Of a stretch of DNA of 64,000 nucleotides, positions 1 to 64,000 are shown piece by piece. The first letter of the stretch is position 1, and each line of letters opens with the position of its first letter. This stretch comes from Xanthomarina sp. F1114 (GTDB lineage: Bacteria > Bacteroidota > Bacteroidia > Flavobacteriales > Flavobacteriaceae): contig NZ_JAPMLL010000010.1 of NCBI RefSeq assembly GCF_026410255.1, positions 62,001 through 126,000 of the forward strand, written 5' to 3'. A model generated the notes under the pieces. The model had not been told where the DNA came from and did not search any database. It saw only the letters and a list, made by a program, of their open reading frames with translations. The position numbers were made by a program, and so were the translations under genes.

Positions 1-1122
1 TCTGAAACTAAAGACCCTGAAGGCGGTTTAATTAGACGCGAAAAAAACAACGAGCCTAATGGTGTTTTAGAAGAATTGGCAGCCATCCCATATATGATGA
101 AAACTTTAATTCCAACAAATAAAGAAGCTGCGGATAAGTTTTTTGAAGCTGGACAAAAAATGGCTGTTTCTTATGGTTATACAACAGCTCAAGATGGTAG
201 AGTAATGCAAAACCACGAAGATTTAGTCTCATTAGCAAAAGCAGATAAATTAAAAATAGATGTTGTTAGCTATATAGACTATCTATTTGTAGATGAATTT
301 ATGGATTCTGAATGGAATAGTAAATCTTATATAAACCATTATAGAATTGGCGGAATGAAGGTAACCTTAGATGGGTCGCCACAAGGTAGAACAGCCTGGA
401 GAACACAACCCTATTTAATTCCACCAGATGGAGCAAAAAAAGATTATTTAGGCTATCCTGCTATTCCAGAAGACAGTGTATTATCTAATATTTACGAAAA
501 AGCTTTTAAAAATAATTGGCAAATTTTAACCCATGCTAATGGAGATGCTGCAATGGATCAAATGATTCGAACCATGAAGCCTCTTACAGAAAAATATGGT
601 AATAAAGATAGACGTAACGTCTTAATACATGGGCAATATGTACGAGATGACCAATTAGATTCCTATAAAGAAATGGACGTTATTGCCTCACTTTATCCCC
701 TGCACACATTTTATTGGGGAGATTGGCACAAAAAAATTATTGGAGATAGTTTAGGTAATAAAATTAGCCCTACAAGAACAGCTCTAAACAAAGGTTTAAA
801 ACTTACCATACATACAGATGCTCCTGTAGCTTTACCCAATCTTATGCGCGTTGTTTGGATTGCTGTTGAAAGGACTTCTCGTTCCGGAGTAATTATTGGA
901 GAAGAAGAAAGATTAACTCCTTACGAAGCTTTAAAAGCTATTACCATTTGGTCTGCTTATCAGCATTTTGAAGAAGACACAAAAGGCTCTTTAAAAGCTG
1001 GCAAACTTGCAGATTTAGTTATTCTAGACAAAAACCCTCTAAAAGTGACTCCTTCAGAGATAAAAGATATTGTTGTTTTAGAAACAATTAAAGAAGGAAA
1101 TACAGTGTACAATTCTAATTAA
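1..1122 (+). CDS. Amidohydrolase family 3 protein (YtcJ-like), 5'-truncated
   Basis: The frame is open from the first base of the window, so the N-terminus lies outside it; 373 residues remain. The start of the visible part (GGLIRREKNNEPNGVLEE) matches the segment shared by YtcJ/NfdA-type amidohydrolases, which hydrolyse amide or N-formyl bonds in a metal-containing TIM barrel. Visible metal or catalytic motifs are HANGDAAMDQM, LIHGQYVRDDQLD and HTDAPVALPN. The C-terminus (GSLKAGKLADLVILDKNP) is the typical amidohydrolase beta-sandwich ending. No signal peptide can be judged because the start is missing. A DUF481 protein follows 12 bases later on the same strand, so the two may be co-transcribed. 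The substrate is unknown; the family call is secure. Confidence 0.85.
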   Translation, partial: SETKDPEGGLIRREKNNEPNGVLEELAAIPYMMKTLIPTNKEAADKFFEAGQKMAVSYGYTTAQDGRVMQNHEDLVSLAKADKLKIDVVSYIDYLFVDEFMDSEWNSKSYINHYRIGGMKVTLDGSPQGRTAWRTQPYLIPPDGAKKDYLGYPAIPEDSVLSNIYEKAFKNNWQILTHANGDAAMDQMIRTMKPLTEKYGNKDRRNVLIHGQYVRDDQLDSYKEMDVIASLYPLHTFYWGDWHKKIIGDSLGNKISPTRTALNKGLKLTIHTDAPVALPNLMRVVWIAVERTSRSGVIIGEEERLTPYEALKAITIWSAYQHFEEDTKGSLKAGKLADLVILDKNPLKVTPSEIKDIVVLETIKEGNTVYNSN

Positions 1123-1134
1123 AATTAAATATTA

Positions 1135-2169
1135 ATGTCTTTAAGTTTTACTAACCCAACCAAACTAACCTTATTATTATTTTTATTTTTCAGTAGTTTT
1201 TCTTGGTCTCAAAACGACACGCTTGTTTTAAAAAATAAGGACAAAATTATTGGAGAAATAAAATCTATGGACAGAGGTGTTTTAACATTAAAAACAAGTT
1301 ATAGCGATTCTGATTTTAAAATTACATGGCTTGATATTATTAGCATTAGAAGTGAGCAAACTTATATGTTAACCTTATCTGATGGAACCCGAGTAAACAG
1401 CACGCTGTACACAAAAACTGGAAACGAAGGAAAAGTAACCCTAAACCATACCGAAGAACTTACTACAGATATTAAAAATATAGTCTATATAAAACCTGTA
1501 GAAAACGATTTTTTATCTCGTTTAACAGCCTCCGTATCTTTAGGTTTTAATATTACAAAAAGTAATAATTTAAAACAATTCTCTGTAAGTAGTAATCTAA
1601 GCTATACAGCATACAAATGGTTACTATCTGGTAGTTATAACTCGGTTAGAAGTAATCAAGACGATATTGAAGAAACGCATAGAACAGATGCCAATGTTAT
1701 GATTAATTACTTTATGAAAAACGACTGGTTTTATTCTATGTCGGCCGATTTCCTATCGAACGATGAACAAAAATTAAAATTACGGTCCACTATAAAGGGA
1801 GGTCTAGGTAAATATATGGTTCATACAAATAGAATGTATTTTGGTGGAGGTTTTGGTTTGGCTTTTAACAATGAAAAATATACAGACGAATTAAATACAA
1901 ATAGAAACTCCCTGGAAGCCTATGGAGGTTTACAGTTCAACATTTTCGACTTAAATGACATTAGCTTAAACACGGATATAACATTTTTCCCGAGTTTAAC
2001 AGAGGGAGGTCGTTATCGTTTGGATTATAATCTTAATTTTAAATACGATTTGCCTTTAGATTTCTTTATAAAACTAGGCTTATCTTATAACTACGATAGT
2101 AAACCAGTAGAAGGAACTTCAAATTCAGATTATGTGTTTCAGTCTTCTTTTGGATGGGAGTTTAACTAA
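1135..2169 (+). CDS. DUF481 (YdiY-like) outer-membrane beta-barrel protein
   Basis: 344 residues with an N-terminal signal sequence ending near FSSFSWSQ, so it is exported. The first half (about residues 25-125) is a small beta-rich domain repeating K-D-K-I-x-G-E-I and S-D-G-T-R-V type strands. From about 135 to the end the chain alternates aromatic and polar residues (for example FSVSSNLSYTAYKWLLSGSY) and finishes with a terminal aromatic strand, FQSSFGWEF. This is the DUF481 layout: an outer-membrane barrel preceded by a periplasmic domain. The gene lies 12 bases after the amidohydrolase. The family's role is not established; some members respond to salt or acid stress. Confidence 0.8.
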   Translation: MSLSFTNPTKLTLLLFLFFSSFSWSQNDTLVLKNKDKIIGEIKSMDRGVLTLKTSYSDSDFKITWLDIISIRSEQTYMLTLSDGTRVNSTLYTKTGNEGKVTLNHTEELTTDIKNIVYIKPVENDFLSRLTASVSLGFNITKSNNLKQFSVSSNLSYTAYKWLLSGSYNSVRSNQDDIEETHRTDANVMINYFMKNDWFYSMSADFLSNDEQKLKLRSTIKGGLGKYMVHTNRMYFGGGFGLAFNNEKYTDELNTNRNSLEAYGGLQFNIFDLNDISLNTDITFFPSLTEGGRYRLDYNLNFKYDLPLDFFIKLGLSYNYDSKPVEGTSNSDYVFQSSFGWEFN

Positions 2170-2314
2170 TTATTTAAATGCTTATAATTAAAAACACCAT
2201 TTTAAATCAAAATCACCAATTTAACATTTAAAACACTGATTTTAAGATAGTTTTAATATTGTTTCATTTTAAGATTTGTATATTCTATATGAATCATAAA
2301 ACAAAACAAACGCC

Positions 2315-2458
2315 ATGGGCAAGATAAAAGATAAAAAGAAATTTGAACGAACCAAGGAACAAACCAATCCTACAAATCCTATTGGAAAAATAAAAAACGA
2401 AGTCAACCAGTTTGATATAGATAAGGACACCATAAAAAAGCAACAAAATAAAAAATAA
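2315..2458 (+). CDS. Small basic protein, 47 aa, hypothetical
   Basis: ATG at 2315 opens a 47-codon frame ending in TAA. The product begins MGKIKDKKKFERTKEQTN and is very rich in Lys, with a central NPIGKIKNEVNQFDI segment and no hydrophobic stretch, so it should be soluble and cationic. An intrinsic terminator follows 24 bases after the stop, which supports a separately transcribed gene. Codon use matches the neighbouring genes. I believe similar short Lys-rich proteins occur in other Flavobacteriaceae, but I cannot name the family. Function unknown. Confidence 0.55.
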   Translation: MGKIKDKKKFERTKEQTNPTNPIGKIKNEVNQFDIDKDTIKKQQNKK

Positions 2459-2481
2459 ATAAAATTATTCAGTTTTTACAG

Positions 2482-2515
2482 AAACCTATTCCTATTAGAA
2501 TGGGTTTTTGTTTTG
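2482..2515 (+). terminator. Intrinsic terminator after the 47-aa gene
   Basis: AAACCTATTC (2482-2491) pairs with GAATGGGTTT (2498-2507) with one G-U wobble and a 6-base loop. It runs into a T-rich stretch to 2515. It lies between the small basic gene and trmL. Confidence 0.7.
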
Positions 2516-2544
2516 TCTAAAAATAACACTAGTTAAACTACCTT

Positions 2545-2994
2545 ATGGCATTAAATATTGTACTTATAGAACCAGAAATACCAAATAACACGGGCAATAT
2601 TGGACGCTTGGCTTTAGCGTCTGGTTCCAATTTACATTTAGTAAAACCTTTTGGGTTTGAGATAAGCGATACGCGATTAAAACGTGCCGGATTAGACTAC
2701 TGGCAACATTTAAATGTACATTATTACGAAAACATCGACGAGTTCTTTAGTGCAAACTCAAATGCAAAAATGGTGTTTCTATCTAGTCATGGTACAAAAT
2801 CTCATTGGGATATCTCCTTTGAAGATGAGATGTTTTTGGTTTTTGGAAAAGAATCGGTGGGTTTACCAAAATCTATTCTTGAAAGCCATTCGGAAAAATT
2901 ATTTAAAATTCCTTTATTTAGTGAACATGTTAGAAGTTTAAACCTGGCCAATGCTGTAGGCATTGTTGTTTACGAAGGACTTAAAACTATATAG
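2545..2994 (+). CDS. trmL: tRNA (cytidine/uridine-34-2'-O)-methyltransferase TrmL
   Basis: 149 residues, the usual length for this minimal SPOUT enzyme. It methylates the ribose 2'-OH of the wobble base in tRNA-Leu isoacceptors using S-adenosylmethionine, acting as a dimer in the cytoplasm. All three SpoU-family motifs are present: EPEIPNNTGNIGRLA at the N-terminus, FLVFGKESVGLP in the middle and RSLNLANAVGIVVYE at the C-terminus, the last two building the trefoil-knot cofactor site. There is no added RNA-binding domain, which separates TrmL from TrmH and RlmB. A terminator upstream suggests its own promoter. Confidence 0.93.
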   Translation: MALNIVLIEPEIPNNTGNIGRLALASGSNLHLVKPFGFEISDTRLKRAGLDYWQHLNVHYYENIDEFFSANSNAKMVFLSSHGTKSHWDISFEDEMFLVFGKESVGLPKSILESHSEKLFKIPLFSEHVRSLNLANAVGIVVYEGLKTI

Positions 2995-3066
2995 AAATAA
3001 TTTCTATTACCTGCTAAACAGAACGTATAGAAGTTGTTCTAATTTCTTAATATAAATTTTAAACTT

Positions 3067-3729
3067 ATGAAATATCACGTGATTATCAATAGTGTAAAAT
3101 CTGTTGAAGAATTAAAAGACGCTTGGTCAAATAATGATTATATACAATTACTTGAAAAATTTGGTTTTGACGATGCAAAAGACTCTAAGCCGGAGGATTT
3201 ACTTGAACTTCTCTTTATGGCAATATCAGATTTTGAACCAGAAGAAGCTGCTGCCATTATTTTAGATTATAAATTATCAGAGCATTTAAACGAAAATCAG
3301 ATAGAACAAATTTCTCATGAAATGTTATTGGATAAAATATCAGAAGAATATGCTGACATTACATTACATCATGAATTATATAATATCAATCAATTATTAA
3401 ATAGGGCTTATAATGGCACCTTTCCAAATGCTAAAGCTACATTAATTGAGTTTGAAATGACTCCAAATAAAGAGGTTTCAAAAGAAAATGTATTAAAAGC
3501 TTTTAATGCTACACTTGCCAATAGCAATATTATAAAGCGTTTATTTTCTAATCAACTTGCTGGCCAAGAACCATTTGAAGAAGCAGAAAGTATTATTTGG
3601 GATTTAACTTCTAACGGAGAAAACACATATGTATTAACCACATCTGAGTATTGGATGAGTAAAGACGAGTTTTCTGAAGCAGAGTTCGACGTAACTACTA
3701 TCGAATTTGAAGGGGAAGAAGACGATTAA
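3067..3729 (+). CDS. Acidic hypothetical protein, 220 aa
   Basis: I do not recognise this family. The product is soluble and strongly acidic, with many Glu and Asp residues and an acidic tail (EFEGEEDD), and has no signal peptide or membrane segment. About residues 15-100 look largely helical (VEELKDAWSNNDYIQLLEKF; EPEEAAAIILDYKLSEHL); the rest is mixed, ending with a likely beta segment around TYVLTTSEYWMSKDEF. It stands alone on the plus strand, ending 4 bases before the convergent STAS-like gene. Base composition and codon use match its neighbours, so it looks native. Confidence 0.75.
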   Translation: MKYHVIINSVKSVEELKDAWSNNDYIQLLEKFGFDDAKDSKPEDLLELLFMAISDFEPEEAAAIILDYKLSEHLNENQIEQISHEMLLDKISEEYADITLHHELYNINQLLNRAYNGTFPNAKATLIEFEMTPNKEVSKENVLKAFNATLANSNIIKRLFSNQLAGQEPFEEAESIIWDLTSNGENTYVLTTSEYWMSKDEFSEAEFDVTTIEFEGEEDD

Positions 3730-3733
3730 TCTT

Positions 3734-4132
3734 CTACTTATTAGGGTTAAGGTTGTTATTTTTTTCTTGCTCGTACAAAATCCACTGTAAAGCCTCTTCC
3801 CTATCTGAAAATATGCGGAGGTTCCAAGCTTCTTTTCTAGGAAGCTTATCTAACATATCTGTTGCCATGCTGGTTGTTTGATTATATGCAACTACAGCCA
3901 TAGCCGCAATTTCCTTGATAGTTGCTAAGTTTCTTTGTGCAAGAAAATTATAAGTATAAGCATTTTTTTTATTGATAATTAAGTAGAACGGAGCTTTTAA
4001 TTTAGATCTCAATAAATCGTGATAATGGCCTATCATTTCTTCGTCCATAACCACTCCTCGGTTGATTATAACTTCAGCAATTTGCTCTTGTAAAACAATT
4101 ATTTTACCGTAAGGCACTGTTATTATTTTCAT
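3734..4132 (-). CDS. Small STAS/SpoIIAA-like protein, function unknown
   Basis: 132 residues, soluble, no signal peptide. The apparent order of secondary structure (strand, helix, strand, helix) and segments such as APFYLIINKKNAYTYNF, IKEIAAMAVVAYNQ and LRIFSDREEALQWIL resemble the small STAS/SpoIIAA-like proteins common in flavobacteria. In those, the final helix follows a W-I-L-type pattern after the EEAL segment. The resemblance is by eye only. The gene is monocistronic and convergent with the acidic gene beside it. It could be a sensor-like ligand-binding fold rather than an anti-anti-sigma factor, since no partner kinase gene is adjacent. Confidence 0.65.
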   Translation of the reverse strand: MKIITVPYGKIIVLQEQIAEVIINRGVVMDEEMIGHYHDLLRSKLKAPFYLIINKKNAYTYNFLAQRNLATIKEIAAMAVVAYNQTTSMATDMLDKLPRKEAWNLRIFSDREEALQWILYEQEKNNNLNPNK

Positions 4133-4264
4133 TTCTTAATCGGTTGGCATATACAAAACCTAGAAATCTAGATAAGGCCAATTATCTATACCAATAAAGT
4201 TACAATAAAAATAAAAACAATCTGTTTTACAATGTATTTTTTTATAAAATAATTCTCAGCATAT

Positions 4265-6049
4265 TTACATGCGCTCTGGCACCTGAATCCCCAGCAAGCT
4301 AAAAGCATTTTTAATAATGTTAGCCACAACCATAGATAATTGTATTCTTAATAGCTTTTCGGTATCTGTATCTGCACCAAGAATAGATACATTCTGATAA
4401 AAAGAATTGAATTCCTTAACTAAATCATAGGTGTAATTTGCTATTAAAGCTGGACTATGATTGTCTGCTGCGTTTTGAATAACCTCCTCAAAAAGTTGAA
4501 TTTGTTTAATTAATTCTCTTTCTTTTTCATGTAGAGTTATTTCTGTTGAATCTAAGACAACATTAGAATCCATATTGGCTTTTCTCAATATAGATTGAAT
4601 TCTGGCATAAGTATATTGAATAAACGGTCCTGTATTTCCTTGAAAATCTATCGACTCCTTTGGATCGAATAAAATTCGTTTTTTAGGATCTACTTTTAAA
4701 ATGTAGTACTTTAAAGCTCCTAAGCCAATTACCTTATACAAATCTTGTTTTTCAGATTCTGTATAACCGTCAAGCTTTCCTAATTCTTCTGAGATGTCTC
4801 CAGCTGTAGAAGCCATTTCTTTTATTAAATCGTCGGCATCTACAACAGTTCCTTCACGGCTTTTCATTTTACCCGATGGCAAATCGACCATCCCATAACT
4901 TAAATGAAACAAGTTATCAGCCCATTCAAAACCTAATTTCTTCAGTATTAAAAACAGTACTTGAAAATGATAATCTTGCTCATTTCCAACCGTATAAACC
5001 ATTCCGCCTACGTCCGGAAAATCTTTAATACGCTGAATAGCTGTTCCAATATCCTGTGTCATATAAACAGCAGTTCCATCACTTCTTAAAACGAGCTTTT
5101 CATCTAAACCTTCGTCTGTTAAATCGCACCAAACAGAACCATCTTCCTTTTTAAAGAAAACACCTGTTTTTAAACCTTCAGTAATAAACTCTTTTCCTAA
5201 TAAATAGGTTTCGCTTTCGTAATATAAGGTATCAAAATCTACCCCTAAGTTTTTATAAGTAATGTCGAAACCAGCATAAACCCAAGCATTCATTTTCTTC
5301 CAAAGTGCAACCACTTCCTCATCGCCAGCTTCCCATTTTAAAAGCATGTCTTGAGCGTCTTTTAAAATAGGCGCATTCTTTTTTGCTTCCTCTTCAGTTT
5401 GACCTTCTGCAATTAAATTTTGAATTTCCTTTTTGTATTCCTGGTCAAATTTCACATAATAGTTCCCAACAAGTTTATCTCCTTTAACTCCCGTAGATTC
5501 AGGGGTTTCGTTATTTCCATAATGCTGCCAAGCAACCATACTTTTACAAATGTGAATACCTCTGTCGTTAATGACTTGTGTTTTATAAACTTTCTTTCCA
5601 GAAGCTTCTAAAATTTCAGATACGCTATAACCCAATAAATTGTTTCTAATATGTCCAAGATGTAATGGTTTGTTGGTGTTTGGCGAAGAATATTCTACCA
5701 TAACAGCTTTATCTTCTGGCTTTGGACTAACATAACCGTACTGTAAATCTGTACTAATCTTGTTAAAAAACTGAATATAATAACTATCACTTATTTCAAC
5801 ATTTAAAAACCCTTTTATAACATTAAAACCAATTACTTCTTCCACATGCTCAACTAAGTATTCTCCAATAATTTCGCCTATTTGTACTGGGTTTCCTTTA
5901 ACAACTCGTAACATGGGAAAAATAACTACAGTTATATCTCCAGCAAACTCCTTTCTTGTAGCCTGAAATTCGACGGATGGAAGTTCTTTCCCAAAATTAG
6001 TTTGAACGGCTTGAATAACTTGCTTGCTTAGGATATCTTGAAGACTCAT
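4265..6049 (-). CDS. argS: Arginyl-tRNA synthetase
   Basis: 594 residues, typical for bacterial class I ArgRS. It charges tRNA-Arg with arginine in the cytoplasm using ATP. The N-terminal tRNA-recognition domain covers about residues 1-110. The HIGH signature is HLGH at 130-133 inside SSPNTNKPLHLGHIRNN. The KMSKS counterpart is KMKSREGTV near residue 400, in the non-canonical form usual for ArgRS. The C-terminal anticodon-binding helical domain ends in NAFSLLGIQVPERM, a characteristic ArgRS terminus. The gene stands alone, divergent from the histidine kinase across a 440-base gap, with a clear -7 promoter element just upstream. Confidence 0.97.
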   Translation of the reverse strand: MSLQDILSKQVIQAVQTNFGKELPSVEFQATRKEFAGDITVVIFPMLRVVKGNPVQIGEIIGEYLVEHVEEVIGFNVIKGFLNVEISDSYYIQFFNKISTDLQYGYVSPKPEDKAVMVEYSSPNTNKPLHLGHIRNNLLGYSVSEILEASGKKVYKTQVINDRGIHICKSMVAWQHYGNNETPESTGVKGDKLVGNYYVKFDQEYKKEIQNLIAEGQTEEEAKKNAPILKDAQDMLLKWEAGDEEVVALWKKMNAWVYAGFDITYKNLGVDFDTLYYESETYLLGKEFITEGLKTGVFFKKEDGSVWCDLTDEGLDEKLVLRSDGTAVYMTQDIGTAIQRIKDFPDVGGMVYTVGNEQDYHFQVLFLILKKLGFEWADNLFHLSYGMVDLPSGKMKSREGTVVDADDLIKEMASTAGDISEELGKLDGYTESEKQDLYKVIGLGALKYYILKVDPKKRILFDPKESIDFQGNTGPFIQYTYARIQSILRKANMDSNVVLDSTEITLHEKERELIKQIQLFEEVIQNAADNHSPALIANYTYDLVKEFNSFYQNVSILGADTDTEKLLRIQLSMVVANIIKNAFSLLGIQVPERM

Positions 6050-6070
6050 GGTTTATGTTTTTTAAGGATG

Positions 6071-6078
6071 CAAAGATA
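6071..6078 (-). promoter_or_regulatory. Bacteroidota -7 promoter element for argS
   Basis: Read on the minus strand this is TATCTTTG, a perfect match to the Bacteroidota TAnnTTTG -7 element, 21 bases upstream of the argS start. I see no clear TTG -33 element at the expected distance, so the promoter call rests on the -7 box and its position. Confidence 0.5.
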
Positions 6079-6491
6079 AAACTTTTATCACAGCTGAAAA
6101 GCCTATCCATGTAGTTAATATGGCTTATTAAATTTTATAAACTCAAAACACCAAATTAATTCTAATTTTAGCACCATATCCAATTGTATTTTTAGAAAAT
6201 GCAGAACATGCATTTCATCGACTAAAGTGCAGTTTTTCCTACTTTTTTACCTTTCATCGAAAGCTCTTTTTTAGTCAATTTTTTTTAGCATCATTTCAAC
6301 CAATTTTTTGGCATTAAAACCCATAAATTAGATTATTACGTCTCTTTTCACAATTTTTGTTAGACAAAGCTATTAATCGTCCCCAAACTATGGACACAAT
6401 TGAACTATCTAACTATTGCGACTCTAAATAAAAGCTACCCCTCTTAACCTCAACAAGTTAAAAGCTCATTTTATTGTTGCAAAGCTATCTT
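6079..6491. other. Intergenic region between argS and the histidine kinase
   Basis: About 410 AT-rich bases between divergent genes. TTTCATCGA occurs twice about 40 bases apart (near 6213 and 6252). The only ATG-started frames are under 15 codons. I see no RNA gene, no strong hairpin and no riboswitch-like structure. It presumably carries the promoter and any regulator sites of the kinase gene. Confidence 0.4.
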
Positions 6492-8561
6492 ATGAAAAAC
6501 TTATTTTCTATAGTTGCTTGCCTTGTTTTTTTCATTGGTTTTACTCAAACCAGAGAACAGGATAGTCTTACCATTCAATTAGCTTTTCAAAAATCTGATA
6601 CCACCAAAATAGAGACCTCTTTACTTCTTATTAAAGAATTATACAATAATGATGAATATGATAAGGCTCTAAAGTACATTTCGCAAACAGAAAAACTGTC
6701 GCAAAACCTCAATTACAAAAATGGGATTGCAGAAATTACATATTACAAAGCTTTAATTTATGCGTTTAAAGATGATTATATAAACTCTAGAGACAATTAT
6801 TTAAAGGCAAAAGAGCTATTTATTCAGTTGCAAGATACCTTACATATAGCAAAAGTTAACAACAGCATTGCTTTAAACGAAATTAAACGAGGCAACTACA
6901 ACACTGGGCTTCAATACTCATTGCTGGCATTAAAAGAGTTTGAAAAAAGAAACTTAAAACAAGAGTTACTTACAGCTTATAAGTGTTTAGCTAGGGCCTA
7001 CTTTCAAATAAACAACCAGTCAAAAGCGACCGAATATTATTCAAAAGCTTTAGAAATTGAAAAGCAATCCAATAATAATAATAATAATAATAAAGGTTCT
7101 ATTGAGGTACTGGAAAAGTTAGCTAGTCTATACTCTCTTCAAAAGGAACATAGAAAATCTATTGACTATTACGAACAAATTTTAAAGCAAATTCCTTCTG
7201 AAAACGATTCTCTAAGAGGCGAAATACTTCCAAAATTAGGTGGCGAATATCTGCAATTTAATGAGTACGACAAAGCTTTAGAGCATTTGGTTAAAGGATT
7301 AAGGTTAAACCGAAGTTTAAATAATTCGCATGGAATTCTTGTTTCCTTAAACAATCTTGGCGCATTAAATTTACATAGAAAGCATTTAAAATATGCCGAA
7401 ATTCAGTTATATGAAGCTAAAGATATTGCAAATGCAATTGACGACAAACAGGAGCAATTAAAGAATTATGGCCTATTAAAATCTTTAGATTCAACCAATA
7501 AAAGGTTTGATCGTGCATTTATTTGGCAAAAAGAATATTATCAGCTGCAAAACGAATTAGAGCAAGCTGAAATTAAACCACAAACAGAAGAAGAAACTCC
7601 TCAAATAATAAATAACTTAGGAATAAGCTCTAAAGTCAATAAGGAGGTTTCTAAAAATGAGCAGGAACCTGTAAAAACTCAAAAAGAATTTGATAGATTA
7701 AGGCTTATTTTTTATGGATTACTAGGAGCTATTGCCATACTTTCTACATTCTTAATTCTTATCTATTTAAAACGAAATAGCCGTCTGAAATATACTAGAG
7801 AACTAGAAGAAAAAAACGAACGTATTGAAATTCAAAATGAAGCCATTTTAGAACAAACAAAACATTTAGAAGATATTAATAAGGTTAAAGACAGACTTTT
7901 CTCTATTGTTTCGCACGATTTAAAAGACTCCTTAACCTCTATAAAAGGTTTTATAGATTTATTAAAAGATGGCTCCTTAACTCATGAAGAATTTAAATCT
8001 TTAATTCCAGAATTAAGCGATAATGCGAATAATGCGTCTTTGCTTTTATTTAATCTATTAAATTGGTCTAAGTCGCAAATGCAATCTCTAGAATCGAACC
8101 CAACCCTTTTTGATTTACAAGAAGTATTTACCGATAAAATTAATTTATTGGAACAAAGCATGGAAAAGAAAGGTATTATTTTAAGAGATAAAACCTTACG
8201 CGATTTTGTTTATGCCGACAGAAGTATGGTAGAAATAATTATACAAAACATTCTAACCAATTCTATAAAATTTAGTAAAGAAGGAGATACAATTACTATT
8301 GCAAATCAAATAAGCAATGGCAAGTCTATAATCAGTATTTCAGATACTGGAGTTGGCATTTCAAAAGAAAACCAACAAAAACTATTTAAAAGCTCTTCTT
8401 TTACAACCATAGGTACCAAGAATGAAAAAGGTACTGGTTTAGGTTTAACTATCTGTAAAGAATTAGTAGAACTAAACCATGGTAGAATTTGGGTTGAAAG
8501 CGATTTAAATATTGGAACTACCTTTTATGTGGAGTTACCTAAATCGAATCCTCAAGATTAA
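6492..8561 (+). CDS. TPR-containing membrane sensor histidine kinase (orphan)
   Basis: 689 residues from the ATG at 6492; an upstream in-frame TTG at 6474 would add six residues before a good signal sequence (MKNLFSIVACLVFFIGFTQT) and is less likely. A periplasmic part of about 380 residues consists of tetratricopeptide repeats (for example ALEHLVKGLRLNRSLNN). One membrane helix lies near 406-428, followed by a coiled coil. The HisKA domain carries the phospho-acceptor His475 in FSIVSHDLKDSLTSIKGF. The HATPase domain shows N (NILTNSIKFS), G1 (DTGVGIS) and G2 (GTGLGLTI) boxes. No response regulator is adjacent, so its partner is elsewhere. It overlaps the convergent ctlX by 4 bases. Confidence 0.9.
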   Translation: MKNLFSIVACLVFFIGFTQTREQDSLTIQLAFQKSDTTKIETSLLLIKELYNNDEYDKALKYISQTEKLSQNLNYKNGIAEITYYKALIYAFKDDYINSRDNYLKAKELFIQLQDTLHIAKVNNSIALNEIKRGNYNTGLQYSLLALKEFEKRNLKQELLTAYKCLARAYFQINNQSKATEYYSKALEIEKQSNNNNNNNKGSIEVLEKLASLYSLQKEHRKSIDYYEQILKQIPSENDSLRGEILPKLGGEYLQFNEYDKALEHLVKGLRLNRSLNNSHGILVSLNNLGALNLHRKHLKYAEIQLYEAKDIANAIDDKQEQLKNYGLLKSLDSTNKRFDRAFIWQKEYYQLQNELEQAEIKPQTEEETPQIINNLGISSKVNKEVSKNEQEPVKTQKEFDRLRLIFYGLLGAIAILSTFLILIYLKRNSRLKYTRELEEKNERIEIQNEAILEQTKHLEDINKVKDRLFSIVSHDLKDSLTSIKGFIDLLKDGSLTHEEFKSLIPELSDNANNASLLLFNLLNWSKSQMQSLESNPTLFDLQEVFTDKINLLEQSMEKKGIILRDKTLRDFVYADRSMVEIIIQNILTNSIKFSKEGDTITIANQISNGKSIISISDTGVGISKENQQKLFKSSSFTTIGTKNEKGTGLGLTICKELVELNHGRIWVESDLNIGTTFYVELPKSNPQD
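7071..7091 (+). repeat. (AAT)7 trinucleotide tract inside the kinase gene
   Basis: Seven perfect AAT units encode seven consecutive Asn in a linker between two TPR segments (KQSNNNNNNNKGS). Unit gain or loss would change protein length without breaking the frame. Confidence 0.95.
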
Positions 8562-9490
8562 GACTTAGGTAAAAACACCTCGGCCATCATGCAACGCGCA
8601 CTTCCACCTCCACAAGTCTCAATAGTCTCTAAAGAACTTGATAAGATATCACAATGTTTTTCTATGGTTTTAATTTGAACCGGAGTTAAGCAATCGTGAG
8701 CAGCTTGACTCATTACTAAGTAACATTGGTCGTTTTCTCCCTTAACTTGCAGCATATTTCCAGCAAAATTAGCAACTTGCTCTTCTGTAATAGCAATTAC
8801 TTCTTTCCCGTCTTCCTTTAATTGTTTTACAACATTTTTACGTTCTTTTTTATCGTCTATGGCATCTAAACAAATAACTGCAAATGTTTCTCCCAATGTC
8901 ATCATTACATTTGTGTGGTAGATAACCTTACGTGTGTCTTCTACGGTTTGATAGGCTGTAAAAATAACAGGAGTATATTCAAAATCCTCACAAAATTCAA
9001 TAAGTAAATCTTCATGAGCTCTTGCAGATAATGCACAGTATGCCTTTTTGTTAGCTCTATCTAAGATTAAGCTTCCTGTACCTTCCAGAAACACCTCTTC
9101 GTCTTCAGCCGAAGTATAATCAACAATTTGATTAATATGATAACCTAAGCTCTCAATTTCTTCGAGAACATCTTCTCTGCGTTCCACACGTCTATTTTCA
9201 GCAAACATTGGATATAAGGCAACATCCCCATTTTGGTGAAAAGAAATCCAGTTATTAGGGTAGATAGAATCTGGAGTATCAAACTCATCTGTATCACTAA
9301 CAACAATAACCTGAACACCTACTTGCCTCAACTTTTTAACAAACACATCAAATTCTTCTTGAGCTTGAGTATTAATTTCTGCATTCTTCAAGTCCAATTC
9401 TTCCTGAAAATAATTATTTACAGCAGTTTGCTCATTCATTCTAAAATTAATAGGACGAATCATTAAAATGGTATTTGTGGTCTGTTGCAT
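8558..9490 (-). CDS. ctlX: Citrulline hydrolase-type protein CtlX (amidinotransferase/deiminase superfamily)
   Basis: 310 residues with the guanidino-group-modifying beta/alpha propeller motifs. Visible are IYPNNWISFH near residue 80 (substrate Asp/Asn loop), a FLEGTGSLILDR segment, HTNVMMTLG carrying the catalytic His, and the C-terminal ETCGGGSARCMMAE with the nucleophilic Cys. The family was named for citrulline use in Francisella and is widespread in Bacteroidota; related folds include arginine deiminase and dimethylargininase, so the substrate is not certain. It is monocistronic, with TAATTTTG on the minus strand (9510-9517) as a likely -7 element. It overlaps the convergent kinase gene by 4 bases. 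Confidence 0.85.
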   Translation of the reverse strand: MQQTTNTILMIRPINFRMNEQTAVNNYFQEELDLKNAEINTQAQEEFDVFVKKLRQVGVQVIVVSDTDEFDTPDSIYPNNWISFHQNGDVALYPMFAENRRVERREDVLEEIESLGYHINQIVDYTSAEDEEVFLEGTGSLILDRANKKAYCALSARAHEDLLIEFCEDFEYTPVIFTAYQTVEDTRKVIYHTNVMMTLGETFAVICLDAIDDKKERKNVVKQLKEDGKEVIAITEEQVANFAGNMLQVKGENDQCYLVMSQAAHDCLTPVQIKTIEKHCDILSSSLETIETCGGGSARCMMAEVFLPKS

Positions 9491-9605
9491 AAGTTTATTT
9501 TTTAAAGTGCAAAATTACCTATTTAAAACGAAAAGATATTGTTTAAAGCAATAAAAATTGTTACTTTACTCTGTACATATTTACTTTATTTAATTACAAG
9601 AATTT

Positions 9606-10118
9606 ATGAAACGTTTATTAGTTATTATGCTGTGTTCGCAAGTACTTTTTCTATCGTGTATCGAGAGTAAAAGCACGAGAGAAATCAAACCTATAAATTG
9701 GGAAGAAAGAGAAATTAGCATGACCAAAACGGATAGTTTTAATTTAGGACAAAGTTACCTTTCTGTTTATTCTGAAATTTATAGCATTACAGAACACCGT
9801 ACCATTAATTTAACCGCTACTGTAAGCTTGAGAAATATTAGCCCTACTAAGGATATCTATTTATTAAATGCCAGTTATTACAATACTTCTGGAGAATTAT
9901 TAAGAACCTATTTTAATAAACCAGTAGCCTTAAAACCCTTAGAAACCTTAGAGATTATTATTGATGAAAATAATAAACACGGAGGTTCTGGTGCCAACTT
10001 TGTGTTTGATTGGGCCGTTGAAGACGAAAACGATCCAGAACCGCATTTTGAAGCTGTTATGATTTCTACTTCTGGACAGCAAGGGATTTCCTTTTTAACT
10101 CAAGGAGTCAAACTGTAA
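9606..10118 (+). CDS. DUF3124 lipoprotein
   Basis: 170 residues. The N-terminus MKRLLVIMLCSQVLFLSC ends in a lipobox (FLSC), so Cys18 should be lipidated and the protein tethered to a membrane. The mature part has alternating beta strands with TINLTATVSLRNISPTKDIYL and a conserved-looking VALKPLETLEIIIDENNKHGGSGANFV split over two strands, which fits DUF3124, a domain of unknown function. The C-terminus (AVMISTSGQQGISFLTQGV) also matches my recollection of the family. It is followed 91 bases later by an SdpI-like gene on the same strand. Confidence 0.75.
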   Translation: MKRLLVIMLCSQVLFLSCIESKSTREIKPINWEEREISMTKTDSFNLGQSYLSVYSEIYSITEHRTINLTATVSLRNISPTKDIYLLNASYYNTSGELLRTYFNKPVALKPLETLEIIIDENNKHGGSGANFVFDWAVEDENDPEPHFEAVMISTSGQQGISFLTQGVKL

Positions 10119-10209
10119 TTTATGTAATTAGTAATAAATTAATTATAAAGAAATATAATAAAGCCTAAATGAGCTGGCTAAAAAAAACCTTAAAAATCTA
10201 TACCAGAAA

Positions 10210-10551
10210 ATGCCAAGCACCAACCTGATATTTATAATTCCTGTTTCAACCGGACTCATTTTCATAATTTCGGGATTCATAATGCTAATATTTCCACCTC
10301 AAAAAATAAATAATCTTTACGGTTATAGATCTCCAAGTTCTAAGAGAAATCAAGAAACTTGGGATTTTGCTCAGAAATACTCCTCGAAGGAATTGATAAA
10401 ACTTGGAGGTTTATTAGCCTTATCTGGACTGCTTGGATTTATCTATCACCCAGTTAGAGACACAGCCATGATTATTGGTCTAGCATTAGTTATTTTAACT
10501 GTAATTATTCTCATAATTAGAGTGGAATCTGCAATAAAGAAGAATTTATAA
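10210..10551 (+). CDS. SdpI-family membrane protein
   Basis: 113 residues with three predicted membrane helices: one at the N-terminus (IFIIPVSTGLIFIISGFIML), one in the middle and one near the C-terminus. The segment LYGYRSPSSKRNQETWDFAQKY is the characteristic SdpI loop, where an R-T/S-x-x-S pattern precedes a conserved Trp and Ala. In Bacillus subtilis SdpI gives immunity to the SdpC toxin; short homologues in Bacteroidota have no toxin beside them and their role is unknown. None of the neighbours here encodes an Sdp toxin. Confidence 0.8.
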   Translation: MPSTNLIFIIPVSTGLIFIISGFIMLIFPPQKINNLYGYRSPSSKRNQETWDFAQKYSSKELIKLGGLLALSGLLGFIYHPVRDTAMIIGLALVILTVIILIIRVESAIKKNL

Positions 10552-10552
10552 A

Positions 10553-10570
10553 GACAGGTCGCAACCTGTC
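10553..10570. repeat. GC-richer hairpin without a T-tract between convergent genes
   Basis: GACAGGT (10553-10559) and ACCTGTC (10564-10570) form a perfect 7-bp stem around CGCA. There is no T-run on either side, so it is not a standard intrinsic terminator. It starts immediately after the SdpI-like stop codon and stands out from its AT-rich surroundings, which suggests a dispersed palindromic repeat. Confidence 0.5.
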
Positions 10571-10627
10571 CTAACAAGAATAACATCTATAAACCTAAAC
10601 AAATTACGCCACTAATCACCTTTTAAT

Positions 10628-11314
10628 CTAAGGTGTAGAATTCGCCACCTGCAACAACTTTCCATTATAAAATTGATGTCCTTCTAAAGAAAAATTTCCA
10701 ATATATTTCGACATTTCAAAAGCTGAAATTGGTGCTTCATAGCCTGGAAATGCTTCCTCTAACATCTCGGTTTGTACAGCGCCAAGAGCCAAAACATTAA
10801 AACTAGGTCCCGTTTCTTTAAATTCTTCTGCTAATAATTCAGTCAAAGATATCACGGCTCCTTTACTGGAACTATAAGCCGAAAGCCCAGGAAATTTAAC
10901 GCTTCCTTGAACACCACCCATTGAACTAATACTAACTACATGCCCCATTTTACCCATAAATGGAAGCACGGTTTTTATCATTTCTGAAACTCCAAAAACA
11001 TTGGTTCTATAAACCCACTCAAATTCCTCAAAAGTAGTTTCTATAAACGGTTTATTTAATAAGGCACCTGCATTATTGATTAAAATATCAACCTGTTTCC
11101 AATTATTTTTAATAAAATCTGTGATTTTACTAAAATTAGAAGGCTCAGTTATATCAAACGAAAACGTAGTAACATTCTCTAATTGAAGTGTTTCAACCGA
11201 AGCTTGATTTCTTGACAATGCCAATACTTGATGTCCTTGCTCTGCAAAATGCTTTACAAGCTCAAAACCGATTCCTCTACTAGTTCCTGTAATTATAATA
11301 TGTTTAGTTTTCAT
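10628..11314 (-). CDS. Short-chain dehydrogenase/reductase (SDR)
   Basis: 228 residues of classical SDR type, an NAD(P)-dependent oxidoreductase of unknown substrate. The cofactor motif TGTSRGIGFELV is at the N-terminus (TGxxxGIG), followed by the NNAG motif (ILINNAG). The catalytic Ser is in VSISSMGG and the Tyr/Lys pair in YSSSK. The Rossmann fold appears complete but the C-terminus is short. Its first 11 bases overlap the end of the M28 peptidase gene on the same strand, so the two are translationally linked. Confidence 0.88.
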   Translation of the reverse strand: MKTKHIIITGTSRGIGFELVKHFAEQGHQVLALSRNQASVETLQLENVTTFSFDITEPSNFSKITDFIKNNWKQVDILINNAGALLNKPFIETTFEEFEWVYRTNVFGVSEMIKTVLPFMGKMGHVVSISSMGGVQGSVKFPGLSAYSSSKGAVISLTELLAEEFKETGPSFNVLALGAVQTEMLEEAFPGYEAPISAFEMSKYIGNFSLEGHQFYNGKLLQVANSTP

Positions 11315-12326
11315 GTAATGTAATTTCTTTTGTTGGTGTTTTACTCATTCTTTCAATTACGGGAAGCATCTTATTCATTAAACTTGCCATATGCTCATAA
11401 TCTAACTGATCTGCTTCGTCTTTTACATGATGGTAATAGTCGTAATTAGATAAATCGCAAGACGAAATAGTCTGACTTGGCAATTTAAATTCCTCATAAA
11501 AAGGATAGTTATCAGAGGCTTTAAATAATTGATACTGCTTAGCAACTTCCGATAAACCTACAAGATTAGTTCCAGCATATTCGTTGATTTTATCTGCCAT
11601 ATTAGAGCTGTCATACCCTGTTACAAAAGCAACATATTCTCTGTCTGTAAACGGAACTCCAATCATTTCGAAATTTAACAAAGTGTACAGATTTATTTCT
11701 TCAGTCTTTAATTTTTTAGCCAAGTGTTTGGCACCTAACAAGCCCATTTCTTCTGCAGAAAATAAGACAAACATCAAGCTTCTTCCATTTGACTTAGTTT
11801 TTGTAAAGTATTTTGCTAAAGCTAAAACTGCACTGGTTCCAGCTGCATTGTCGTTAGCTCCATTGGCAATAGAATCAGTTCCTACAGCTTTTCCATAGCC
11901 AATATGATCGTAATGTCCGCCAAGAATGATAACCTCTTCTTTTAGTTTTTCATCATTCCCTTCAAGAAAACCAATGATGTTATATGCATTCTTTTCACCT
12001 ACTTTAAAACTATCTCTATAAGTTTCAAAATAAGGTTTAAGCTTATAGCTCTTAAACTTATTCTCTATATAAGAAGCTGCTTGCTCAATACCTTCAGTTC
12101 CAGTATTCCTTCCTTTTAATTCATCTGAAGCTAAAAACTCAACCGTTTCTTTAAGTTCTATACTTGTTATTGGTTTGGAGTCTGAAGACGAAGTCATTAT
12201 AACATCGTTTTTTGAAGGACTAGGAATCGAATTCTGACTAGGATCTTCATTATTCATTACAACCTTTGTAGACTTACAAGCCACTAAAAGAAATACAAAG
12301 CCAAAGAGGGTTAAAAAGTGTTTCAT
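11304..12326 (-). CDS. M28-family zinc metallopeptidase, lipoprotein
   Basis: 340 residues. MKHFLTLFGFVFLLVACKS ends in a lipobox (LVAC). The mature enzyme is an M28 aminopeptidase-like domain with zinc-ligand motifs GGHYDHIGYG (His), GANDNAAGTS (bridging Asp), LFSAEEMGLLG (Glu/Glu) and YYHHVKDEAD (last His). The ligand usually found as Asp in NLDMIG is Glu here (NFEMIG), a variation I believe also occurs in other M28 members. It probably trims extracellular or periplasmic peptides. It forms an overlapping pair with the downstream SDR gene. Confidence 0.88.
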   Translation of the reverse strand: MKHFLTLFGFVFLLVACKSTKVVMNNEDPSQNSIPSPSKNDVIMTSSSDSKPITSIELKETVEFLASDELKGRNTGTEGIEQAASYIENKFKSYKLKPYFETYRDSFKVGEKNAYNIIGFLEGNDEKLKEEVIILGGHYDHIGYGKAVGTDSIANGANDNAAGTSAVLALAKYFTKTKSNGRSLMFVLFSAEEMGLLGAKHLAKKLKTEEINLYTLLNFEMIGVPFTDREYVAFVTGYDSSNMADKINEYAGTNLVGLSEVAKQYQLFKASDNYPFYEEFKLPSQTISSCDLSNYDYYHHVKDEADQLDYEHMASLMNKMLPVIERMSKTPTKEITLHEN

Positions 12327-12353
12327 GAGTTTTATTATATTTTGTTTAAAGAT

Positions 12354-12387
12354 AAAAAAACCTGTTTCATTTTAAATGAAACAGGTT
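12354..12387 (-). terminator. Intrinsic terminator of the pdhA-pdhC operon
   Basis: AACCTGTTTCATTT (12359-12372) and AAATGAAACAGGTT (12374-12387) form a perfect 14-bp stem. Reading the minus strand from the end of pdhC, the hairpin is followed by a T-run (the A-run at 12354-12360). Confidence 0.85.
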
Positions 12388-12422
12388 AATAATATACTTA
12401 GTTTGGTTTAATATAAAAATAA

Positions 12423-14069
12423 TTATACCAACATGGTTACAGGGTTTTCTATATAACCTTTTAAAGTAAGTAGAAATTCTGATCCTGTTGCTCCATCAAC
12501 TGTTCTGTGATCGCAAGCCATGGTTAATTTCATGGTATTTCCAACTACTATTTGCCCATTTTTAACCACTGGTTTTTCAACAATAGCTCCAACAGATAAA
12601 ATAGCAGAGTTAGGTTGATTGATAATAGATGTAAAGCTCTCTATTCCAAACATTCCTAAATTAGAAATAGTAAAGGTGCTTCCTTCCATTTCTTGCGGTG
12701 TCAGTTTTTTATTTCTAGCTTTTCCTGCAAATTCCTTAACAGACGCTCCAATTTGCGTTAAACTTTGCTCGTTAGCAAATTTTACTACCGGAACAACCAA
12801 ACCATCTGGAACTGCAACTGCTACACCAATATGCACATGGTTATTTAATTTCATTTTATCGTCAAACCATTGCGAGTTTACTTGTGGATGTTTCTTTAAA
12901 GCCAACGCACAAGCCTTAACAACTATATCGTTATACGAAATTTTTGTGTCTGGTAACGAATTATATTGAGCACGGAAAGCCATAGCATTTTCCATATCAA
13001 ACTCCACATTTAAATAGTAATGCGGTGCAGTAAATTTAGATTCCGCTAAACGCTTAGCTATAACCTTACGCATTTGAGAGTGCTTTACCTCATCGAAATC
13101 TTCTTGTCCTGTTGGAACAAATTTCCCAACTGAAGCCGTAGCCGAAGGACTAAAGTTTTCTATATCGCGTTTTATAATTCTTCCATTTTCTCCAGAACCT
13201 TTTACTTGAGAGATATTAATTCCTTTCTCATCGGCCATTTTTTTAGCTAATGGAGAAATAAATACCCTTCCTGAATCTGAAGATGATGCCGAAGTGGAAC
13301 TTGAAGATGATACTTCTTTTTTAGTTTCCGTCTTAACAGGTTCTTCCTTTTCTTTTTTAGGCGCTTCTTTTGATGAAGCTTCATTTTTAGAGGAAGCACC
13401 TTCTGCTTTAAAGTTTTTAGCAATATTTGAAACATCTGTTCCTTCCGGACCAATAATGGCTAAAAGAGCATCCACCTTAGCCGACTCTCCTTCTTTTAAA
13501 CCTATATATAATAAAGTTCCAGCTTGAAAACTTTCGAATTCCATAGTGGCTTTATCTGTTTCAATTTCTGCCAGGATATCGCCTTCAGAAACTTCTTCTC
13601 CTATTTTTTTAAGCCATGTAGCCACGGTACCTTCTTCCATGGTATCGCTTAAACGTGGCATAGTAACTACAGTTACTCCTTCTGGTAATTCTGTGTCTGA
13701 TTCTTCTTCTGATTCTGAATCGGCTTTTTCTTGCCCCGTTTCTTCGTCCTTAGACCTGTCTTTATCCTCAGATGGCTCTTCAGATTTATTTTCTGATTTA
13801 GAACTGGATATTAAATCTGAAATATCTTCTCCCTCTTCGCCAATAATCGCTAATAACTCATCAACTTTTGTTGTCTCTCCTTCTTGCACCCCAATATGAA
13901 GCAAGGTTCCTTCATGAAACGACTCGAACTCCATAGTTGCTTTATCTGTTTCAATTTCAGCAAGAATATCGCCTTCTTCAATTTTATCTCCAACTTTTTT
14001 CAACCAAGTAGCAACGGTACCTTCTTCCATGGTATCGCTTAAACGTGGCATGTTTATAATTTCAGCCAT
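12423..14069 (-). CDS. pdhC: Pyruvate dehydrogenase E2, dihydrolipoamide acetyltransferase with two lipoyl domains
   Basis: 548 residues, the core of the pyruvate dehydrogenase complex, transferring acetyl from lipoyl-lysine to CoA. Two lipoyl domains (about residues 3-78 and 135-210) each carry the lipoylation motif ETDKATMEFES. They are separated by an acidic Ser/Glu linker. A second flexible Ser/Lys/Glu linker leads to the peripheral-subunit-binding domain (FISPLAKKMADEKGINIS). The C-terminal catalytic domain ends with the active-site motif DHRTVDGATG. The gene starts 3 bases after pdhA, so the two are co-transcribed. E1-beta and E3 are not in the window. Confidence 0.95.
   Translation of the reverse strand: MAEIINMPRLSDTMEEGTVATWLKKVGDKIEEGDILAEIETDKATMEFESFHEGTLLHIGVQEGETTKVDELLAIIGEEGEDISDLISSSKSENKSEEPSEDKDRSKDEETGQEKADSESEEESDTELPEGVTVVTMPRLSDTMEEGTVATWLKKIGEEVSEGDILAEIETDKATMEFESFQAGTLLYIGLKEGESAKVDALLAIIGPEGTDVSNIAKNFKAEGASSKNEASSKEAPKKEKEEPVKTETKKEVSSSSSTSASSSDSGRVFISPLAKKMADEKGINISQVKGSGENGRIIKRDIENFSPSATASVGKFVPTGQEDFDEVKHSQMRKVIAKRLAESKFTAPHYYLNVEFDMENAMAFRAQYNSLPDTKISYNDIVVKACALALKKHPQVNSQWFDDKMKLNNHVHIGVAVAVPDGLVVPVVKFANEQSLTQIGASVKEFAGKARNKKLTPQEMEGSTFTISNLGMFGIESFTSIINQPNSAILSVGAIVEKPVVKNGQIVVGNTMKLTMACDHRTVDGATGSEFLLTLKGYIENPVTMLV
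13624..14051 (-). repeat. 38-bp perfect direct repeat marking the duplicated lipoyl domains
   Basis: The 38 bases at 13624-13661 are identical to those at 14014-14051, 390 bases (130 codons) apart. They encode the MPRLSDTMEEGTVATW start of each lipoyl domain. The identity extends, with scattered differences, over much of both domains. Confidence 0.9.
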
Positions 14070-14072
14070 AGC

Positions 14073-15071
14073 TTATATTTTGTGTTGTATAAATGGATAA
14101 TCTTTTTGATCGTAAACAGCATCGTACATAACGTTTAATTCTGGATACGGAGATTCTTCAGCAAATTTTTCGCATTCGCTAACTAAATCTTTTACACGCT
14201 TATCTATTTTCTTTATATCGGCTTCCGAAGCATATTTCTTTTCAAGAATAATATCTTTTACCTGAGTAATAGGGTCTATTTTCTTGTATTCTGCTACTTC
14301 ATCCTTTGTTCTGTAATGCTGGGCATCACTCATCGAGTGACCTCTATATCTATATGTTTTTAACTCTAAGAAAGTTGGTCCATCTCCACGTCTGGCTCTT
14401 TGAATAGCCTCATCGAAAGCTTCAGCAACTTTTACAGGATTCATACCATCTACTGGGCCACATGGCATTTCGTATCCTAAACCAAGTTTCCAAATATCTG
14501 TATGGTTGGCTGTACGTTCTACAGATGTTCCCATAGCATAACCATTGTTTTCGCAAACAAAAACAACTGGAAGCTTCCAGTTCATAGCCATATTAAAGGT
14601 TTCATGAAGAGAACCTTGTCTGGCTGCTCCATCTCCAAAACAACATAAGGTAACAGCGTCTATATTATGGTATTTATCTCCAAAAGCAATTCCTGCTCCT
14701 AATGGAATTTGTCCGCCAACAATTCCGTGGCCTCCATAAAAACGATGTTCTTTAGAAAAAATATGCATAGAACCACCAAGACCTTGAGAGGTTCCAGTAG
14801 CTTTCCCATACAATTCTGCCATAACACGTTTAGGATCAGCCCCCATCCCTATGGGTTGTACGTGATTTCGGTATGCCGTAATCATTTTGTCCTTAGTCAA
14901 ATCCATGGCGTGTAAAGCACCAGCTAAAATAGCTTCTTGACCATTATACAAGTGAAGAAATCCTCTTACTTTTTGTTGAATATAAACGGCAGCAAGTTTG
15001 TCTTCAAACTTTCTCCAGAACAACATATCCTCATACCATTTTAGGTAAACTTCTTTGGTTATTTTTTGCAT
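14073..15071 (-). CDS. pdhA: Pyruvate dehydrogenase E1 component, alpha subunit
   Basis: 332 residues, the separate alpha subunit of a heterotetrameric E1, which decarboxylates pyruvate using thiamine diphosphate. The TPP-binding motif is visible as GDGAARQGSLHETFNMA with the later ENNGYAMGTS. The conserved MHIFSKEHRFYGGHGIVGGQ and the phosphorylation-loop-like YRYRGHSMSDAQHYRTK are present. It is first in a two-gene unit with pdhC. The beta subunit gene is absent, which I recall as common in flavobacteria. TACTTTTG on the minus strand (15164-15171) is a candidate -7 element 92 bases upstream. Confidence 0.95.
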   Translation of the reverse strand: MQKITKEVYLKWYEDMLFWRKFEDKLAAVYIQQKVRGFLHLYNGQEAILAGALHAMDLTKDKMITAYRNHVQPIGMGADPKRVMAELYGKATGTSQGLGGSMHIFSKEHRFYGGHGIVGGQIPLGAGIAFGDKYHNIDAVTLCCFGDGAARQGSLHETFNMAMNWKLPVVFVCENNGYAMGTSVERTANHTDIWKLGLGYEMPCGPVDGMNPVKVAEAFDEAIQRARRGDGPTFLELKTYRYRGHSMSDAQHYRTKDEVAEYKKIDPITQVKDIILEKKYASEADIKKIDKRVKDLVSECEKFAEESPYPELNVMYDAVYDQKDYPFIQHKI

Positions 15072-15246
15072 TTAATTACATATTAAAAAATATTTTTCAA
15101 TATAAACCTCTTTAGGGTTTAAGAACATTTTCCTCATTTTTAGAAACAAGGAGAAACAGTCTACAAAAGTAACACTTTAGTCACTAATGAAAAAACTGTA
15201 AATCGTAAAATTTTAGCTGAAGACTCTTAAAACTTTTAAAACTCCT

Positions 15247-15729
15247 TTATAAGACAGCCTTATCGAATATTAAAGGCAATAAGTTTGCTAAGGAATGAGA
15301 TCTCATAACCTTCCCTGTCTCCCCCATAAAGTAGATTTCAATATTGGAATTCTGTTTTACTTCATATTCTGCAATAGCTTGCCTACAAGCACCACAAGGA
15401 GGAATAGGGTGAATAGTTTGATGTATTTTAGAACCTGCAATAATAGCCATTCTAACTATTTTAGCGTCTGGATATTGAGACCCAGCATAATAAATAGCTG
15501 TTCGTTCTGCACATAAACCTGACGGATAAGAAGCATTTTCTTGGTTGCTTCCTAAAATTATTTCGTTATTATCTAATAAAATTGCTGCACCAACACTAAA
15601 CTTCGAATAAGGTGAATATGAATTATTTCTAGCAATAGCCGCCTGATCCATCAATGCAACAACCTCCTTTGGCAATTCTTCTAAATTGTCGTAAACGTTT
15701 AATTTAGATTCAATTATTATTTCTTTCAT
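15247..15729 (-). CDS. cdd: Cytidine deaminase
   Basis: 160 residues, homotetramer-type zinc enzyme that deaminates cytidine and deoxycytidine in pyrimidine salvage. The zinc and catalytic motifs are intact: CAERTAIYYAG (Cys, catalytic Glu) and PCGACRQAIAEYE (two Cys). The substrate segment SPYSKFSVGAAILLDNN is also typical. It is separated from porV by a strong terminator and from pdhA by about 175 bases, so it is probably monocistronic. Confidence 0.95.
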   Translation of the reverse strand: MKEIIIESKLNVYDNLEELPKEVVALMDQAAIARNNSYSPYSKFSVGAAILLDNNEIILGSNQENASYPSGLCAERTAIYYAGSQYPDAKIVRMAIIAGSKIHQTIHPIPPCGACRQAIAEYEVKQNSNIEIYFMGETGKVMRSHSLANLLPLIFDKAVL

Positions 15730-15770
15730 TTGTTTGAAATATACTTAAAGATAATGATACTATTTCAGAC

Positions 15771-15803
15771 AAAAAAACTATTGCGATTGGCAATAGTTTT
15801 TTT
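15771..15803 (-). terminator. Strong intrinsic terminator between porV and cdd
   Basis: AAAAAAACTATTGC (15771-15784) and GCAATAGTTTTTTT (15790-15803) are perfect 14-bp complements around GATTG. It has T-tracts on both strands, lies 20 bases after the porV stop and isolates cdd from porU-porV. Confidence 0.88.
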
Positions 15804-15823
15804 GTGGGCTTTTAAAATATAGC

Positions 15824-17068
15824 TTAATACTCTGTATAAGCTTCTCTGTCTATATTGAAAGTTAAAGAAAAACGCAAGGTGTTTTCTAATGGACTAGGCA
15901 CTTTTGATGCCGAGAACAGATAAGACAAGTCAATACCAATAACATTGTATTTAAATCCTGCTCCTATAGCAAAAAACTGTCTGGCTCCTTTTTCTGGACT
16001 TTCATGGAAATATCCAGCTCTAAAAGCAAAAGAGTCCTGGTAATAATACTCTGCCCCTAAAGCCCAGGTCCATTCTTGCATTTCTTCGCTAAAACCTCCA
16101 GGTGCATCAGCAAAAGACTGGAACATACCTTTCATGAAACCAACGTCCGGGTCTTTTCCTTCAATAATATAATTGGTGTCCCTTTCAATTAGATTGTCTA
16201 CTGACGCGTCATAAACGCCATCTCCATCAACATCTTCATACACCAACTTTGTTCCTGTTATTGGCGGTGTTGGTACTAATAGTTTTGTAAACTCGGTAGA
16301 TAATGAAATTTTATTATAATCGTCTAAAATAAAATCAAATCCTGCTCCTAAACGTAAAGTTGTAGGCTGAAAGTTTTCTTGCCCCCCTTCGTCGTACTTA
16401 AATTTTGGTCCTATATTCTGAATAGCAAATCCAAACCTGTATTTACCATTAAAACTATTATATGCTTCCTCTTCACTTTGGTAAAAACCTGATATATCTA
16501 CACCAAACGTACTAGCTGCAGAAGTATCGTTATTACCATCCGGAATTTTCAAATCTGAATTTAAATAACGCATAGCAACTGCCATTCCAAATGCATCACT
16601 TAATCTCAATCCATAAGAAAGATCGAAAGTAAACTCGTTCGGACTTTGGATTAATGGGGTTTGATTTTCATCTTCAACAAACTCAATATCTCCTAAAGAA
16701 AAATATCTAAAACTAGCTGCAAAAGAACTTCTTTCATTCAATCTATTAAAGTAGGTTACATTTCCTAAGAAAATATCATTTACTAATTTACTTAAATAAG
16801 GTGTATAACTTATTGCAACTCCTTGTTTGGTTTCAGAAAACACATATTTAGAAGCGTTCCATTGTTGCGAAAAACCATCAGCAGAAGTAGCTACCCCCAT
16901 GTCTCCCATAGCAGCTGCACGTGCATCTGATGCAATAAGTAAGAAAGGAACTCCTGTTGTTATAACTCTCGAGTCGTAGGGATTAGGAGTTATTTCTTCA
17001 ACAATATTTTGAGCTTGCATTTGAACAGCAAAAACGAATGCCGACAATATTAAAATTGATTTCTTCAT
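15824..17068 (-). CDS. porV: Type IX secretion outer-membrane protein PorV (LptO)
   Basis: 414 residues with a signal peptide (MKKSILILSAFVFAVQMQAQ) and a FadL-like outer-membrane barrel. The family landmark GVPFLLIASDARAAAMGDMG lies right after the signal peptide, followed by GVATSADGFSQQWNASKY. In characterised Bacteroidota PorV forms the attachment complex with PorU and carries cargo from the translocon to the sortase. It begins 33 bases after porU on the same strand, with a possible internal -7 element (TATATTTG on the minus strand, 17086-17093). It ends in a barrel-type terminus, LRFSLTFNIDREAYTEY. Confidence 0.94.
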   Translation of the reverse strand: MKKSILILSAFVFAVQMQAQNIVEEITPNPYDSRVITTGVPFLLIASDARAAAMGDMGVATSADGFSQQWNASKYVFSETKQGVAISYTPYLSKLVNDIFLGNVTYFNRLNERSSFAASFRYFSLGDIEFVEDENQTPLIQSPNEFTFDLSYGLRLSDAFGMAVAMRYLNSDLKIPDGNNDTSAASTFGVDISGFYQSEEEAYNSFNGKYRFGFAIQNIGPKFKYDEGGQENFQPTTLRLGAGFDFILDDYNKISLSTEFTKLLVPTPPITGTKLVYEDVDGDGVYDASVDNLIERDTNYIIEGKDPDVGFMKGMFQSFADAPGGFSEEMQEWTWALGAEYYYQDSFAFRAGYFHESPEKGARQFFAIGAGFKYNVIGIDLSYLFSASKVPSPLENTLRFSLTFNIDREAYTEY

Positions 17069-17101
17069 AAATTATTTTTATTTAACAAATATATATTTTT
17101 A

Positions 17102-20100
17102 TTATAGTATAACAAGTTTCTCTATTTTCTCAACGGTTTTATTTAATACTGCAGAACGCACAGTAAGTTTATAAATATAGACGCCTTTCCCAATTTTATC
17201 TCCAAAATCATCACGGCCATCCCAGACCATATCTCTTGATAATGAGGTAGCTCCGTTATTACAACATTCTCCACTGTTGGTTTGTCCGTTTATAGTTTTT
17301 ACTAATTTTCCAGAGACAGTAAATATTTGTACTAAAACGTCTAAAGATTCTGAACTATTGTGATTGAACCAAAATTCGGTATAATTAACAAAAGGGTTTG
17401 GATAATTTAAAACGTTTTCAATAACCAATTGCTGATTCTCATCATACACTACAAATTGAATTTCTGTAGTAGAAGAGTTATTATAAACATCCCAAGCTTT
17501 AACAGACATGGTATGTAAACCAGGTTCTAAATCTCTTAAAGGGTAATTTACAATCCCCTTTTTATAATCGTCCAATTCTGTTTGATAGTAGTCGTTTAAG
17601 ACATAAGGATTTGCTTCGTCTCCATCTAAAATGCCAACAATATCATGCCCAATGCCACTAGCTGTATTAATTCCGTTTTCGTCCTCTAATTTTATTAACA
17701 AATTAGGCGATCTATTTGTTATGCCTCCAGATACAAAACTTTCGTCGTTCATATAGGCCGCAATTACTGGTCCTATATTATCTTCTGGCGCATTTTCATT
17801 TAAGCCTCCTATTTGAATTTGATTAACACTGGCCCCTGCCTGATCTTCATGAACTCCATTTCTTTTTGCATATAAACTTACGCGTCCAAAATCTACTGGA
17901 ATACCTATATCTCTTGGCACTACAAATTCAATATCAAACTGTCCATTAGTTATAGAAGATTGTCCTCTAAAAATAATTGGTCCCAAGGTTTCAAAATCCA
18001 TAATTATTAAATCTCCGCCCTCTGTAACTCCATCGTTTCCTAAGGTTTGTCTTTCTATGTTTTTGTCGTAAACCGTGGCTGACAGAACTCCATTATAATT
18101 GGATAATATGTTTCCAGACAAGTCTGTAACTTCTCCTGAAAGCTTAACACGACTTAAAGCTTGTAACACATCTATGGTTCCGTTTATGGGAGCATCGTTA
18201 ACTTTTGTCAATACAATATTGGGTTTTGGAAAAGCCAAAGTCATAGCAGGATCTCCAATATAAAAAACCAGCCTTCTTTGACCGAGAATTGAAATAGCAG
18301 GATCGTTTTTAGTCAGTCTTAAAGCTTCTGCCATAGATGGGTATTCATGCCCAGAATACGGGGTATTGCTCCCATAAGAAAACAAATATTGCTCTAGTGC
18401 TTTATTAAAAGTAACGCCCACATTTACATAAACCTGTCTTGTTGTAGTAATTAGAGAAATAGCTCCTCCATCTTTATTCCAATAGGTGTATTCTCCTGCT
18501 GTAGGACGAAGTGGATTATCGAATTTGGTAAATTCGCAAGTTACAGTAACAAAACAATTGAGTTTACATACATTATTTAAACTTTGAGCATCGGGTTTTT
18601 CAAAAATACGCTCATGGGCCAATCCATCTTCGCCGCCATGTCCAAAGTAATTTATAACCAAAGCACCTGTTTCAATAGCATTGTTTATAGCCACATTGAC
18701 CGTAGGATACCTATCGCCCCCTGCTGAAGACTCTTGTTTATAAGCATCCGAATGAATTTTAGTAACATTAATAAAAGGTTTTTCTATGGCTACTTCATCT
18801 CCAATAAAATCTGTAGTTTCCTGAAGAGATTTTTCCCAAGCTATATTGACATCATCAGAAATAACTACAAAATTATTTCTCCAGCTCCCATAAGAATCGT
18901 CTATATAATATCTTTCTATTTTATCTACAAGCTCTCTGGCACTCTGATAGTTTTCGGCTAAAATTCTACCTACAGCTATATCTAATTTATCCGAAATCTC
19001 CATAGACCCTTCGTTCTCATCCATCATTCCATAATAATCATCGGAAATAAAAGAGTTTGCAAGACTAAAACTATTATAGGAATGCCAGGAAGGTACAAAA
19101 TTAGTGTTATTAGGAATTCGGTCTTTATAATCATAAGAGCCATCTCCAAACAAACAAAGGTATTTTATACGGGAATCTTCAGAACTGGCATTGTCATAAA
19201 TATATTTTACAAAATTTCTAATAGCTCCAATATCCTGATTTCCGGTACTAAATTCTGCATATATTTCATTTAAACCAACAACTTTTACTTTCAAATTGTT
19301 GTTTATTCTATTTATTTGTGCCAATCTTTCGGCTTGACCGTAGAGACTATTAGGAGTAACTATTAAATAATCAATATCATCGTTTTGTCCTTGAGTATTT
19401 TTAAAAATAGTCCCTTTTAAATTTTGATTGTAAACGGAAGAATTAGAACTCTGAGAAGGCTCGTAATAATTTAATGGAGTTACAATAGCGTAAGATTTCA
19501 AGGTTCCCAGACTAGAGGTAAAACTAAAACTAGAACTATTATCTTCGTTTACAGCTGTTGTTACATTATATATGTCTGTAACATCCCAAATTTCCTTAAC
19601 CTGAGATGTATTGCTTATATTATATTGACCAATTCCCGTCAATTGGGTAACTGCCTTATTTTTAAAAGTAAATTGATTCCCTGAAAAATTTAAAGCCCGG
19701 GTTGCTTCTAAAGAAATATAATCTACATATGCTAAAGCGGAAGGGTTTCCACCTTTATTGTATATTAACGACACAGCTATGTTAGAAGAGCTCACATTAA
19801 TATTGTTGTTAAAAATAGACTCAGTTGCCAAATTAGCGTCTGAGGTTGCTGCAAGTGGCATGGTAGTAATATTATCACTATTAACCTTAACCGTCATTGT
19901 TGTTGGTATGGCAGATGTAGCTCCAAGATACACTTTTAGATTAACAGGTTCCGAAGTTACTAGATCGGGAAAGTTAAAATTGAAAGTTTTGTCGGTTTCT
20001 AAATCAAATTTATCTCCAAACCAACGTCTTCCTACGGTTACCAAATTATATTCATCCTTTTCGTGAAACTTGTAATCTTGAAAAGTGTCTATCATTAAAT

Positions 20101-20974
20101 CAACGGGTCCAGAAGGCTGCATAAACGGTTGAACACGCTTTCCATTTCCAGGACTTATATTTATGTAATAATAGGTCTTTTCTGTATAATTATTAATATG
20201 AGTATTACTAACGGCATCGAACCCAAATGGTCCTTGACCATAAAAGAGAATATAATCTGTATCGTTAAAAACGCCATCATTTTCTCCAACTACTCTAATA
20301 GCATTTTCTTTTACGTCTATGGGATAAGGCTCCGAGTTAGCAAACGGAATCATCCTTCCACCATTACCATATAGCTTTATGGTGCGTGGGTCAATATTAT
20401 TGACATTAACTCCCATTCTAGACAAGAAGTCTTTAGTTATTCTAAATACGCCAGTGGCTTCTATATAAAACTTGTACCATTGTCCATTATTTAAAACAGA
20501 ATTACTAATAACACGTTGGTTTCTATTAGAAGGTAATCTGCCATTGGAATAACTAACCGAAAACGAGGTTACTTTCTTAATGGTTCCGTTAGCTTCTTTT
20601 ATAATTGGCGATAAAACAAAGAACGCACTCATTTTGTTTCTTGCTACCGAAGTCTTTAAACTATATGTTAATTCCGAAGGCAAAGTTTTTTCATCTAAAT
20701 CTAATAACTCTTTAGATGTTATAGTAGTATAACTAACGTTAGTTACACGAACGGAAGCCTCATCGACCGCTTGATTAATCTGCCATTGCGCTACAAATTG
20801 AACTCCATCAATATCATCATAATTATAATTAGCTTCACTAAAACCAGGCAATTTAATGGTATAGCTTTCCGTTGCAAGCACCTTTTCTCCTTCCCAAAGA
20901 ATTTTAAATTGCTTTTGTTGCGAATAGAGAACTAGAGTCGTAAAAAAAAATAGGAATAGGAATTTCTTTTTCAT
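17102..20974 (-). CDS. porU: Type IX secretion C-terminal signal peptidase/sortase PorU
   Basis: 1290 residues, longer than the Porphyromonas enzyme. A signal peptide (MKKKFLFLFFFTTLVLYSQ) precedes an N-terminal beta-rich region. The gingipain-type C25 peptidase domain (about 530-880) holds the catalytic His779 in INYFGHGGEDG and Cys813 in VTVTCEF. The C-terminus is itself a sorting-type beta-sandwich: NVLNYPNPFVNYTEFWFNH, then GVYIYKLTVRS and EKIEKLVIL. PorU removes the C-terminal signal from cargo and attaches it to lipopolysaccharide at the cell surface. It is first in a porU-porV unit and divergent from gldJ, an arrangement I recall from Flavobacterium. Confidence 0.94.
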   Translation of the reverse strand: MKKKFLFLFFFTTLVLYSQQKQFKILWEGEKVLATESYTIKLPGFSEANYNYDDIDGVQFVAQWQINQAVDEASVRVTNVSYTTITSKELLDLDEKTLPSELTYSLKTSVARNKMSAFFVLSPIIKEANGTIKKVTSFSVSYSNGRLPSNRNQRVISNSVLNNGQWYKFYIEATGVFRITKDFLSRMGVNVNNIDPRTIKLYGNGGRMIPFANSEPYPIDVKENAIRVVGENDGVFNDTDYILFYGQGPFGFDAVSNTHINNYTEKTYYYINISPGNGKRVQPFMQPSGPVDLMIDTFQDYKFHEKDEYNLVTVGRRWFGDKFDLETDKTFNFNFPDLVTSEPVNLKVYLGATSAIPTTMTVKVNSDNITTMPLAATSDANLATESIFNNNINVSSSNIAVSLIYNKGGNPSALAYVDYISLEATRALNFSGNQFTFKNKAVTQLTGIGQYNISNTSQVKEIWDVTDIYNVTTAVNEDNSSSFSFTSSLGTLKSYAIVTPLNYYEPSQSSNSSVYNQNLKGTIFKNTQGQNDDIDYLIVTPNSLYGQAERLAQINRINNNLKVKVVGLNEIYAEFSTGNQDIGAIRNFVKYIYDNASSEDSRIKYLCLFGDGSYDYKDRIPNNTNFVPSWHSYNSFSLANSFISDDYYGMMDENEGSMEISDKLDIAVGRILAENYQSARELVDKIERYYIDDSYGSWRNNFVVISDDVNIAWEKSLQETTDFIGDEVAIEKPFINVTKIHSDAYKQESSAGGDRYPTVNVAINNAIETGALVINYFGHGGEDGLAHERIFEKPDAQSLNNVCKLNCFVTVTCEFTKFDNPLRPTAGEYTYWNKDGGAISLITTTRQVYVNVGVTFNKALEQYLFSYGSNTPYSGHEYPSMAEALRLTKNDPAISILGQRRLVFYIGDPAMTLAFPKPNIVLTKVNDAPINGTIDVLQALSRVKLSGEVTDLSGNILSNYNGVLSATVYDKNIERQTLGNDGVTEGGDLIIMDFETLGPIIFRGQSSITNGQFDIEFVVPRDIGIPVDFGRVSLYAKRNGVHEDQAGASVNQIQIGGLNENAPEDNIGPVIAAYMNDESFVSGGITNRSPNLLIKLEDENGINTASGIGHDIVGILDGDEANPYVLNDYYQTELDDYKKGIVNYPLRDLEPGLHTMSVKAWDVYNNSSTTEIQFVVYDENQQLVIENVLNYPNPFVNYTEFWFNHNSSESLDVLVQIFTVSGKLVKTINGQTNSGECCNNGATSLSRDMVWDGRDDFGDKIGKGVYIYKLTVRSAVLNKTVEKIEKLVIL

Positions 20975-21245
20975 TGATTAAATAACGTGATTAATTGTCT
21001 GTTAGTATGACAAAACAAACAATTTTAGAAAACCTTTCAAAATTACAATAATAATTTATAAATAATACCGTTATTTAGACACAAATTAGTGGGGATTAAC
21101 GACCAAAAATCATCGTTATAACGCACAATAAATAGGATGAAATACATAAAAAAATCATCAAATTTTATAAATTAACTTGTATTATTACCGATATTTCTTA
21201 TATTGCGTCACCAAAAATAGTATAAGCTTACTTAAAAGTATGAAT

Positions 21246-22934
21246 ATGAAAAAAGTTATGGCATTTAAGATTTTGTTACTCTTAGCAATTTCTATAACAA
21301 CAGTTGGTTGTAAACGATCATCTAGCTCCAACAGCTCTAGAGCTACTGGTTGGCAAATAAATAATAAGGATGGTGGGTTCCAATACAACACACAATTTAA
21401 AGAACAAGAAACTGCGCCAGGCCTCGTTTTTGTAGAAGGTGGAACATTTACCATGGGTCGCGTTCAAGACGATGTGATGCACGATTGGAATAACACGCCA
21501 ACCCAACAACACGTTCAGTCCTTTTATATGGACGAAACAGAGGTAACCAACAAAATGTACTTAGAGTACTTAGATTACTTAAAAAAATCATATCCTCCAA
21601 CAGAAGATAATTACAGAGCTATTTATAATGGTGCGCTTCCAGATACTTTAGTTTGGAGAAACCGTTTAGGATATAACGAAGTGATGACAGACAACTATTT
21701 ACGTCACCCGGGCTATGGAGAATATCCTGTTGTTGGTGTAAGTTGGATTCAGGCTGTAGAATTTTCTAACTGGAGATCCAATCGTGTTAACGAATTAAAG
21801 CTTATGAATGAGGGCTATATCAGTAAAGATGCTGCTTACCAAAAAGGAGAAGGAGAAACTTTCGATACAGATACTTATATTAACGCACCAACTCAAGTTT
21901 ACGGAGGTAACACAGAATATACAAGCTCAGAAAACACCAGAAGAAGAGTTCAAACTAATGCGGAAGGTGAAGAAACAGGACTATATGCTACAAGAGAAAC
22001 TGGAGCAATATCTCCTAAATACAGACTTCCAACAGAAGCAGAATGGGAGTATGCGGCTTTAGGTTTATCTGAATTAAGAAGCTACAACACCATTAGAGGT
22101 AGAAAAAAATATCCTTGGGATGGACAATATACACGCTCTGGAAAACGTAAAGTAAGAGGAGACCAATTGGCTAACTTTAAACAAGGAAAAGGTGATTACG
22201 GTGGAATTGCAGGATGGTCTGACGATGGTGCCGATATTACAAACGAAGTAAAACAATATGCTCCAAACGATTTTGGATTATATGATATGGCTGGAAACGT
22301 AGCAGAATGGGTTGCGGATGTATACAGACCTATAGTTGACGACGATTTTAACGATTTTAACTACTACCGTGGAAACGTTTATACTAAAAATGCCATTGGA
22401 GAAGATGGAACAGTAAAAATTGTAACTGCAGACGAAATTGTTTTCGATACCTTACCTAACGGGAAAGTTATTGCAAGAGATTTACCTGGACAAATTGCTC
22501 AAATACCAATTGATGAAGATGAAACGTATTTAAGACAAAACTTCGACAGATCTGATAACAGAAACTTTAGAGATGGAGACAAACAATCTTCTCGTCAATA
22601 TAGAGAAAGCGACTTTGGAGACGATGAAAATGCTGTAGATGGTGAAAACTCTTTAACTAGTAAAATGTACAACTCGCCTAAACATAATGTAGAAGTAGAC
22701 GATTCTACAGGGGCATTAATTAGAGAGTACGACAAATCTAATAAAAGAACCTCTTTAATAAACGACGAAGTTCGTGTGTATAAAGGTGGATCTTGGAAAG
22801 ATAGAGAATACTGGTTAGATCCAGCACAAAGACGTTATTTCCCACAAACTATGGCTACAGATTATATTGGCTTTAGATGTGCTATGTCAAGAGTTGGTTC
22901 TAAATCTAAAAACAAGAACAAAACAAAAAACTAA
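21246..22934 (+). CDS. gldJ: Gliding motility lipoprotein GldJ
   Basis: 562 residues from the ATG at 21246; an in-frame ATG at 21240 adds only two residues, while the longer frame from 21177 would put 23 residues before the signal sequence and is rejected. MKKVMAFKILLLLAISITTVGC ends in a lipobox. The body is a formylglycine-generating-enzyme (FGE/sulfatase-modifying) fold: FVEGGTFTMGRVQDD, FYMDETEVTNKMYLEYLDY, PVVGVSWIQAVEFSNW, YRLPTEAEWEYAA, DMAGNVAEWVAD and YKGGSWKDREYW, ending in YIGFRCAMSRV. In flavobacteria GldJ is required for gliding and stabilises the T9SS ring protein GldK. A weak promoter-like TTG-N19-TATATTG lies at 21177-21205. Confidence 0.94.
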   Translation: MKKVMAFKILLLLAISITTVGCKRSSSSNSSRATGWQINNKDGGFQYNTQFKEQETAPGLVFVEGGTFTMGRVQDDVMHDWNNTPTQQHVQSFYMDETEVTNKMYLEYLDYLKKSYPPTEDNYRAIYNGALPDTLVWRNRLGYNEVMTDNYLRHPGYGEYPVVGVSWIQAVEFSNWRSNRVNELKLMNEGYISKDAAYQKGEGETFDTDTYINAPTQVYGGNTEYTSSENTRRRVQTNAEGEETGLYATRETGAISPKYRLPTEAEWEYAALGLSELRSYNTIRGRKKYPWDGQYTRSGKRKVRGDQLANFKQGKGDYGGIAGWSDDGADITNEVKQYAPNDFGLYDMAGNVAEWVADVYRPIVDDDFNDFNYYRGNVYTKNAIGEDGTVKIVTADEIVFDTLPNGKVIARDLPGQIAQIPIDEDETYLRQNFDRSDNRNFRDGDKQSSRQYRESDFGDDENAVDGENSLTSKMYNSPKHNVEVDDSTGALIREYDKSNKRTSLINDEVRVYKGGSWKDREYWLDPAQRRYFPQTMATDYIGFRCAMSRVGSKSKNKNKTKN

Positions 22935-22952
22935 GAATTTTTCATATCTTTT

Positions 22953-22986
22953 AAAAAAGTCCTAACAATTAGTTAGGACTTTTTTT
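22953..22986 (+). terminator. Intrinsic terminator of gldJ
   Basis: AGTCCTAAC (22958-22966) and GTTAGGACT (22972-22980) form a perfect 9-bp stem with an AATTA loop. An A-run precedes it and a T-run follows. It lies 18 bases after the gldJ stop and 14 bases before murF. Confidence 0.9.
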
Positions 22987-22999
22987 ATACTTTTATTTT

Positions 23000-24274
23000 A
23001 TGAAAATAGAACAACTACATGCGCTTTTTTTAAAGCATCCCTCTGTATCGACAGACACACGGAAAATAGCTAAAAACGATTTATATTTTGCTCTTAAAGG
23101 CGACAACTTTAATGGCAATGTGTTTAGCAAACAGGCTCTGGAAAACGGAGCTTCATATTGTATTGTAGACGAAAAAGAATACGCCGTAAACGACCATTGC
23201 ATTTTGGTTGAAGATGTACTAGAAACACTTCAAGAATTAGCTAAATTTCATAGAAAGTATCTCAATTTACCAATTATAGCCTTAACCGGAAGTAATGGAA
23301 AAACTACTACCAAAGAGTTAATTCAGGCTGTACTTTCTAAAAAATATAAAGTTTCTGCAACTCTTGGCAATTTAAACAATCATATAGGTGTACCACTAAC
23401 TTTGCTAAAAATGACTAATGACACGGAGATTGGAATTGTTGAAATGGGAGCCAATCATCCAAAAGAAATAGAGTTTCTATGCAATATAGCGTTTCCAGAC
23501 TATGGACTGATAACTAATTTTGGCAAAGCCCACCTAGAAGGTTTTGGTAGTATTGAGGGTGTTATAAAAGCAAAATCTGAATTATATGAACATCTTATAG
23601 GTCATAAGAAAACTATTTTTATAAATTCCAACGACCCCATTCAAGTAGAAAGAAGTAAAACAGCTACCACCTACTCTTTTGGACAAAACAAAACAGACAA
23701 TTTTATTATCCATTTTAAGAGTGCGCAACCCGAGGTAACAGTTACTTATAATAACAACGAAATAAATAGTCAACTTATAGGAGAATACAATTTCAATAAC
23801 ATCTCAGTTGCCATAGCTCTTGGGGCTTATTTTAAAGTGAATACACAACAAATAAAAGCAGCTATAGAAAACTATATTCCCAAAAACAACCGATCGCAAA
23901 TTGTTGAAAAAGGAACAATTAAAATTATTCTGGATGCTTACAATGCCAATCCTTCAAGTATGGCAGTTGCTTTAGAAAATTTTGGGAAACTAAAAGTTGA
24001 AAATAAAATGGCCATTTTGGGAGACATGTTCGAGTTAGGTCAGGATGCCCAAAAGGAACATCGAGCCATTGCCGAATTAGCTAATTCCATAAACATATCG
24101 AAAGTGATATTTATTGGAGAAAATTTTTATCACGCCATTCCAAAAACAAAAAATACGTACAAGTCTTTTCAAGACTTTAAAACAGATTTTAATTTTGAAA
24201 ACTTAAATAATGCCAATCTTTTAATTAAAGGCTCTCGTGGCATGGCTTTAGAACGGATTTTAGATTTGTTATAA
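23000..24274 (+). CDS. murF: UDP-MurNAc-tripeptide--D-alanyl-D-alanine ligase MurF
   Basis: 424 residues. This cytoplasmic Mur ligase adds D-Ala-D-Ala to UDP-MurNAc-tripeptide, the last soluble step of peptidoglycan precursor synthesis. The N-terminal UDP-binding domain contains VSTDTRKIAKNDLYFALKG. The ATP-binding P-loop is ALTGSNGKTTTKE near residue 108, followed by ATLGNLNNHIGVPLTLL and EMGANHPKEIEFL. The C-terminal domain has LDAYNANPSSMAVAL and MAILGDMFELG. The gene lies downstream of gldJ but a terminator sits between them, so it probably has its own promoter or relies on readthrough. Confidence 0.96.
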   Translation: MKIEQLHALFLKHPSVSTDTRKIAKNDLYFALKGDNFNGNVFSKQALENGASYCIVDEKEYAVNDHCILVEDVLETLQELAKFHRKYLNLPIIALTGSNGKTTTKELIQAVLSKKYKVSATLGNLNNHIGVPLTLLKMTNDTEIGIVEMGANHPKEIEFLCNIAFPDYGLITNFGKAHLEGFGSIEGVIKAKSELYEHLIGHKKTIFINSNDPIQVERSKTATTYSFGQNKTDNFIIHFKSAQPEVTVTYNNNEINSQLIGEYNFNNISVAIALGAYFKVNTQQIKAAIENYIPKNNRSQIVEKGTIKIILDAYNANPSSMAVALENFGKLKVENKMAILGDMFELGQDAQKEHRAIAELANSINISKVIFIGENFYHAIPKTKNTYKSFQDFKTDFNFENLNNANLLIKGSRGMALERILDLL

Positions 24275-24353
24275 AAATCTTAAACTAAAAAAGAACAAGA
24301 ATTATATTAATTATATTTATCCCTTCTTAAAATTCAAAACTAAACTTTCCATT

Positions 24354-25676
24354 ATGACCTTTTTTCGTTCCTTTTTCTTATCGCTTTTTATACTCTCTTT
24401 AGTTGGCTGTCAAACCCTACAACCTACAGCTCCTCCTCCAGAAATCAAGCTCAGTACTTTTGAAAAACTAGCAGGTATGAAAAACGTGGTTAGTATAGAA
24501 AAAAAAGACCCAGTAAGTCATTTTGACGAAAATTATGAAATCTGGTTTGAGCAACCGGTAGATTATGAAGATTCTTCAAAAGGAAGTTTTAAACAACGTG
24601 TTTTTTTAGGTTATGAAAACCCAGAGCAACCAGTAATAGTAGAACTTAAAGGTTATGGTATTGGTTCAGAGAAAGCAGGAGAATTAGCGAACCATTATAA
24701 GGCAAACCAATTAAGTATTGAGCATAGATATTTTAACAACTCGCGTCCAGAAGAAATAGACTGGAACACACTTACAGTTAAAAATGCAGCTAAAGATCAG
24801 GCCAGAATTATAGATGCAATTAGAAATGCTTTATATCCAAACACTAAGTTTATTTCTACCGGAATTTCAAAGGGCTGTCAAACAGTTATGTTACATCGTA
24901 GATATTTCCCGGACAATGTGGATGCCTGCGTATGTTATGTGGGGCCTTTAAATTTTGAACGTGAAGATCCTCGAGTTTATAAATTTTTAAAGGAAGTAAG
25001 CACGCAAAACAATAGAGACAAAGTGAAAGCTTTTCAAGAATTGTGTTTTGAAAATAGAGAAGCACTTCTAGAAATGATGAAAACGGCAGCCATAGAAAAA
25101 GATATGTCTTGGGAATTTGGTGTAGAAAAAGCCATAGATTATACCATTTTAGAATACTCTTTTGCATTCTGGCAATGGGGAACACCCATTGAAAATATTC
25201 CAACAGGTGAGGTGTCGCCTGAGGAGATTTACAGGCATTTGATTAACGTGGTTGGATACAGCTTTTTCGAAGAAAAGTCTGTAGAAAGTTTACAACCGTA
25301 TTTCTGGGCAGCTTTAACCGAACAAGGTATTTACGGCTATGAAACGGCTCCATTTAAAAAATATTTAAACACGGATAAAGACATTTATACATTCGATTGG
25401 GCTTTTCCAGAAGGTTTTTCTAAATCCTTTGATTATGCACCTATGCAAGAAGTTAAAAACTTTTTAGACTATGTGGCTGAAGATATGCTTTTTATATATG
25501 GCGAATATGATTCTTGGAGTGCAACAGCCGTAGAATTAGAGAACGACACTAAAAACAGAGAACTTTATAAATATGTCTTACCAGAAGGAAGTCACACGAC
25601 AAGAATAAAGAGTTTTAGTCCAGAAAAACAGAAGGAAATCTATGATATTATTGATGCTTGGCTAATAAACGAATAA
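24354..25676 (+). CDS. S37-family (PS-10) serine peptidase lipoprotein, tripeptidyl aminopeptidase-like
   Basis: 440 residues. The N-terminal FFLSLFILSLVGC is a lipobox-type signal, so the enzyme is membrane-anchored outside the cytoplasm. Its alpha/beta-hydrolase core has the S28/S37-type LSIEHRYF segment and the nucleophile elbow TGISKGCQT with Ser172. The acid is probably in GEYDSWSA and the His in EGSHTTRI near the C-terminus. S37 enzymes release N-terminal tripeptides, some after proline; substrate preference here is inference. It faces the hydroxyproline operon across a shared bidirectional terminator, so it could supply Pro/Hyp peptides but is a separate transcript. Confidence 0.82.
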   Translation: MTFFRSFFLSLFILSLVGCQTLQPTAPPPEIKLSTFEKLAGMKNVVSIEKKDPVSHFDENYEIWFEQPVDYEDSSKGSFKQRVFLGYENPEQPVIVELKGYGIGSEKAGELANHYKANQLSIEHRYFNNSRPEEIDWNTLTVKNAAKDQARIIDAIRNALYPNTKFISTGISKGCQTVMLHRRYFPDNVDACVCYVGPLNFEREDPRVYKFLKEVSTQNNRDKVKAFQELCFENREALLEMMKTAAIEKDMSWEFGVEKAIDYTILEYSFAFWQWGTPIENIPTGEVSPEEIYRHLINVVGYSFFEEKSVESLQPYFWAALTEQGIYGYETAPFKKYLNTDKDIYTFDWAFPEGFSKSFDYAPMQEVKNFLDYVAEDMLFIYGEYDSWSATAVELENDTKNRELYKYVLPEGSHTTRIKSFSPEKQKEIYDIIDAWLINE

Positions 25677-25727
25677 GTTTATTTTCTATGGATTAGATAG
25701 AATAAACACATCAATTTTTATAAGTAA

Positions 25728-25765
25728 AAAGGCGAAAAAGGTTTGGTTAAACTTTTTTCGCCTTT
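25728..25765. terminator. Bidirectional terminator between the S37 peptidase and the aminopeptidase P gene
   Basis: Seventeen bases at 25728-25744 pair with 25749-25765 with a single wobble position and a GGTT loop. The core is AAAGGCGAAAAA against TTTTTTCGCCTTT. A/T runs inside the stem serve both convergent transcripts. Confidence 0.8.
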
Positions 25766-25803
25766 CTAAATTTAATAAAACAGTTTATACGTTTTGTAGC
25801 TTA

Positions 25804-27096
25804 TTAGGACGACATTAAAGCTTCAATATCATCAATTTCAATAGGCATGGCTCTGGTAAGATTAATATTTCCTTCTTTGGTAATTAAGTAATCATTTTCC
25901 AATCTACAGCCTATTCCTTCTTCTGGAATATAAATACCAGGTTCGCAGGTTAGCACCATTCCCGGTTCTAAAGCTCGAGTATATAATCCCACATCGTGAA
26001 CATCTAAACCAATATGATGTGCCGTTCCATGCATAAAGTATTTTTTATATAAAGGTTTTTCAGGATTTTGATTTGCTACAGCTGTAGCATCTAATAAACC
26101 GAGTTTTATAAGTTCGGTTTCAACCAGTTTTGCCATTTGTGCTTCATATACCGAAGGAATAACTCCTGGTTTAAGCAATTTACTACCTTCCTTTAAGCAA
26201 TGTAAAACAGAACTATAAACCTCTTTTTGCCTTTTAGAAAATTTGCCATTTACAGGGAAACACCTAGTGGTATCGCTATTGTAATTAGCATAACACACTC
26301 CAAAGTCTAAAAGAATCATATCTCCACTTTTACAGATGTCATCGTTGGTATTATAATGCAAAGCACAAGCATTTTTTCCTGACGCCACTATGGGTTTAAA
26401 AGCATGTCTTGTTCCTCCTGAGGCAATTAAATTGTATGCTAATTCTGCTTCCAGCTGAAATTCTTTAATATCTGGCTGACAAGCTTTTAATACCCGTTTA
26501 AAAGATGCCACACTAATATCTGCAGCTTGTTGCATTAGCCCTACTTCTTCTTCAGATTTAACTGGTCTTAAGTCTCTTGTTATTTTTGCTGCTCGATGAT
26601 AATCATGCAACGGATATTTTTCCTTACACCAGTTTATCATTCTGTCTTGCTGGGTTTGCTGATTGAAGGTAACACGCTTTATATGCTCATTATGTCCTAG
26701 ATAAATGCCATCAGCTTCAAAAGCCATAAGCTGTAGTACTTTTTCAAAATCATGAATCCATTCTACTCGGGCAATTCCAGAAATATCTGTTGCTTGTTCT
26801 TTGGTTAACTTTTCGCCATCCCAAATTTTAATTTGCTCATTTGTTTCTTTAATAAAAAGTATCTCCCGATTTTCTTTCCTATTGGCTTCCGGATATACTA
26901 TTAAAATAGTTTCTTCTTGATCGATCCCACATAAATAAAACAAATCGTTGTTCTGGGTAAATCCCATAACATCGTCTGCATTGTTATGCTTAACATCGTT
27001 TGAAGTTAGAATAGCTAACGTGTTAGAACGCATTTTAGCTGTAAAATTGTTTCTGTTTTTTATAAATAAACTCTTTGGTATCTGATTGTAGCGCAT
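25804..27096 (-). CDS. pepP: Xaa-Pro aminopeptidase (aminopeptidase P, M24B)
   Basis: 430 residues, dinuclear metal exopeptidase that removes the residue in front of a penultimate proline. An N-terminal aminopeptidase P domain (about 1-170) precedes the pita-bread catalytic domain. Metal ligands are visible: LLDFGVCYANYNSDTTRCF (two Asp), HGTAHHIGLDVHDVG (His), LTCEPGIYIPEEG (Glu) and CRLENDY (Glu). No signal peptide, so cytoplasmic. It is the last gene of the putative hydroxyproline operon, 3 bases after the D-amino-acid dehydrogenase. That context suggests release of hydroxyproline or proline from short peptides. Confidence 0.93.
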   Translation of the reverse strand: MRYNQIPKSLFIKNRNNFTAKMRSNTLAILTSNDVKHNNADDVMGFTQNNDLFYLCGIDQEETILIVYPEANRKENREILFIKETNEQIKIWDGEKLTKEQATDISGIARVEWIHDFEKVLQLMAFEADGIYLGHNEHIKRVTFNQQTQQDRMINWCKEKYPLHDYHRAAKITRDLRPVKSEEEVGLMQQAADISVASFKRVLKACQPDIKEFQLEAELAYNLIASGGTRHAFKPIVASGKNACALHYNTNDDICKSGDMILLDFGVCYANYNSDTTRCFPVNGKFSKRQKEVYSSVLHCLKEGSKLLKPGVIPSVYEAQMAKLVETELIKLGLLDATAVANQNPEKPLYKKYFMHGTAHHIGLDVHDVGLYTRALEPGMVLTCEPGIYIPEEGIGCRLENDYLITKEGNINLTRAMPIEIDDIEALMSS

Positions 27097-27099
27097 CTT

Positions 27100-28344
27100 T
27101 TAAAATTTTCTATCTGGATGAAATAAATTAAGGTCTAATATAGGTTTTTTATCAGAAATAACTTCTGAAACCAGCTTTCCTGTTACGGGTCCCATACTCC
27201 AGCCCATCATAGCATGACCTGTAGCAATAGTTAGGTTTTTACATTTTAAAGACCGACCTATATAAGGTAAACCATCTGGGGTAACGGGACGTAAACCTGA
27301 AGCTGCATCGTTCTTTTCATCTTGTGTTAAAAGAATGTCGGGATAATAACTATTTGTCGCTTTGGCAATGGCTTCAACCCGATTTTTATTTATTTTATGG
27401 TTGATTCCTGCAATTTCCATAGTTCCTGCAAAACGTGTAAATCCGTTCATAGGAGTTATGGCTACTTTAGCTTCTGCTAGAATAGAAGGAATAGTAATTC
27501 CAGTATGTTGAGTGGTATTTATACGATAGCCTTTCCCCGCTTGAAGCAATAAGTTAATTCCCAATTTTTTACTCAATAAAGCACTCCAGGAACCGGCAGA
27601 CAAAACAAACTCATCTGCTTTTAAAGTCTGATTTTTGGTTTTTATAGCTTCTATTATTCCCTTATTTACAACTAGGTCTTCCACCTTTTCATTTATAAAT
27701 AACTGCACTCCTACTGCTTTTAAATACGCTTTCATTTCTGTCATAAATTCTTGAGGGGTGGTATGGGAATCGCATTTATAATAGGTGGCTCCTTTAATAT
27801 TAAATGTAGCATTTGGTTCTAAAATTTTTAAATCTTCTTTACTTATTTCATCAACCTCCAAACCTTCCTGTTTTGCCAAATGCATTGTCTCAATTTCTTC
27901 TTCTAGCATCTTATTTGTCTGACATAACATAAGCAAGCCCTTTTTTTCGTACTGAAATTTAAATTGCTCATCGCGTTTAATAGCATCGTATAAACTCTGA
28001 CTTAATAAGGACATATTCTTAATGGCAGGAATGGATTTTCTAACATGACTAATAGTACAGGATTTATTAAAAGCTAAAGTCCATTTTATAAAATCAGAAT
28101 TCAAACGAGGTTTTATATATAAAGGACTTGTTGGGTTAAACATCCATTTCAGACCTTTTTTCATAACTCCCGGAGCTGCTAATGGCACAAAATGACTTGG
28201 CGATAAATAGCCCGCATTAATATAAGACGCACCCATATCCATATTAGATTGATCTATAATACTTACCTGGTGACCTTCTTTCTGAAGGTAATAAGCAGAA
28301 CATAAACCTATGATCCCTCCTCCGATGATAATAACTTTTTTCAT
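27100..28344 (-). CDS. DadA-type FAD oxidoreductase, probable cis-4-hydroxy-D-proline dehydrogenase
   Basis: 414 residues of the DAO/DadA flavoprotein family. The FAD-binding motif is at the extreme N-terminus (VIIGGGIIGLCSAYYLQ). The C-terminal part contains SGLRPVTPDGLPYIGRS and TGHAMMGWSMGPVTGKLVSE, typical of D-amino-acid dehydrogenases. On sequence alone any D-amino acid is possible. Its place between aminopeptidase P and the proline-racemase-like epimerase points to oxidation of cis-4-hydroxy-D-proline to pyrroline-4-hydroxy-2-carboxylate, passing electrons to the respiratory chain. It starts 11 bases after the epimerase stop. Confidence 0.85.
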   Translation of the reverse strand: MKKVIIIGGGIIGLCSAYYLQKEGHQVSIIDQSNMDMGASYINAGYLSPSHFVPLAAPGVMKKGLKWMFNPTSPLYIKPRLNSDFIKWTLAFNKSCTISHVRKSIPAIKNMSLLSQSLYDAIKRDEQFKFQYEKKGLLMLCQTNKMLEEEIETMHLAKQEGLEVDEISKEDLKILEPNATFNIKGATYYKCDSHTTPQEFMTEMKAYLKAVGVQLFINEKVEDLVVNKGIIEAIKTKNQTLKADEFVLSAGSWSALLSKKLGINLLLQAGKGYRINTTQHTGITIPSILAEAKVAITPMNGFTRFAGTMEIAGINHKINKNRVEAIAKATNSYYPDILLTQDEKNDAASGLRPVTPDGLPYIGRSLKCKNLTIATGHAMMGWSMGPVTGKLVSEVISDKKPILDLNLFHPDRKF

Positions 28345-28355
28345 TGAGTCATTGT

Positions 28356-29366
28356 TTATATCACTTGAAATCCTAAAGCATACGGATCGTCCTCTGTATC
28401 TATAGTAATTGTATTATGTCCGTAAATTTTTGCCCAGCCTTTTACACTTGGAATAATAGCCAACTTTCCGTCTAGGCTTGTTTCTTTTTCCACCCGACCA
28501 ATAAATTTGCTACCTATAAAACTCTCATGAATAAAATCTTCTCCAACTTTCAATTTCCCTTTGGCATATAATTGTGCCATTCTAGCTGAAGTTCCTGTTC
28601 CACACGGACTTCTGTCAATAGCTTTATCTCCGTAGAAAACAGCATTTCTACCGGAAGAAATTTTATCTATAGGCGTTCCTGTCCAAAGTAAATGAGTGAC
28701 ATCTTTAATAGTTTTATTTTCTGAATGAATAAATAGATTGGGATATTTTTGATTGATTCGCTGTCTAATAACTTGAGAAAACTGAATAATTTTTGATGCT
28801 GAGAACGCCTGAATCCCTGAGAAATTTTCTTGCGGATCTATAATGGCATAATAATTCCCTCCGTAGGCAACATCGAATGAAATTTCTCCCAATTCCGGAC
28901 AAGCAACGGTTAAATCCTGAGCTGCTAAAAAACTTTTTACATTGGTTATTTTCACCCAATCTACTTTGCTTCCGTTTTGATGATATTCAATCTCTATCAC
29001 ACCAGCTGGAGCTTCCATTCTAATTTTACCTGGAATTTTAGGACTTACTAAACCTTCTTCAATAGCTATGGTAATGGTTCCAATAGTTCCATGTCCGCAC
29101 ATTGGCAAACACCCTGAAGTTTCTATAAATAGAATGGCAAAATCGTTTTCTGGATGGTGGGGTGGAAACAAAAAACTTCCACTCATCATATCGTGACCTC
29201 TAGGTTCGAACATAAGACCTTTTCTAATCCAATCGAATTCCTTGAGGAAGTACTGACGTTTTTCGCTCATATTATTTCCAATCAATTCTGGAGCACCTTG
29301 TGTTATAACCCTTACGGGATTACCACAAGTATGAGCGTCGATACAAACAAAAGTCCTTTTACTCAT
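28356..29366 (-). CDS. Proline racemase family, probable 4-hydroxyproline 2-epimerase
   Basis: 336 residues. The family's two active-site cysteines are both present: Cys90 in GCLPMCGHGTIGT and Cys255 in DRSPCGTGTSARM. The Cys/Cys pair argues for an epimerase or racemase; trans-3-hydroxyproline dehydratases carry Thr at the second position. The N-terminal IDAHTCGNPVRVI is typical of the hydroxyproline branch. It would convert trans-4-hydroxy-L-proline to cis-4-hydroxy-D-proline without a cofactor. It overlaps the upstream DUF885 gene by 8 bases, so translation is coupled. A proline racemase activity cannot be excluded by eye. Confidence 0.88.
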   Translation of the reverse strand: MSKRTFVCIDAHTCGNPVRVITQGAPELIGNNMSEKRQYFLKEFDWIRKGLMFEPRGHDMMSGSFLFPPHHPENDFAILFIETSGCLPMCGHGTIGTITIAIEEGLVSPKIPGKIRMEAPAGVIEIEYHQNGSKVDWVKITNVKSFLAAQDLTVACPELGEISFDVAYGGNYYAIIDPQENFSGIQAFSASKIIQFSQVIRQRINQKYPNLFIHSENKTIKDVTHLLWTGTPIDKISSGRNAVFYGDKAIDRSPCGTGTSARMAQLYAKGKLKVGEDFIHESFIGSKFIGRVEKETSLDGKLAIIPSVKGWAKIYGHNTITIDTEDDPYALGFQVI

Positions 29367-31095
29367 TTTTTATTCTCTGAATATAATTATTTACACGAGC
29401 TTCCATAATGGCCAGGGTTACGGTACCTTCACCCAAAATTACTTCGTGAAACTCTCTAATATCAAACTTATCTTTTAATTCTCTCTCAGCTTTTTCACGT
29501 AATTCTCTAATTTTTATTTCACCAATTTTATATGAAATGGCTTGTCCTGGCCAAGAAATATACCTATCGGTTTCTGTATGAACTTCGTGCATAGACAAAG
29601 CTGTATTTGAAGCCATATAATCAATAACTTGCTGTCTTGTCCAACCTTTAGCATGAATGCCAGGATCCACAACTAATCTACAAGCTCTCCACATTTCGTA
29701 GGTTAACTGTCCAAACTTTTCATAGGGAGTTTGGTATATTCCCATTTCATCCGCTAAGTATTCAGAATACAAACCCCAACCTTCTCCATAAGCTGATAGA
29801 TATAAATTTCTTCTAAATTTTGGAATAGAATCTCCTAATTCATTATTTAAAGAAATTTGTAAATGATGTCCTGGAACAGCTTCATGAGCTGTTAATGCAG
29901 GAATGGTATACAAAGTTCTACTTGGTAAATTATAGGTGTTTACCCAATAAAACCCAGCTGTTTTAGCGTTGTGGGATCCAGAATATCTACCACTTGTATA
30001 TTTAGGAGCAATGGCAGCAGGAACCGGAACTACTCCATAAGGTTTTCTTGGTAAAGTTTTAAAGTATTTTGGCAGTTCGCCATCAATTCTTTTTGAAATA
30101 TCTCGAGCAAACATCATTAACTCTTTAGGTGTTTTTGCATAAAACTGAGCATCGGTTCTAAGAAAATCTAAAAACTCTTCAAAGCTTCCTTTAAAACCTA
30201 AATCGGAAATAATTACTTCCATTTCGGCTCTAATTCTCGCTACTTCTTTTAATCCTATTTGATGAATATCTTCGGCCGTATATTGATTACTGGTCGTAAA
30301 ATAATTAATTCTATTCTGATAGAATGCGTCCCCATTTGGAATGGAAACAACACCTAAGTCATCTCTTGAATTTGGAAGATATTCGGTTTCAAAGAAGTTC
30401 TTAATTTTTCTATATTGAGTTATTACATCGTTTTCTATCTGGGTTTTTGCAACTGCCAAAACACTGTCTTTTTGATGACTTGTTAAATCTTCTGGCAACT
30501 TTTTAAAAGGCGCATAAAACTCGCTCTCCTTATAATCTGCAACAAGGTGTTTGCTATAAGAAAAACTATAATCCCCAAAAACAACAGCAGGTTGCGCCAT
30601 GCCTTCTTTAATACTCTCTCTTAAAATTGCTAAATTATAATCTACCTTTTTAGGCAATTCACTTAACTTGTCTAAATAAGATTTAACCGCTTTATAATTA
30701 GAAAAAGTAGTTTCTGCCATCTGACTTAAATTCAAATGAAAAGCAGATTCCGAAGTAATAGTATTGAGATACGTTTTATAGGTATTAGAATCGATTTTAT
30801 CCTGCAGGACAAAACGTAAAAGGTCTAAGGAGATTTGCTCAGATTCGCTCAAAGATTCTTCATTTATATTTAAAAGCTGCTGCTGAAGTTCTTTGGCAAA
30901 ATTGGCTTCCTTCTGATAGAATTTAGCTGTATTTTCAACCGACTCATAAGGTTCAAAATCGTACTTTCTTTCAGTTTCATAGGTTTTTATAACATCCTCT
31001 AAAAAGACTTCTGAAGATTTTTTTTCAGGCGTATCTTTCTTACAAGCCATAAGACTTACAAAACAAAGACCTACTAAGTATGTTAAAACTTTCAT
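29359..31095 (-). CDS. DUF885 zinc-peptidase-like lipoprotein
   Basis: 578 residues. MKVLTYLVGLCFVSLMACKK ends in a lipobox (LMAC), so it acts outside the cytoplasm attached to a membrane. The DUF885 signature TAHEAVPGHHLQISLNN supplies likely zinc ligands, with GEGWGLYSEYLADEMG downstream as the probable third ligand and TDRYISWPGQAISYKIG near the C-terminus. DUF885 proteins are thermolysin-like in fold and are thought to be carboxypeptidases or dipeptidases, mostly uncharacterised. It sits 4 bases after the aldehyde dehydrogenase and overlaps the epimerase start, so it belongs to the operon. That suggests a role in hydroxyproline-peptide breakdown. Confidence 0.85.
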   Translation of the reverse strand: MKVLTYLVGLCFVSLMACKKDTPEKKSSEVFLEDVIKTYETERKYDFEPYESVENTAKFYQKEANFAKELQQQLLNINEESLSESEQISLDLLRFVLQDKIDSNTYKTYLNTITSESAFHLNLSQMAETTFSNYKAVKSYLDKLSELPKKVDYNLAILRESIKEGMAQPAVVFGDYSFSYSKHLVADYKESEFYAPFKKLPEDLTSHQKDSVLAVAKTQIENDVITQYRKIKNFFETEYLPNSRDDLGVVSIPNGDAFYQNRINYFTTSNQYTAEDIHQIGLKEVARIRAEMEVIISDLGFKGSFEEFLDFLRTDAQFYAKTPKELMMFARDISKRIDGELPKYFKTLPRKPYGVVPVPAAIAPKYTSGRYSGSHNAKTAGFYWVNTYNLPSRTLYTIPALTAHEAVPGHHLQISLNNELGDSIPKFRRNLYLSAYGEGWGLYSEYLADEMGIYQTPYEKFGQLTYEMWRACRLVVDPGIHAKGWTRQQVIDYMASNTALSMHEVHTETDRYISWPGQAISYKIGEIKIRELREKAERELKDKFDIREFHEVILGEGTVTLAIMEARVNNYIQRIKNE

Positions 31096-31099
31096 GGAA

Positions 31100-32692
31100 T
31101 TAGATGCTGTCTGTAGATGTTTTATTATTGATTAAACGTGAAATCTGCAAGGGATTTTCGTTTTTTAATTCGTCTGGTAATAAACTATCGGGCCAATCTT
31201 GATAGCTAAATGGTCTTACCCAACGTTTTATAGAGTGAATGCCTACAGCTGTAAAGCGGCTATCAGTCGATGCTGGATAAGGTCCGCCATGAACCATAGA
31301 CGGACAAACCTCAACTCCTGTTGGAACACCATTGTAAATAATACGTCCAACTCGGTCTTGAAGCGCCTCTATAACTTGAACATAATCACTAACTTCCTCT
31401 TTTTCGGCAATTAGAGTTCCTGTTAATTGTCCTTCAAGTTTGGAAATAATCTGTTCTAACTGTTCCTTATTTTCACATTGAACGACCATAGAATAGGGTC
31501 CAAAAACCTCATGATGTAAGCTCGTATTTTTTAAGAACGTAGCTCCTTCTACCGTAGTTATTGTCTGTCTGGCATAATTGCTTTTTACCTGATTATCAAA
31601 ATCGGCAACAACGGTTAAATCAGCTTGAGAAAGAGCTTTTTGTTTATTGGCTTCATAAGCATTAATAATATTTGGATGTAACATACAGGAAGGCTCAATT
31701 TTTACAATTTCGTCAGATAAATTTTGAATAAAACTCGAAAGAGCGTCTCCTTTTATCCCTAATAATAATCCTGGGTTTGTACAAAACTGCCCTGTTCCCA
31801 GAGTTATAGAGCCGGCGTAAGTTTTAGCTAAAGCCTCTCCTCTATTCTTTAAAGCATGAGGCAAAATAATTACAGGGTTAATACTTCCCATTTCGGCAAA
31901 AACAGGAATGGGTTCTTCACGTTTGGCGGCTAAATTGTATAAAGCTCGGCCGGCACGAATACTTCCTGTAAATCCAACAGCTTTTACACCAGGATGAGAT
32001 ACTAATTGCGTACCTACTTCAATGCCACTACTGTTTAAATTTGAAAACACCCCATTTGGCATTCCAGTTTTTTCAGCTGCTTTTATAATAGCCGAAGCTA
32101 CTAATTCTCCTGTTCCGGCATGCATGGGATGAGATTTTACAAGTACCGGACATCCAGCTGCCAAAGCTGCAGCTGTATCTCCTCCAGCCGTAGAATATGC
32201 CAAAGGGAAATTACTCGCTCCAAACACTACAACAGGTCCTAATGGCACTAACATTTTTCTAATATCAGATTTTGGCATGGGTTTTCTATCCGGTTGTGCC
32301 GTGTCAATACTTGCTTCCACCCAAGAACCTTCGTTTAATAATTCGGCAAAAGCCCTTAATTGCCCAACAGTTCGTCCTCTTTCTCCCATGGCTCTCCCTT
32401 GTGGCAAACCAGTTTCGGAACAGTAAATGTCAATTAATTGAGAATCTAATGCTAATATTTCGTCTGCAATGCTGTTTAAAAATTCAGCTTTCTTCTTTCC
32501 CGAAACATTCCTATAAACTTTAAATGCTTTTGTGGCAAGATTAACCGCTTCATCTATTTCTTCTTTTGTTGCTTCCGTATAAATAAGCGGGTTTTCAATG
32601 TTTAATTGCGGATTAAAAGTTTTATATGTCTTACCTGCCTGGTTCCCTTGTGCTGAAAGTTGATTTCCTATATAATTTTTTCCTGTTATCAT
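31100..32692 (-). CDS. Aldehyde dehydrogenase, probable 2,5-dioxovalerate (2-oxoglutarate semialdehyde) dehydrogenase
   Basis: 530 residues. The catalytic Cys304 is in GTGQFCTNPG and the general-base Glu in FAEMGSINPVI; VKAVGFTGSIRAGR is part of the NAD(P) site. Length and the EALQDRVGRIIYNGVPTGVE region match the 2-oxoglutarate semialdehyde dehydrogenase branch that ends hydroxyproline and pentose oxidation routes. The expected product is 2-oxoglutarate. The start is preceded by AAAAGGAG only three bases from ATG, purine-rich but closer than a standard Shine-Dalgarno. A 172-base gap separates it from the upstream DapA-like gene. Confidence 0.88.
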   Translation of the reverse strand: MITGKNYIGNQLSAQGNQAGKTYKTFNPQLNIENPLIYTEATKEEIDEAVNLATKAFKVYRNVSGKKKAEFLNSIADEILALDSQLIDIYCSETGLPQGRAMGERGRTVGQLRAFAELLNEGSWVEASIDTAQPDRKPMPKSDIRKMLVPLGPVVVFGASNFPLAYSTAGGDTAAALAAGCPVLVKSHPMHAGTGELVASAIIKAAEKTGMPNGVFSNLNSSGIEVGTQLVSHPGVKAVGFTGSIRAGRALYNLAAKREEPIPVFAEMGSINPVIILPHALKNRGEALAKTYAGSITLGTGQFCTNPGLLLGIKGDALSSFIQNLSDEIVKIEPSCMLHPNIINAYEANKQKALSQADLTVVADFDNQVKSNYARQTITTVEGATFLKNTSLHHEVFGPYSMVVQCENKEQLEQIISKLEGQLTGTLIAEKEEVSDYVQVIEALQDRVGRIIYNGVPTGVEVCPSMVHGGPYPASTDSRFTAVGIHSIKRWVRPFSYQDWPDSLLPDELKNENPLQISRLINNKTSTDSI

Positions 32693-32864
32693 AATCTCCT
32701 TTTATTCCTCTAAATAGGGAGGTTTTTAATTTATTCTTTATGTCTTCACCACTAATAATTTTATAAATACGCGAGTAAAAACTACTTCCATTTGCTATAT
32801 ATATTATAAAACAATTATTAGAGGTCTGTTAAAGGTAAATAATTAGCTTATATTTCTTTTAAGT

Positions 32865-33779
32865 TTATAGGTTTTTATAATCTGGCAAAATGGGTCTGTT
32901 TTTAAGGCATTGTTCAATAACTCGTAATACCTGTTTCCGTTCTTCTCCAATTAGAGGAAGTCTGGGGGCTCTAACGTTTTCAGATCCAATTCCTGTGGCT
33001 ACTTCTGCCAGTTTAATATTTTGAACTAAGCGTGGCACAATATCCAATTCCAACAAAGGCATAAACCATCTATAAATCTCTAAGGCTTCTTTAATTCTAC
33101 CTGCTTTTTGCAATTCGTAAATAGCAACTGTTTCGGCAGGAAAAGCACAAACCAATCCAGCAACCCAACCATCGGCTCCTATTAATAAACTTTCTAAAGC
33201 AATAGTATCAACACCGGTCATTATTTTTAGTCTATCTCCAAAATTATTTTTAATTCGGGTAATATTAGTAGTATCTCTGGTGGATTCTTTAACTGCTTCT
33301 ACATTATCATATTTCAATAATTGATCAAACATCTGCATGCTTATTTTAACCTTATAATCTACCGGATTATTGTAAATCATAATAGGCAAATCGGTATTTG
33401 TAGCGACAGATTTAAAAAACTCTACCGTTTCTCTATCGCTGGAAGTATAACGCATAGGCGGTAACATCATCAATCCTTGAGCTCCGTCTTCTTCGGCTTT
33501 ATGCGCTGCCTCAATGGCGGCTCTTGTGGTTTGTTCGGCAATATTAATAAATACGGGAACCTTGTCTTTAACTAAATCGACAGCTGTACGTGTTAAGCTA
33601 CGTTTTTCTTCATCCAACAAGGTACTTGCCTCGCCTAATGTCCCTCCAAGCACAATTCCATGAACACCGGCTTCTAATTGCGCTCTAATATTAACTTCAA
33701 ACATGTTTAAATCTAGTTCATCTGCATCTGTGAACTTGGTTGTAACTGCTGGCATAATGCCTTTCCATTGAATACCCAT
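32865..33779 (-). CDS. DapA-family lyase, probable pyrroline-4-hydroxy-2-carboxylate deaminase
   Basis: 304 residues of the dihydrodipicolinate synthase/N-acetylneuraminate lyase superfamily, a TIM-barrel aldolase class. The Schiff-base Lys164 is in EAVKESTRD and the conserved Tyr136 in MIYNNPVDYKV. GIVLGGTLGEASTL is the substrate-carboxylate loop, close to GGTGE in DapA. A housekeeping DapA role is unlikely because this gene leads an operon with a hydroxyproline epimerase, a D-amino-acid dehydrogenase and a semialdehyde dehydrogenase. In that pathway it would deaminate pyrroline-hydroxycarboxylate to 2-oxoglutarate semialdehyde. It is divergent from an AraC regulator. Confidence 0.87.
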   Translation of the reverse strand: MGIQWKGIMPAVTTKFTDADELDLNMFEVNIRAQLEAGVHGIVLGGTLGEASTLLDEEKRSLTRTAVDLVKDKVPVFINIAEQTTRAAIEAAHKAEEDGAQGLMMLPPMRYTSSDRETVEFFKSVATNTDLPIMIYNNPVDYKVKISMQMFDQLLKYDNVEAVKESTRDTTNITRIKNNFGDRLKIMTGVDTIALESLLIGADGWVAGLVCAFPAETVAIYELQKAGRIKEALEIYRWFMPLLELDIVPRLVQNIKLAEVATGIGSENVRAPRLPLIGEERKQVLRVIEQCLKNRPILPDYKNL

Positions 33780-33802
33780 AATAAAATTTGTTTTAATCTA
33801 CA

Positions 33803-33810
33803 CAAATTTA
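33803..33810 (-). promoter_or_regulatory. Candidate -7 element of the hydroxyproline operon
   Basis: On the minus strand this reads TAAATTTG, a match to TAnnTTTG, 23 bases before the DapA-like start. No clear TTG lies at -33, as might be expected for an activator-dependent promoter. A second match, TAATTTTG on the plus strand at 33898-33905, could serve the divergent AraC gene. Confidence 0.4.
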
Positions 33811-33927
33811 ATTAAGTTTTGTACTTGACTATAAGCTATTTTTATCCAATTTATGTACTATCTTATCCTATTTTAAGTAAAAACAGAATATAATGCTTAA
33901 TTTTGTATTTAAAATGAAATCTAAATA

Positions 33928-34779
33928 ATGAAAGTCCTTCCGTTTAAAATCCCAAAACCTGAACTGGCTAACCTGGTCTATCAAGTAGATCGTGAACCTT
34001 ATTTTTATGATAAATTACATCAACACGAAGACATCCAAGTAAGTTTAATTCTTCAAGGTGAAGGTACGCTGATTGCTGGTGATGCAATTAACTATTACAA
34101 AACAGGCGATATTATTGTTCTTGGGAGTCAGCTGCCTCATGTTTTTCAAAGTGATAGAGAACTAGTAGAGCAATCGCATATGCAGTCTTTATTCTTTACA
34201 GATGATAGTTTTGGTAGCGATTTTTTTAAATTAGAAGATCTAGCCGAAATACAAGTCTTTTTTAAAAGAGCACTTCACGGATTTATGGTAACTTCTCACC
34301 AAGATGAAATTAAAGCGCTTTTTAAAAAGATTGAATCTGCCAGTAAATTAGAGCGACTTATAATCTTATTAAAATTATTGAAACTACTTTCTATATGTGA
34401 ATATAAAAGTTTGTCCTCTTTTATCTATGAAAAAAACTTTTCTGTGACCGAAGGAGAACGCATGAGAGATGTTTTCGATTATACCATGACTAATTTCGAT
34501 AAAGAAATCACTCTAGAATCTGTAGCCGATGTGGCCAACATGACTAAAAATGGTTTCTGTAAATATTTTAAAAAATATACCAACAAGACTTATATTGTTT
34601 TTTTAAATGAATTGCGAATAGAACATGCGTGTAAACATTTATTGTCCAACCAAGATTTAACGATTTCCGATGTAGCTTATAAAGTGGGGTTTAATAATAT
34701 TTCAAATTTTAACCGACAGTTTAAAAAAGTGAAGCACAAAACTCCTTTGATTTATAAACAAGAAAACCTCAAGTCTTAG
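33928..34779 (+). CDS. AraC-family transcriptional regulator (cupin + HTH)
   Basis: 283 residues. The N-terminal half looks like a cupin sensor domain (YDKLHQHEDIQVSLILQGEG; YYKTGDIIVLGSQLPHVF). The C-terminal AraC domain (about 180-280) has two helix-turn-helix units: ITLESVADVANMTKNGFCKY and LTISDVAYKVGFNNISNFN, followed by FKKVKHKTPLIY. It is divergent from the hydroxyproline operon with a 148-base shared gap, the usual position of a local regulator. The likely effector is hydroxyproline or a pathway intermediate; this is inference. Confidence 0.9.
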   Translation: MKVLPFKIPKPELANLVYQVDREPYFYDKLHQHEDIQVSLILQGEGTLIAGDAINYYKTGDIIVLGSQLPHVFQSDRELVEQSHMQSLFFTDDSFGSDFFKLEDLAEIQVFFKRALHGFMVTSHQDEIKALFKKIESASKLERLIILLKLLKLLSICEYKSLSSFIYEKNFSVTEGERMRDVFDYTMTNFDKEITLESVADVANMTKNGFCKYFKKYTNKTYIVFLNELRIEHACKHLLSNQDLTISDVAYKVGFNNISNFNRQFKKVKHKTPLIYKQENLKS

Positions 34780-34790
34780 CATAAAACAAG

Positions 34791-34824
34791 AAAAGATCCA
34801 TACAAATTGTATAGATCTTTTTTT
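34791..34824 (+). terminator. Intrinsic terminator of the AraC regulator gene
   Basis: Fifteen bases at 34791-34805 pair with 34807-34821 with one mismatch (AAAAGATC against GATCTTTT at the base), followed by a run of T. It begins 11 bases after the stop codon. Confidence 0.8.
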
Positions 34825-34957
34825 ATATGAGCGATAGAAGTTTAAATATCTACTTTAACAAAACATTTTAGTTAAGCTCTAGCCAAACTTTCAATTGAAA
34901 TCTACCTTTTTGAATTTGCTTAAAGTTTAATTTTAAATATGGAATTTAGCCTAAATA

Positions 34958-34988
34958 AAAAATCCACACTAAAAAAGTGTGGATTTTT
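34958..34988 (-). terminator. Intrinsic terminator directly after tRNA-Val
   Basis: AAAAATCCACACT (34958-34970) and AGTGTGGATTTTT (34976-34988) form a perfect 13-bp stem with an A5 loop. On the minus strand it begins two bases after the encoded CCA end of the tRNA and continues into a T-rich stretch. Confidence 0.85.
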
Positions 34989-34990
34989 GG

Positions 34991-35068
34991 TGGTGGGCGC
35001 GAAGGGATTCGAACCCCTGACCCCCTGGGTGTAAACCAGGTGCTCTGAACCAACTGAGCTACGCGCCC
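34991..35068 (-). tRNA. tRNA-Val (anticodon UAC)
   Basis: On the minus strand the acceptor stem GGGCGCG (35068-35062) pairs with CGCGCCC (35001-34995), followed by A and an encoded CCA. The D arm is GCTCAGTTGGTTCAGAGC. The anticodon stem CCTGG/CCAGG frames the loop TTTACAC, giving anticodon TAC for valine GUA codons. The T arm is CAGGGGTTCGAATCCCTTCG in part. All four arms fold by eye. It lies downstream of folC on the same strand and has its own terminator. Confidence 0.97.
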
Positions 35069-35131
35069 TTCGTAATTGGACTGCAAATATAGATATGTTT
35101 TCCATATTGCAAAAGCTTTTTTGAAAAAATT

Positions 35132-36349
35132 TTAAATTATTTCTGCAACTACAAAAGTACTACCTCCAACATAGATTAAATCTTTAGAATTTGAAGCACT
35201 TTTTGCTGCTTTTAAAGCCTCATTTACACTTAGATAGCTTTTTCCTTTCAAGCCAACAGACAAAAATGCGGCTTGCAATAAATTTTCATCCATGCCACGT
35301 GGCACATCCGGTTTACAGAAATAATATGTGGCATTTTTAGGTAAAATGTCTAAAATTGAATTTAAATCTTTATCATTTACTACTCCAAAAACAATATGTA
35401 GCTTATTATATATTTCTTCTTCCAACTGTGCAATCACATATTTTAACCCTTCTTTATTATGTGCTGTATCACAAATAACTTTAGGATACTCTTGTAATAT
35501 GTGCCACCTGCCTTGTAAACCTGTATTCTCTACTACCTGTAACAATCCTTTTGTAATTTGATTTAAAGAGGTTTTAAAGTAGCTCTGGTTTAAAACCTGA
35601 AGCGTTTGTAAAACTGTTTTTATATTTTTCTGCTGATAATGTCCTTTTAAATCGCTTGAATATACTTCTTGGATTAACTTATCGGCAAAATAAATTTCTG
35701 AACACTTCTTTTTAGCATACGCCTTAAAGACCTGTTGGGTCTCTTTTTGGGTTTCCCCAATAACTACTGGAACACCTGGTTTTATTATACCCGCTTTTTC
35801 ACCGGCAATAAGCTCTAAGCTATTTCCTAAGAACTGGGTATGGTCTAAACCTATATTGGTAATAACTGAAACTTCAGGAGTTATAATGTTTGTAGAGTCT
35901 AACCTCCCACCTAAACCAACTTCAATAACGGCAATATCTACCTCTTGCTTTGCAAAATACTCAAAGGCCATTCCGGAAGTCATTTCAAAAAAAGATAAAC
36001 TTTCAGATTCTAAAAAGGCTTTATTTCTCTTTATAAAATCTATAACAAAAGCCTGACTCACCAAAACGCCATTAATTTTAATGCGCTCTCTAAAGTCTTT
36101 TAAATGTGGAGAAGTAAACAAACCTACCTGATAACCTGCTTCTTGTAAAACTGAGGCTAACATATGACTTGTAGAACCTTTCCCATTAGTTCCAGCTACA
36201 TGAATGGTTTTAAATTTGTTATGTGGATTATTTAAATGTTCGGCTAGTAAATACGTGTTTTTTAAATCTGCCTTATATGCGGACTTCCCTTGCTTTTGAT
36301 ACATTGGGAGTTGAGAAAACATCCAATTGATAGTATCTTGATATGTCAT
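35132..36349 (-). CDS. folC: Bifunctional dihydrofolate/folylpolyglutamate synthase
   Basis: 405 residues of the Mur ligase superfamily. It adds glutamate to dihydropteroate and to folates, using ATP. The P-loop is AGTNGKGSTSHML near residue 52. Other family motifs are GLFTSPHLKDFRERI, VIEVGLGGRLDSTNII and NIGLDHTQFLGNS. The C-terminal domain includes ICDTAHNKEGLKYVI and IVFGVVNDKD. It starts 3 bases after tonB, so it appears to be the last protein-coding gene of the gdh-nhaD-exb-tonB run. Confidence 0.95.
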   Translation of the reverse strand: MTYQDTINWMFSQLPMYQKQGKSAYKADLKNTYLLAEHLNNPHNKFKTIHVAGTNGKGSTSHMLASVLQEAGYQVGLFTSPHLKDFRERIKINGVLVSQAFVIDFIKRNKAFLESESLSFFEMTSGMAFEYFAKQEVDIAVIEVGLGGRLDSTNIITPEVSVITNIGLDHTQFLGNSLELIAGEKAGIIKPGVPVVIGETQKETQQVFKAYAKKKCSEIYFADKLIQEVYSSDLKGHYQQKNIKTVLQTLQVLNQSYFKTSLNQITKGLLQVVENTGLQGRWHILQEYPKVICDTAHNKEGLKYVIAQLEEEIYNKLHIVFGVVNDKDLNSILDILPKNATYYFCKPDVPRGMDENLLQAAFLSVGLKGKSYLSVNEALKAAKSASNSKDLIYVGGSTFVVAEII

Positions 36350-36352
36350 GAA

Positions 36353-37258
36353 TTATTGACCTAAATTGAAATTTACTTTAACAAAGCCTATTTGCCTATC
36401 TGGCGCTTTACTATCTGCACGCCATTTATGAGATAAAGCTATTTTCTTAGCCGGTTCCAGTAAGCAAGCTGCCGTATTAGTTGTGCCTTTTACGCCTGGT
36501 TTCGCTTCAATAACATCGCCGTTTCTATTGACAACAATTTCTACGATAACCATTCCGGACTCATTACAATCTTGTTTAAAGACTTTTTTAGTTGGAGTTC
36601 CTCGTCCTCTTAAACCGTAGCCAACACCTCCACTACCAGAGCCTGCTGCCCCAAAATAACTAGCAGCATACGGATCGCCATCAAGTTGCCCCTTATCTCC
36701 TGCTTTATTATCATCTCCTTCGCCTCCGGTTTCTTGTCCTTCAGATTTACTTACACCCCCAATTAAAGCATCCAGTTTTTTCTTCTTTGCTTCTTTTTCT
36801 GCTTGCTCTTTTGCTTTCTTTTCTGCTTCTGCTTTGGCTTTTGCCTCTGCTTTAGCCTTGGCTTCAGCCTCAGCTTTCGACTTAGCATCTGCTTCTTTTT
36901 TGGCTTTTGCTTCTGCCTCTTTTTTCTTTTTAATAGCAATAGACTCCTCGCTATCGTTTGTTAAAACATCTTCGGCTTTAGAGTTTGAAGCTGCAGCATC
37001 GGCCTGCTCTTGTTCTGGTTGTTTAACTGTTTCCTGTGGTTCTTTTATAACTTCCTTAGGTTCAGATTTAACAGGTTTTGTAGGTTGCACTTGACCAGAT
37101 CCAAAATCTGTAGTACCAAAGTTAACAGCAACACCATATTCTTCAGGTGGATCCATATATTGAGCCCCAACAACAAAAAGCAACAAGACTATCAGCACTG
37201 CAATAAGTGCTGTAATCTTAGCCGAATTACGCTCGTGTATGGTCTCGAAATATCTCAT
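36353..37258 (-). CDS. tonB: TonB/TolA-like energy transducer
   Basis: 301 residues. A short cytoplasmic N-terminus leads to one membrane helix (ITALIAVLIVLLLFVVGAQY, about 15-34). About residues 105-165 form a charged low-complexity helix dominated by repeated EAKAKAEAEKKAK units, more like TolA than the Pro-rich TonB spacer. The C-terminal domain (MVIVEIVVNRNGDVIEAKPG to GFVKVNFNLGQ) matches the TonB C-terminal fold. It is encoded with ExbB and ExbD, the proton-driven motor. Whether it powers TonB-dependent receptors or a Tol-type envelope function cannot be decided from sequence. Confidence 0.85.
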   Translation of the reverse strand: MRYFETIHERNSAKITALIAVLIVLLLFVVGAQYMDPPEEYGVAVNFGTTDFGSGQVQPTKPVKSEPKEVIKEPQETVKQPEQEQADAAASNSKAEDVLTNDSEESIAIKKKKEAEAKAKKEADAKSKAEAEAKAKAEAKAKAEAEKKAKEQAEKEAKKKKLDALIGGVSKSEGQETGGEGDDNKAGDKGQLDGDPYAASYFGAAGSGSGGVGYGLRGRGTPTKKVFKQDCNESGMVIVEIVVNRNGDVIEAKPGVKGTTNTAACLLEPAKKIALSHKWRADSKAPDRQIGFVKVNFNLGQ

Positions 37259-37262
37259 TTAT

Positions 37263-37655
37263 CTAATTAGGTTTTACTGCCAGAATAACTTTGAATTTAT
37301 TTCTATTAGCAATATCCATAACTTTTACCACATGTTCTACCGGTACAGATTTCTCTGCCCGTAAAACTAGAGTTGGTTTGTCTTCTGTAGAAAGTGCTGC
37401 AATAAGTTCTTCTTCTAACACACTTTCTCCAACCCTTTTTTGGTCTATATAATAAGTCAAATCCTTTTTAATGCTTACGGCAACCGACTTTTTATTCTCG
37501 GTTTTTCCACTAGCTGTAGGTAATAAAATATCTATGGCATTTGTAGTTACCAAAGTAGATGCAAGCATAAAAAAGATAAGTAACAAGAAGACAATATCTG
37601 TCATAGACGACATATTGAATTCTGGAGTTACCTTATTTCTTCCTCTTAAATTCAT
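37263..37655 (-). CDS. exbD: Biopolymer transport protein ExbD
   Basis: 130 residues, one N-terminal membrane helix (MTDIVFLLLIFFMLASTLV) and a small periplasmic domain, the ExbD/TolR layout. The conserved membrane Asp that carries protons is Asp19 in SSMTDIVFLLLIFFM. The start overlaps the exbB stop by one base (TAATG), giving translational coupling. tonB follows 4 bases later. Confidence 0.93.
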   Translation of the reverse strand: MNLRGRNKVTPEFNMSSMTDIVFLLLIFFMLASTLVTTNAIDILLPTASGKTENKKSVAVSIKKDLTYYIDQKRVGESVLEEELIAALSTEDKPTLVLRAEKSVPVEHVVKVMDIANRNKFKVILAVKPN

Positions 37656-38356
37656 TAAATAGGTTCGTTTAAGTGATCTAAAAATTCTAAGGAATTAGCT
37701 TCCATTTGATATACAACCTTATCTGTTTTAACCACCAAATGGTTATAAGCTATATATCCAATAATCCCTACAATTAAACCTGCAACTGTAGTTGTCATGG
37801 CTGTATATAAACCATCGGCTAAAAGTTTAATGTCAATCTGACCTCCTGAGTTTGCAATTTCAAAAATGGAAAGAATCATTCCAATTACGGTACCAAGGAA
37901 ACCAATCATTGGAGCTGCTCCAGAAATGGTTGCTAACACACTTACATTCTTCTCGAGACTGTAAATCTCCAAGCGGCCTGCATTTTCAATAGCTGTATTA
38001 ATATCTTCTAAAGGTTTTCCTATTCGGGTGATTCCTTTACTAATTAAACGGGAAACAGGCGAATTTACTTGCGCGCACAACATTTGAGCAGAATCTATTT
38101 TTCCATTAGATACATGATCTTTTATTTGATTCATAAAATTAGCATCAATTTTCGAAGCAGCTTTTATGGCAAATAAACGTTCAAAATAAATGTATGTGGC
38201 TACAATTAGTAAAATAAACAAGATGGTTATAATAACCATTCCAGCAGTTCCTCCGCTAGTAATTAATTCTATAATGGATAAGGTTTTTTGTACTGGTTCC
38301 CCATCTGTAAGCATCTCTGTTCCCTCTTGAACTTCTTGCAACATTGAATTTATCAT
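37655..38356 (-). CDS. exbB: MotA/TolQ/ExbB proton channel protein
   Basis: 233 residues with three membrane segments: one near the N-terminus (GMVIITILFILLIVATYIYF) and two in the C-terminal half (ATISGAAPMIGFLGTVIGMI and LYTAMTTTVAGLIVGIIGYI). The proton-path Thr and the GLxGTVxGM-type motif are visible. With ExbD it forms the inner-membrane motor that energises TonB. It starts 51 bases after nhaD and overlaps exbD by one base. Confidence 0.93.
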   Translation of the reverse strand: MINSMLQEVQEGTEMLTDGEPVQKTLSIIELITSGGTAGMVIITILFILLIVATYIYFERLFAIKAASKIDANFMNQIKDHVSNGKIDSAQMLCAQVNSPVSRLISKGITRIGKPLEDINTAIENAGRLEIYSLEKNVSVLATISGAAPMIGFLGTVIGMILSIFEIANSGGQIDIKLLADGLYTAMTTTVAGLIVGIIGYIAYNHLVVKTDKVVYQMEANSLEFLDHLNEPI

Positions 38357-38407
38357 AAATTATTTCTATTATTAAGTTTATAACGCAAGTTTGTATTTTA
38401 AATTATA

Positions 38408-39802
38408 TTAAAAGATGGTTCTTGTAAACATAAAAGTTAAAGAACCAACTAAGAAGCCAATTAAGGCTAACCATGCAATATTTTTAAGGTACCAGAAAAA
38501 ATCAATTTTTTCCATTCCCATAGCTACTACCCCAGCAGCCGAACCAATAATCAACATACTTCCACCAGTTCCTGCAGAATATGCTATAAAGTGCCATAGC
38601 TCGTTATCAATTGGCTCAGAAAACATTCCTAAACTGGCTGCAACTAATGGTACGTTATCAATTACTGCAGATCCAACTCCTAATAAAAGTACCACTAAGT
38701 CTGAAACACCTTCATGATGCAACTCAGTACCTAGCATGGGCATATTCTCTTGTAGGCTGGAAGCAAAATTAAATAAAATACCCAAAGATTCTAAAGCAGC
38801 AACTGCTAATAAAATTCCTAAGAAGAATAAGATACTTGGCATTTCTATCTTAGACAACGAGTAATGTACTGGACTGTGGTGTCCGTGTATATCGGTATCC
38901 TGATTAGCATCATAAGTTAAAGCAAACTTTCTGTTGCTATATACTTCTGCAAATGTAGCTACTATCCCAAGGGCTAACATCATCCCTATATAAGGTGGTA
39001 AGTGGGTAAAGGTTTTAAAAATTGGAACAGAGACAATCCCTCCTAAACCTAAATACAGCATAATAGAGCTGTATTTATCTTTTGGTTTATCGGTTCCTTC
39101 TTCTTTGCTTTTGATATTGCCTTTAAACGCTGGTAAAAATGAAGCAATAAAAACTGGCACAACCATACACAATAAAGAAGGTAGAAATAAATAAACAAAT
39201 AAATGTTCTGTGGTTACTTTTTTACCAATCCAAAGCATCGTTGTTGTTACATCTCCAATTGGTGACCATGCTCCCCCGGCATTTGCAGCTATAATAATTA
39301 ATCCCGCATACCAAATACGAGAATCTCTATCTAGAACAATTTTCTGTAAAATTGAAATAAGTACAATTGTAGCAGTTAGATTATCGATTATAGCAGAAAG
39401 AAAAAAGGCTAGAAAGCCAAAAATCCATAAAATACGTTTTTTACTATTAGTTTTAACGTAAGTTTTTATAGTTGAAAAGCCATCAAAATAATCAATAATT
39501 TCAACAATGGTCATGGCTCCCAATAAGAACACAATAATTTCGGCTGTTTTACCTAAATGGTGCAACAGGGTTTCTTCCATTAAATGAGTTTTCTCTTCTG
39601 TACTAAAGGTTCCAAAATTTTCAATCAGCATATGTTTCGCCGAATTGAACCATTGTGGAAAGGAGTCTATTCCTAAAGCTATTAAAGCCCAACAAATAGC
39701 CATCATTACTAAGGCCGGAATAAGTTTGTCTATTTTTAATTTATGTTCTAAAGTAATAGCCAGGTAGCCCAGTACAAAGACTAAAATAATAATTGCTTCC
39801 AT
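38408..39802 (-). CDS. nhaD: Na+/H+ antiporter NhaD
   Basis: 464 residues with about 11-13 membrane helices, of the ion transporter superfamily. It exports Na+ in exchange for H+, as expected for a marine organism. Family-like segments include IIDNLTATIVLISIL, AGGAWSPIGDVTTTMLWIG and GVGSAVIDNVPLVAASLGM, where paired Asp-Asn motifs in the two halves probably form the ion site. It lies 12 bases after the glutamate dehydrogenase and 51 bases before exbB. Confidence 0.93.
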   Translation of the reverse strand: MEAIIILVFVLGYLAITLEHKLKIDKLIPALVMMAICWALIALGIDSFPQWFNSAKHMLIENFGTFSTEEKTHLMEETLLHHLGKTAEIIVFLLGAMTIVEIIDYFDGFSTIKTYVKTNSKKRILWIFGFLAFFLSAIIDNLTATIVLISILQKIVLDRDSRIWYAGLIIIAANAGGAWSPIGDVTTTMLWIGKKVTTEHLFVYLFLPSLLCMVVPVFIASFLPAFKGNIKSKEEGTDKPKDKYSSIMLYLGLGGIVSVPIFKTFTHLPPYIGMMLALGIVATFAEVYSNRKFALTYDANQDTDIHGHHSPVHYSLSKIEMPSILFFLGILLAVAALESLGILFNFASSLQENMPMLGTELHHEGVSDLVVLLLGVGSAVIDNVPLVAASLGMFSEPIDNELWHFIAYSAGTGGSMLIIGSAAGVVAMGMEKIDFFWYLKNIAWLALIGFLVGSLTFMFTRTIF

Positions 39803-39814
39803 TAATTTAAATTA

Positions 39815-41041
39815 TTAAACAAGCTGTTTTAGTGCTATTTCGAATGCAGTTGCACTAATATTGGTTTTAGAATCGTTTTTATTATAAACATCCTGAATCA
39901 CTTTTCTAATAGTTTCTGAAATATCATTAAAAATAGCTTCATCCGTCATTTGTACTTTCGCTTCCATAAAATAAGCGAACACACGAGCCATTCCACAGTT
40001 AGATATAAAATCTGGAATCAAACTAATATGTTTATCTGCATGCTCCATGATAGGTCCAAAAAAGATTTCTTTATCTGCAAATGGAACATTAGCACCACAA
40101 GAAATAACTTGCAAACCACTATCTATCATTTGGTCTAATTGATCTTTAGTAATTAATCTAGAAGCAGCACATGGTAAGAAAATCTCAGTTTGAATACCCC
40201 AAATTTTCTCATTAACTTCTTCAAAAGGCATAAGCTTATCAGATACTAAAGTATTGCCATCTTTTGCTAAAAATAATTCAGTAATTTCTTCAAAAGTAAA
40301 TCCATCTTCGTTAATAAGCCCGCCAGAGATGTCTAAAATCCCAACTATTTTAGCTCCCATTTGAGACAGGTAAAATGCAGCAGCACCTCCAACATTCCCA
40401 AATCCTTGAACCACTACCTTCTTATCTTTTACATTACCTCCGTAAATACTGTAATATTGTTTAACGGCTTCGGCTACCCCAAAACCTGTAATCATATCAG
40501 CAATTGTATATTTCCTTTTAACACTTGGAGAGTAGTCCGGGTTTTCAATTACCTTAATAACTCCTTGTCTTAACTGACCAATTCTGTTAATTTTACCAGC
40601 TTCAGAGGCTTTAAAGTGGCCATTAAAAACACCTTCCTGTGGGTGCCAAACGCCTCCACCTTCTGTCATAGGTATTACTTCGTGAATTTCATCCACATTC
40701 ATATCTCCACCGGTACCATAATAACTTTTTAACAGAGGAGAAACAGCCTTAAACCAACGTTCTAAAACACCTTTTTTCCTTGGGTCTTTAGGGTCGAAAT
40801 TAATACCAGATTTTGCTCCTCCTATGGGCGGTCCCGAAACAGTAAATTTAACTTCCATAGTTTTAGCTAGAGATAACACTTCGTTCATATCTAAGCCCTT
40901 TCTCATTCTAGTTCCACCACCTGCAGCTCCTCCTCGAAGCGAGTTGATTACTGTCCAACCTTCTGCGTCTGTTTCTGGATCTTTCCAATTAAATATAATT
41001 TCTGGTTCTGTGTTTTCGTACTTCTGAAGTAATTCTTTCAT
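39815..41041 (-). CDS. Glu/Leu/Phe/Val dehydrogenase family (probable glutamate dehydrogenase)
   Basis: 408 residues. The catalytic Lys motif is GPPIGGAKSGINFDP, with the conserved GGAAGGGTRM upstream. The Rossmann NAD(P) site is VVVQGFGNVGGAAAFYL. Family members interconvert glutamate and 2-oxoglutarate plus ammonium, or act on branched-chain amino acids. Length and the SNCGMARVFAYFM region fit the flavobacterial Glu/Leu-type group; the exact substrate is uncertain. It is the first gene of a six-gene minus-strand run. Confidence 0.88.
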   Translation of the reverse strand: MKELLQKYENTEPEIIFNWKDPETDAEGWTVINSLRGGAAGGGTRMRKGLDMNEVLSLAKTMEVKFTVSGPPIGGAKSGINFDPKDPRKKGVLERWFKAVSPLLKSYYGTGGDMNVDEIHEVIPMTEGGGVWHPQEGVFNGHFKASEAGKINRIGQLRQGVIKVIENPDYSPSVKRKYTIADMITGFGVAEAVKQYYSIYGGNVKDKKVVVQGFGNVGGAAAFYLSQMGAKIVGILDISGGLINEDGFTFEEITELFLAKDGNTLVSDKLMPFEEVNEKIWGIQTEIFLPCAASRLITKDQLDQMIDSGLQVISCGANVPFADKEIFFGPIMEHADKHISLIPDFISNCGMARVFAYFMEAKVQMTDEAIFNDISETIRKVIQDVYNKNDSKTNISATAFEIALKQLV

Positions 41042-41202
41042 GAGGTGAGATTCATTTTAAAAAAATGGAACGAGATGGAACATTGAAAATTCATAGGAAA
41101 ACAAATATTCAACATATCAACATTTCATTCAGTTAGTTAATTTATAAATGTGCAAACAAATATAAAAAACTAATAGCCTTCTTAGCTAAAATTCTAGTAA
41201 AT

Positions 41203-42270
41203 TTAATCATTAAAAATTATTCCGGAACTATGATCGTATTTTGCCCCTGTAACACTACTGAGGCAGTTGACTTCGTTTTGAAGTTTTAAGACTCCTAGAA
41301 AACCAAAAACCAAAGCTTCTTTAAATTCGACCAACGTGTTTTCTGGGATAACTAATTTATTAGTAGTCCTCTCATTAATTTTTTGGATTAAAAAATCGTG
41401 GTAGGCACCTCCACCAGTTACCAGAACCTGAGCGTGATTTTTTTTATTGATTTCTGCTGAAATCTGAATAGCTACATGCTCTACAAAGGTTCTCAAAATA
41501 GTTTCTATTGGTAAGTGAAACGAATCTATTAATGGGAATATATATTCTTTAACCCATTCTAATCCCAAGGATTTTGGAGGCTCTTTTTTATAAAAAGCCA
41601 GATTATTCAATTTGCTTAAAAGTTCTAAATTGATATTTCCAGTTGAAGCAATTTGTCCCTTATCGTCAAAATCATGTCCTAAATAAGATACATAATGATT
41701 TAAAACAATGTTTACTGGACAAATATCGTATGCTATTCTTTGCTTCTCTATGTCGGTTGAAATATTTGCAAAACCGCCTAAATTTAAACAGAAATCATAC
41801 TTAGAAAACAGCAAGGCATCGCCTATAGGGACTAAAGGAGCACCTTGCCCCCCTAAAGCCACATCTTCAATTCTAAAATTACAAACAATAGGTGTTTTTA
41901 GAGCTTCATATATACTCGCCAAGTTCCCAATCTGATAGGTCACCCCTTTTTCTGGCCTATGTAAAGCTGTATGCCCATGAGAACAGATAGCATCTAAATT
42001 ATCAATATTATTTTCAGTAATAAAAGCTTTAATAAGAACCGCTAAGTATAAGGTATAACTTTTGTCTATTTCCTGAAGCTCTTCTATCGAGTTAGATACC
42101 AGATTCTTGAGAGTGTTATACCATTCTTTACTATACGCTATGGTTTTGGAATTATGAATTTTATAGAACCAATCCCCCTTGTTTTTAGTAAAACTTACAT
42201 CTACTAAATCCACTCCATCTAAAGAGGTTCCAGACATAACACCAACAACATGATATTCAGATTTATTCAT
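41203..42270 (-). CDS. anmK: Anhydro-N-acetylmuramic acid kinase
   Basis: 355 residues from the ATG at 42270; an in-frame TTG six codons upstream is less likely. It hydrolyses and phosphorylates 1,6-anhydroMurNAc to MurNAc-6-phosphate in cell-wall recycling. The phosphate-binding N-terminal motif is VGVMSGTSLDGVDLV. Further motifs are CSHGHTALHRPEKGVTYQIG, LNLGGFANIS and VLVTGGGAYHDF. It stands alone between gdh and the divergent acyl-CoA dehydrogenase. Confidence 0.94.
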   Translation of the reverse strand: MNKSEYHVVGVMSGTSLDGVDLVDVSFTKNKGDWFYKIHNSKTIAYSKEWYNTLKNLVSNSIEELQEIDKSYTLYLAVLIKAFITENNIDNLDAICSHGHTALHRPEKGVTYQIGNLASIYEALKTPIVCNFRIEDVALGGQGAPLVPIGDALLFSKYDFCLNLGGFANISTDIEKQRIAYDICPVNIVLNHYVSYLGHDFDDKGQIASTGNINLELLSKLNNLAFYKKEPPKSLGLEWVKEYIFPLIDSFHLPIETILRTFVEHVAIQISAEINKKNHAQVLVTGGGAYHDFLIQKINERTTNKLVIPENTLVEFKEALVFGFLGVLKLQNEVNCLSSVTGAKYDHSSGIIFND

Positions 42271-42294
42271 ATCCCGTAAAAATAGCAATCCCTT

Positions 42295-42325
42295 TTGAAA
42301 AAATGCTAATAAAAAAGTATCTTTG
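42295..42325 (+). promoter_or_regulatory. Bacteroidota promoter of the acyl-CoA dehydrogenase gene
   Basis: TTG at 42295-42297, a 20-base spacer, then TATCTTTG at 42318-42325, matching the Bacteroidota -33/-7 pattern. It places the transcript start about 30 bases before the ATG at 42362, and supports that start over the longer frame. Confidence 0.65.
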
Positions 42326-42361
42326 TGGACTTTTAAAATAATATTACAATTACAAGAAACT

Positions 42362-43504
42362 ATGGATTTTAACCTAACAGAAGAACATATAATGATTCGC
42401 GATGCCGCTCGCGATTTTGCACAAACTGAATTACTTCCTGGTGTTATAGAACGCGATAACGCTCAAACTTTCCCAGACAATCTGGTAAGAAAGATGGGAG
42501 AACTAGGGTTTATGGGGATTATGGTAGACCCAAAATACGGTGGATCTGGAATGGATGCAATATCTTATGTGTTAATTATGGAGGAACTATCTAAAATAGA
42601 TGCTTCTGCTTCTGTAATGGTTTCTGTAAACAATTCTTTGGTATGCTACGGTTTAGAAGCTTATGCTAGCGAAGAGCAAAAACAAAAATACCTTACAAAA
42701 TTAGCCACCGGTGAAGTGCTTGGCGCCTTTTGTTTAAGTGAGCCTGAAGCTGGTAGTGATGCAACATCGCAAAAAACTACAGCTATAGATAAAGGAGATC
42801 ACTACGTTTTAAATGGAACTAAAAACTGGATTACTAACGGAGGTCGCGCAGATGTATATTTAGTAATTGCACAAACACACAAAGAAAAAGGCCATAGAGG
42901 AATCAATGCTTTTATTATTGAAAAAGGCATGCCAGGTTTTGATATTGGACCCAAAGAAGATAAGTTAGGAATTAGAGGAAGTGATACGCATACCTTACAG
43001 TTTAATGATGTAAAGGTTCCTAAAGAAAATAGAATTGGAGAAGATGGTTTCGGATTTAAATTCGCCATGAAAACGCTTTCTGGAGGTCGTATAGGAATTG
43101 CTGCTCAGGCTTTAGGAATTGCTGCAGGCGCCTATGAATTAGCTTTAAAATACTCTAAAGAACGTAAAGCTTTTGGAACAGAAATTTGCAACCACCAAGC
43201 TATTGCTTTTAAGTTAGCCGATATGGCAACTGAAATTGAAGCTGCAAGAATGTTGGTTATGAAAGCTGCATGGGATAAAGATCAAGGCAATAATTACGAT
43301 ATGTCTAGTGCTATGGCAAAACTATATGCATCTCAGGTAGCTATGACGCATACGGTGGAAGCGGTTCAGATACACGGTGGAAATGGTTTTGTTAAAGAAT
43401 ACCACGTAGAACGTTTAATGCGTGATGCTAAAATTACACAGATTTACGAAGGAACATCAGAAATACAGAAAATTGTAATTTCAAGAGGTGTTATTAAGGA
43501 TTAA
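42362..43504 (+). CDS. Acyl-CoA dehydrogenase (short-chain/butyryl-CoA type)
   Basis: 380 residues from ATG 42362, where MDFNLTEEHIMIRD gives the normal family N-terminus; the upstream in-frame TTG at 42323 falls in the promoter. FAD-dependent alpha,beta-dehydrogenation of acyl-CoA. FAD and substrate motifs are GAFCLSEPEAGSDA and NGTKNWITNGG. The catalytic Glu is in QIYEGTSEIQKIVISR, the position used by short-chain and butyryl-CoA dehydrogenases. It also has ERKAFGTEICNHQAIAFKLA. A perfect terminator follows. It may act with icmF nearby in short-chain acyl-CoA metabolism, though the two are separate transcripts. Confidence 0.94.
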   Translation: MDFNLTEEHIMIRDAARDFAQTELLPGVIERDNAQTFPDNLVRKMGELGFMGIMVDPKYGGSGMDAISYVLIMEELSKIDASASVMVSVNNSLVCYGLEAYASEEQKQKYLTKLATGEVLGAFCLSEPEAGSDATSQKTTAIDKGDHYVLNGTKNWITNGGRADVYLVIAQTHKEKGHRGINAFIIEKGMPGFDIGPKEDKLGIRGSDTHTLQFNDVKVPKENRIGEDGFGFKFAMKTLSGGRIGIAAQALGIAAGAYELALKYSKERKAFGTEICNHQAIAFKLADMATEIEAARMLVMKAAWDKDQGNNYDMSSAMAKLYASQVAMTHTVEAVQIHGGNGFVKEYHVERLMRDAKITQIYEGTSEIQKIVISRGVIKD

Positions 43505-43527
43505 GACACTCAAGTTTTAATAAAATT

Positions 43528-43567
43528 ATAAAAGTCCAAACTCAATTTATTAAGTTTGGACTTTTAT
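43528..43567 (+). terminator. Terminator of the acyl-CoA dehydrogenase gene
   Basis: ATAAAAGTCCAAACT (43528-43542) and AGTTTGGACTTTTAT (43553-43567) form a perfect 15-bp stem with a 10-base loop and T/A-rich base, 23 bases after the stop. Confidence 0.85.
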
Positions 43568-43605
43568 AGTTTTAATCTCTTTTAAATTGTCAGAAAGACG
43601 ATGCT

Positions 43606-43737
43606 TCAACTCGCCGATTTTAATGGAATAATATAACCTTCTGCTTGGTGATATTTTTCAGATTTAATAATGTTTACTAACCAGTCTAAATGGTTTTCAG
43701 ACTTTCTTCTAAAACTGTAATTTAAGGTTGCTTCCAT
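43606..43737 (-). CDS. Small ORF, 43 aa, hypothetical
   Basis: ATG at 43737 to TGA at 43606. The product starts MEATLNYSFRRKSENHLDWL and contains VNIIKSEKYHQAEGYIIPLK; it is soluble, mixed in charge and has a plausible helix-strand layout. Codon use looks like the neighbouring genes. No family is recognised. It lies alone between the acyl-CoA dehydrogenase terminator and sigZ, and is shorter than most gene-finder limits. Confidence 0.4.
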   Translation of the reverse strand: MEATLNYSFRRKSENHLDWLVNIIKSEKYHQAEGYIIPLKSAS

Positions 43738-43925
43738 AATAATAGTGTTTAAAATTGAATCAAATTAAATTTACAACTTGAAAGATTGTAATTATAATTT
43801 TTTAGTCAAACAGCATATTTATCAACCTAATATGTAGGCAATTACATAAAAACAAGATAAAAAACACATGCATAGCTGTTTAAAAAACTTACTATCTAAT
43901 CGCAATAAATACTAAACAGTTTTTA

Positions 43926-44471
43926 CTAAAGGGTAGAACACACCTTGCAGTCTTCTTTTTCTTTTATCTCTCCCACCAATACACCTTTGCTATTCATTTT
44001 TAAATCGCAGCAATCCATATATCCTTGAGTAATCAGTTTTCTAGCTCTTTGTATTTGCGACTTAATCGTGGGAAGTGGCAGCTTTAATTGTTCTGCTACT
44101 TGAGCTTGTTTTAATCCCTTAATATCTGCCAAAAATAAAGGGTCTCGATATTTTTTAGGTAACTGCTTAATAATTCCATGTAAGCAATCGTGTTCCGTAT
44201 GTTCGTTTTTATTCTCTATAAAAACAATATCGGTCTCAGATAGTGTAGTCGATATTTTATTTTTTCTAAAATAATCTAAGACCGTATACCTAGCCACCGA
44301 AAACGTCCAGGCTTTTAACTTCTCGGTATCGTTTAAAGAATCTTTTTTGGTATGTATTTTAATGAAAGTGTCTTGGAGTAAGTCTTCTGCAATAACTGGA
44401 TTTTTCACCTTACTTAAAATAAAGTGTTTGATATCGTCTGCATATAAATTCCAAATCGTTTGGGTAGTCAT
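43926..44471 (-). CDS. sigZ: ECF-type sigma factor, SigZ-like, with cysteine-rich tail
   Basis: 181 residues. Sigma region 2 includes IAEDLLQDTFIKIHTKK and KLKAWTFSVARYTVLDYFRK; region 4 is IIKQLPKKYRDPLFLADIKGLKQ split over two helices, with the DNA-reading helix in LPLPTIKSQIQRARKL. The C-terminal extension carries Cys154-Cys155 and Cys175-x-x-Cys178 (YMDCCDLKMNS and EDCKVCSTL), as I recall for SigZ-type factors. That pattern could bind a metal or sense redox state. No anti-sigma gene is adjacent. Upstream on the same strand are a Cys-rich peptide gene and a terminator-like hairpin. Confidence 0.85.
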   Translation of the reverse strand: MTTQTIWNLYADDIKHFILSKVKNPVIAEDLLQDTFIKIHTKKDSLNDTEKLKAWTFSVARYTVLDYFRKNKISTTLSETDIVFIENKNEHTEHDCLHGIIKQLPKKYRDPLFLADIKGLKQAQVAEQLKLPLPTIKSQIQRARKLITQGYMDCCDLKMNSKGVLVGEIKEKEDCKVCSTL

Positions 44472-44474
44472 TCT

Positions 44475-44533
44475 TCAAAAAATTAAAAAGCAGTAATTTC
44501 TTTAGCATAAAATTACTAAAAAAATTACCGCTT
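44475..44533 (-). terminator. Terminator/attenuator between the Cys-rich peptide gene and sigZ
   Basis: On the minus strand AAGCGGTAATTT (44533-44522) pairs with AAATTACTGCTT (44499-44488) with one wobble. The loop itself contains the pairing TTTAG/CTAAA, so the whole folds as one extended hairpin. It runs into TTTTTAATTTTTTG and ends just before the sigZ ATG. It could end the peptide transcript or attenuate sigZ. Confidence 0.7.
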
Positions 44534-44552
44534 CTTTATTATTTAGCATTAC

Positions 44553-44654
44553 TTAACAATTGCAATTAGCACAAGTACAATTTTCGCAAGTACAGTTTTT
44601 ACAATTTCCATCTTGGCAACCTGAGCAGGTGCAAGTACATTCTTTATTATTCAT
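44553..44654 (-). CDS. Cysteine-rich microprotein, 33 aa, metallothionein-like
   Basis: ATG at 44654, TAA at 44553. Eleven of 33 residues are Cys, at 6, 8, 10, 13, 18, 21, 23, 26, 28, 31 and 33, in CxC and CxxC spacing (start MNNKECTCTCSGCQDG, end CTCANCNC). There are no aromatic or large hydrophobic residues and no signal peptide. This is what a small metal-binding metallothionein-like peptide looks like, although it matches no named bacterial metallothionein that I can recognise. It lies 81 bases upstream of sigZ on the same strand, separated by a terminator-like hairpin. Confidence 0.7.
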   Translation of the reverse strand: MNNKECTCTCSGCQDGNCKNCTCENCTCANCNC

Positions 44655-44710
44655 AATATATTGTTTTTAAGTTCGTATAATAGACGTGGAAACTTGGAAA
44701 AAGATGCATT

Positions 44711-44761
44711 TTAATATAAAAACCTCACAAATTTTTAAAATTTGTGAGGTTTTTATATTAA
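44711..44761 (-). terminator. Long perfect palindrome, terminator of icmF
   Basis: The 25 bases at 44711-44735 are perfectly complementary to 44737-44761 around a single T. The core is AACCTCACAAATTTT. It lies 66 bases after the icmF stop and before the Cys-rich peptide gene. T/A runs at both ends could stop transcripts in either direction. Confidence 0.8.
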
Positions 44762-44827
44762 ATTCTATGACAGGCTCTGTATAAGCGATTCACACAAATT
44801 TTCAAAAAAGAAAATTTGGTTCTCTGC

Positions 44828-47800
44828 TTACATATTCCGTCTATACTGTCCGCCTACTTCAAATAATGCAGAAGTAATCTCTCCTAAAGAACATACTTTA
44901 CAAACCTCCATCAAGGCTTCAAAAATATTCTCGTTATGAATGGCTCTCGTTTGAAGATCTTTTAATAAATCCTCCGTGTCATATGCTTTATGAAGATTCT
45001 CTAAGGTTTTTATTTGATGTTGCTTCTCCTCTTCAGTGGCACGAATTACTTCTGCCGGCTGAACCGTTGGAGAACCTTTTGAACTTAAAAAAGTATTCAC
45101 ACCAATAATTGGGAAATCGCCATTATGCTTTAAAGTTTCATAATACAAACTCTCTTCTTGAATTTTACTACGTTGATACATAGTTTCCATAGCACCAAGA
45201 ACGCCTCCTCTTTCAGTAATTCTATCGAATTCTAAAAGAACAGCTTCTTCCACTAAATCGGTTAACTCTTCAATAATAAAAGAACCTTGAATTGGATTTT
45301 CATTTTTAGCCAAGCCTAATTCTTTATTAATGATTAATTGAATGGCCATTGCACGACGTACAGATTCTTCGGTAGGTGTAGTAATCGCTTCATCGTATGC
45401 ATTTGTATGTAGCGAATTACAGTTATCGTAAATAGCATACAAGGCCTGAAGTGTGGTTCTAATATCGTTAAAATCAATTTCCTGAGCGTGTAAACTACGT
45501 CCAGATGTTTGAATATGATATTTCAACATTTGAGCTCTGGCATTAGCGCCATACTTATGTTTCATGGCTTTTGCCCATATTTTTCTAGCTACACGACCAA
45601 TAACAGCATATTCTGGATCGATACCATTTGAGAAGAAAAATGATAGGTTTGGACCAAATTTATTAATATCCATCCCACGAGATAAATAATACTCTACATA
45701 GGTAAACCCGTTAGAAAGCGTTAGTGCCAATTGCGTAATTGGATTGGCTCCAGCTTCTGCAATATGATATCCTGAAATAGACACCGAATAGAAGTTACGC
45801 ACGTTATTTTCAATAAAATACTCCTGAACGTCTCCCATTAATCTCAAAGCAAATTCCGTAGAGAAAATACAGGTATTTTGCGCTTGATCTTCTTTTAAAA
45901 TATCGGCTTGAACTGTTCCTCGAACTTGAGCAATAGTTTTAGTTTTTATATCTAAATATACATCGGCAGGCAAGACTTGATCTCCGGTTACACCTAATAA
46001 CATCAATCCTAAACCATTATTACCTTCTGGCAAATTACCGTTGTATTTAGGTCTTTCTATCCCTTTATCTTTATATTTTTTTACGATTTTAGTCTCTACT
46101 TCTTTTTCTAAACCGTTTTCTTTAATATAAAGCTCACATTGTTGGTCTATGGCTGCATTCATAAAAAACCCTAGCAACATAGGTGCAGGACCATTAATCG
46201 TCATACTTACCGAAGTCATAACATTTGCTAAATCGAAACCAGAATACAGTTTCTTAGCATCGTCTAAACAGCAGATTGAAACCCCTGCATTACCTATCTT
46301 TCCGTAAATATCTGGACGTAAATCTGGATCGTTTCCGTAAAGTGTCACACTATCAAAAGCAGTGGATAATCGCTTAGCTGGTAAACCGGCACTTACATAA
46401 TGAAAACGTCTATTGGTACGTTCTGGCCCGCCTTCTCCCGCAAACATTCTTGCCGGATCTTCTCCTGTACGTTTAAACGGATATAATCCTGAGGTATAAG
46501 GAAATTCTCCTGGGACATTTTCTTGTAAACACCATTTTAAAATATCTCCCCAGGCCTGATATTTAGGTAAGGCTACTCTTGGGATTTGTAAGTGAGATAA
46601 CGACTCTGTATGTGTTTCTATTTTTATTTCCTTATCTCTAACTTTAAAGGAATAAATAGGGTTTTTATAGGTATTTACTTTTTCGCTCCATCCTGTAATC
46701 ACTTCCCAGTTGTAAGGATCCAGATTCAGTTTTACTCGATCAAATTCTCCAACAAGCAATTTAATAAAGTCTTTATTCTCTTTAGATTCTATAGATTTTG
46801 AATCGATACCTGCTTTGTCTAATTCAGGGACATTTCCAACAATAGATTCTATGGTTTTATAAATACCATATAGTTTTTGAGCTACCTCAACTTGTTCGCT
46901 AGCTGTTTTATCGTACGCGCGATTATTTTCAGAGATTTCAGATAGGTAACGCGTTCTAGAAGGAGGTATAACAAAAACCTTTTCGCTCATTTCTTCGGTA
47001 ATCTTAAAATCAGATTTTAAATTAACCTTTGTTCTTTCAACTAATTTATCCATGATAGCTTTATAAAGCGTATTCATTCCAGGATCGTTAAATTGCGAGG
47101 CTATAGTTCCAAAAACCGGCAAATCTTCCGGCTTGGCATCCCATAATAAATGGTTGCGCACATATTGTTTTTTTACATCACGTAAGGCATCTAAAGCTCC
47201 TCGTTTATCAAATTTATTGATAGCTACCAAATCGGCAAAATCAAGCATATCGATTTTCTCCAATTGGGTTGCTGCTCCAAATTCTGGCGTCATAACATAT
47301 AAAGACACATCTGAATGTTCAATAATTTCGGTATCAGATTGTCCAATTCCCGAAGTTTCAAGAATTATTAAATCGTATCCTGCCGCTTTTAAAACTTGAA
47401 TAGCTTCATGAACATATTTTGAAAGTGCTAAGTTAGATTGACGGGTGGCCAAACTACGCATATAAACTCTTGGAGAGTTAATAGCATTCATTCTAATTCT
47501 ATCACCTAAAAGCGCTCCTCCCGTTTTTCTTTTTGAAGGATCGACTGAAATTAATCCAACAGTTTTTTCTGGAAAGTCGATTAAAAACCTACGAACTAGC
47601 TCGTCTACTAAAGAGGATTTTCCTGCTCCACCAGTTCCTGTAATTCCTAGAACAGGTGTTTTAGATTTTTCATTAATCGTGTGAATTTTATCTAAAGTAT
47701 CTTTTGCTACTTTCGGAAAGTTTTCTGCAGAAGAAATAATTCTCGCAATAGCTTTAGCATTTTTCTTTCGAAGTAAATCTAGCTCATTATTTAAAGAGTC

Positions 47801-48244
47801 TCCTATAGCATAATCTGCTTGCTCTACCAAATCGTTAATCATGCCTTGTAAGCCCATTTCACGACCATCATCTGGAGAATAGATACGAGCGATGCCGTAG
47901 TCCATTAATTCTTTAATTTCAGAAGGAAGAATTACACCTCCACCTCCACCAAATATCTTGATATGTTCGGCGCCTCGTTCTTTCAGCAAATCGTACATAT
48001 ATTTAAAGTACTCATTGTGTCCGCCTTGATATGAAGTTAAACAAATAGCATTGGCGTCTTCCTGAATGGCTGTATTTACAACCTCTTCAACACTTCTATC
48101 ATGTCCTAAATGAATGACTTCTACTCCTGTAGATTGAATAATTCGACGCATGATATTAATAGCCGCATCATGCCCATCAAAAAGAGAGGCTGCTGTTACT
48201 ATTCGTACTTTATGTTTAGGGGTATAAGGTGCTATAGGTTCCAT
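44828..48244 (-). CDS. icmF: Fused isobutyryl-CoA mutase IcmF (B12-dependent)
   Basis: 1138 residues in the IcmF domain order. An N-terminal cobalamin-binding domain (1-140) has [14 protein letters not shown] with the cobalt-ligand His25 and [15 protein letters not shown] MeaB-like G-protein domain follows, with P-loop [12 protein letters not shown] near 200-211, [16 protein letters not shown] and [10 protein letters not shown]. The large acyl-CoA TIM-barrel mutase domain fills the rest (about 520-1138), with [20 protein letters not shown] and [20 protein letters not shown]. IcmF interconverts isobutyryl- and n-butyryl-CoA, and some forms act on isovaleryl/pivalyl-CoA, using adenosylcobalamin; the GTPase loads and repairs the cofactor. 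Methylmalonyl-CoA mutase lacks this fused order. Confidence 0.94.
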
Positions 48245-48272
48245 GTATAATTATCTTATTTTTTTAATGGGA

Positions 48273-48280
48273 CAAATTTA
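48273..48280 (-). promoter_or_regulatory. Candidate -7 element of icmF
   Basis: Reads TAAATTTG on the minus strand (TAnnTTTG), 28 bases upstream of the icmF start. No good -33 TTG at standard spacing. No cobalamin riboswitch is visible in the 137-base gap. Confidence 0.45.
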
Positions 48281-48381
48281 CGCAATATTCAACAAACCTA
48301 CCACACTCCTTTAAATTTATAATGTTTGCTTTAATCTGAAATAAGCAATTGATACATTATATTTGTCAAAAAAATGATATT

Positions 48382-49089
48382 ATGATAAAGAAACTGTTTG
48401 TTTTAGCCCTAATTTTAAACCTGACTACCTGTGCCGAATTACAAGAAGTAGTAAATCAATTACCAGAAAACACTACCGAAATTAGTAACAGCCAAATTGC
48501 AGCTGGCTTAAAAGAGGCTTTAGACCAGGGAATTGATAGACAGGTAACCAAACTAACCCAAACAGACGGTTATTATAAAAACGATTTGGTAAAAATATTA
48601 TTACCAACAGAATTACAGAAAGTAGATAAAGCGCTTCGAGATATTGGCTTAGGTTCTTTGGCAGATGAAGGCTTAAAAGTCTTAAATCGCGCAGCTGAAG
48701 ATGCCGTTGGTACAGCAACACCAATTTTTGTAGATGCTGTTAAATAAATTACTTTTAACGATGCAAAAACTATTCTTCTTGGAGAAAATGATGCCGCTAC
48801 ACTTTATTTAGCAGGTAAAACCGAATCGGCTTTATATACGGAGTTTCATCCTGTAATAAATAACTCGTTTAAAAAAGTAGGAGCCGATCAAATTTGGTCC
48901 AACTTAATAAACAAATACAACAGTATTCCTTTTACTTCTAGTGTGAATCCTGATTTAACAGATTACGTAACCGAGGAAGCTTTAAAAGGAGTTTATAAAA
49001 TGATTGCTGTTGAAGAAAAAGATATCAGAACAAAGTTCTCATCTAGATCTACCGATTTACTAAAACAGGTTTTTGCTCTACAAGATTAG
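48382..49089 (+). pseudogene. DUF4197 lipoprotein interrupted by an in-frame TAA
   Basis: The ATG at 48382 opens a lipoprotein signal (MIKKLFVLALILNLTTC). Translation stops at TAA 48745-48747, codon 122. The same frame continues to TAG at 49087-49089 with 113 further sense codons that are clear DUF4197 sequence (FNDAKTILLGENDAATLYL; VNPDLTDYVTEEALKGVYKM; STDLLKQVF). The junction reads FVDAVK-stop-ITFNDAK, where the family, from memory, has a Gln-like residue, so CAA to TAA is the simplest change. No base insertion or deletion is needed. A -7 match (TATATTTG, 48358-48365) lies upstream and a terminator downstream. It could be a true null mutation, a sequencing error or a readthrough stop. Confidence 0.85.
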
Positions 49090-49140
49090 GAGTTACATTT
49101 TCCTTTAAAATCTAAAATCCGTAAGTTAATTCTTAAAATT

Positions 49141-49171
49141 AAAATCGATTCTCACAAAATCGATTTTTTTT
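49141..49171 (+). terminator. Intrinsic terminator after the DUF4197 gene
   Basis: AAAATCGATT (49141-49150) pairs with AATCGATTTT (49158-49167), a 10-bp perfect stem with a 7-base loop, followed by T. It lies 52 bases after the distal stop at 49089, supporting the full-length frame as the original gene. Confidence 0.8.
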
Positions 49172-49244
49172 ATTAACAAACTAAACATTTAACTTGCTGA
49201 ATCCCATTATTTTAAATATATTTAAAATTCAAAAGGTATGAGTA

Positions 49245-49448
49245 ATGGAAAATTCTAGCAAAATCAAAAAACACCAAATCAAGTTACAAAAACGATACAA
49301 GCGCTTAATAGAACAAGCTTATAACCTACGCCAAACGGATTGCGCTATGAGCGATATTTCCGAATTTAAAGCTATCAAGCTATTAAATAAAATAAATAGA
49401 TTAAACTATTTAAGCAGAGAACCGGGAAAGCAAAGATTAGCACCTTAG
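49245..49448 (+). CDS. Lacal_2735-like small helical protein
   Basis: 67 residues, basic and helical. The pattern KLQKRYKRLIEQAYNLRQTD, then SEFKAIKLLNKINRLN, resembles the Lacal_2735 family of short flavobacterial proteins, which have a K-L-x-K-K-Y-K-K-L-x-E-E-A-x-x-L core. The match is by memory, so moderate. The family has no known function. ATG 49245 is the only good start; an ATG eight bases upstream is out of frame and closes quickly. The gene is monocistronic. Confidence 0.65.
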   Translation: MENSSKIKKHQIKLQKRYKRLIEQAYNLRQTDCAMSDISEFKAIKLLNKINRLNYLSREPGKQRLAP

Positions 49449-49486
49449 ATTCTTTTTTAAAACAAAACTTCAGTAAAATCTTTAAT

Positions 49487-50272
49487 CTATAAAGATTCAA
49501 GTCTGAGTGTTTTAAAATATTGAAAAGATTTAGTTAGTCTAGAACCATACCAAGAAAATAATTCCCCATCCACCAACAATACCTTAGCTTTTGGATATTT
49601 CAATTTCATAGCGTTTATATGCTCTTCTTTAAACGGAAAAGGTTCCGTTGAAAGCAAAATAACATCTACATCCTGGCTCAGATCTTTCTCTAAATCAATT
49701 TCTGGATATCTCTCTAAATCCTCAAAGTAATTTTTAAAGTGTCCGGCAGACAATAGCGTATTAATAAAGTTATCATTGGCAGCAACCATCCAGGGGTTTT
49801 TCCAAATAAAATAGGCCGTATTTAACTTGGGTTGGTTTTTTATGAAATCTTGAAAGGTTTTGTGTTCATTTTTAATTTTCGAAACAATCTCTTCTGCATT
49901 ACTTTCTACCTGAAAAATGGTTCCATACATTTTTATTAATTCCAAACAATCTTCAATCGTATAAATATCGCTTAAATGAACCGGAGCAATCTTCTCCAGC
50001 TCTACTATCATCTCTTGCGTATTTTCTTCTTTATTACACAAGATAATATCTGGTGCAAGCGCTTTAATTCTATCGAAGTGAACTTGCTTGGTACCACCTA
50101 CTACTTTTATATTGGAAATAAGATGATATGGATGCACACAGAATTTCGTAATTCCTACTAAAGAAGATTCCAGACCTAAATCGTATAGCAATTCTGTTTG
50201 TGAAGGTACTAATGAGACAATACGAGTTGGCTTGCTCCTTAATTCAATAGTTCTGTTTAACTGATCTTTCAT
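49487..50272 (-). CDS. BtuF-like helical-backbone metal-receptor protein without signal peptide
   Basis: 261 residues of the class III periplasmic binding-protein fold. Recognisable segments are RIVSLVPSQTELLYDLGL, VGITKFCVHPYHL, VGGTKQVHFDRIKALAPDII and DVDVILLSTEPFPFKEEH. Homologues bind cobalamin or metal-chelate complexes for ABC import. The start at 50272 has no signal peptide, and an in-frame TAA on the minus strand (50284-50282) lies four codons upstream, so none can be added. A cytoplasmic role, or export by another route, has to be considered. No permease or ATPase gene is adjacent. Confidence 0.82.
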   Translation of the reverse strand: MKDQLNRTIELRSKPTRIVSLVPSQTELLYDLGLESSLVGITKFCVHPYHLISNIKVVGGTKQVHFDRIKALAPDIILCNKEENTQEMIVELEKIAPVHLSDIYTIEDCLELIKMYGTIFQVESNAEEIVSKIKNEHKTFQDFIKNQPKLNTAYFIWKNPWMVAANDNFINTLLSAGHFKNYFEDLERYPEIDLEKDLSQDVDVILLSTEPFPFKEEHINAMKLKYPKAKVLLVDGELFSWYGSRLTKSFQYFKTLRLESL

Positions 50273-50320
50273 TTGAATAAATTACAATAATTGCATTTTT
50301 AATCAAAAAAGTGAAATTAT

Positions 50321-51145
50321 TTAATACGACTGTACACTTAAGATATTTTCCATTTCTTGCTGAAGTTCTTTTGCTTTAATTGCTGCTGCTTGAGCAAAAT
50401 CTTTCTGCTGGGAAGCATAAATAATGCCTCGTGAAGAATTAATAAGTAAACCTACATTTTTATTTAGACCATATTTACAAACGTCTTGCAGGTTTCCTCC
50501 TTGAGCTCCAACTCCTGGAACAAGAAAAAAGCTATCTGGGACAATGGTTCTAATATGAGCAAAGTATTCTGCTTTGGTTGCCCCAACGACATACATTAAA
50601 TTCTCAGAATTTTTCCACGTTTTCGATGTTTCTAAAACCTGCTTATATAATTCTTTTCCTTCTAATGTTTTCGTCTGAAAATCGAAAGCACCTTCATTAG
50701 ATGTCAAAGCTAACATAATGGTGTGTTTTTTTTCGAAAGCCAAAAAGGGTTCAACCGAATCTTTCCCCATATATGGAGCTACAGTGACACTATCAAAGCC
50801 TAAATCCTCAAAAAAAGCTTTAGCGTACATACTGCTAGTATTACCAATATCTCCTCTTTTGGCATCTGCAATGGTAAAAATCTCAGGATGCTTCTTATTT
50901 AAATACTGAATCGTTTTTTCTAAAGATTTCCAGCCTTTTAAACCATAGGCTTCATAAAACGCAGTATTAGGTTTGTAAGCAACACATAAGTGATGTGTGG
51001 CATCGATAACAGCTTTATTAAAAGCAAAAATTGGATCTTCTTCGTTTAATAAATGTTGAGGAATTTTATTTAAATCCACATCTAATCCTATGCAGAGAAA
51101 GGATTTCTTTTTTTGTATTTCTGAAACAAGTTGGGTTGTTGTCAT
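50321..51145 (-). CDS. pyrF: Orotidine 5'-phosphate decarboxylase
   Basis: 274 residues, the long (type 2) OMP decarboxylase form. It makes UMP in pyrimidine synthesis. The catalytic Lys/Asp motif is [14 protein letters not shown]. The N-terminal [13 protein letters not shown] and the C-terminal [12 protein letters not shown] are family hallmarks, along with [13 protein letters not shown]. It follows prfA but a terminator sits between them. Confidence 0.95.
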
Positions 51146-51150
51146 CTAAT

Positions 51151-51173
51151 AAAAAAAGCCTCTAAAAGAGGCT
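51151..51173 (-). terminator. Intrinsic terminator of prfA
   Basis: AGCCTCT (51157-51163) and AGAGGCT (51167-51173) form a perfect stem; on the minus strand it is followed by a T-run. It begins 6 bases after the prfA stop. Confidence 0.85.
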
Positions 51174-51178
51174 AGGTT

Positions 51179-52255
51179 TTAAATTACGTCTGTATTAGCT
51201 TTTAATTTTTCGGTATTTTCGGCTAACTGAAGTTCGTCAATAATTCTTTGAATATCTCCGTTTACAATATTATTCAAATCGTATAATGTTAAACCAATTC
51301 TATGATCTGTAACACGACCTTGAGAATAATTATAAGTTCTAATTTTAGCACTTCTATCACCAGAACTTACCATAGACCCACGTTTTTCGGCATCTTCTGC
51401 ATTTTTCTTTGCCAATTCCATATCGTACAATCTGGAACGCAATACTTTAAACGCTTTTTCTTTATTTTTATGCTGAGATTTTTGGTCTTGACACTGAGCT
51501 ACCAATCCTGTTGGTGTATGTGTTAAACGAACAGCCGAATAGGTTGTATTTACCGACTGACCTCCTGGTCCCGACGAACAGAAATAATCAATTCGAACAT
51601 CTTTGGGATTAATTTCTACATCAAACTCTTCTGCTTCTGGGAATACCATTACCGTGGCAGCACTTGTATGCACACGCCCTTGAGTTTCTGTTTGTGGCAC
51701 ACGTTGCACACGGTGAACACCAGCTTCAAATTTTAAAGTTCCGTAAACATCGTCTCCGGTAACTTCAAATTGAATCTCTTTAAATCCGCCATTGGTTCCT
51801 TCACTATAATCTACAGTATCTACTTTCCAACCTTTACTTTCACAGTATTTACTGTACATTCTAAATAAATCTCCTGCAAAAATACTGGCTTCATCTCCTC
51901 CTGTTCCAGCACGTAATTCCACAACCGCATTTTTAGAGTCTTCCGGATCTTTAGGAATTAATAATACTTTTATTTCCTCTTCCAACTTAGGAATTCCTTC
52001 TTTGGCTTCTTCGTATTGCATTTTAGCCATTTCAACCATTTCTGGATCACTTCCATCTGCAATAATCTCTTCGGCTTCTTTAAGGTTTTCAGTAAATTCT
52101 ATATAGAGATCACGTTTATCCATTAATAAGCGTAAATCTTTATATTCTTTGTTTAATTCTACATAGCGTTTTTGATCTGTCATTATATCAGGTTGAATGA
52201 TTAAATCGCTCACCTCATCAAAACGTTGCTTTACTATTTGTAATTTATCTAACAT
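51179..52255 (-). CDS. prfA: Peptide chain release factor 1
   Basis: 358 residues, typical RF1 length. It releases finished proteins at UAA and UAG codons. The GGQ motif that enters the peptidyl-transferase centre is [18 protein letters not shown]. The stop-codon-reading P-x-T motif is PQT in [14 protein letters not shown], where E. coli RF1 has PAT; the tripeptide position and surrounding sequence identify RF1 rather than RF2. TATTTTTG on the minus strand (52278-52285) is a possible -7 element. The gene has its own terminator. Confidence 0.96.
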
Positions 52256-52373
52256 GTATTTTACTAAATTATGTTGTCAAAAATACGATAAATTATGGAT
52301 TTTTTTAGATTCTTCTATTTTAACTTAAATCAATTATTAGGAAATATTTCGTTAAGAAAAGCGTTTTTATTTT

Positions 52374-52664
52374 ATGATTCAGCGTTTTGGAGCCATATTA
52401 TTATTTTATAAACCTTATGTTCTTTGGTCGTTTGGCGTGACACTATTTCTAATGGCTTTTAAATCTAATTTGGCAATTATTTATATGGCAAAGTTATTTT
52501 TAATCATCTTTTTATGGTATTTTTTATCAAAAACCACAGCAAAACGGAAACTGCTATTTTATAAAAATCTTGGAATTTCTACTCTCAAACTCTTTAGCGT
52601 TATCTATATTATAGATGTATTTATAACTACTTTTTTCTTTAAGTTGATTGGTGATTTTATTTAA
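52374..52664 (+). CDS. Small membrane protein, 96 aa, hypothetical
   Basis: Not a family I recognise. The product has at least three hydrophobic stretches (VLWSFGVTLFLMAF, LAIIYMAKLFLIIFLWYFL and LFSVIYIIDVFITTFFF), separated by a basic loop KTTAKRKLLFYKN. It is therefore an integral membrane protein. It lies alone on the plus strand between prfA and nrdJ. Codon use and AT content match the region, so it is likely to be real. Confidence 0.65.
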   Translation: MIQRFGAILLFYKPYVLWSFGVTLFLMAFKSNLAIIYMAKLFLIIFLWYFLSKTTAKRKLLFYKNLGISTLKLFSVIYIIDVFITTFFFKLIGDFI

Positions 52665-52784
52665 ATGCCATACAAATGCTCTTTGTAAAAAATAACCAGA
52701 AAAGCACAAAATATTTTGCTTCTACAAACCGTTCCAGAAAACAACCTCTTCAGATAAGCAACAATAGAAAAACATGTTATAAAC

Positions 52785-52819
52785 AAAAAGAAGCCACTTA
52801 AATTTTAAGTAGCTTCTTA
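52785..52819 (-). terminator. Intrinsic terminator of the class II RNR gene
   Basis: AAGAAGCCACTTAAA (52789-52803) pairs with TTTAAGTAGCTTCTT (52805-52819) with one mismatch. On the minus strand it leads into a T-rich run, 25 bases after the RNR stop. Confidence 0.75.
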
Positions 52820-52844
52820 TTAATTACAGTCCTTTTACAGAAAT

Positions 52845-55403
52845 CTATCCACATTTAGAAGAACCACAGTCCTTACATGTTAGACAGCCTTCTTGATATA
52901 TTAAATTGGTAGAACTACAGCTGGCACAAGTTTGCCCTTTGGCTTGTGTGCCATCTTCTACATAACGTTTAATGGCACGAACTACGCCATTTTTCCATGT
53001 ATTAATAGACTCGCTGTCTAATTGAAGACTATTAATTAAATCTACAATTTTATCAATTGGCATTCCGTGACGTAAGGTACTTGAAATCAGTTTTGCATAA
53101 TTCCAATATTCTGGATTAAATTTATGCGAAAGTCCTTCAATAGTGGTTTTATAACCCCTTTTATTTTTATACTGAAAATCGTATCGCGAAGTTCCATCTT
53201 CATTTCTATTTTTAATGATGACACCATTATTTGCCCAACGTGGAATTAATATTCCATCTTCGTCATCTGCTAATCCCGTAAATACTTCGTAAGGTTTCCC
53301 ATCTATCAAGCCAATAAATGCAATCCACTTATCTTTATTATTCTGAAAACGAACAACATCGGCTTCTAGTACTTGAGGTCTTTTTGTAGGAAAAGCTGTT
53401 AACAATTCTTGAGCCTCTTCTTCGGTTTTCTCTTCGTTTGAAATTAATACACCAGAACGAGATCCGTCTCTATAAACAGTTACTCCTTTACAGCCAGCTT
53501 CCCAAGCTTCCAAATACAATTGTCCAACCAATTCCTCTGTAGCATCGTTTGGTAAATTAATGGTCACGCTAATAGAATGATCTACCCATTTTTGGACAGC
53601 TCCTTGCATGCTAACTTTACTCATCCAATCAACGTCGTTAGAAGTTGCTTTATAATAAGGCGATTTTTTAATTAATACATCCAATTCTTTTTGGGTAAAG
53701 TTCTTATTGGAATCTATATTATTAACTTCCATCCATTGTTTAAATCTATGATGAAAAACCACATATTCTTCCCAGGAATCCCCAACCTCATCTACAAAAT
53801 CTACACGAACATTTTTATCGTTTGGATTTACTTTTCTTCTTCGTTTATAAACTGGCATAAATACAGGTTCTATTCCAGAGGATGTTTGAGTCATTAAACT
53901 GGTTGTTCCAGTTGGAGCAATAGTTAACAAAGCAATATTTCTTCTTCCGTGTTCCAGCATCTCGTAATAAAGCTTTTCGTCTGCTTCTTTTAAACGTAAA
54001 ATAAACGGATTATTTTTTTCTCTTTCTGCATCAAAAATAGCAAACGGACCTCTGTCTTTTGCCATATAAACCGAAGCTCTATAAGCTTCTATTCCTAAGG
54101 TTTTATGTACTTCTACAGAAAACTCATTACCTTCTTTACTTCCGTATTGAATTCCTAAGGCAGCTAACATATCACCTTCAGCAGTAATACCAATTCCAGT
54201 TCTACGTCCTTCGTTTGCTTTAGTTTTAATATTTACCCAAAGGTTTCTTTCGGTTGCTTTCACCTCATCTAATTCTGGATCTGCATCAATTTTTGCAATA
54301 ATAGCATCGATCTTTTCAAGTTCTAAATCGATAATATCGTCCATAATACGTTGAGCCACATGTACGTGTTTTTTAAATAACTCGAAATTAAATTCAGCTT
54401 TATCTGTAAACGGATTTTCCACATAAGAAAATAAGTTGATAGCCAACAATCTACAAGAATCGTAAGGACAAAGAGGAATTTCTCCACATGGATTTGTAGA
54501 AACAGTTTTATAACCTAAATCGGCATAACAGTCTGGAACAGATTCGTTGATAATTGTGTCCCAAAACAAAATTCCAGGTTCGGCAGATTTCCATGCATTA
54601 TGAACAATTTTCTTCCAAACTTTATTCGCTTCTATAGTTTTGGAAAACTTTGGGTTTTCACTAAATATCGGATATTTCTGAGTGTAAGTTCCATTGGCTT
54701 TAACAGCTTCCATAAACTCGTCGTCTATTCTAACAGATACATTTGCACCTGTTACCTTACCTTGTTCTAATTTAGCATCGATAAATTCTTCTGAATCTGG
54801 ATGATTAATAGATACTGACAACATTAATGCTCCACGGCGTCCATCTTGTGCCACTTCTCGAGTAGAATTAGAGTAACGTTCCATAAAAGGAACTATTCCA
54901 GTAGAAGTTAAAGCCGAGTTTTTTACCGGAGAACCTTTAGGACGAATATGAGATAAATCGTGACCAACACCTCCACGACGTTTCATAAGCTGCACCTGTT
55001 CTTGGTCGATTTTCATGATTCCTCCATAGGAATCAGAATCTCCATCGTTTCCAATAACAAAGCAGTTTGAAAGTGATGCAATTTGGTACGGATTACCAAT
55101 TCCTGCCATGGGACTACCTTGCGGGACAATATATTTAAAATCCTTTATTAGATCGAAAATTTCTTTTTCGGAAAGCGGATTAGGATACCTCACTTCTACT
55201 CTTGCTATTTCTTTGGCAATACGCTTATGCATATCGTTTGGAGTTAACTCGTATAAATTGCCTTCAGAATCTTTTAAGGCATACTTATTAATCCATACGC
55301 GAGCAGCCAAATCATCTCCTTTAAAGTACTTTAAAGAGGCTTCAAAAGCGTCATCTTGTGAATACGTTGCAGGTAGAACTTCTTGTTGGGTTTGAACACT
55401 CAT
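52845..55403 (-). CDS. nrdJ: Adenosylcobalamin-dependent (class II) ribonucleotide reductase
   Basis: 852 residues, one polypeptide that reduces ribonucleotides to deoxyribonucleotides with adenosylcobalamin as radical source. Active-site motifs are SLSNCFVIGND (redox Cys), NPCGEIPLCPYDSCRL (thiyl radical Cys and catalytic Glu), and IAPTGTTSLMTQTSSGIEP. The C-terminus holds two CxxC pairs (TCASCSSTNLIY and CLTCKDCGSSKCG), the usual shuttle cysteines or zinc finger of the class II NrdJ C-terminus. No ATP-cone is visible at the N-terminus. No class I genes are in the window, and no cobalamin riboswitch is visible upstream. The gene is monocistronic. Confidence 0.95.
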   Translation of the reverse strand: MSVQTQQEVLPATYSQDDAFEASLKYFKGDDLAARVWINKYALKDSEGNLYELTPNDMHKRIAKEIARVEVRYPNPLSEKEIFDLIKDFKYIVPQGSPMAGIGNPYQIASLSNCFVIGNDGDSDSYGGIMKIDQEQVQLMKRRGGVGHDLSHIRPKGSPVKNSALTSTGIVPFMERYSNSTREVAQDGRRGALMLSVSINHPDSEEFIDAKLEQGKVTGANVSVRIDDEFMEAVKANGTYTQKYPIFSENPKFSKTIEANKVWKKIVHNAWKSAEPGILFWDTIINESVPDCYADLGYKTVSTNPCGEIPLCPYDSCRLLAINLFSYVENPFTDKAEFNFELFKKHVHVAQRIMDDIIDLELEKIDAIIAKIDADPELDEVKATERNLWVNIKTKANEGRRTGIGITAEGDMLAALGIQYGSKEGNEFSVEVHKTLGIEAYRASVYMAKDRGPFAIFDAEREKNNPFILRLKEADEKLYYEMLEHGRRNIALLTIAPTGTTSLMTQTSSGIEPVFMPVYKRRRKVNPNDKNVRVDFVDEVGDSWEEYVVFHHRFKQWMEVNNIDSNKNFTQKELDVLIKKSPYYKATSNDVDWMSKVSMQGAVQKWVDHSISVTINLPNDATEELVGQLYLEAWEAGCKGVTVYRDGSRSGVLISNEEKTEEEAQELLTAFPTKRPQVLEADVVRFQNNKDKWIAFIGLIDGKPYEVFTGLADDEDGILIPRWANNGVIIKNRNEDGTSRYDFQYKNKRGYKTTIEGLSHKFNPEYWNYAKLISSTLRHGMPIDKIVDLINSLQLDSESINTWKNGVVRAIKRYVEDGTQAKGQTCASCSSTNLIYQEGCLTCKDCGSSKCG

Positions 55404-55581
55404 TTTTTGATTATGTTTTAAAATATTTTGATTAATTTACTATGGTGTAAAGTAAGCAAAAATTTCTCACTAAAAAAATAAGATAATCTGAAAAGTTTAC
55501 AGAAAAATGGTTTAATTAATTGATTTACAATGTTTTAACTATTTATCAATAACAAAAAGTTAACAAATATATTATTTTGTA

Positions 55582-56535
55582 TTAAAAATCAACAACCACT
55601 CCAACCCCTAGCAATTGCTTCCATTGCATCTTGGCTCCTTGGGTAAAATACTCCCCTTCTACATCAGATTCAATTTGGGTTTTTATATCATTATCGTACT
55701 TAAGATGGGATCCAAAATTGGCCTTTATAAAATTATTCACTCTAAAGTCGAAGTTAATCTGCCAATCGACGTCAATATTTCCAAAATCGTTTAAATAATC
55801 CGTATAGAAACTCACATAGTTTCCTATAAAAACATTTTCAAATAATTGGGTTTCGTATGCACTAGTAAGCAAGATTCCTACTTCGTTTCGTATGCGCTCT
55901 CCAGCGAGAACCATATTCCCATCGTCGTCATAAACCGCGCCTACAACTCCAAACGCTCCGGCATTTGCCAATTTTTCATCTAGAACAAAGGTCGTTTTCA
56001 TTGTTAGTGGCGAAAAATACAGGGAAAACTCATCAATATTTCTTCCATATTCAATACCTCCTCCAATAAACAGATAACCTGGAGCCATAAATTTAGACAA
56101 CACATTGGTCTCATCGGGGTAATTATAACCTTCCGAAAATTGCGATTTAAAATTAAATTTGGCCGAATAAAACCAATTAGTATATTCGTCCCGTTTAAAG
56201 CCTAAGGTGGAGCTAATATCAATAATATCGTCAGTTTTTCTTAAACCTTGATCCTCTTGTTTATTAACACCATATCGAGTTATTAATAAACTATTCCATA
56301 TCAAGTGTTTGTAACGGTATTTTAAGGAACTCTCAAAATTGATTAAAACTGAGATAGAGTTACTTCCTCCTGAATTCCAATTTACAAAAGCCACTTCACT
56401 CATAAGCATGCTGGCTTTGTTTTTAAGTGTCCATTTTGGAACATTGATGTTTTCTATTTTAAAAAACAACGAGTCCGGTTGCGCAAATGCAAATTGAAAA
56501 CTAATTAGAAATAAAACAAAAACAAACTTCTTCAC
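55582..56535 (-). CDS. DUF3078 outer-membrane beta-barrel protein
   Basis: 317 residues with signal peptide MKKFVFVLFLISFQFAFAQ. The chain after it is barrel-like: WTLKNKASMLMSEVAFVNWN, the NWNSGGSNSISVL motif and repeated strands ending in WKQLLGVGVVVDF with a terminal Phe. This matches DUF3078, found in Bacteroidota outer membranes and of unknown function. It lies 18 bases after purM on the same strand, so the two are probably co-transcribed. Confidence 0.82.
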   Translation of the reverse strand: MKKFVFVLFLISFQFAFAQPDSLFFKIENINVPKWTLKNKASMLMSEVAFVNWNSGGSNSISVLINFESSLKYRYKHLIWNSLLITRYGVNKQEDQGLRKTDDIIDISSTLGFKRDEYTNWFYSAKFNFKSQFSEGYNYPDETNVLSKFMAPGYLFIGGGIEYGRNIDEFSLYFSPLTMKTTFVLDEKLANAGAFGVVGAVYDDDGNMVLAGERIRNEVGILLTSAYETQLFENVFIGNYVSFYTDYLNDFGNIDVDWQINFDFRVNNFIKANFGSHLKYDNDIKTQIESDVEGEYFTQGAKMQWKQLLGVGVVVDF

Positions 56536-56553
56536 TAACTCGAAATTTTAAAC

Positions 56554-57732
56554 TTAATAAACAAATTCACCAAATTCGCTAGAAATGCTAAGTTGTTTTT
56601 TTTCTGAAGCTTCTACGCGTCCAATAATTTTAGCATCCACATTAAAGGATTTTGAAATAGCTATAATATCTTCTGCAACCTCTGGAGACACATACAGTTC
56701 CATGCGATGTCCGCAATTAAACACTTGATACATTTCTTTCCAATCTGTTTTAGATTGTTCTTGGATAAGCTTAAACAACGGAGGAACAGAAAACATATTA
56801 TCTTTTATAATATGAAGTCGATCTACAAAGTGAAGTATTTTAGTTTGAGCGCCTCCACTACAATGAATCATTCCATGAATAGTGTCGCTCTTATATTGAG
56901 ATAATATTTTTTTAATAATTGGCGCATAGGTTCTGGTTGGCGACAAAACTAACTTTCCAGCATCTATAGGTGAATCTGCTACAGAATCTGTTAGTTTTAC
57001 TTTTCCAGAATAAACTAATTCCTTTGGAACCGAAGGATCAAAACTCTCCGGATATTTTTCTGCCAAATATTTATGAAAAACATCGTGTCTAGCCGAAGTT
57101 AGACCATTACTTCCCATGCCACCATTATATTCTTTTTCATAAGTGGCTTGCCCAAAAGATTCCATGCCAACAATTACATCTCCTGCTTTAATATTTGCAT
57201 TATCAATAACATCGCTGCGCTTTAATCTTGCGGTAACCGTGGAGTCGACAATTATAGTACGAACCAAATCTCCAACATCGGCAGTTTCTCCTCCCGTTGA
57301 ATGGATTGTTACTCCAAACGATTTTAATTCTTCAATTAGCTCTTCGGTACCATTTATAATAGCCGAAAGAACTTCGCCTGGAATTAGGTTTTTATTTCTT
57401 CCAATAGTAGAAGATAACATAATATTATCTGTAGCTCCCACACAAAGAAGATCGTCCACATTCATAATTAATGCATCCTGAGCAATTCCTTTCCAAACAG
57501 AAAGATCGCCAGTTTCCTTCCAATACATATAAGCTAAAGAACTTTTGGTTCCTGCTCCGTCTGCATGCATAACAAGACAATGCTCTTCGCTATTGGTAAG
57601 ATAATCAGGTACAATTTTACAAAAGGCTTTAGGAAAAAGACCTTTATCGATCTTTTTGATAGCATTATGCACATCTTCCTTTGAGGCCGAAACACCCCTT
57701 TGCGAATATCTTTTGCTTACTTCTCCACTCAT
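56554..57732 (-). CDS. purM: Phosphoribosylformylglycinamidine cyclo-ligase (AIR synthetase)
   Basis: 392 residues from ATG 57732; ten extra upstream codons are possible but MSGEVSKRYSQRGVS is the natural N-terminus. It makes aminoimidazole ribotide in purine synthesis using ATP. Family motifs are VMHADGAGTKSSLAYMYW, DALIMNVDDLLCVGA, STGGETADVGDLVRT and MGSNGLTSARHDV; the C-terminal domain has MIHCSGGAQTKILHF. TATTTTTG on the minus strand (57751-57758) is a likely -7 element. A DUF3078 gene follows. Confidence 0.94.
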   Translation of the reverse strand: MSGEVSKRYSQRGVSASKEDVHNAIKKIDKGLFPKAFCKIVPDYLTNSEEHCLVMHADGAGTKSSLAYMYWKETGDLSVWKGIAQDALIMNVDDLLCVGATDNIMLSSTIGRNKNLIPGEVLSAIINGTEELIEELKSFGVTIHSTGGETADVGDLVRTIIVDSTVTARLKRSDVIDNANIKAGDVIVGMESFGQATYEKEYNGGMGSNGLTSARHDVFHKYLAEKYPESFDPSVPKELVYSGKVKLTDSVADSPIDAGKLVLSPTRTYAPIIKKILSQYKSDTIHGMIHCSGGAQTKILHFVDRLHIIKDNMFSVPPLFKLIQEQSKTDWKEMYQVFNCGHRMELYVSPEVAEDIIAISKSFNVDAKIIGRVEASEKKQLSISSEFGEFVY

Positions 57733-57966
57733 AAAATTGATTTTAAAATGCAAAAATAGCAATTGTTATCTACTTATTTGGTAATAAACTGAATGGAATT
57801 AACAATAACGAACTCATTAATCTTAGATTTAACTTTTCTTTTAGAACCTCAAAAATAAAAATCAAAAGCTAGAAATAAATAACAGAAAATGTCATCTAAA
57901 TTTATACACATATTTATATAAGGTTTAGAGCAAAACTGGCAACAATAAAAAGACTATTTTTCCACA

Positions 57967-58022
57967 CAAAAAAAACACTAATTACGCTTGAAAATTTCTT
58001 TTCATGCATAACTAGTGTTTTC
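57967..58022 (-). terminator. Extended hairpin terminator of the 42-aa secreted-peptide gene
   Basis: AAAACACTA (57972-57980) pairs with TAGTGTTTT (58013-58021). Inside it TGAAAA and TTTTCA also pair, and TTACGC/GCATAA between them match with one mismatch, giving a long imperfect hairpin. On the minus strand a T8 tract follows. The rest of the 57733-58092 gap holds nothing I can recognise. Confidence 0.65.
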
Positions 58023-58092
58023 AAAATCTTAACTAAAAGATTCTATTAAAATAGACTAACGTCTACTAAATTTTTTGAAACAATTTAATAAT

Positions 58093-58221
58093 TTAAAATT
58101 TCGCTGCTTGTTGGTGAACAACTAAGTCTTTCTGCGTTTCTTTTTTATTATCGCTGTTTCTTTGCGAGAATATAAAGGTCGCAGCCATAAGCATAAGAAC
58201 ACTTATAATGAGCCTTTTCAT
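58093..58221 (-). CDS. Small secreted peptide, 42 aa, hypothetical
   Basis: ATG 58221 to TAA 58093. The first 20 residues (MKRLIISVLMLMAATFIFSQ) are a convincing signal sequence, with cleavage expected after FSQ, leaving a mature peptide of about 22 residues, RNSDNKKETQKDLVVHQQAA plus KF. The mature part is polar and rich in Lys, Gln and Asp. A dedicated terminator lies downstream and no other gene is in the unit. Short exported peptides of this kind are common in flavobacteria; function unknown. Confidence 0.6.
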   Translation of the reverse strand: MKRLIISVLMLMAATFIFSQRNSDNKKETQKDLVVHQQAAKF

Positions 58222-58405
58222 GTTAATTTGAATAATTGATTAATAGCTCTGCTAAGATACTAATTAACAGGCTAACAAAGGACTCATACACTACTTTTTC
58301 GTTGACCTACGAATTATTTCAGACAAACTACACGATATATTGCACACAACAAATAAAACCTGACAGTTAATGGCTATTTTACAAGGTTTTGAGCTTAGTT
58401 ATAAC

Positions 58406-60598
58406 TTACCTAGTAAACAATAATTCTCTGTATTTTGTTAACGGCCAAAGCTCGTCGTCTACCAATAATTCTAATTTATCGCAGTGGTATCTAATCTCAT
58501 CGAAAAGAGGTTTTACCTGAAAGCAATAGGCTTCTGCTTTTTCTTCTAAATTATCAATATGATTAGCTACTTTTCTAGCATTAATCATTTTAGTAACATT
58601 AGAGTTGATAAATTCTATATGTTCAGAGATTTCTTCGATCAAAGTCATTTGCTCTCCAGCAAATTTCTTAAACTCGACGCCATATATTTCTTTTAAACCT
58701 CTTACATTTTCAATTAAAACATTTTGGTATTTAACTGCAATTGGAACCACGTGATTTCTAGCTATATCTCCCAGAACACGACCTTCAATTTGAATATGCA
58801 TTACGTAGTCTTCAAGTTCAACTTCATAACGAGAAATACTCTCTACACGATTTAAGACATTTAATCCTTCAAACATCTTAATAGTCTTTTCAGAAATTTT
58901 AGCCTTTAAAGCTTCAGGTGTGGTTTTATAATTGCTTAAACCTCTGCGTTTAGCTTCTATTTCCCATTCTTCGCCATATCCATTTCCTTCAAATAAGATA
59001 TTTTTGGACTTTTTAATATATTCTCTTAATACATTAAAGATAGCTTCGTCCTTCTTTAATCCTTTTCCTTTTTTATCAATTAAAGCATCGACCTCCGCTT
59101 TAAATTCAATTAACTGGTTAGCAACAATTGTACTTAAAACCGTCATAGGCTTCCCACAGTTAGCTGTTGAACCTACCGCTCTAAATTCGAATTTATTCCC
59201 AGTAAACGCAAAAGAGGATGTTCTATTTCTATCTGTATTGTCTAATAATATTTCAGGGATTTTACCAACTACATTCAACTTTAAGTCTGTTTTCTCTTCA
59301 GGCGAAAGCTTGCCGTTAGTTACATTTTCCAATTCATCCAACACATTAGTAAGTTGTTCTCCAATAAACACGGATATAATGGCAGGAGGTGCTTCGTTGG
59401 CTCCTAAACGATGATCGTTACTAGCTGAGGCAATAGAAGCTCTTACCAGCTCTTCGTTATCGTTAACAGCTTTAATAGTGTTTATAAAGAAAGTAAGAAA
59501 CTGTAAATTGCTCATTGGCGTCTTTCCAGGCCCCAGTAAATTGACCCCTGTATTGGTACTTAAGCTCCAGTTGTTATGTTTTCCCGAACCATTAACTCCT
59601 TTAAAAGGTTTTTCATGGAACAACACCTTAAAATCATGGCGTTCTGCCACTCTATCCATAAGGTCCATAAGCAAAGAGTTATGATCTACTGCTAAATTTG
59701 CTTCGTCGAACACTGGCGCAAGCTCAAATTGATTTGGAGCCACTTCGTTGTGTCTTGTCTTAACGGGAATACCCAATAACATGCATTCGGTTTCTAAATC
59801 GCGCATAAACTGCATAGCTCGCTTAGGAATAGTTCCAAAATAATGATCGTCTAACTGTTGTCCTTTTGCAGAAGAATGCCCAAGAAGGGTTCTACCTGTT
59901 AATAGAATATCGGGTCTCGAAGCAGCCAAGCCACGGTCTATTAAAAAGTATTCTTGTTCCCACCCCAAAGAGGTATTGACTTTTTTTACATTTTTATCGA
60001 AGTATTTACATACGTCCACAGCAGCAGCATCAATAGCTTGCAGTGAGCGTAGTAACGGAGTTTTATAATCTAAAGCTTCTCCGGTATACGAAACAAATAC
60101 TGTTGGAATACATAAAGTAGTTCCATATATAAAAGCAGGAGAAGTTGGATCCCAAGCTGTATAACCACGAGCTTCAAAGGTGTTTCTAATACCGCCATTT
60201 GGAAAACTAGAGGCATCTGGTTCTTGTTGTACCAATTGTCCACCACCAAACTTTTCTATAGCTCGACCATTGCCAACAGGCTCGAAAAAAGCATCGTGTT
60301 TTTCTGCTGTTGCGCCTGTTAAAGGTTGGAACCAGTGGGTATAATGAGTAACCCCTTTAGAAATTGCCCATTCTTTCATTCCCGTAGAAATATGATCTGC
60401 GACCACCCGTTCTATTTTTGAACCATTTAAAACAGCATCCATTACACTTACAAAAGCCTCTTTAGTAAGATATTGCCGCATTTTATCTTCGTTAAATACG
60501 TTTCTACCAAAAAGAGCAGATCTACGTTCGTTCTCGTCTATTTTAATGGGTTTTTTATTAAGCGCTTGCTTAATGGCGTAAAATCTTAATGTGGACAT
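58406..60598 (-). CDS. glnN: Glutamine synthetase type III
   Basis: 730 residues, the length of dodecameric GSIII, which makes glutamine from glutamate, ammonium and ATP. GSIII hallmarks are TRHNEVAPNQFELAPVFDEA, HEKPFKGVNGSGKHNNWSLS and DNTDRNRTSSFAFTGNKFEF, with LGWEQEYFLID holding a metal-ligand Glu. This form is typical of Bacteroidota and is not adenylylated in the way type I is. It has a near-consensus promoter and no neighbouring co-transcribed gene. Confidence 0.96.
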   Translation of the reverse strand: MSTLRFYAIKQALNKKPIKIDENERRSALFGRNVFNEDKMRQYLTKEAFVSVMDAVLNGSKIERVVADHISTGMKEWAISKGVTHYTHWFQPLTGATAEKHDAFFEPVGNGRAIEKFGGGQLVQQEPDASSFPNGGIRNTFEARGYTAWDPTSPAFIYGTTLCIPTVFVSYTGEALDYKTPLLRSLQAIDAAAVDVCKYFDKNVKKVNTSLGWEQEYFLIDRGLAASRPDILLTGRTLLGHSSAKGQQLDDHYFGTIPKRAMQFMRDLETECMLLGIPVKTRHNEVAPNQFELAPVFDEANLAVDHNSLLMDLMDRVAERHDFKVLFHEKPFKGVNGSGKHNNWSLSTNTGVNLLGPGKTPMSNLQFLTFFINTIKAVNDNEELVRASIASASNDHRLGANEAPPAIISVFIGEQLTNVLDELENVTNGKLSPEEKTDLKLNVVGKIPEILLDNTDRNRTSSFAFTGNKFEFRAVGSTANCGKPMTVLSTIVANQLIEFKAEVDALIDKKGKGLKKDEAIFNVLREYIKKSKNILFEGNGYGEEWEIEAKRRGLSNYKTTPEALKAKISEKTIKMFEGLNVLNRVESISRYEVELEDYVMHIQIEGRVLGDIARNHVVPIAVKYQNVLIENVRGLKEIYGVEFKKFAGEQMTLIEEISEHIEFINSNVTKMINARKVANHIDNLEEKAEAYCFQVKPLFDEIRYHCDKLELLVDDELWPLTKYRELLFTR

Positions 60599-60630
60599 AA
60601 TGTATTTGTTAGTTGTGAAATTTTATAAGG

Positions 60631-60660
60631 CAAATTTATAAAAAAAATCTTTTTCAACAA
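60631..60660 (-). promoter_or_regulatory. Bacteroidota promoter of glnN
   Basis: On the minus strand TTG (60660-60658), a 19-base spacer and TAAATTTG (60638-60631) match the TTG-N19-TAnnTTTG consensus. The transcript would start about 25 bases before the glnN ATG. The best promoter match I see in the window. Confidence 0.7.
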
Positions 60661-60726
60661 CACTCACCCCCTAAAAATATAGGGTGTAACCCTAAAAAAA
60701 CTACAAATAACGCAAACCACCCCTAT

Positions 60727-61677
60727 CTAATCTGCAGAAAACGCTGAATAAACAAAGAAAATATAAGCACCCAGAATAATGAATCCTTTTAATCTTCCTA
60801 TTTCAAACTTTTTAGGTAAAAGCATAAAAGGAATTAAGATAGCAGAGAAACCAATCATCCAAAAAATGTCATTTGTAAGCAGCTTCGGATTGACTAAGTT
60901 TATAGGCTGTATCATGGCTGTTAGACCAAGAACAGAAGAAATATTAAAAATATTAGAGCCAATTAAATTTCCAAGAGAAATAGCTTTTTCTTGCTTGACA
61001 GCTGCAATAACTGAGGCTGCAAGTTCTGGAACACTAGTTCCAATGGCAACCATTGTAACAGAAATAACTCGTTCGCTTACCCCATAAGATTGAGCCATTT
61101 CTTTAGCTCCAAAAACCAACCAAGAACTACCAAAGTAGAGTGCAGAACCTCCGATTAACAACCATACTATAATTTTAAAGTTTGAAGTTTTCTGTAAAGT
61201 ATCGTCAACTTCCTCAATAGCATCAGAATTTGTACCTCTTGATTTTTTTATTAATACAATTAAGAAGATAATTAGGGAAACAAAAAGAATTAAACCTTCT
61301 ATAAAACTCAAAACTTCTCCACTTTTCAAAAAGAAGTACAAAAGAATGGACAAAAACATCATCATTGGCCAATTGAGCTTATAAAAATCGCTACTAATAG
61401 TCAACGGGGCAATGATAGCGGTAATACCCAATACCAAACCAATATTAGCTATATTAGAACCAATAACATTTCCTAAGGCTATATCTGGCGAACCATCTAA
61501 AGCTGCTTGCAAACTAACTAAAAGCTCTGGAGCTGAGGTTGCAAAAGAAACAACCGTCATACCAATTACTAGTTTAGATATATTGAATTTAAAGGATAGA
61601 GCAACTGAAGACCTTACTAAAAACTCTCCTCCTACAACCAATAAAATAAGACCTAGAACAATCCAAAGTACACTCAT
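60727..61677 (-). CDS. Calcium/sodium exchanger (CaCA family, YrbG-like)
   Basis: 316 residues with about 10 membrane helices in two inverted halves. Each half carries an alpha repeat: VVSFATSAPELLVSLQAAL with GNVIGSNIANIG, and MVAIGTSVPELAASVIAAV with GNLIGSNIFNIS. The paired Glu residues in these repeats form the cation sites. It would exchange Ca2+ for Na+ or H+ at the inner membrane. It lies between glnN and the nuclease gene on the same strand with no obvious operon link. Confidence 0.93.
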   Translation of the reverse strand: MSVLWIVLGLILLVVGGEFLVRSSVALSFKFNISKLVIGMTVVSFATSAPELLVSLQAALDGSPDIALGNVIGSNIANIGLVLGITAIIAPLTISSDFYKLNWPMMMFLSILLYFFLKSGEVLSFIEGLILFVSLIIFLIVLIKKSRGTNSDAIEEVDDTLQKTSNFKIIVWLLIGGSALYFGSSWLVFGAKEMAQSYGVSERVISVTMVAIGTSVPELAASVIAAVKQEKAISLGNLIGSNIFNISSVLGLTAMIQPINLVNPKLLTNDIFWMIGFSAILIPFMLLPKKFEIGRLKGFIILGAYIFFVYSAFSAD

Positions 61678-61770
61678 AAACTATTTTTTTTTGCGAAGAT
61701 AACATTTCCCTTGAAAAATTAATTAGAACAAAAGTATTCGTTATACATCAAACTCAATACTTTTTTATTT

Positions 61771-61799
61771 AAAAAAAAAGCTACTTCCAAGAGTAGCTT
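61771..61799 (-). terminator. Intrinsic terminator of the secreted nuclease gene
   Basis: AAGCTACT (61778-61785) and AGTAGCTT (61792-61799) form a perfect 8-bp stem; on the minus strand it is followed by a T-run. It lies 23 bases after the nuclease stop. Confidence 0.8.
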
Positions 61800-61822
61800 A
61801 TTTTCTATGAAGTCTTAAATAA

Positions 61823-63772
61823 TTATTTCACAATTAGTTTTGTAACCTTGATTTTATTCTCCGATTTAAAACTCAGTAAATACATACCACTTGCTAGGTT
61901 TATATCTAAATATCCACTTTTATGAACAACATTAGATTGCAAATGTCTTCCATCTACAGAAAATACATCGACCGTTGTTTTAGATACAATACCGTTAACA
62001 AACACCCGTCCATTTGTAGGATTAGGATATAAAGACACTTTAAGTTCTTGATTTTCATCAATACCTAAGTTTTGCTCCCATATCTCTCCCACCATATCTC
62101 CCCAGATATATTCTATTAAATCTGGTTGATCGATAAAGGGATTTCTATTAATCTGCCACTCGTAAATAATATTGTTTCTATTCATTTCAAAATCGTCTGG
62201 CGGGTCATTCCTATGCCATTCCAACAAAGTTTGTAAATCTCCAAACTGGCCAGTTAAGCCATCGGGATAACCATTTACTATTTCTAAGCCATTATAACGA
62301 ATGGCCAAATAAAACACACCACGAGCTACATCTCCTTTAAATCCTCCTAAGGTTCCTGCGGGCCCATTATACTGCCCATAAAACTGATTTCCACGACTAC
62401 TATTTTCTGGACCATCGGCTGCTCTTAACGCATGTGCATCTGAGTTTCCATGACGTAAGGAATCGGCTGTTGTATCCCAAAAAACATCTTTCCCATCAGC
62501 AACCTCGTCTTCCTCAATACTATAATATCCTGCGCGAGACCTAGGAAAGGTATGCTCTCTATTCCATTTACCTGTACTTACAGAAGTTGTTTGATAATCC
62601 AACTTTGGTCTTCCTTGCTCTAAATACACCAACCACACTTCATTACTGTTTTCCGGATTTTGATCTGCTTCTTTTAAAATATCAATAACATCTGCATAAG
62701 TTTGAGCTCTTACTACATTTGGATCTGCTATAATATCTTGTAATGCCTGACGCAAACCTTCGTCTGCTAAACCATCTAAGCTATTGTAATAATTATTTGG
62801 CTGTGCACTTAAAACATTGCCATAAGTAGAGTTTATTGGCGTTCCGAAAGGAGCTACGGTAAAATCGTTGTCCACAACACGGACTAATAAAAAGTTATTA
62901 TAAGGAATATATGGCCATTGTAAATCTGAGAATTTAATAATAAGTTCTTCGTCTCCTTCATCAAAATCATCATCTACTAATGTTATTGTAGTTGTTACAA
63001 TGTTTTGACCAGTTGGAATTGTAAGGGTTGTGTTTCCAGTAAAATCATCCTCATCAAATCCATAGTTATTTAAAGAAATAGTAAAGGTAACATCCTCGGT
63101 TACATTTTCCTGTGAAGTAAACACAATATCAAAAACATCTCCTTCATTATATTGTGTATACTCAGTTGATATTGAAAGAGCATTAAAAACCTCTCCACCA
63201 CCATTGTTTAATAGTCTTGGTGTTGGCACACCTACACTATAGGTCCCATCATCATTTCTTTGTATGGAGTTCGTATTATTTCCTGGTCCTTCGTTTATTT
63301 GTTCTGTCAGCCCTAAAAGTTGTAATAAGCCAGTAGCCTCAGAGTCGTTAGTTCCATAAACCAACGCATCAATTAAATTAGTTTGGGTGGCAAGCGTACC
63401 TTCAGGAAAATCTTCTTCATTGCCTAAATAAATCCCCACGGCATCTGCCCCATTCTGAATAACATTTGGTGAAATTAACAACTGAGGAAAAGGAGTTACA
63501 AAACTACTCCCTATTAATAGTAAGCCATTGATGTCTGTAGTATATCCATTTAGATCAATAGTCATATAGCTAGAGTTTCCTCCAGAGATCGAACCATTAA
63601 AAAACACGAGAACATAGCCATCTAAAGAAGCGTAAGGTGTATCTGATTTGAGTTCAACAAACTCCTTATCGTCAATTCCAGGAGTATCACAATCCAGTTC
63701 GTTTATTACTAACTGCGAATAAGATAATTGTCCAATAAATAAGAAGCTAAGAAAAGTAATTAATTGTTTCAT
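61823..63772 (-). CDS. Secreted multidomain endonuclease I with type IX sorting domain
   Basis: 649 residues. A signal peptide (MKQLITFLSFLFIGQLSYSQ) is followed by a lamin-tail-like domain (LVINELDCDTPGIDDKEFVE, about 21-190), a Calx-beta-like domain (about 195-305: EGDVFDIVFTSQENVTEDVT and VDDDFDEGDEELIIKF), then an endonuclease I domain (about 315-565) with WNREHTFPRSRAG and SLRHGNSDAHALRAADGPEN, and NPTNGRVFVNG to SFKSENKIKVTKLIVK as a type A T9SS sorting domain. It should be secreted through the type IX system, whose PorU and PorV are in this window, and would degrade extracellular nucleic acid. Confidence 0.92.
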   Translation of the reverse strand: MKQLITFLSFLFIGQLSYSQLVINELDCDTPGIDDKEFVELKSDTPYASLDGYVLVFFNGSISGGNSSYMTIDLNGYTTDINGLLLIGSSFVTPFPQLLISPNVIQNGADAVGIYLGNEEDFPEGTLATQTNLIDALVYGTNDSEATGLLQLLGLTEQINEGPGNNTNSIQRNDDGTYSVGVPTPRLLNNGGGEVFNALSISTEYTQYNEGDVFDIVFTSQENVTEDVTFTISLNNYGFDEDDFTGNTTLTIPTGQNIVTTTITLVDDDFDEGDEELIIKFSDLQWPYIPYNNFLLVRVVDNDFTVAPFGTPINSTYGNVLSAQPNNYYNSLDGLADEGLRQALQDIIADPNVVRAQTYADVIDILKEADQNPENSNEVWLVYLEQGRPKLDYQTTSVSTGKWNREHTFPRSRAGYYSIEEDEVADGKDVFWDTTADSLRHGNSDAHALRAADGPENSSRGNQFYGQYNGPAGTLGGFKGDVARGVFYLAIRYNGLEIVNGYPDGLTGQFGDLQTLLEWHRNDPPDDFEMNRNNIIYEWQINRNPFIDQPDLIEYIWGDMVGEIWEQNLGIDENQELKVSLYPNPTNGRVFVNGIVSKTTVDVFSVDGRHLQSNVVHKSGYLDINLASGMYLLSFKSENKIKVTKLIVK

Positions 63773-63787
63773 ATAGTAAGTTTATAA

Positions 63788-63795
63788 CAAATGTA
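63788..63795 (-). promoter_or_regulatory. Candidate -7 element of the nuclease gene
   Basis: Reads TACATTTG on the minus strand (TAnnTTTG), 15 bases before the nuclease start, which would give a very short leader. A TTG lies upstream but at about 28 bases, longer than usual. Confidence 0.4.
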
Positions 63796-63979
63796 AGCTA
63801 CACTTTAGCTTATAAATTGCTGTCAATATTATTAAAAAGCTAAATTTAACAACTTTTAGAGAATAAAACACAATTGAAATGAATGTATTACTTTTGTGTT
63901 GAAAAACAGAAATAGAAAAATTATCTATCGTCAAATTAAAATATTTCTATAACTAGTAAGACACCTTTTCCTCGAAAAC

Positions 63980-64000
63980 ATGAAAAAAAAATTCTTTAAA
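63980..64000 (+). CDS. Start of an unidentified gene, cut by the window end
   Basis: ATG at 63980 starts MKKKFFK, the typical beginning of a signal peptide, and runs off the end. A TAnnTTTG match (TACTTTTG, 63889-63896) lies about 85 bases upstream. Too little is present to name the product. Confidence 0.45.

What the first reader, a model, noticed from the sequence alone, without database searches (positions are those of the whole stretch)
43926..44654. 33-residue, 11-cysteine microprotein upstream of a cysteine-tailed sigma factor
Seen: an ORF too short for most gene finders (44553-44654) with one third Cys in CxC/CxxC spacing, followed on the same strand by a SigZ-like factor whose tail has Cys154-Cys155 and Cys175/Cys178. 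No anti-sigma gene is present. Inference: a metal- or thiol-responsive module in which a metallothionein-like peptide and a metal-sensing sigma factor work together.
Basis: partly seen in the sequence, partly recalled or inferred. Interest (0 to 1): 0.75.

Follow-up and report, generated by a model that had tools for sequence, protein, structure and literature searches.

The report
Sigma factor driving a cysteine-rich microprotein
A tiny unannotated protein that is one-third cysteine, probably a metal sponge, appears to be made from a dedicated genetic switch whose sigma-factor partner sits right beside it, and the pair is kept together across many marine bacteria.

Summary
The 33-aa, 11-Cys ORF (44553-44654, minus) lies directly before a SigZ-like ECF sigma gene (43926-44471, minus). 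It is a conserved gene: 56 of 56 flavobacterial sigZ loci carry it in the same place, its Cys codons drift between TGT and TGC, and pN/pS is 0.21. Of 397 family genomes, 52 have this sigZ and 51 of those have the peptide adjacent; the exception has sigZ interrupted by stops and no peptide found.

New here: an ECF-type promoter, TGCATC-N17-GTC, precedes 53 of 57 peptide genes; the home genome has one exact copy of its longer form. A widened form precedes sigZ, other Cys-rich microproteins, ArsM and ArsI/CadI genes at divergent SigZ loci (26 sites in 36 loci, reversed control 0). A sister SigZ clade carries a different, about 14-Cys microprotein in the same position.

Best reading: SigZ-like factors sense thiophilic metal(loid)s through their own cysteines and switch on detoxification; here the effector is a metallothionein-like buffer that closes the loop. 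Metal binding, metal identity and sensing are inferred. My searches showed no paper on this.

The parts
44681..44708 (-). ECF-type promoter TGCATCTTT-N14-GTCTA (TGCATC-N17-GTC), inferred to be read by the SigZ-like factor itself
   Evidence: Only exact match in the genome; with relaxed spacing still the only match, though the reversed control pattern then matched twice. TGCATC-N17-GTC before 53 of 57 orthologous genes, reversed control 0 of 57. 46 exact sites in 44 of 397 family genomes, reversed control 4.
44553..44654 (-). 33-aa, 11-Cys microprotein gene, metallothionein-like by sequence
   Evidence: no meaningful Pfam, NCBIfam or PDB match.
44487..44534 (-). Stable hairpin followed by a T-rich tail between the microprotein and the sigma gene; terminator- or attenuator-like
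   Evidence: 87 nt around it fold at -27.4 kcal/mol, z -6.5; terminator-like scan hit. The spacer folds better than mononucleotide shuffles in 45 of 47 loci, but a T-rich tail was scored in only 8 of 47.
43926..44471 (-). SigZ-like ECF sigma factor, 181 aa, with Cys96, Cys154-Cys155 and Cys175-x2-Cys178
   Evidence: Pfam region 2 and region 4; best NCBIfam models are SigZ but below curated cut-offs; Cys96, 154, 155 invariant and 175, 178 nearly so in 57 aligned sequences.

Best explanation
The locus is a self-contained homeostasis module. A SigZ-like ECF sigma factor without an anti-sigma gene carries its own thiols (Cys96 near the start of region 4, Cys154-155 at the end of region 4, Cys175-x2-Cys178 in the tail). 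When a thiophilic metal or metalloid binds these (most likely of the As(III)/Sb(III)/Cd(II) kind, next Cu(I) or Zn(II)), the factor becomes active and transcribes one operon from TGCATC-N17-GTCTA: first the microprotein, then, past a hairpin that probably lowers read-through, sigZ itself. The microprotein sequesters the ion in metal-thiolate clusters, which lowers the signal and resets the sigma factor. Supported by sequence: the gene, its conservation, the pairing, the promoter and the like motif at metal(loid) loci. Inferred: that SigZ reads the promoter, that it senses the ion itself, that the peptide binds it, and the feedback.
For: Peptide beside sigZ in 56 of 56 loci and in 51 of 52 sigZ genomes among 397, same strand, gap at most 252 bp; only 15 of the other 345 genomes have a peptide-like hit. 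Purifying selection, pN/pS 0.21, Cys fixed. Promoter in 53 of 57; one exact site in the genome. Where the peptide lies downstream of sigZ (L203), sigZ and the peptide each have their own copy of the motif. 26 motif sites in 36 non-type-1 SigZ loci, control 0: before microproteins (6), sigZ (6), ArsI/CadI (5), a thioredoxin-like ORF (3), Cys-tailed proteins that look secreted (2), ArsM (1), others (2), no ORF (1). ArsM 3 of 3 and ACR3 3 of 3 proteins tested pass NCBIfam cut-offs, ArsI/CadI 5 of 8. Sister SigZ clade with a 36-45-aa, about 14-Cys microprotein in the same place, 22 of 66 loci (tree).
Against: No metal-binding, expression or mutant data. I saw no metal gene beside the window's module; the metal link comes from divergent relatives. 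The widened motif was shaped after looking at some of the loci it was then counted on, so those counts are not blind. 41 of 66 weaker SigZ-family loci have no Cys-rich peptide and 41 no strict site. 15 genomes hold peptide-like ORFs with no strong sigZ and no site in the stretches fetched, so the peptide does not always need SigZ. With two mismatches the home genome has no more sites (39) than the reversed control (41). The hairpin's T-rich tail is seen in a minority.
Confidence: 0.62

Rival explanations
1. The microprotein is mainly a regulator of SigZ: a small anti-sigma or metal relay that binds the sigma factor through its cysteines and releases it when metal or oxidant loads the peptide.
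For: Near-strict pairing; no anti-sigma gene nearby; conserved thiols on both partners.
Against: At other SigZ loci the motif stands before ArsM or ArsI/CadI enzymes, which are effectors; peptide-like ORFs occur without strong sigZ in 15 genomes; the peptide's architecture changes between clades, which fits a sponge better than a binding partner. No complex was modelled.
Confidence: 0.15
2. The module answers oxidative or disulfide stress: the peptide is a thiol redox buffer and the tail cysteines are a disulfide switch; metal is incidental.
For: CxC/CxxC motifs serve redox chemistry too; some motif sites precede a thioredoxin-like ORF and a flavoprotein, the latter weakly like a bacillithiol-disulfide reductase model, below its cut-off.
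Against: The enzymes after motif sites that pass a curated cut-off are ArsM and ArsI/CadI.
Confidence: 0.13
3. The peptide is a precursor of a ribosomally made, modified natural product (RiPP).
For: Short, Cys-rich, beside a regulator.
Against: No gene that looks like a modification enzyme or exporter next to it in the window (by eye); no leader: the peptide is Cys motif nearly end to end.
Confidence: 0.03
4. The short ORF is not translated and the conserved region acts as RNA.
For: Short 5' gene before a regulator, followed by a hairpin.
Against: Synonymous change far exceeds amino-acid change; no Rfam match there at gathering scores.
Confidence: 0.02

Closest known systems
SigZ sigma factors (NCBIfam TIGR02959, NF007215)
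   Same: Best-scoring family over nearly the whole length; many of the SigZ-family proteins fetched share a CC motif after region 4 and a Cys-containing tail.
   Different: Scores fall below both curated cut-offs (152.8 against 168.65; 165 against 212 bits). The three Paenibacillus relatives show no microprotein and no such promoter.
CorE and CorE2 of Myxococcus xanthus (ECF44/ECF238), metal-dependent sigma factors
   Same: No anti-sigma; conserved cysteines between the sigma domains and in the C-terminus, as described in passages of PMC8999054.
   Different: The CXC linker motif is absent (single Cys96); no direct homology test against CorE was run.
Metallothioneins
   Same: Tiny, one-third Cys in CxC/CxxC spacing; the window peptide has no His and no aromatic residue.
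   Different: Matches no metallothionein model in Pfam or NCBIfam and no PDB sequence; apparently controlled by a dedicated sigma factor.
ArsM, ArsI/CadI and ACR3 arsenic or heavy-metal genes at other SigZ loci
   Same: A like promoter motif (ArsM, ArsI/CadI) or the same neighbourhood (ACR3).
   Different: Enzymes or pumps, not a peptide sponge; I saw none beside the window's module.

Membership tests
ECF sigma factor | Region 2 and region 4 present, little else | tested here: met
   PF04542 and PF08281 above gathering scores; AlphaFold model mean pLDDT 84.7, pTM 0.48.
SigZ (TIGR02959 / NF007215) | Score above the curated equivalog cut-off | tested here: not met
   152.8 of 168.65 bits and 165 of 212 bits; best-scoring family all the same, so 'SigZ-like'.
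[quoted passage not shown]
   One invariant Cys (Cys96) there, no CXC.
CorE-like (ECF44/ECF238) | Cys-rich C-terminus required for metal response | tested here: inconclusive
   Four conserved Cys (154, 155, 175, 178); response not testable.
Metallothionein (functional class) | Very small protein, about 30% Cys in CxC/CxxC motifs | tested here: met
   11 of 33 residues; nine Cys columns in 57 of 57 genes, the last two in 56 of 57.
Metallothionein (functional class) | Binds d10 metals or As(III) in thiolate clusters | not testable with these tools
   Needs mass spectrometry or titration.
Known metallothionein sequence families | Match to a curated model or solved metallothionein | tested here: not met
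   Pfam gave one chance hit (M20_dimer, 1 of 30 members, E 0.21), NCBIfam none, PDB none.

The most novel reading that the evidence does not exclude
SigZ-like factors of Bacteroidota are direct intracellular sensors of thiophilic metal(loid)s that read a common promoter of the form TGCRTC-N16-18-GTCT, and they have several times taken on different Cys-rich microproteins (about 33, 37, 26-27 and 43-59 aa forms) as dedicated effectors. The window's case is the leanest: one sigma factor with what looks like a single promoter in the genome, driving one metal-sponge peptide and itself.
Probability: 0.45. Interest if true: 0.85.

Novelty: new variant of a known kind. Interest (0 to 1): 0.7.

Why it matters
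I found no stated function for SigZ in the papers seen; this gives SigZ-like factors a promoter motif, candidate targets and a testable signal. It also shows a set of microproteins whose type-1 form no model in Pfam or NCBIfam catches. A sigma factor that seems to control one tiny peptide and itself would be an unusually small closed regulatory loop, useful as a model and as a metal-responsive genetic part.

Tried and rejected
Chance ORF: rejected. Non-coding reading: rejected on codon evidence. A larger type-1 regulon: with two mismatches allowed the own genome gave 39 sites against 41 for the reversed control, so nothing beyond the one perfect site stands out; other genes with weaker sites are not excluded. 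A conserved T-tailed terminator: only partly upheld (that script accepted only unbulged hairpins and found none in 7 of 47 loci, so it missed stems). Known metallothionein families: no match. Phylum-wide spread of the type-1 peptide: 5 of 395 genomes, all in the home family. The Cys geometry of the sigma model could not be read, since only confidence and secondary structure are returned.

Rows dropped and choices: for the 57-gene set (window plus 56 loci), L010 (same place as L014) and L011 (a separate genome, also with peptide and promoter) were left out; L001, L009, L012 and L013 were missed by a fault in the script and are the window and, by position, repeats of L015, L016, L017. The cut between strong and weaker sigZ matches (5.5e-43 against 6.1e-35) was set after seeing the gap. 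All 66 weaker matches were fetched and counted. The tree holds 117 rows: 17 of the 56 flavobacterial loci plus L192-L196, L213 and L215 for type 1, three Paenibacillus loci, and the other loci that one search listed; the window's own protein (L217), L212 (a further type-1 locus) and L225 (same place as L184) were left out, L277 as short, while L214 and L253 are one place entered twice. Its labels come from regular expressions; two (L282, L202) were set by hand. One search read 30 of the 46 sites. One search scored at most 8 candidates per genome. The shuffles keep base counts only, 30 per locus.

Full report
Observation. The sigma protein carries Pfam regions 2 and 4. Its best NCBIfam models are the two SigZ models, both below their curated cut-offs, so I call it SigZ-like. 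No NCBIfam model matches the peptide or its 29 aligned relatives, Pfam gives one chance hit for one member, and no PDB sequence matches. The window has exactly one ORF of 20-60 aa with at least 20% Cys; simulated windows have 0.11 on average, none with more than 6 Cys.

Conservation. A scan of genome contigs found 61 loci with a relative of the sigma protein. 56 are flavobacterial, and all 56 carry the Cys-rich ORF on the same strand directly upstream; the three Paenibacillus loci and two remote ones do not. Over 57 genes (window plus 56) the Cys positions are fixed (nine columns 57 of 57, two 56 of 57) while their codons vary between TGT and TGC; uncorrected pN/pS is 0.21 over 354 pairs. In 397 genomes of the family, 52 have a strong sigZ match (E of 5.5e-43 or better; the next is 6.1e-35) and 66 a peptide match; 51 have both, all adjacent, on one strand and at most 252 bp apart. 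In the remaining sigZ genome, G194, the match is interrupted by three stops, a promoter-like site remains, and no peptide was found. G007, in the same genus and nearly complete, lacks both. Fifteen genomes have a peptide-like ORF and no strong sigZ; in the fetched stretches the peptides are divergent, the neighbours differ, and no promoter site was found (in L169 and L178 the script did not relist the ORF, and the G332 match behind L178 contains a stop).

Promoter. Printing the upstream regions showed a fixed motif, TGCATC-N17-GTC, with a T-run after the first element. It is found within 200 bp of 53 of 57 peptide genes, reversed control 0 of 57; of the four misses three are one-base variants (L047, L052, L064) and one a two-base variant (L054) by eye. 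The spacing and the GTC element look like an ECF promoter (general knowledge). The home genome has one exact match to TGCATCTTT-N14-GTCTA; with relaxed spacing it is again the only match, but the reversed control then matches twice, so uniqueness alone is weak evidence. In 397 family genomes there are 46 exact sites in 44 genomes, against 4 for the reversed control. Of 30 such sites read, 22 lead into peptide plus sigma gene, 5 lie inside long ORFs, and 3 have no peptide, one of these being G194.

Hairpin. Between peptide and sigma gene the window has a strong hairpin, z -6.5, followed by a T-rich tail. The spacer folds better than mononucleotide shuffles (z of -2.3 or lower) in 45 of 47 loci; ten loci have spacers too short to test. 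A T-rich tail was scored in only 8 of 47. I infer that the peptide is made in excess of the sigma factor, at least here.

Relatives. A second set of SigZ-family genes, about 26-39% identical, came from the same 397 genomes. Of all 66 such matches, fetched have a Cys-rich microprotein beside the sigma gene; 22 of these are a different 36-45-aa peptide with about 14 Cys that starts 129-185 bp upstream of the sigma match. A phylum-wide search with the SigZ model found 32 of 198 genomes; of 30 loci read, 13 (the window's own among them) have a Cys-rich ORF next to sigZ that passes the filter, including forms that lie downstream. On the tree the type-1 sigma proteins form one group (support 99/96), beside the type-2 group (joint support 96/88; one type-2-like row, L235, has no peptide); other microprotein forms appear elsewhere, with at least three label changes forced by well-supported branches (midpoint root, no outside ECF included).

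Targets. In 36 non-type-1 SigZ loci a widened motif gave 26 sites, control 0. They precede microproteins (6), sigZ itself (6), ArsI/CadI genes (5), a thioredoxin-like ORF (3), Cys-tailed proteins that look secreted (2), an ArsM gene (1), a flavoprotein (1), a small ORF (1), and in one case no ORF. The motif was widened after I had looked at some of these loci, so the count is not a blind test. In the 66-locus set, which shares ten loci with the 36, 25 loci have a site, control 1 site; with a looser motif 39 loci, control 2 sites. NCBIfam supports ArsM (3 of 3 proteins tested above cut-off; L188, L234, L236), ACR3 (3 of 3; L184, L201, L224) and ArsI/CadI (5 of 8 above cut-off; L224, L255, L282 just below). 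Sites precede the ArsM genes of L188, L234 and L236. ACR3 is a neighbour, not shown to have its own site. In L203 sigZ and the downstream peptide each have a copy of the motif, which argues that the peptide is a target and not just a passenger.

Mechanism. The parts fit a closed loop: metal(loid) activates SigZ through its own thiols, SigZ transcribes peptide and itself, the peptide removes the ion. Cys96, Cys154 and Cys155 are invariant and Cys175 and Cys178 at least 90% conserved over 57 sequences, three of them Paenibacillus. CorE and CorE2 are the known precedent for an ECF factor that senses metal with its own cysteines (passages of PMC8999054); [quoted passage not shown] I did not test whether the present factor belongs to any of these groups. 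The metal is not known: the arsenic and ArsI/CadI company of its relatives points to As(III), Sb(III) or Cd(II); Cu(I) and Zn(II) remain open.

Literature. Ten searches were run. SigZ with metallothionein: 0 papers; SigZ with ECF and arsenic: 0; SigZ with Flavobacteri-: 4, judged unrelated from titles (fish immunology and cyanotoxins); SigZ with arsen-: 4, two Bacillus genome papers and two unrelated, seen as listings only. SigZ with sigma factor and Bacillus subtilis: 11, listings only, of which I read the SigZ passages of one, on Acidithiobacillia, which give no function (PMC12194929). Subscription papers are largely outside this library, and the ECF reclassification and the CorE2 paper could not be read.

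Verdict. A real, conserved microprotein gene without a curated model, behind a conserved ECF-type promoter; the metal-sponge function and the sensing are inference.

Noticed in passing
window 44671-44677 (minus), and type-1 and type-2 relatives: Past the GTCTA element a stretch with consensus TATGAAC (TACGAAC in the window) is also strongly conserved (T, G, A, A at 94, 94, 91, 98% over 53 genes); several type-2 genes have TGAAC at a similar place. Its role is unexplained: start region of the transcript or a binding site.
   Followed up: no
L191 (G315) 972 and 1361: Two SigZ-type promoter sites 389 bp apart on one strand; the second serves the peptide, what the first serves is not clear.
   Followed up: no
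L209 and L216: SigZ-like gene next to a gene that looks like selenophosphate synthase (by eye); motif copies stand before sigZ and before a protein that looks secreted and has Cys near its C-terminus.
   Followed up: no
L185, L208, L222, L254, L269: One SigZ clade is tied to a thioredoxin-like ORF with an SCC motif; in L208 and L222 a SaoE-like permease (below NCBIfam cut-off) lies close by, and in L185 a look-alike. Three of the five loci have the promoter motif before that ORF.
   Followed up: partly
L165-L179: Peptide-like Cys-rich ORFs without strong sigZ in 15 family genomes; several lie near an amidohydrolase-like gene (by eye), suggesting another, SigZ-free way of control.
   Followed up: partly
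window 43606-43737 (minus): 43-aa ORF between sigZ and a palindromic terminator-like hairpin at 43527-43568; no function known, conservation not checked.
   Followed up: no
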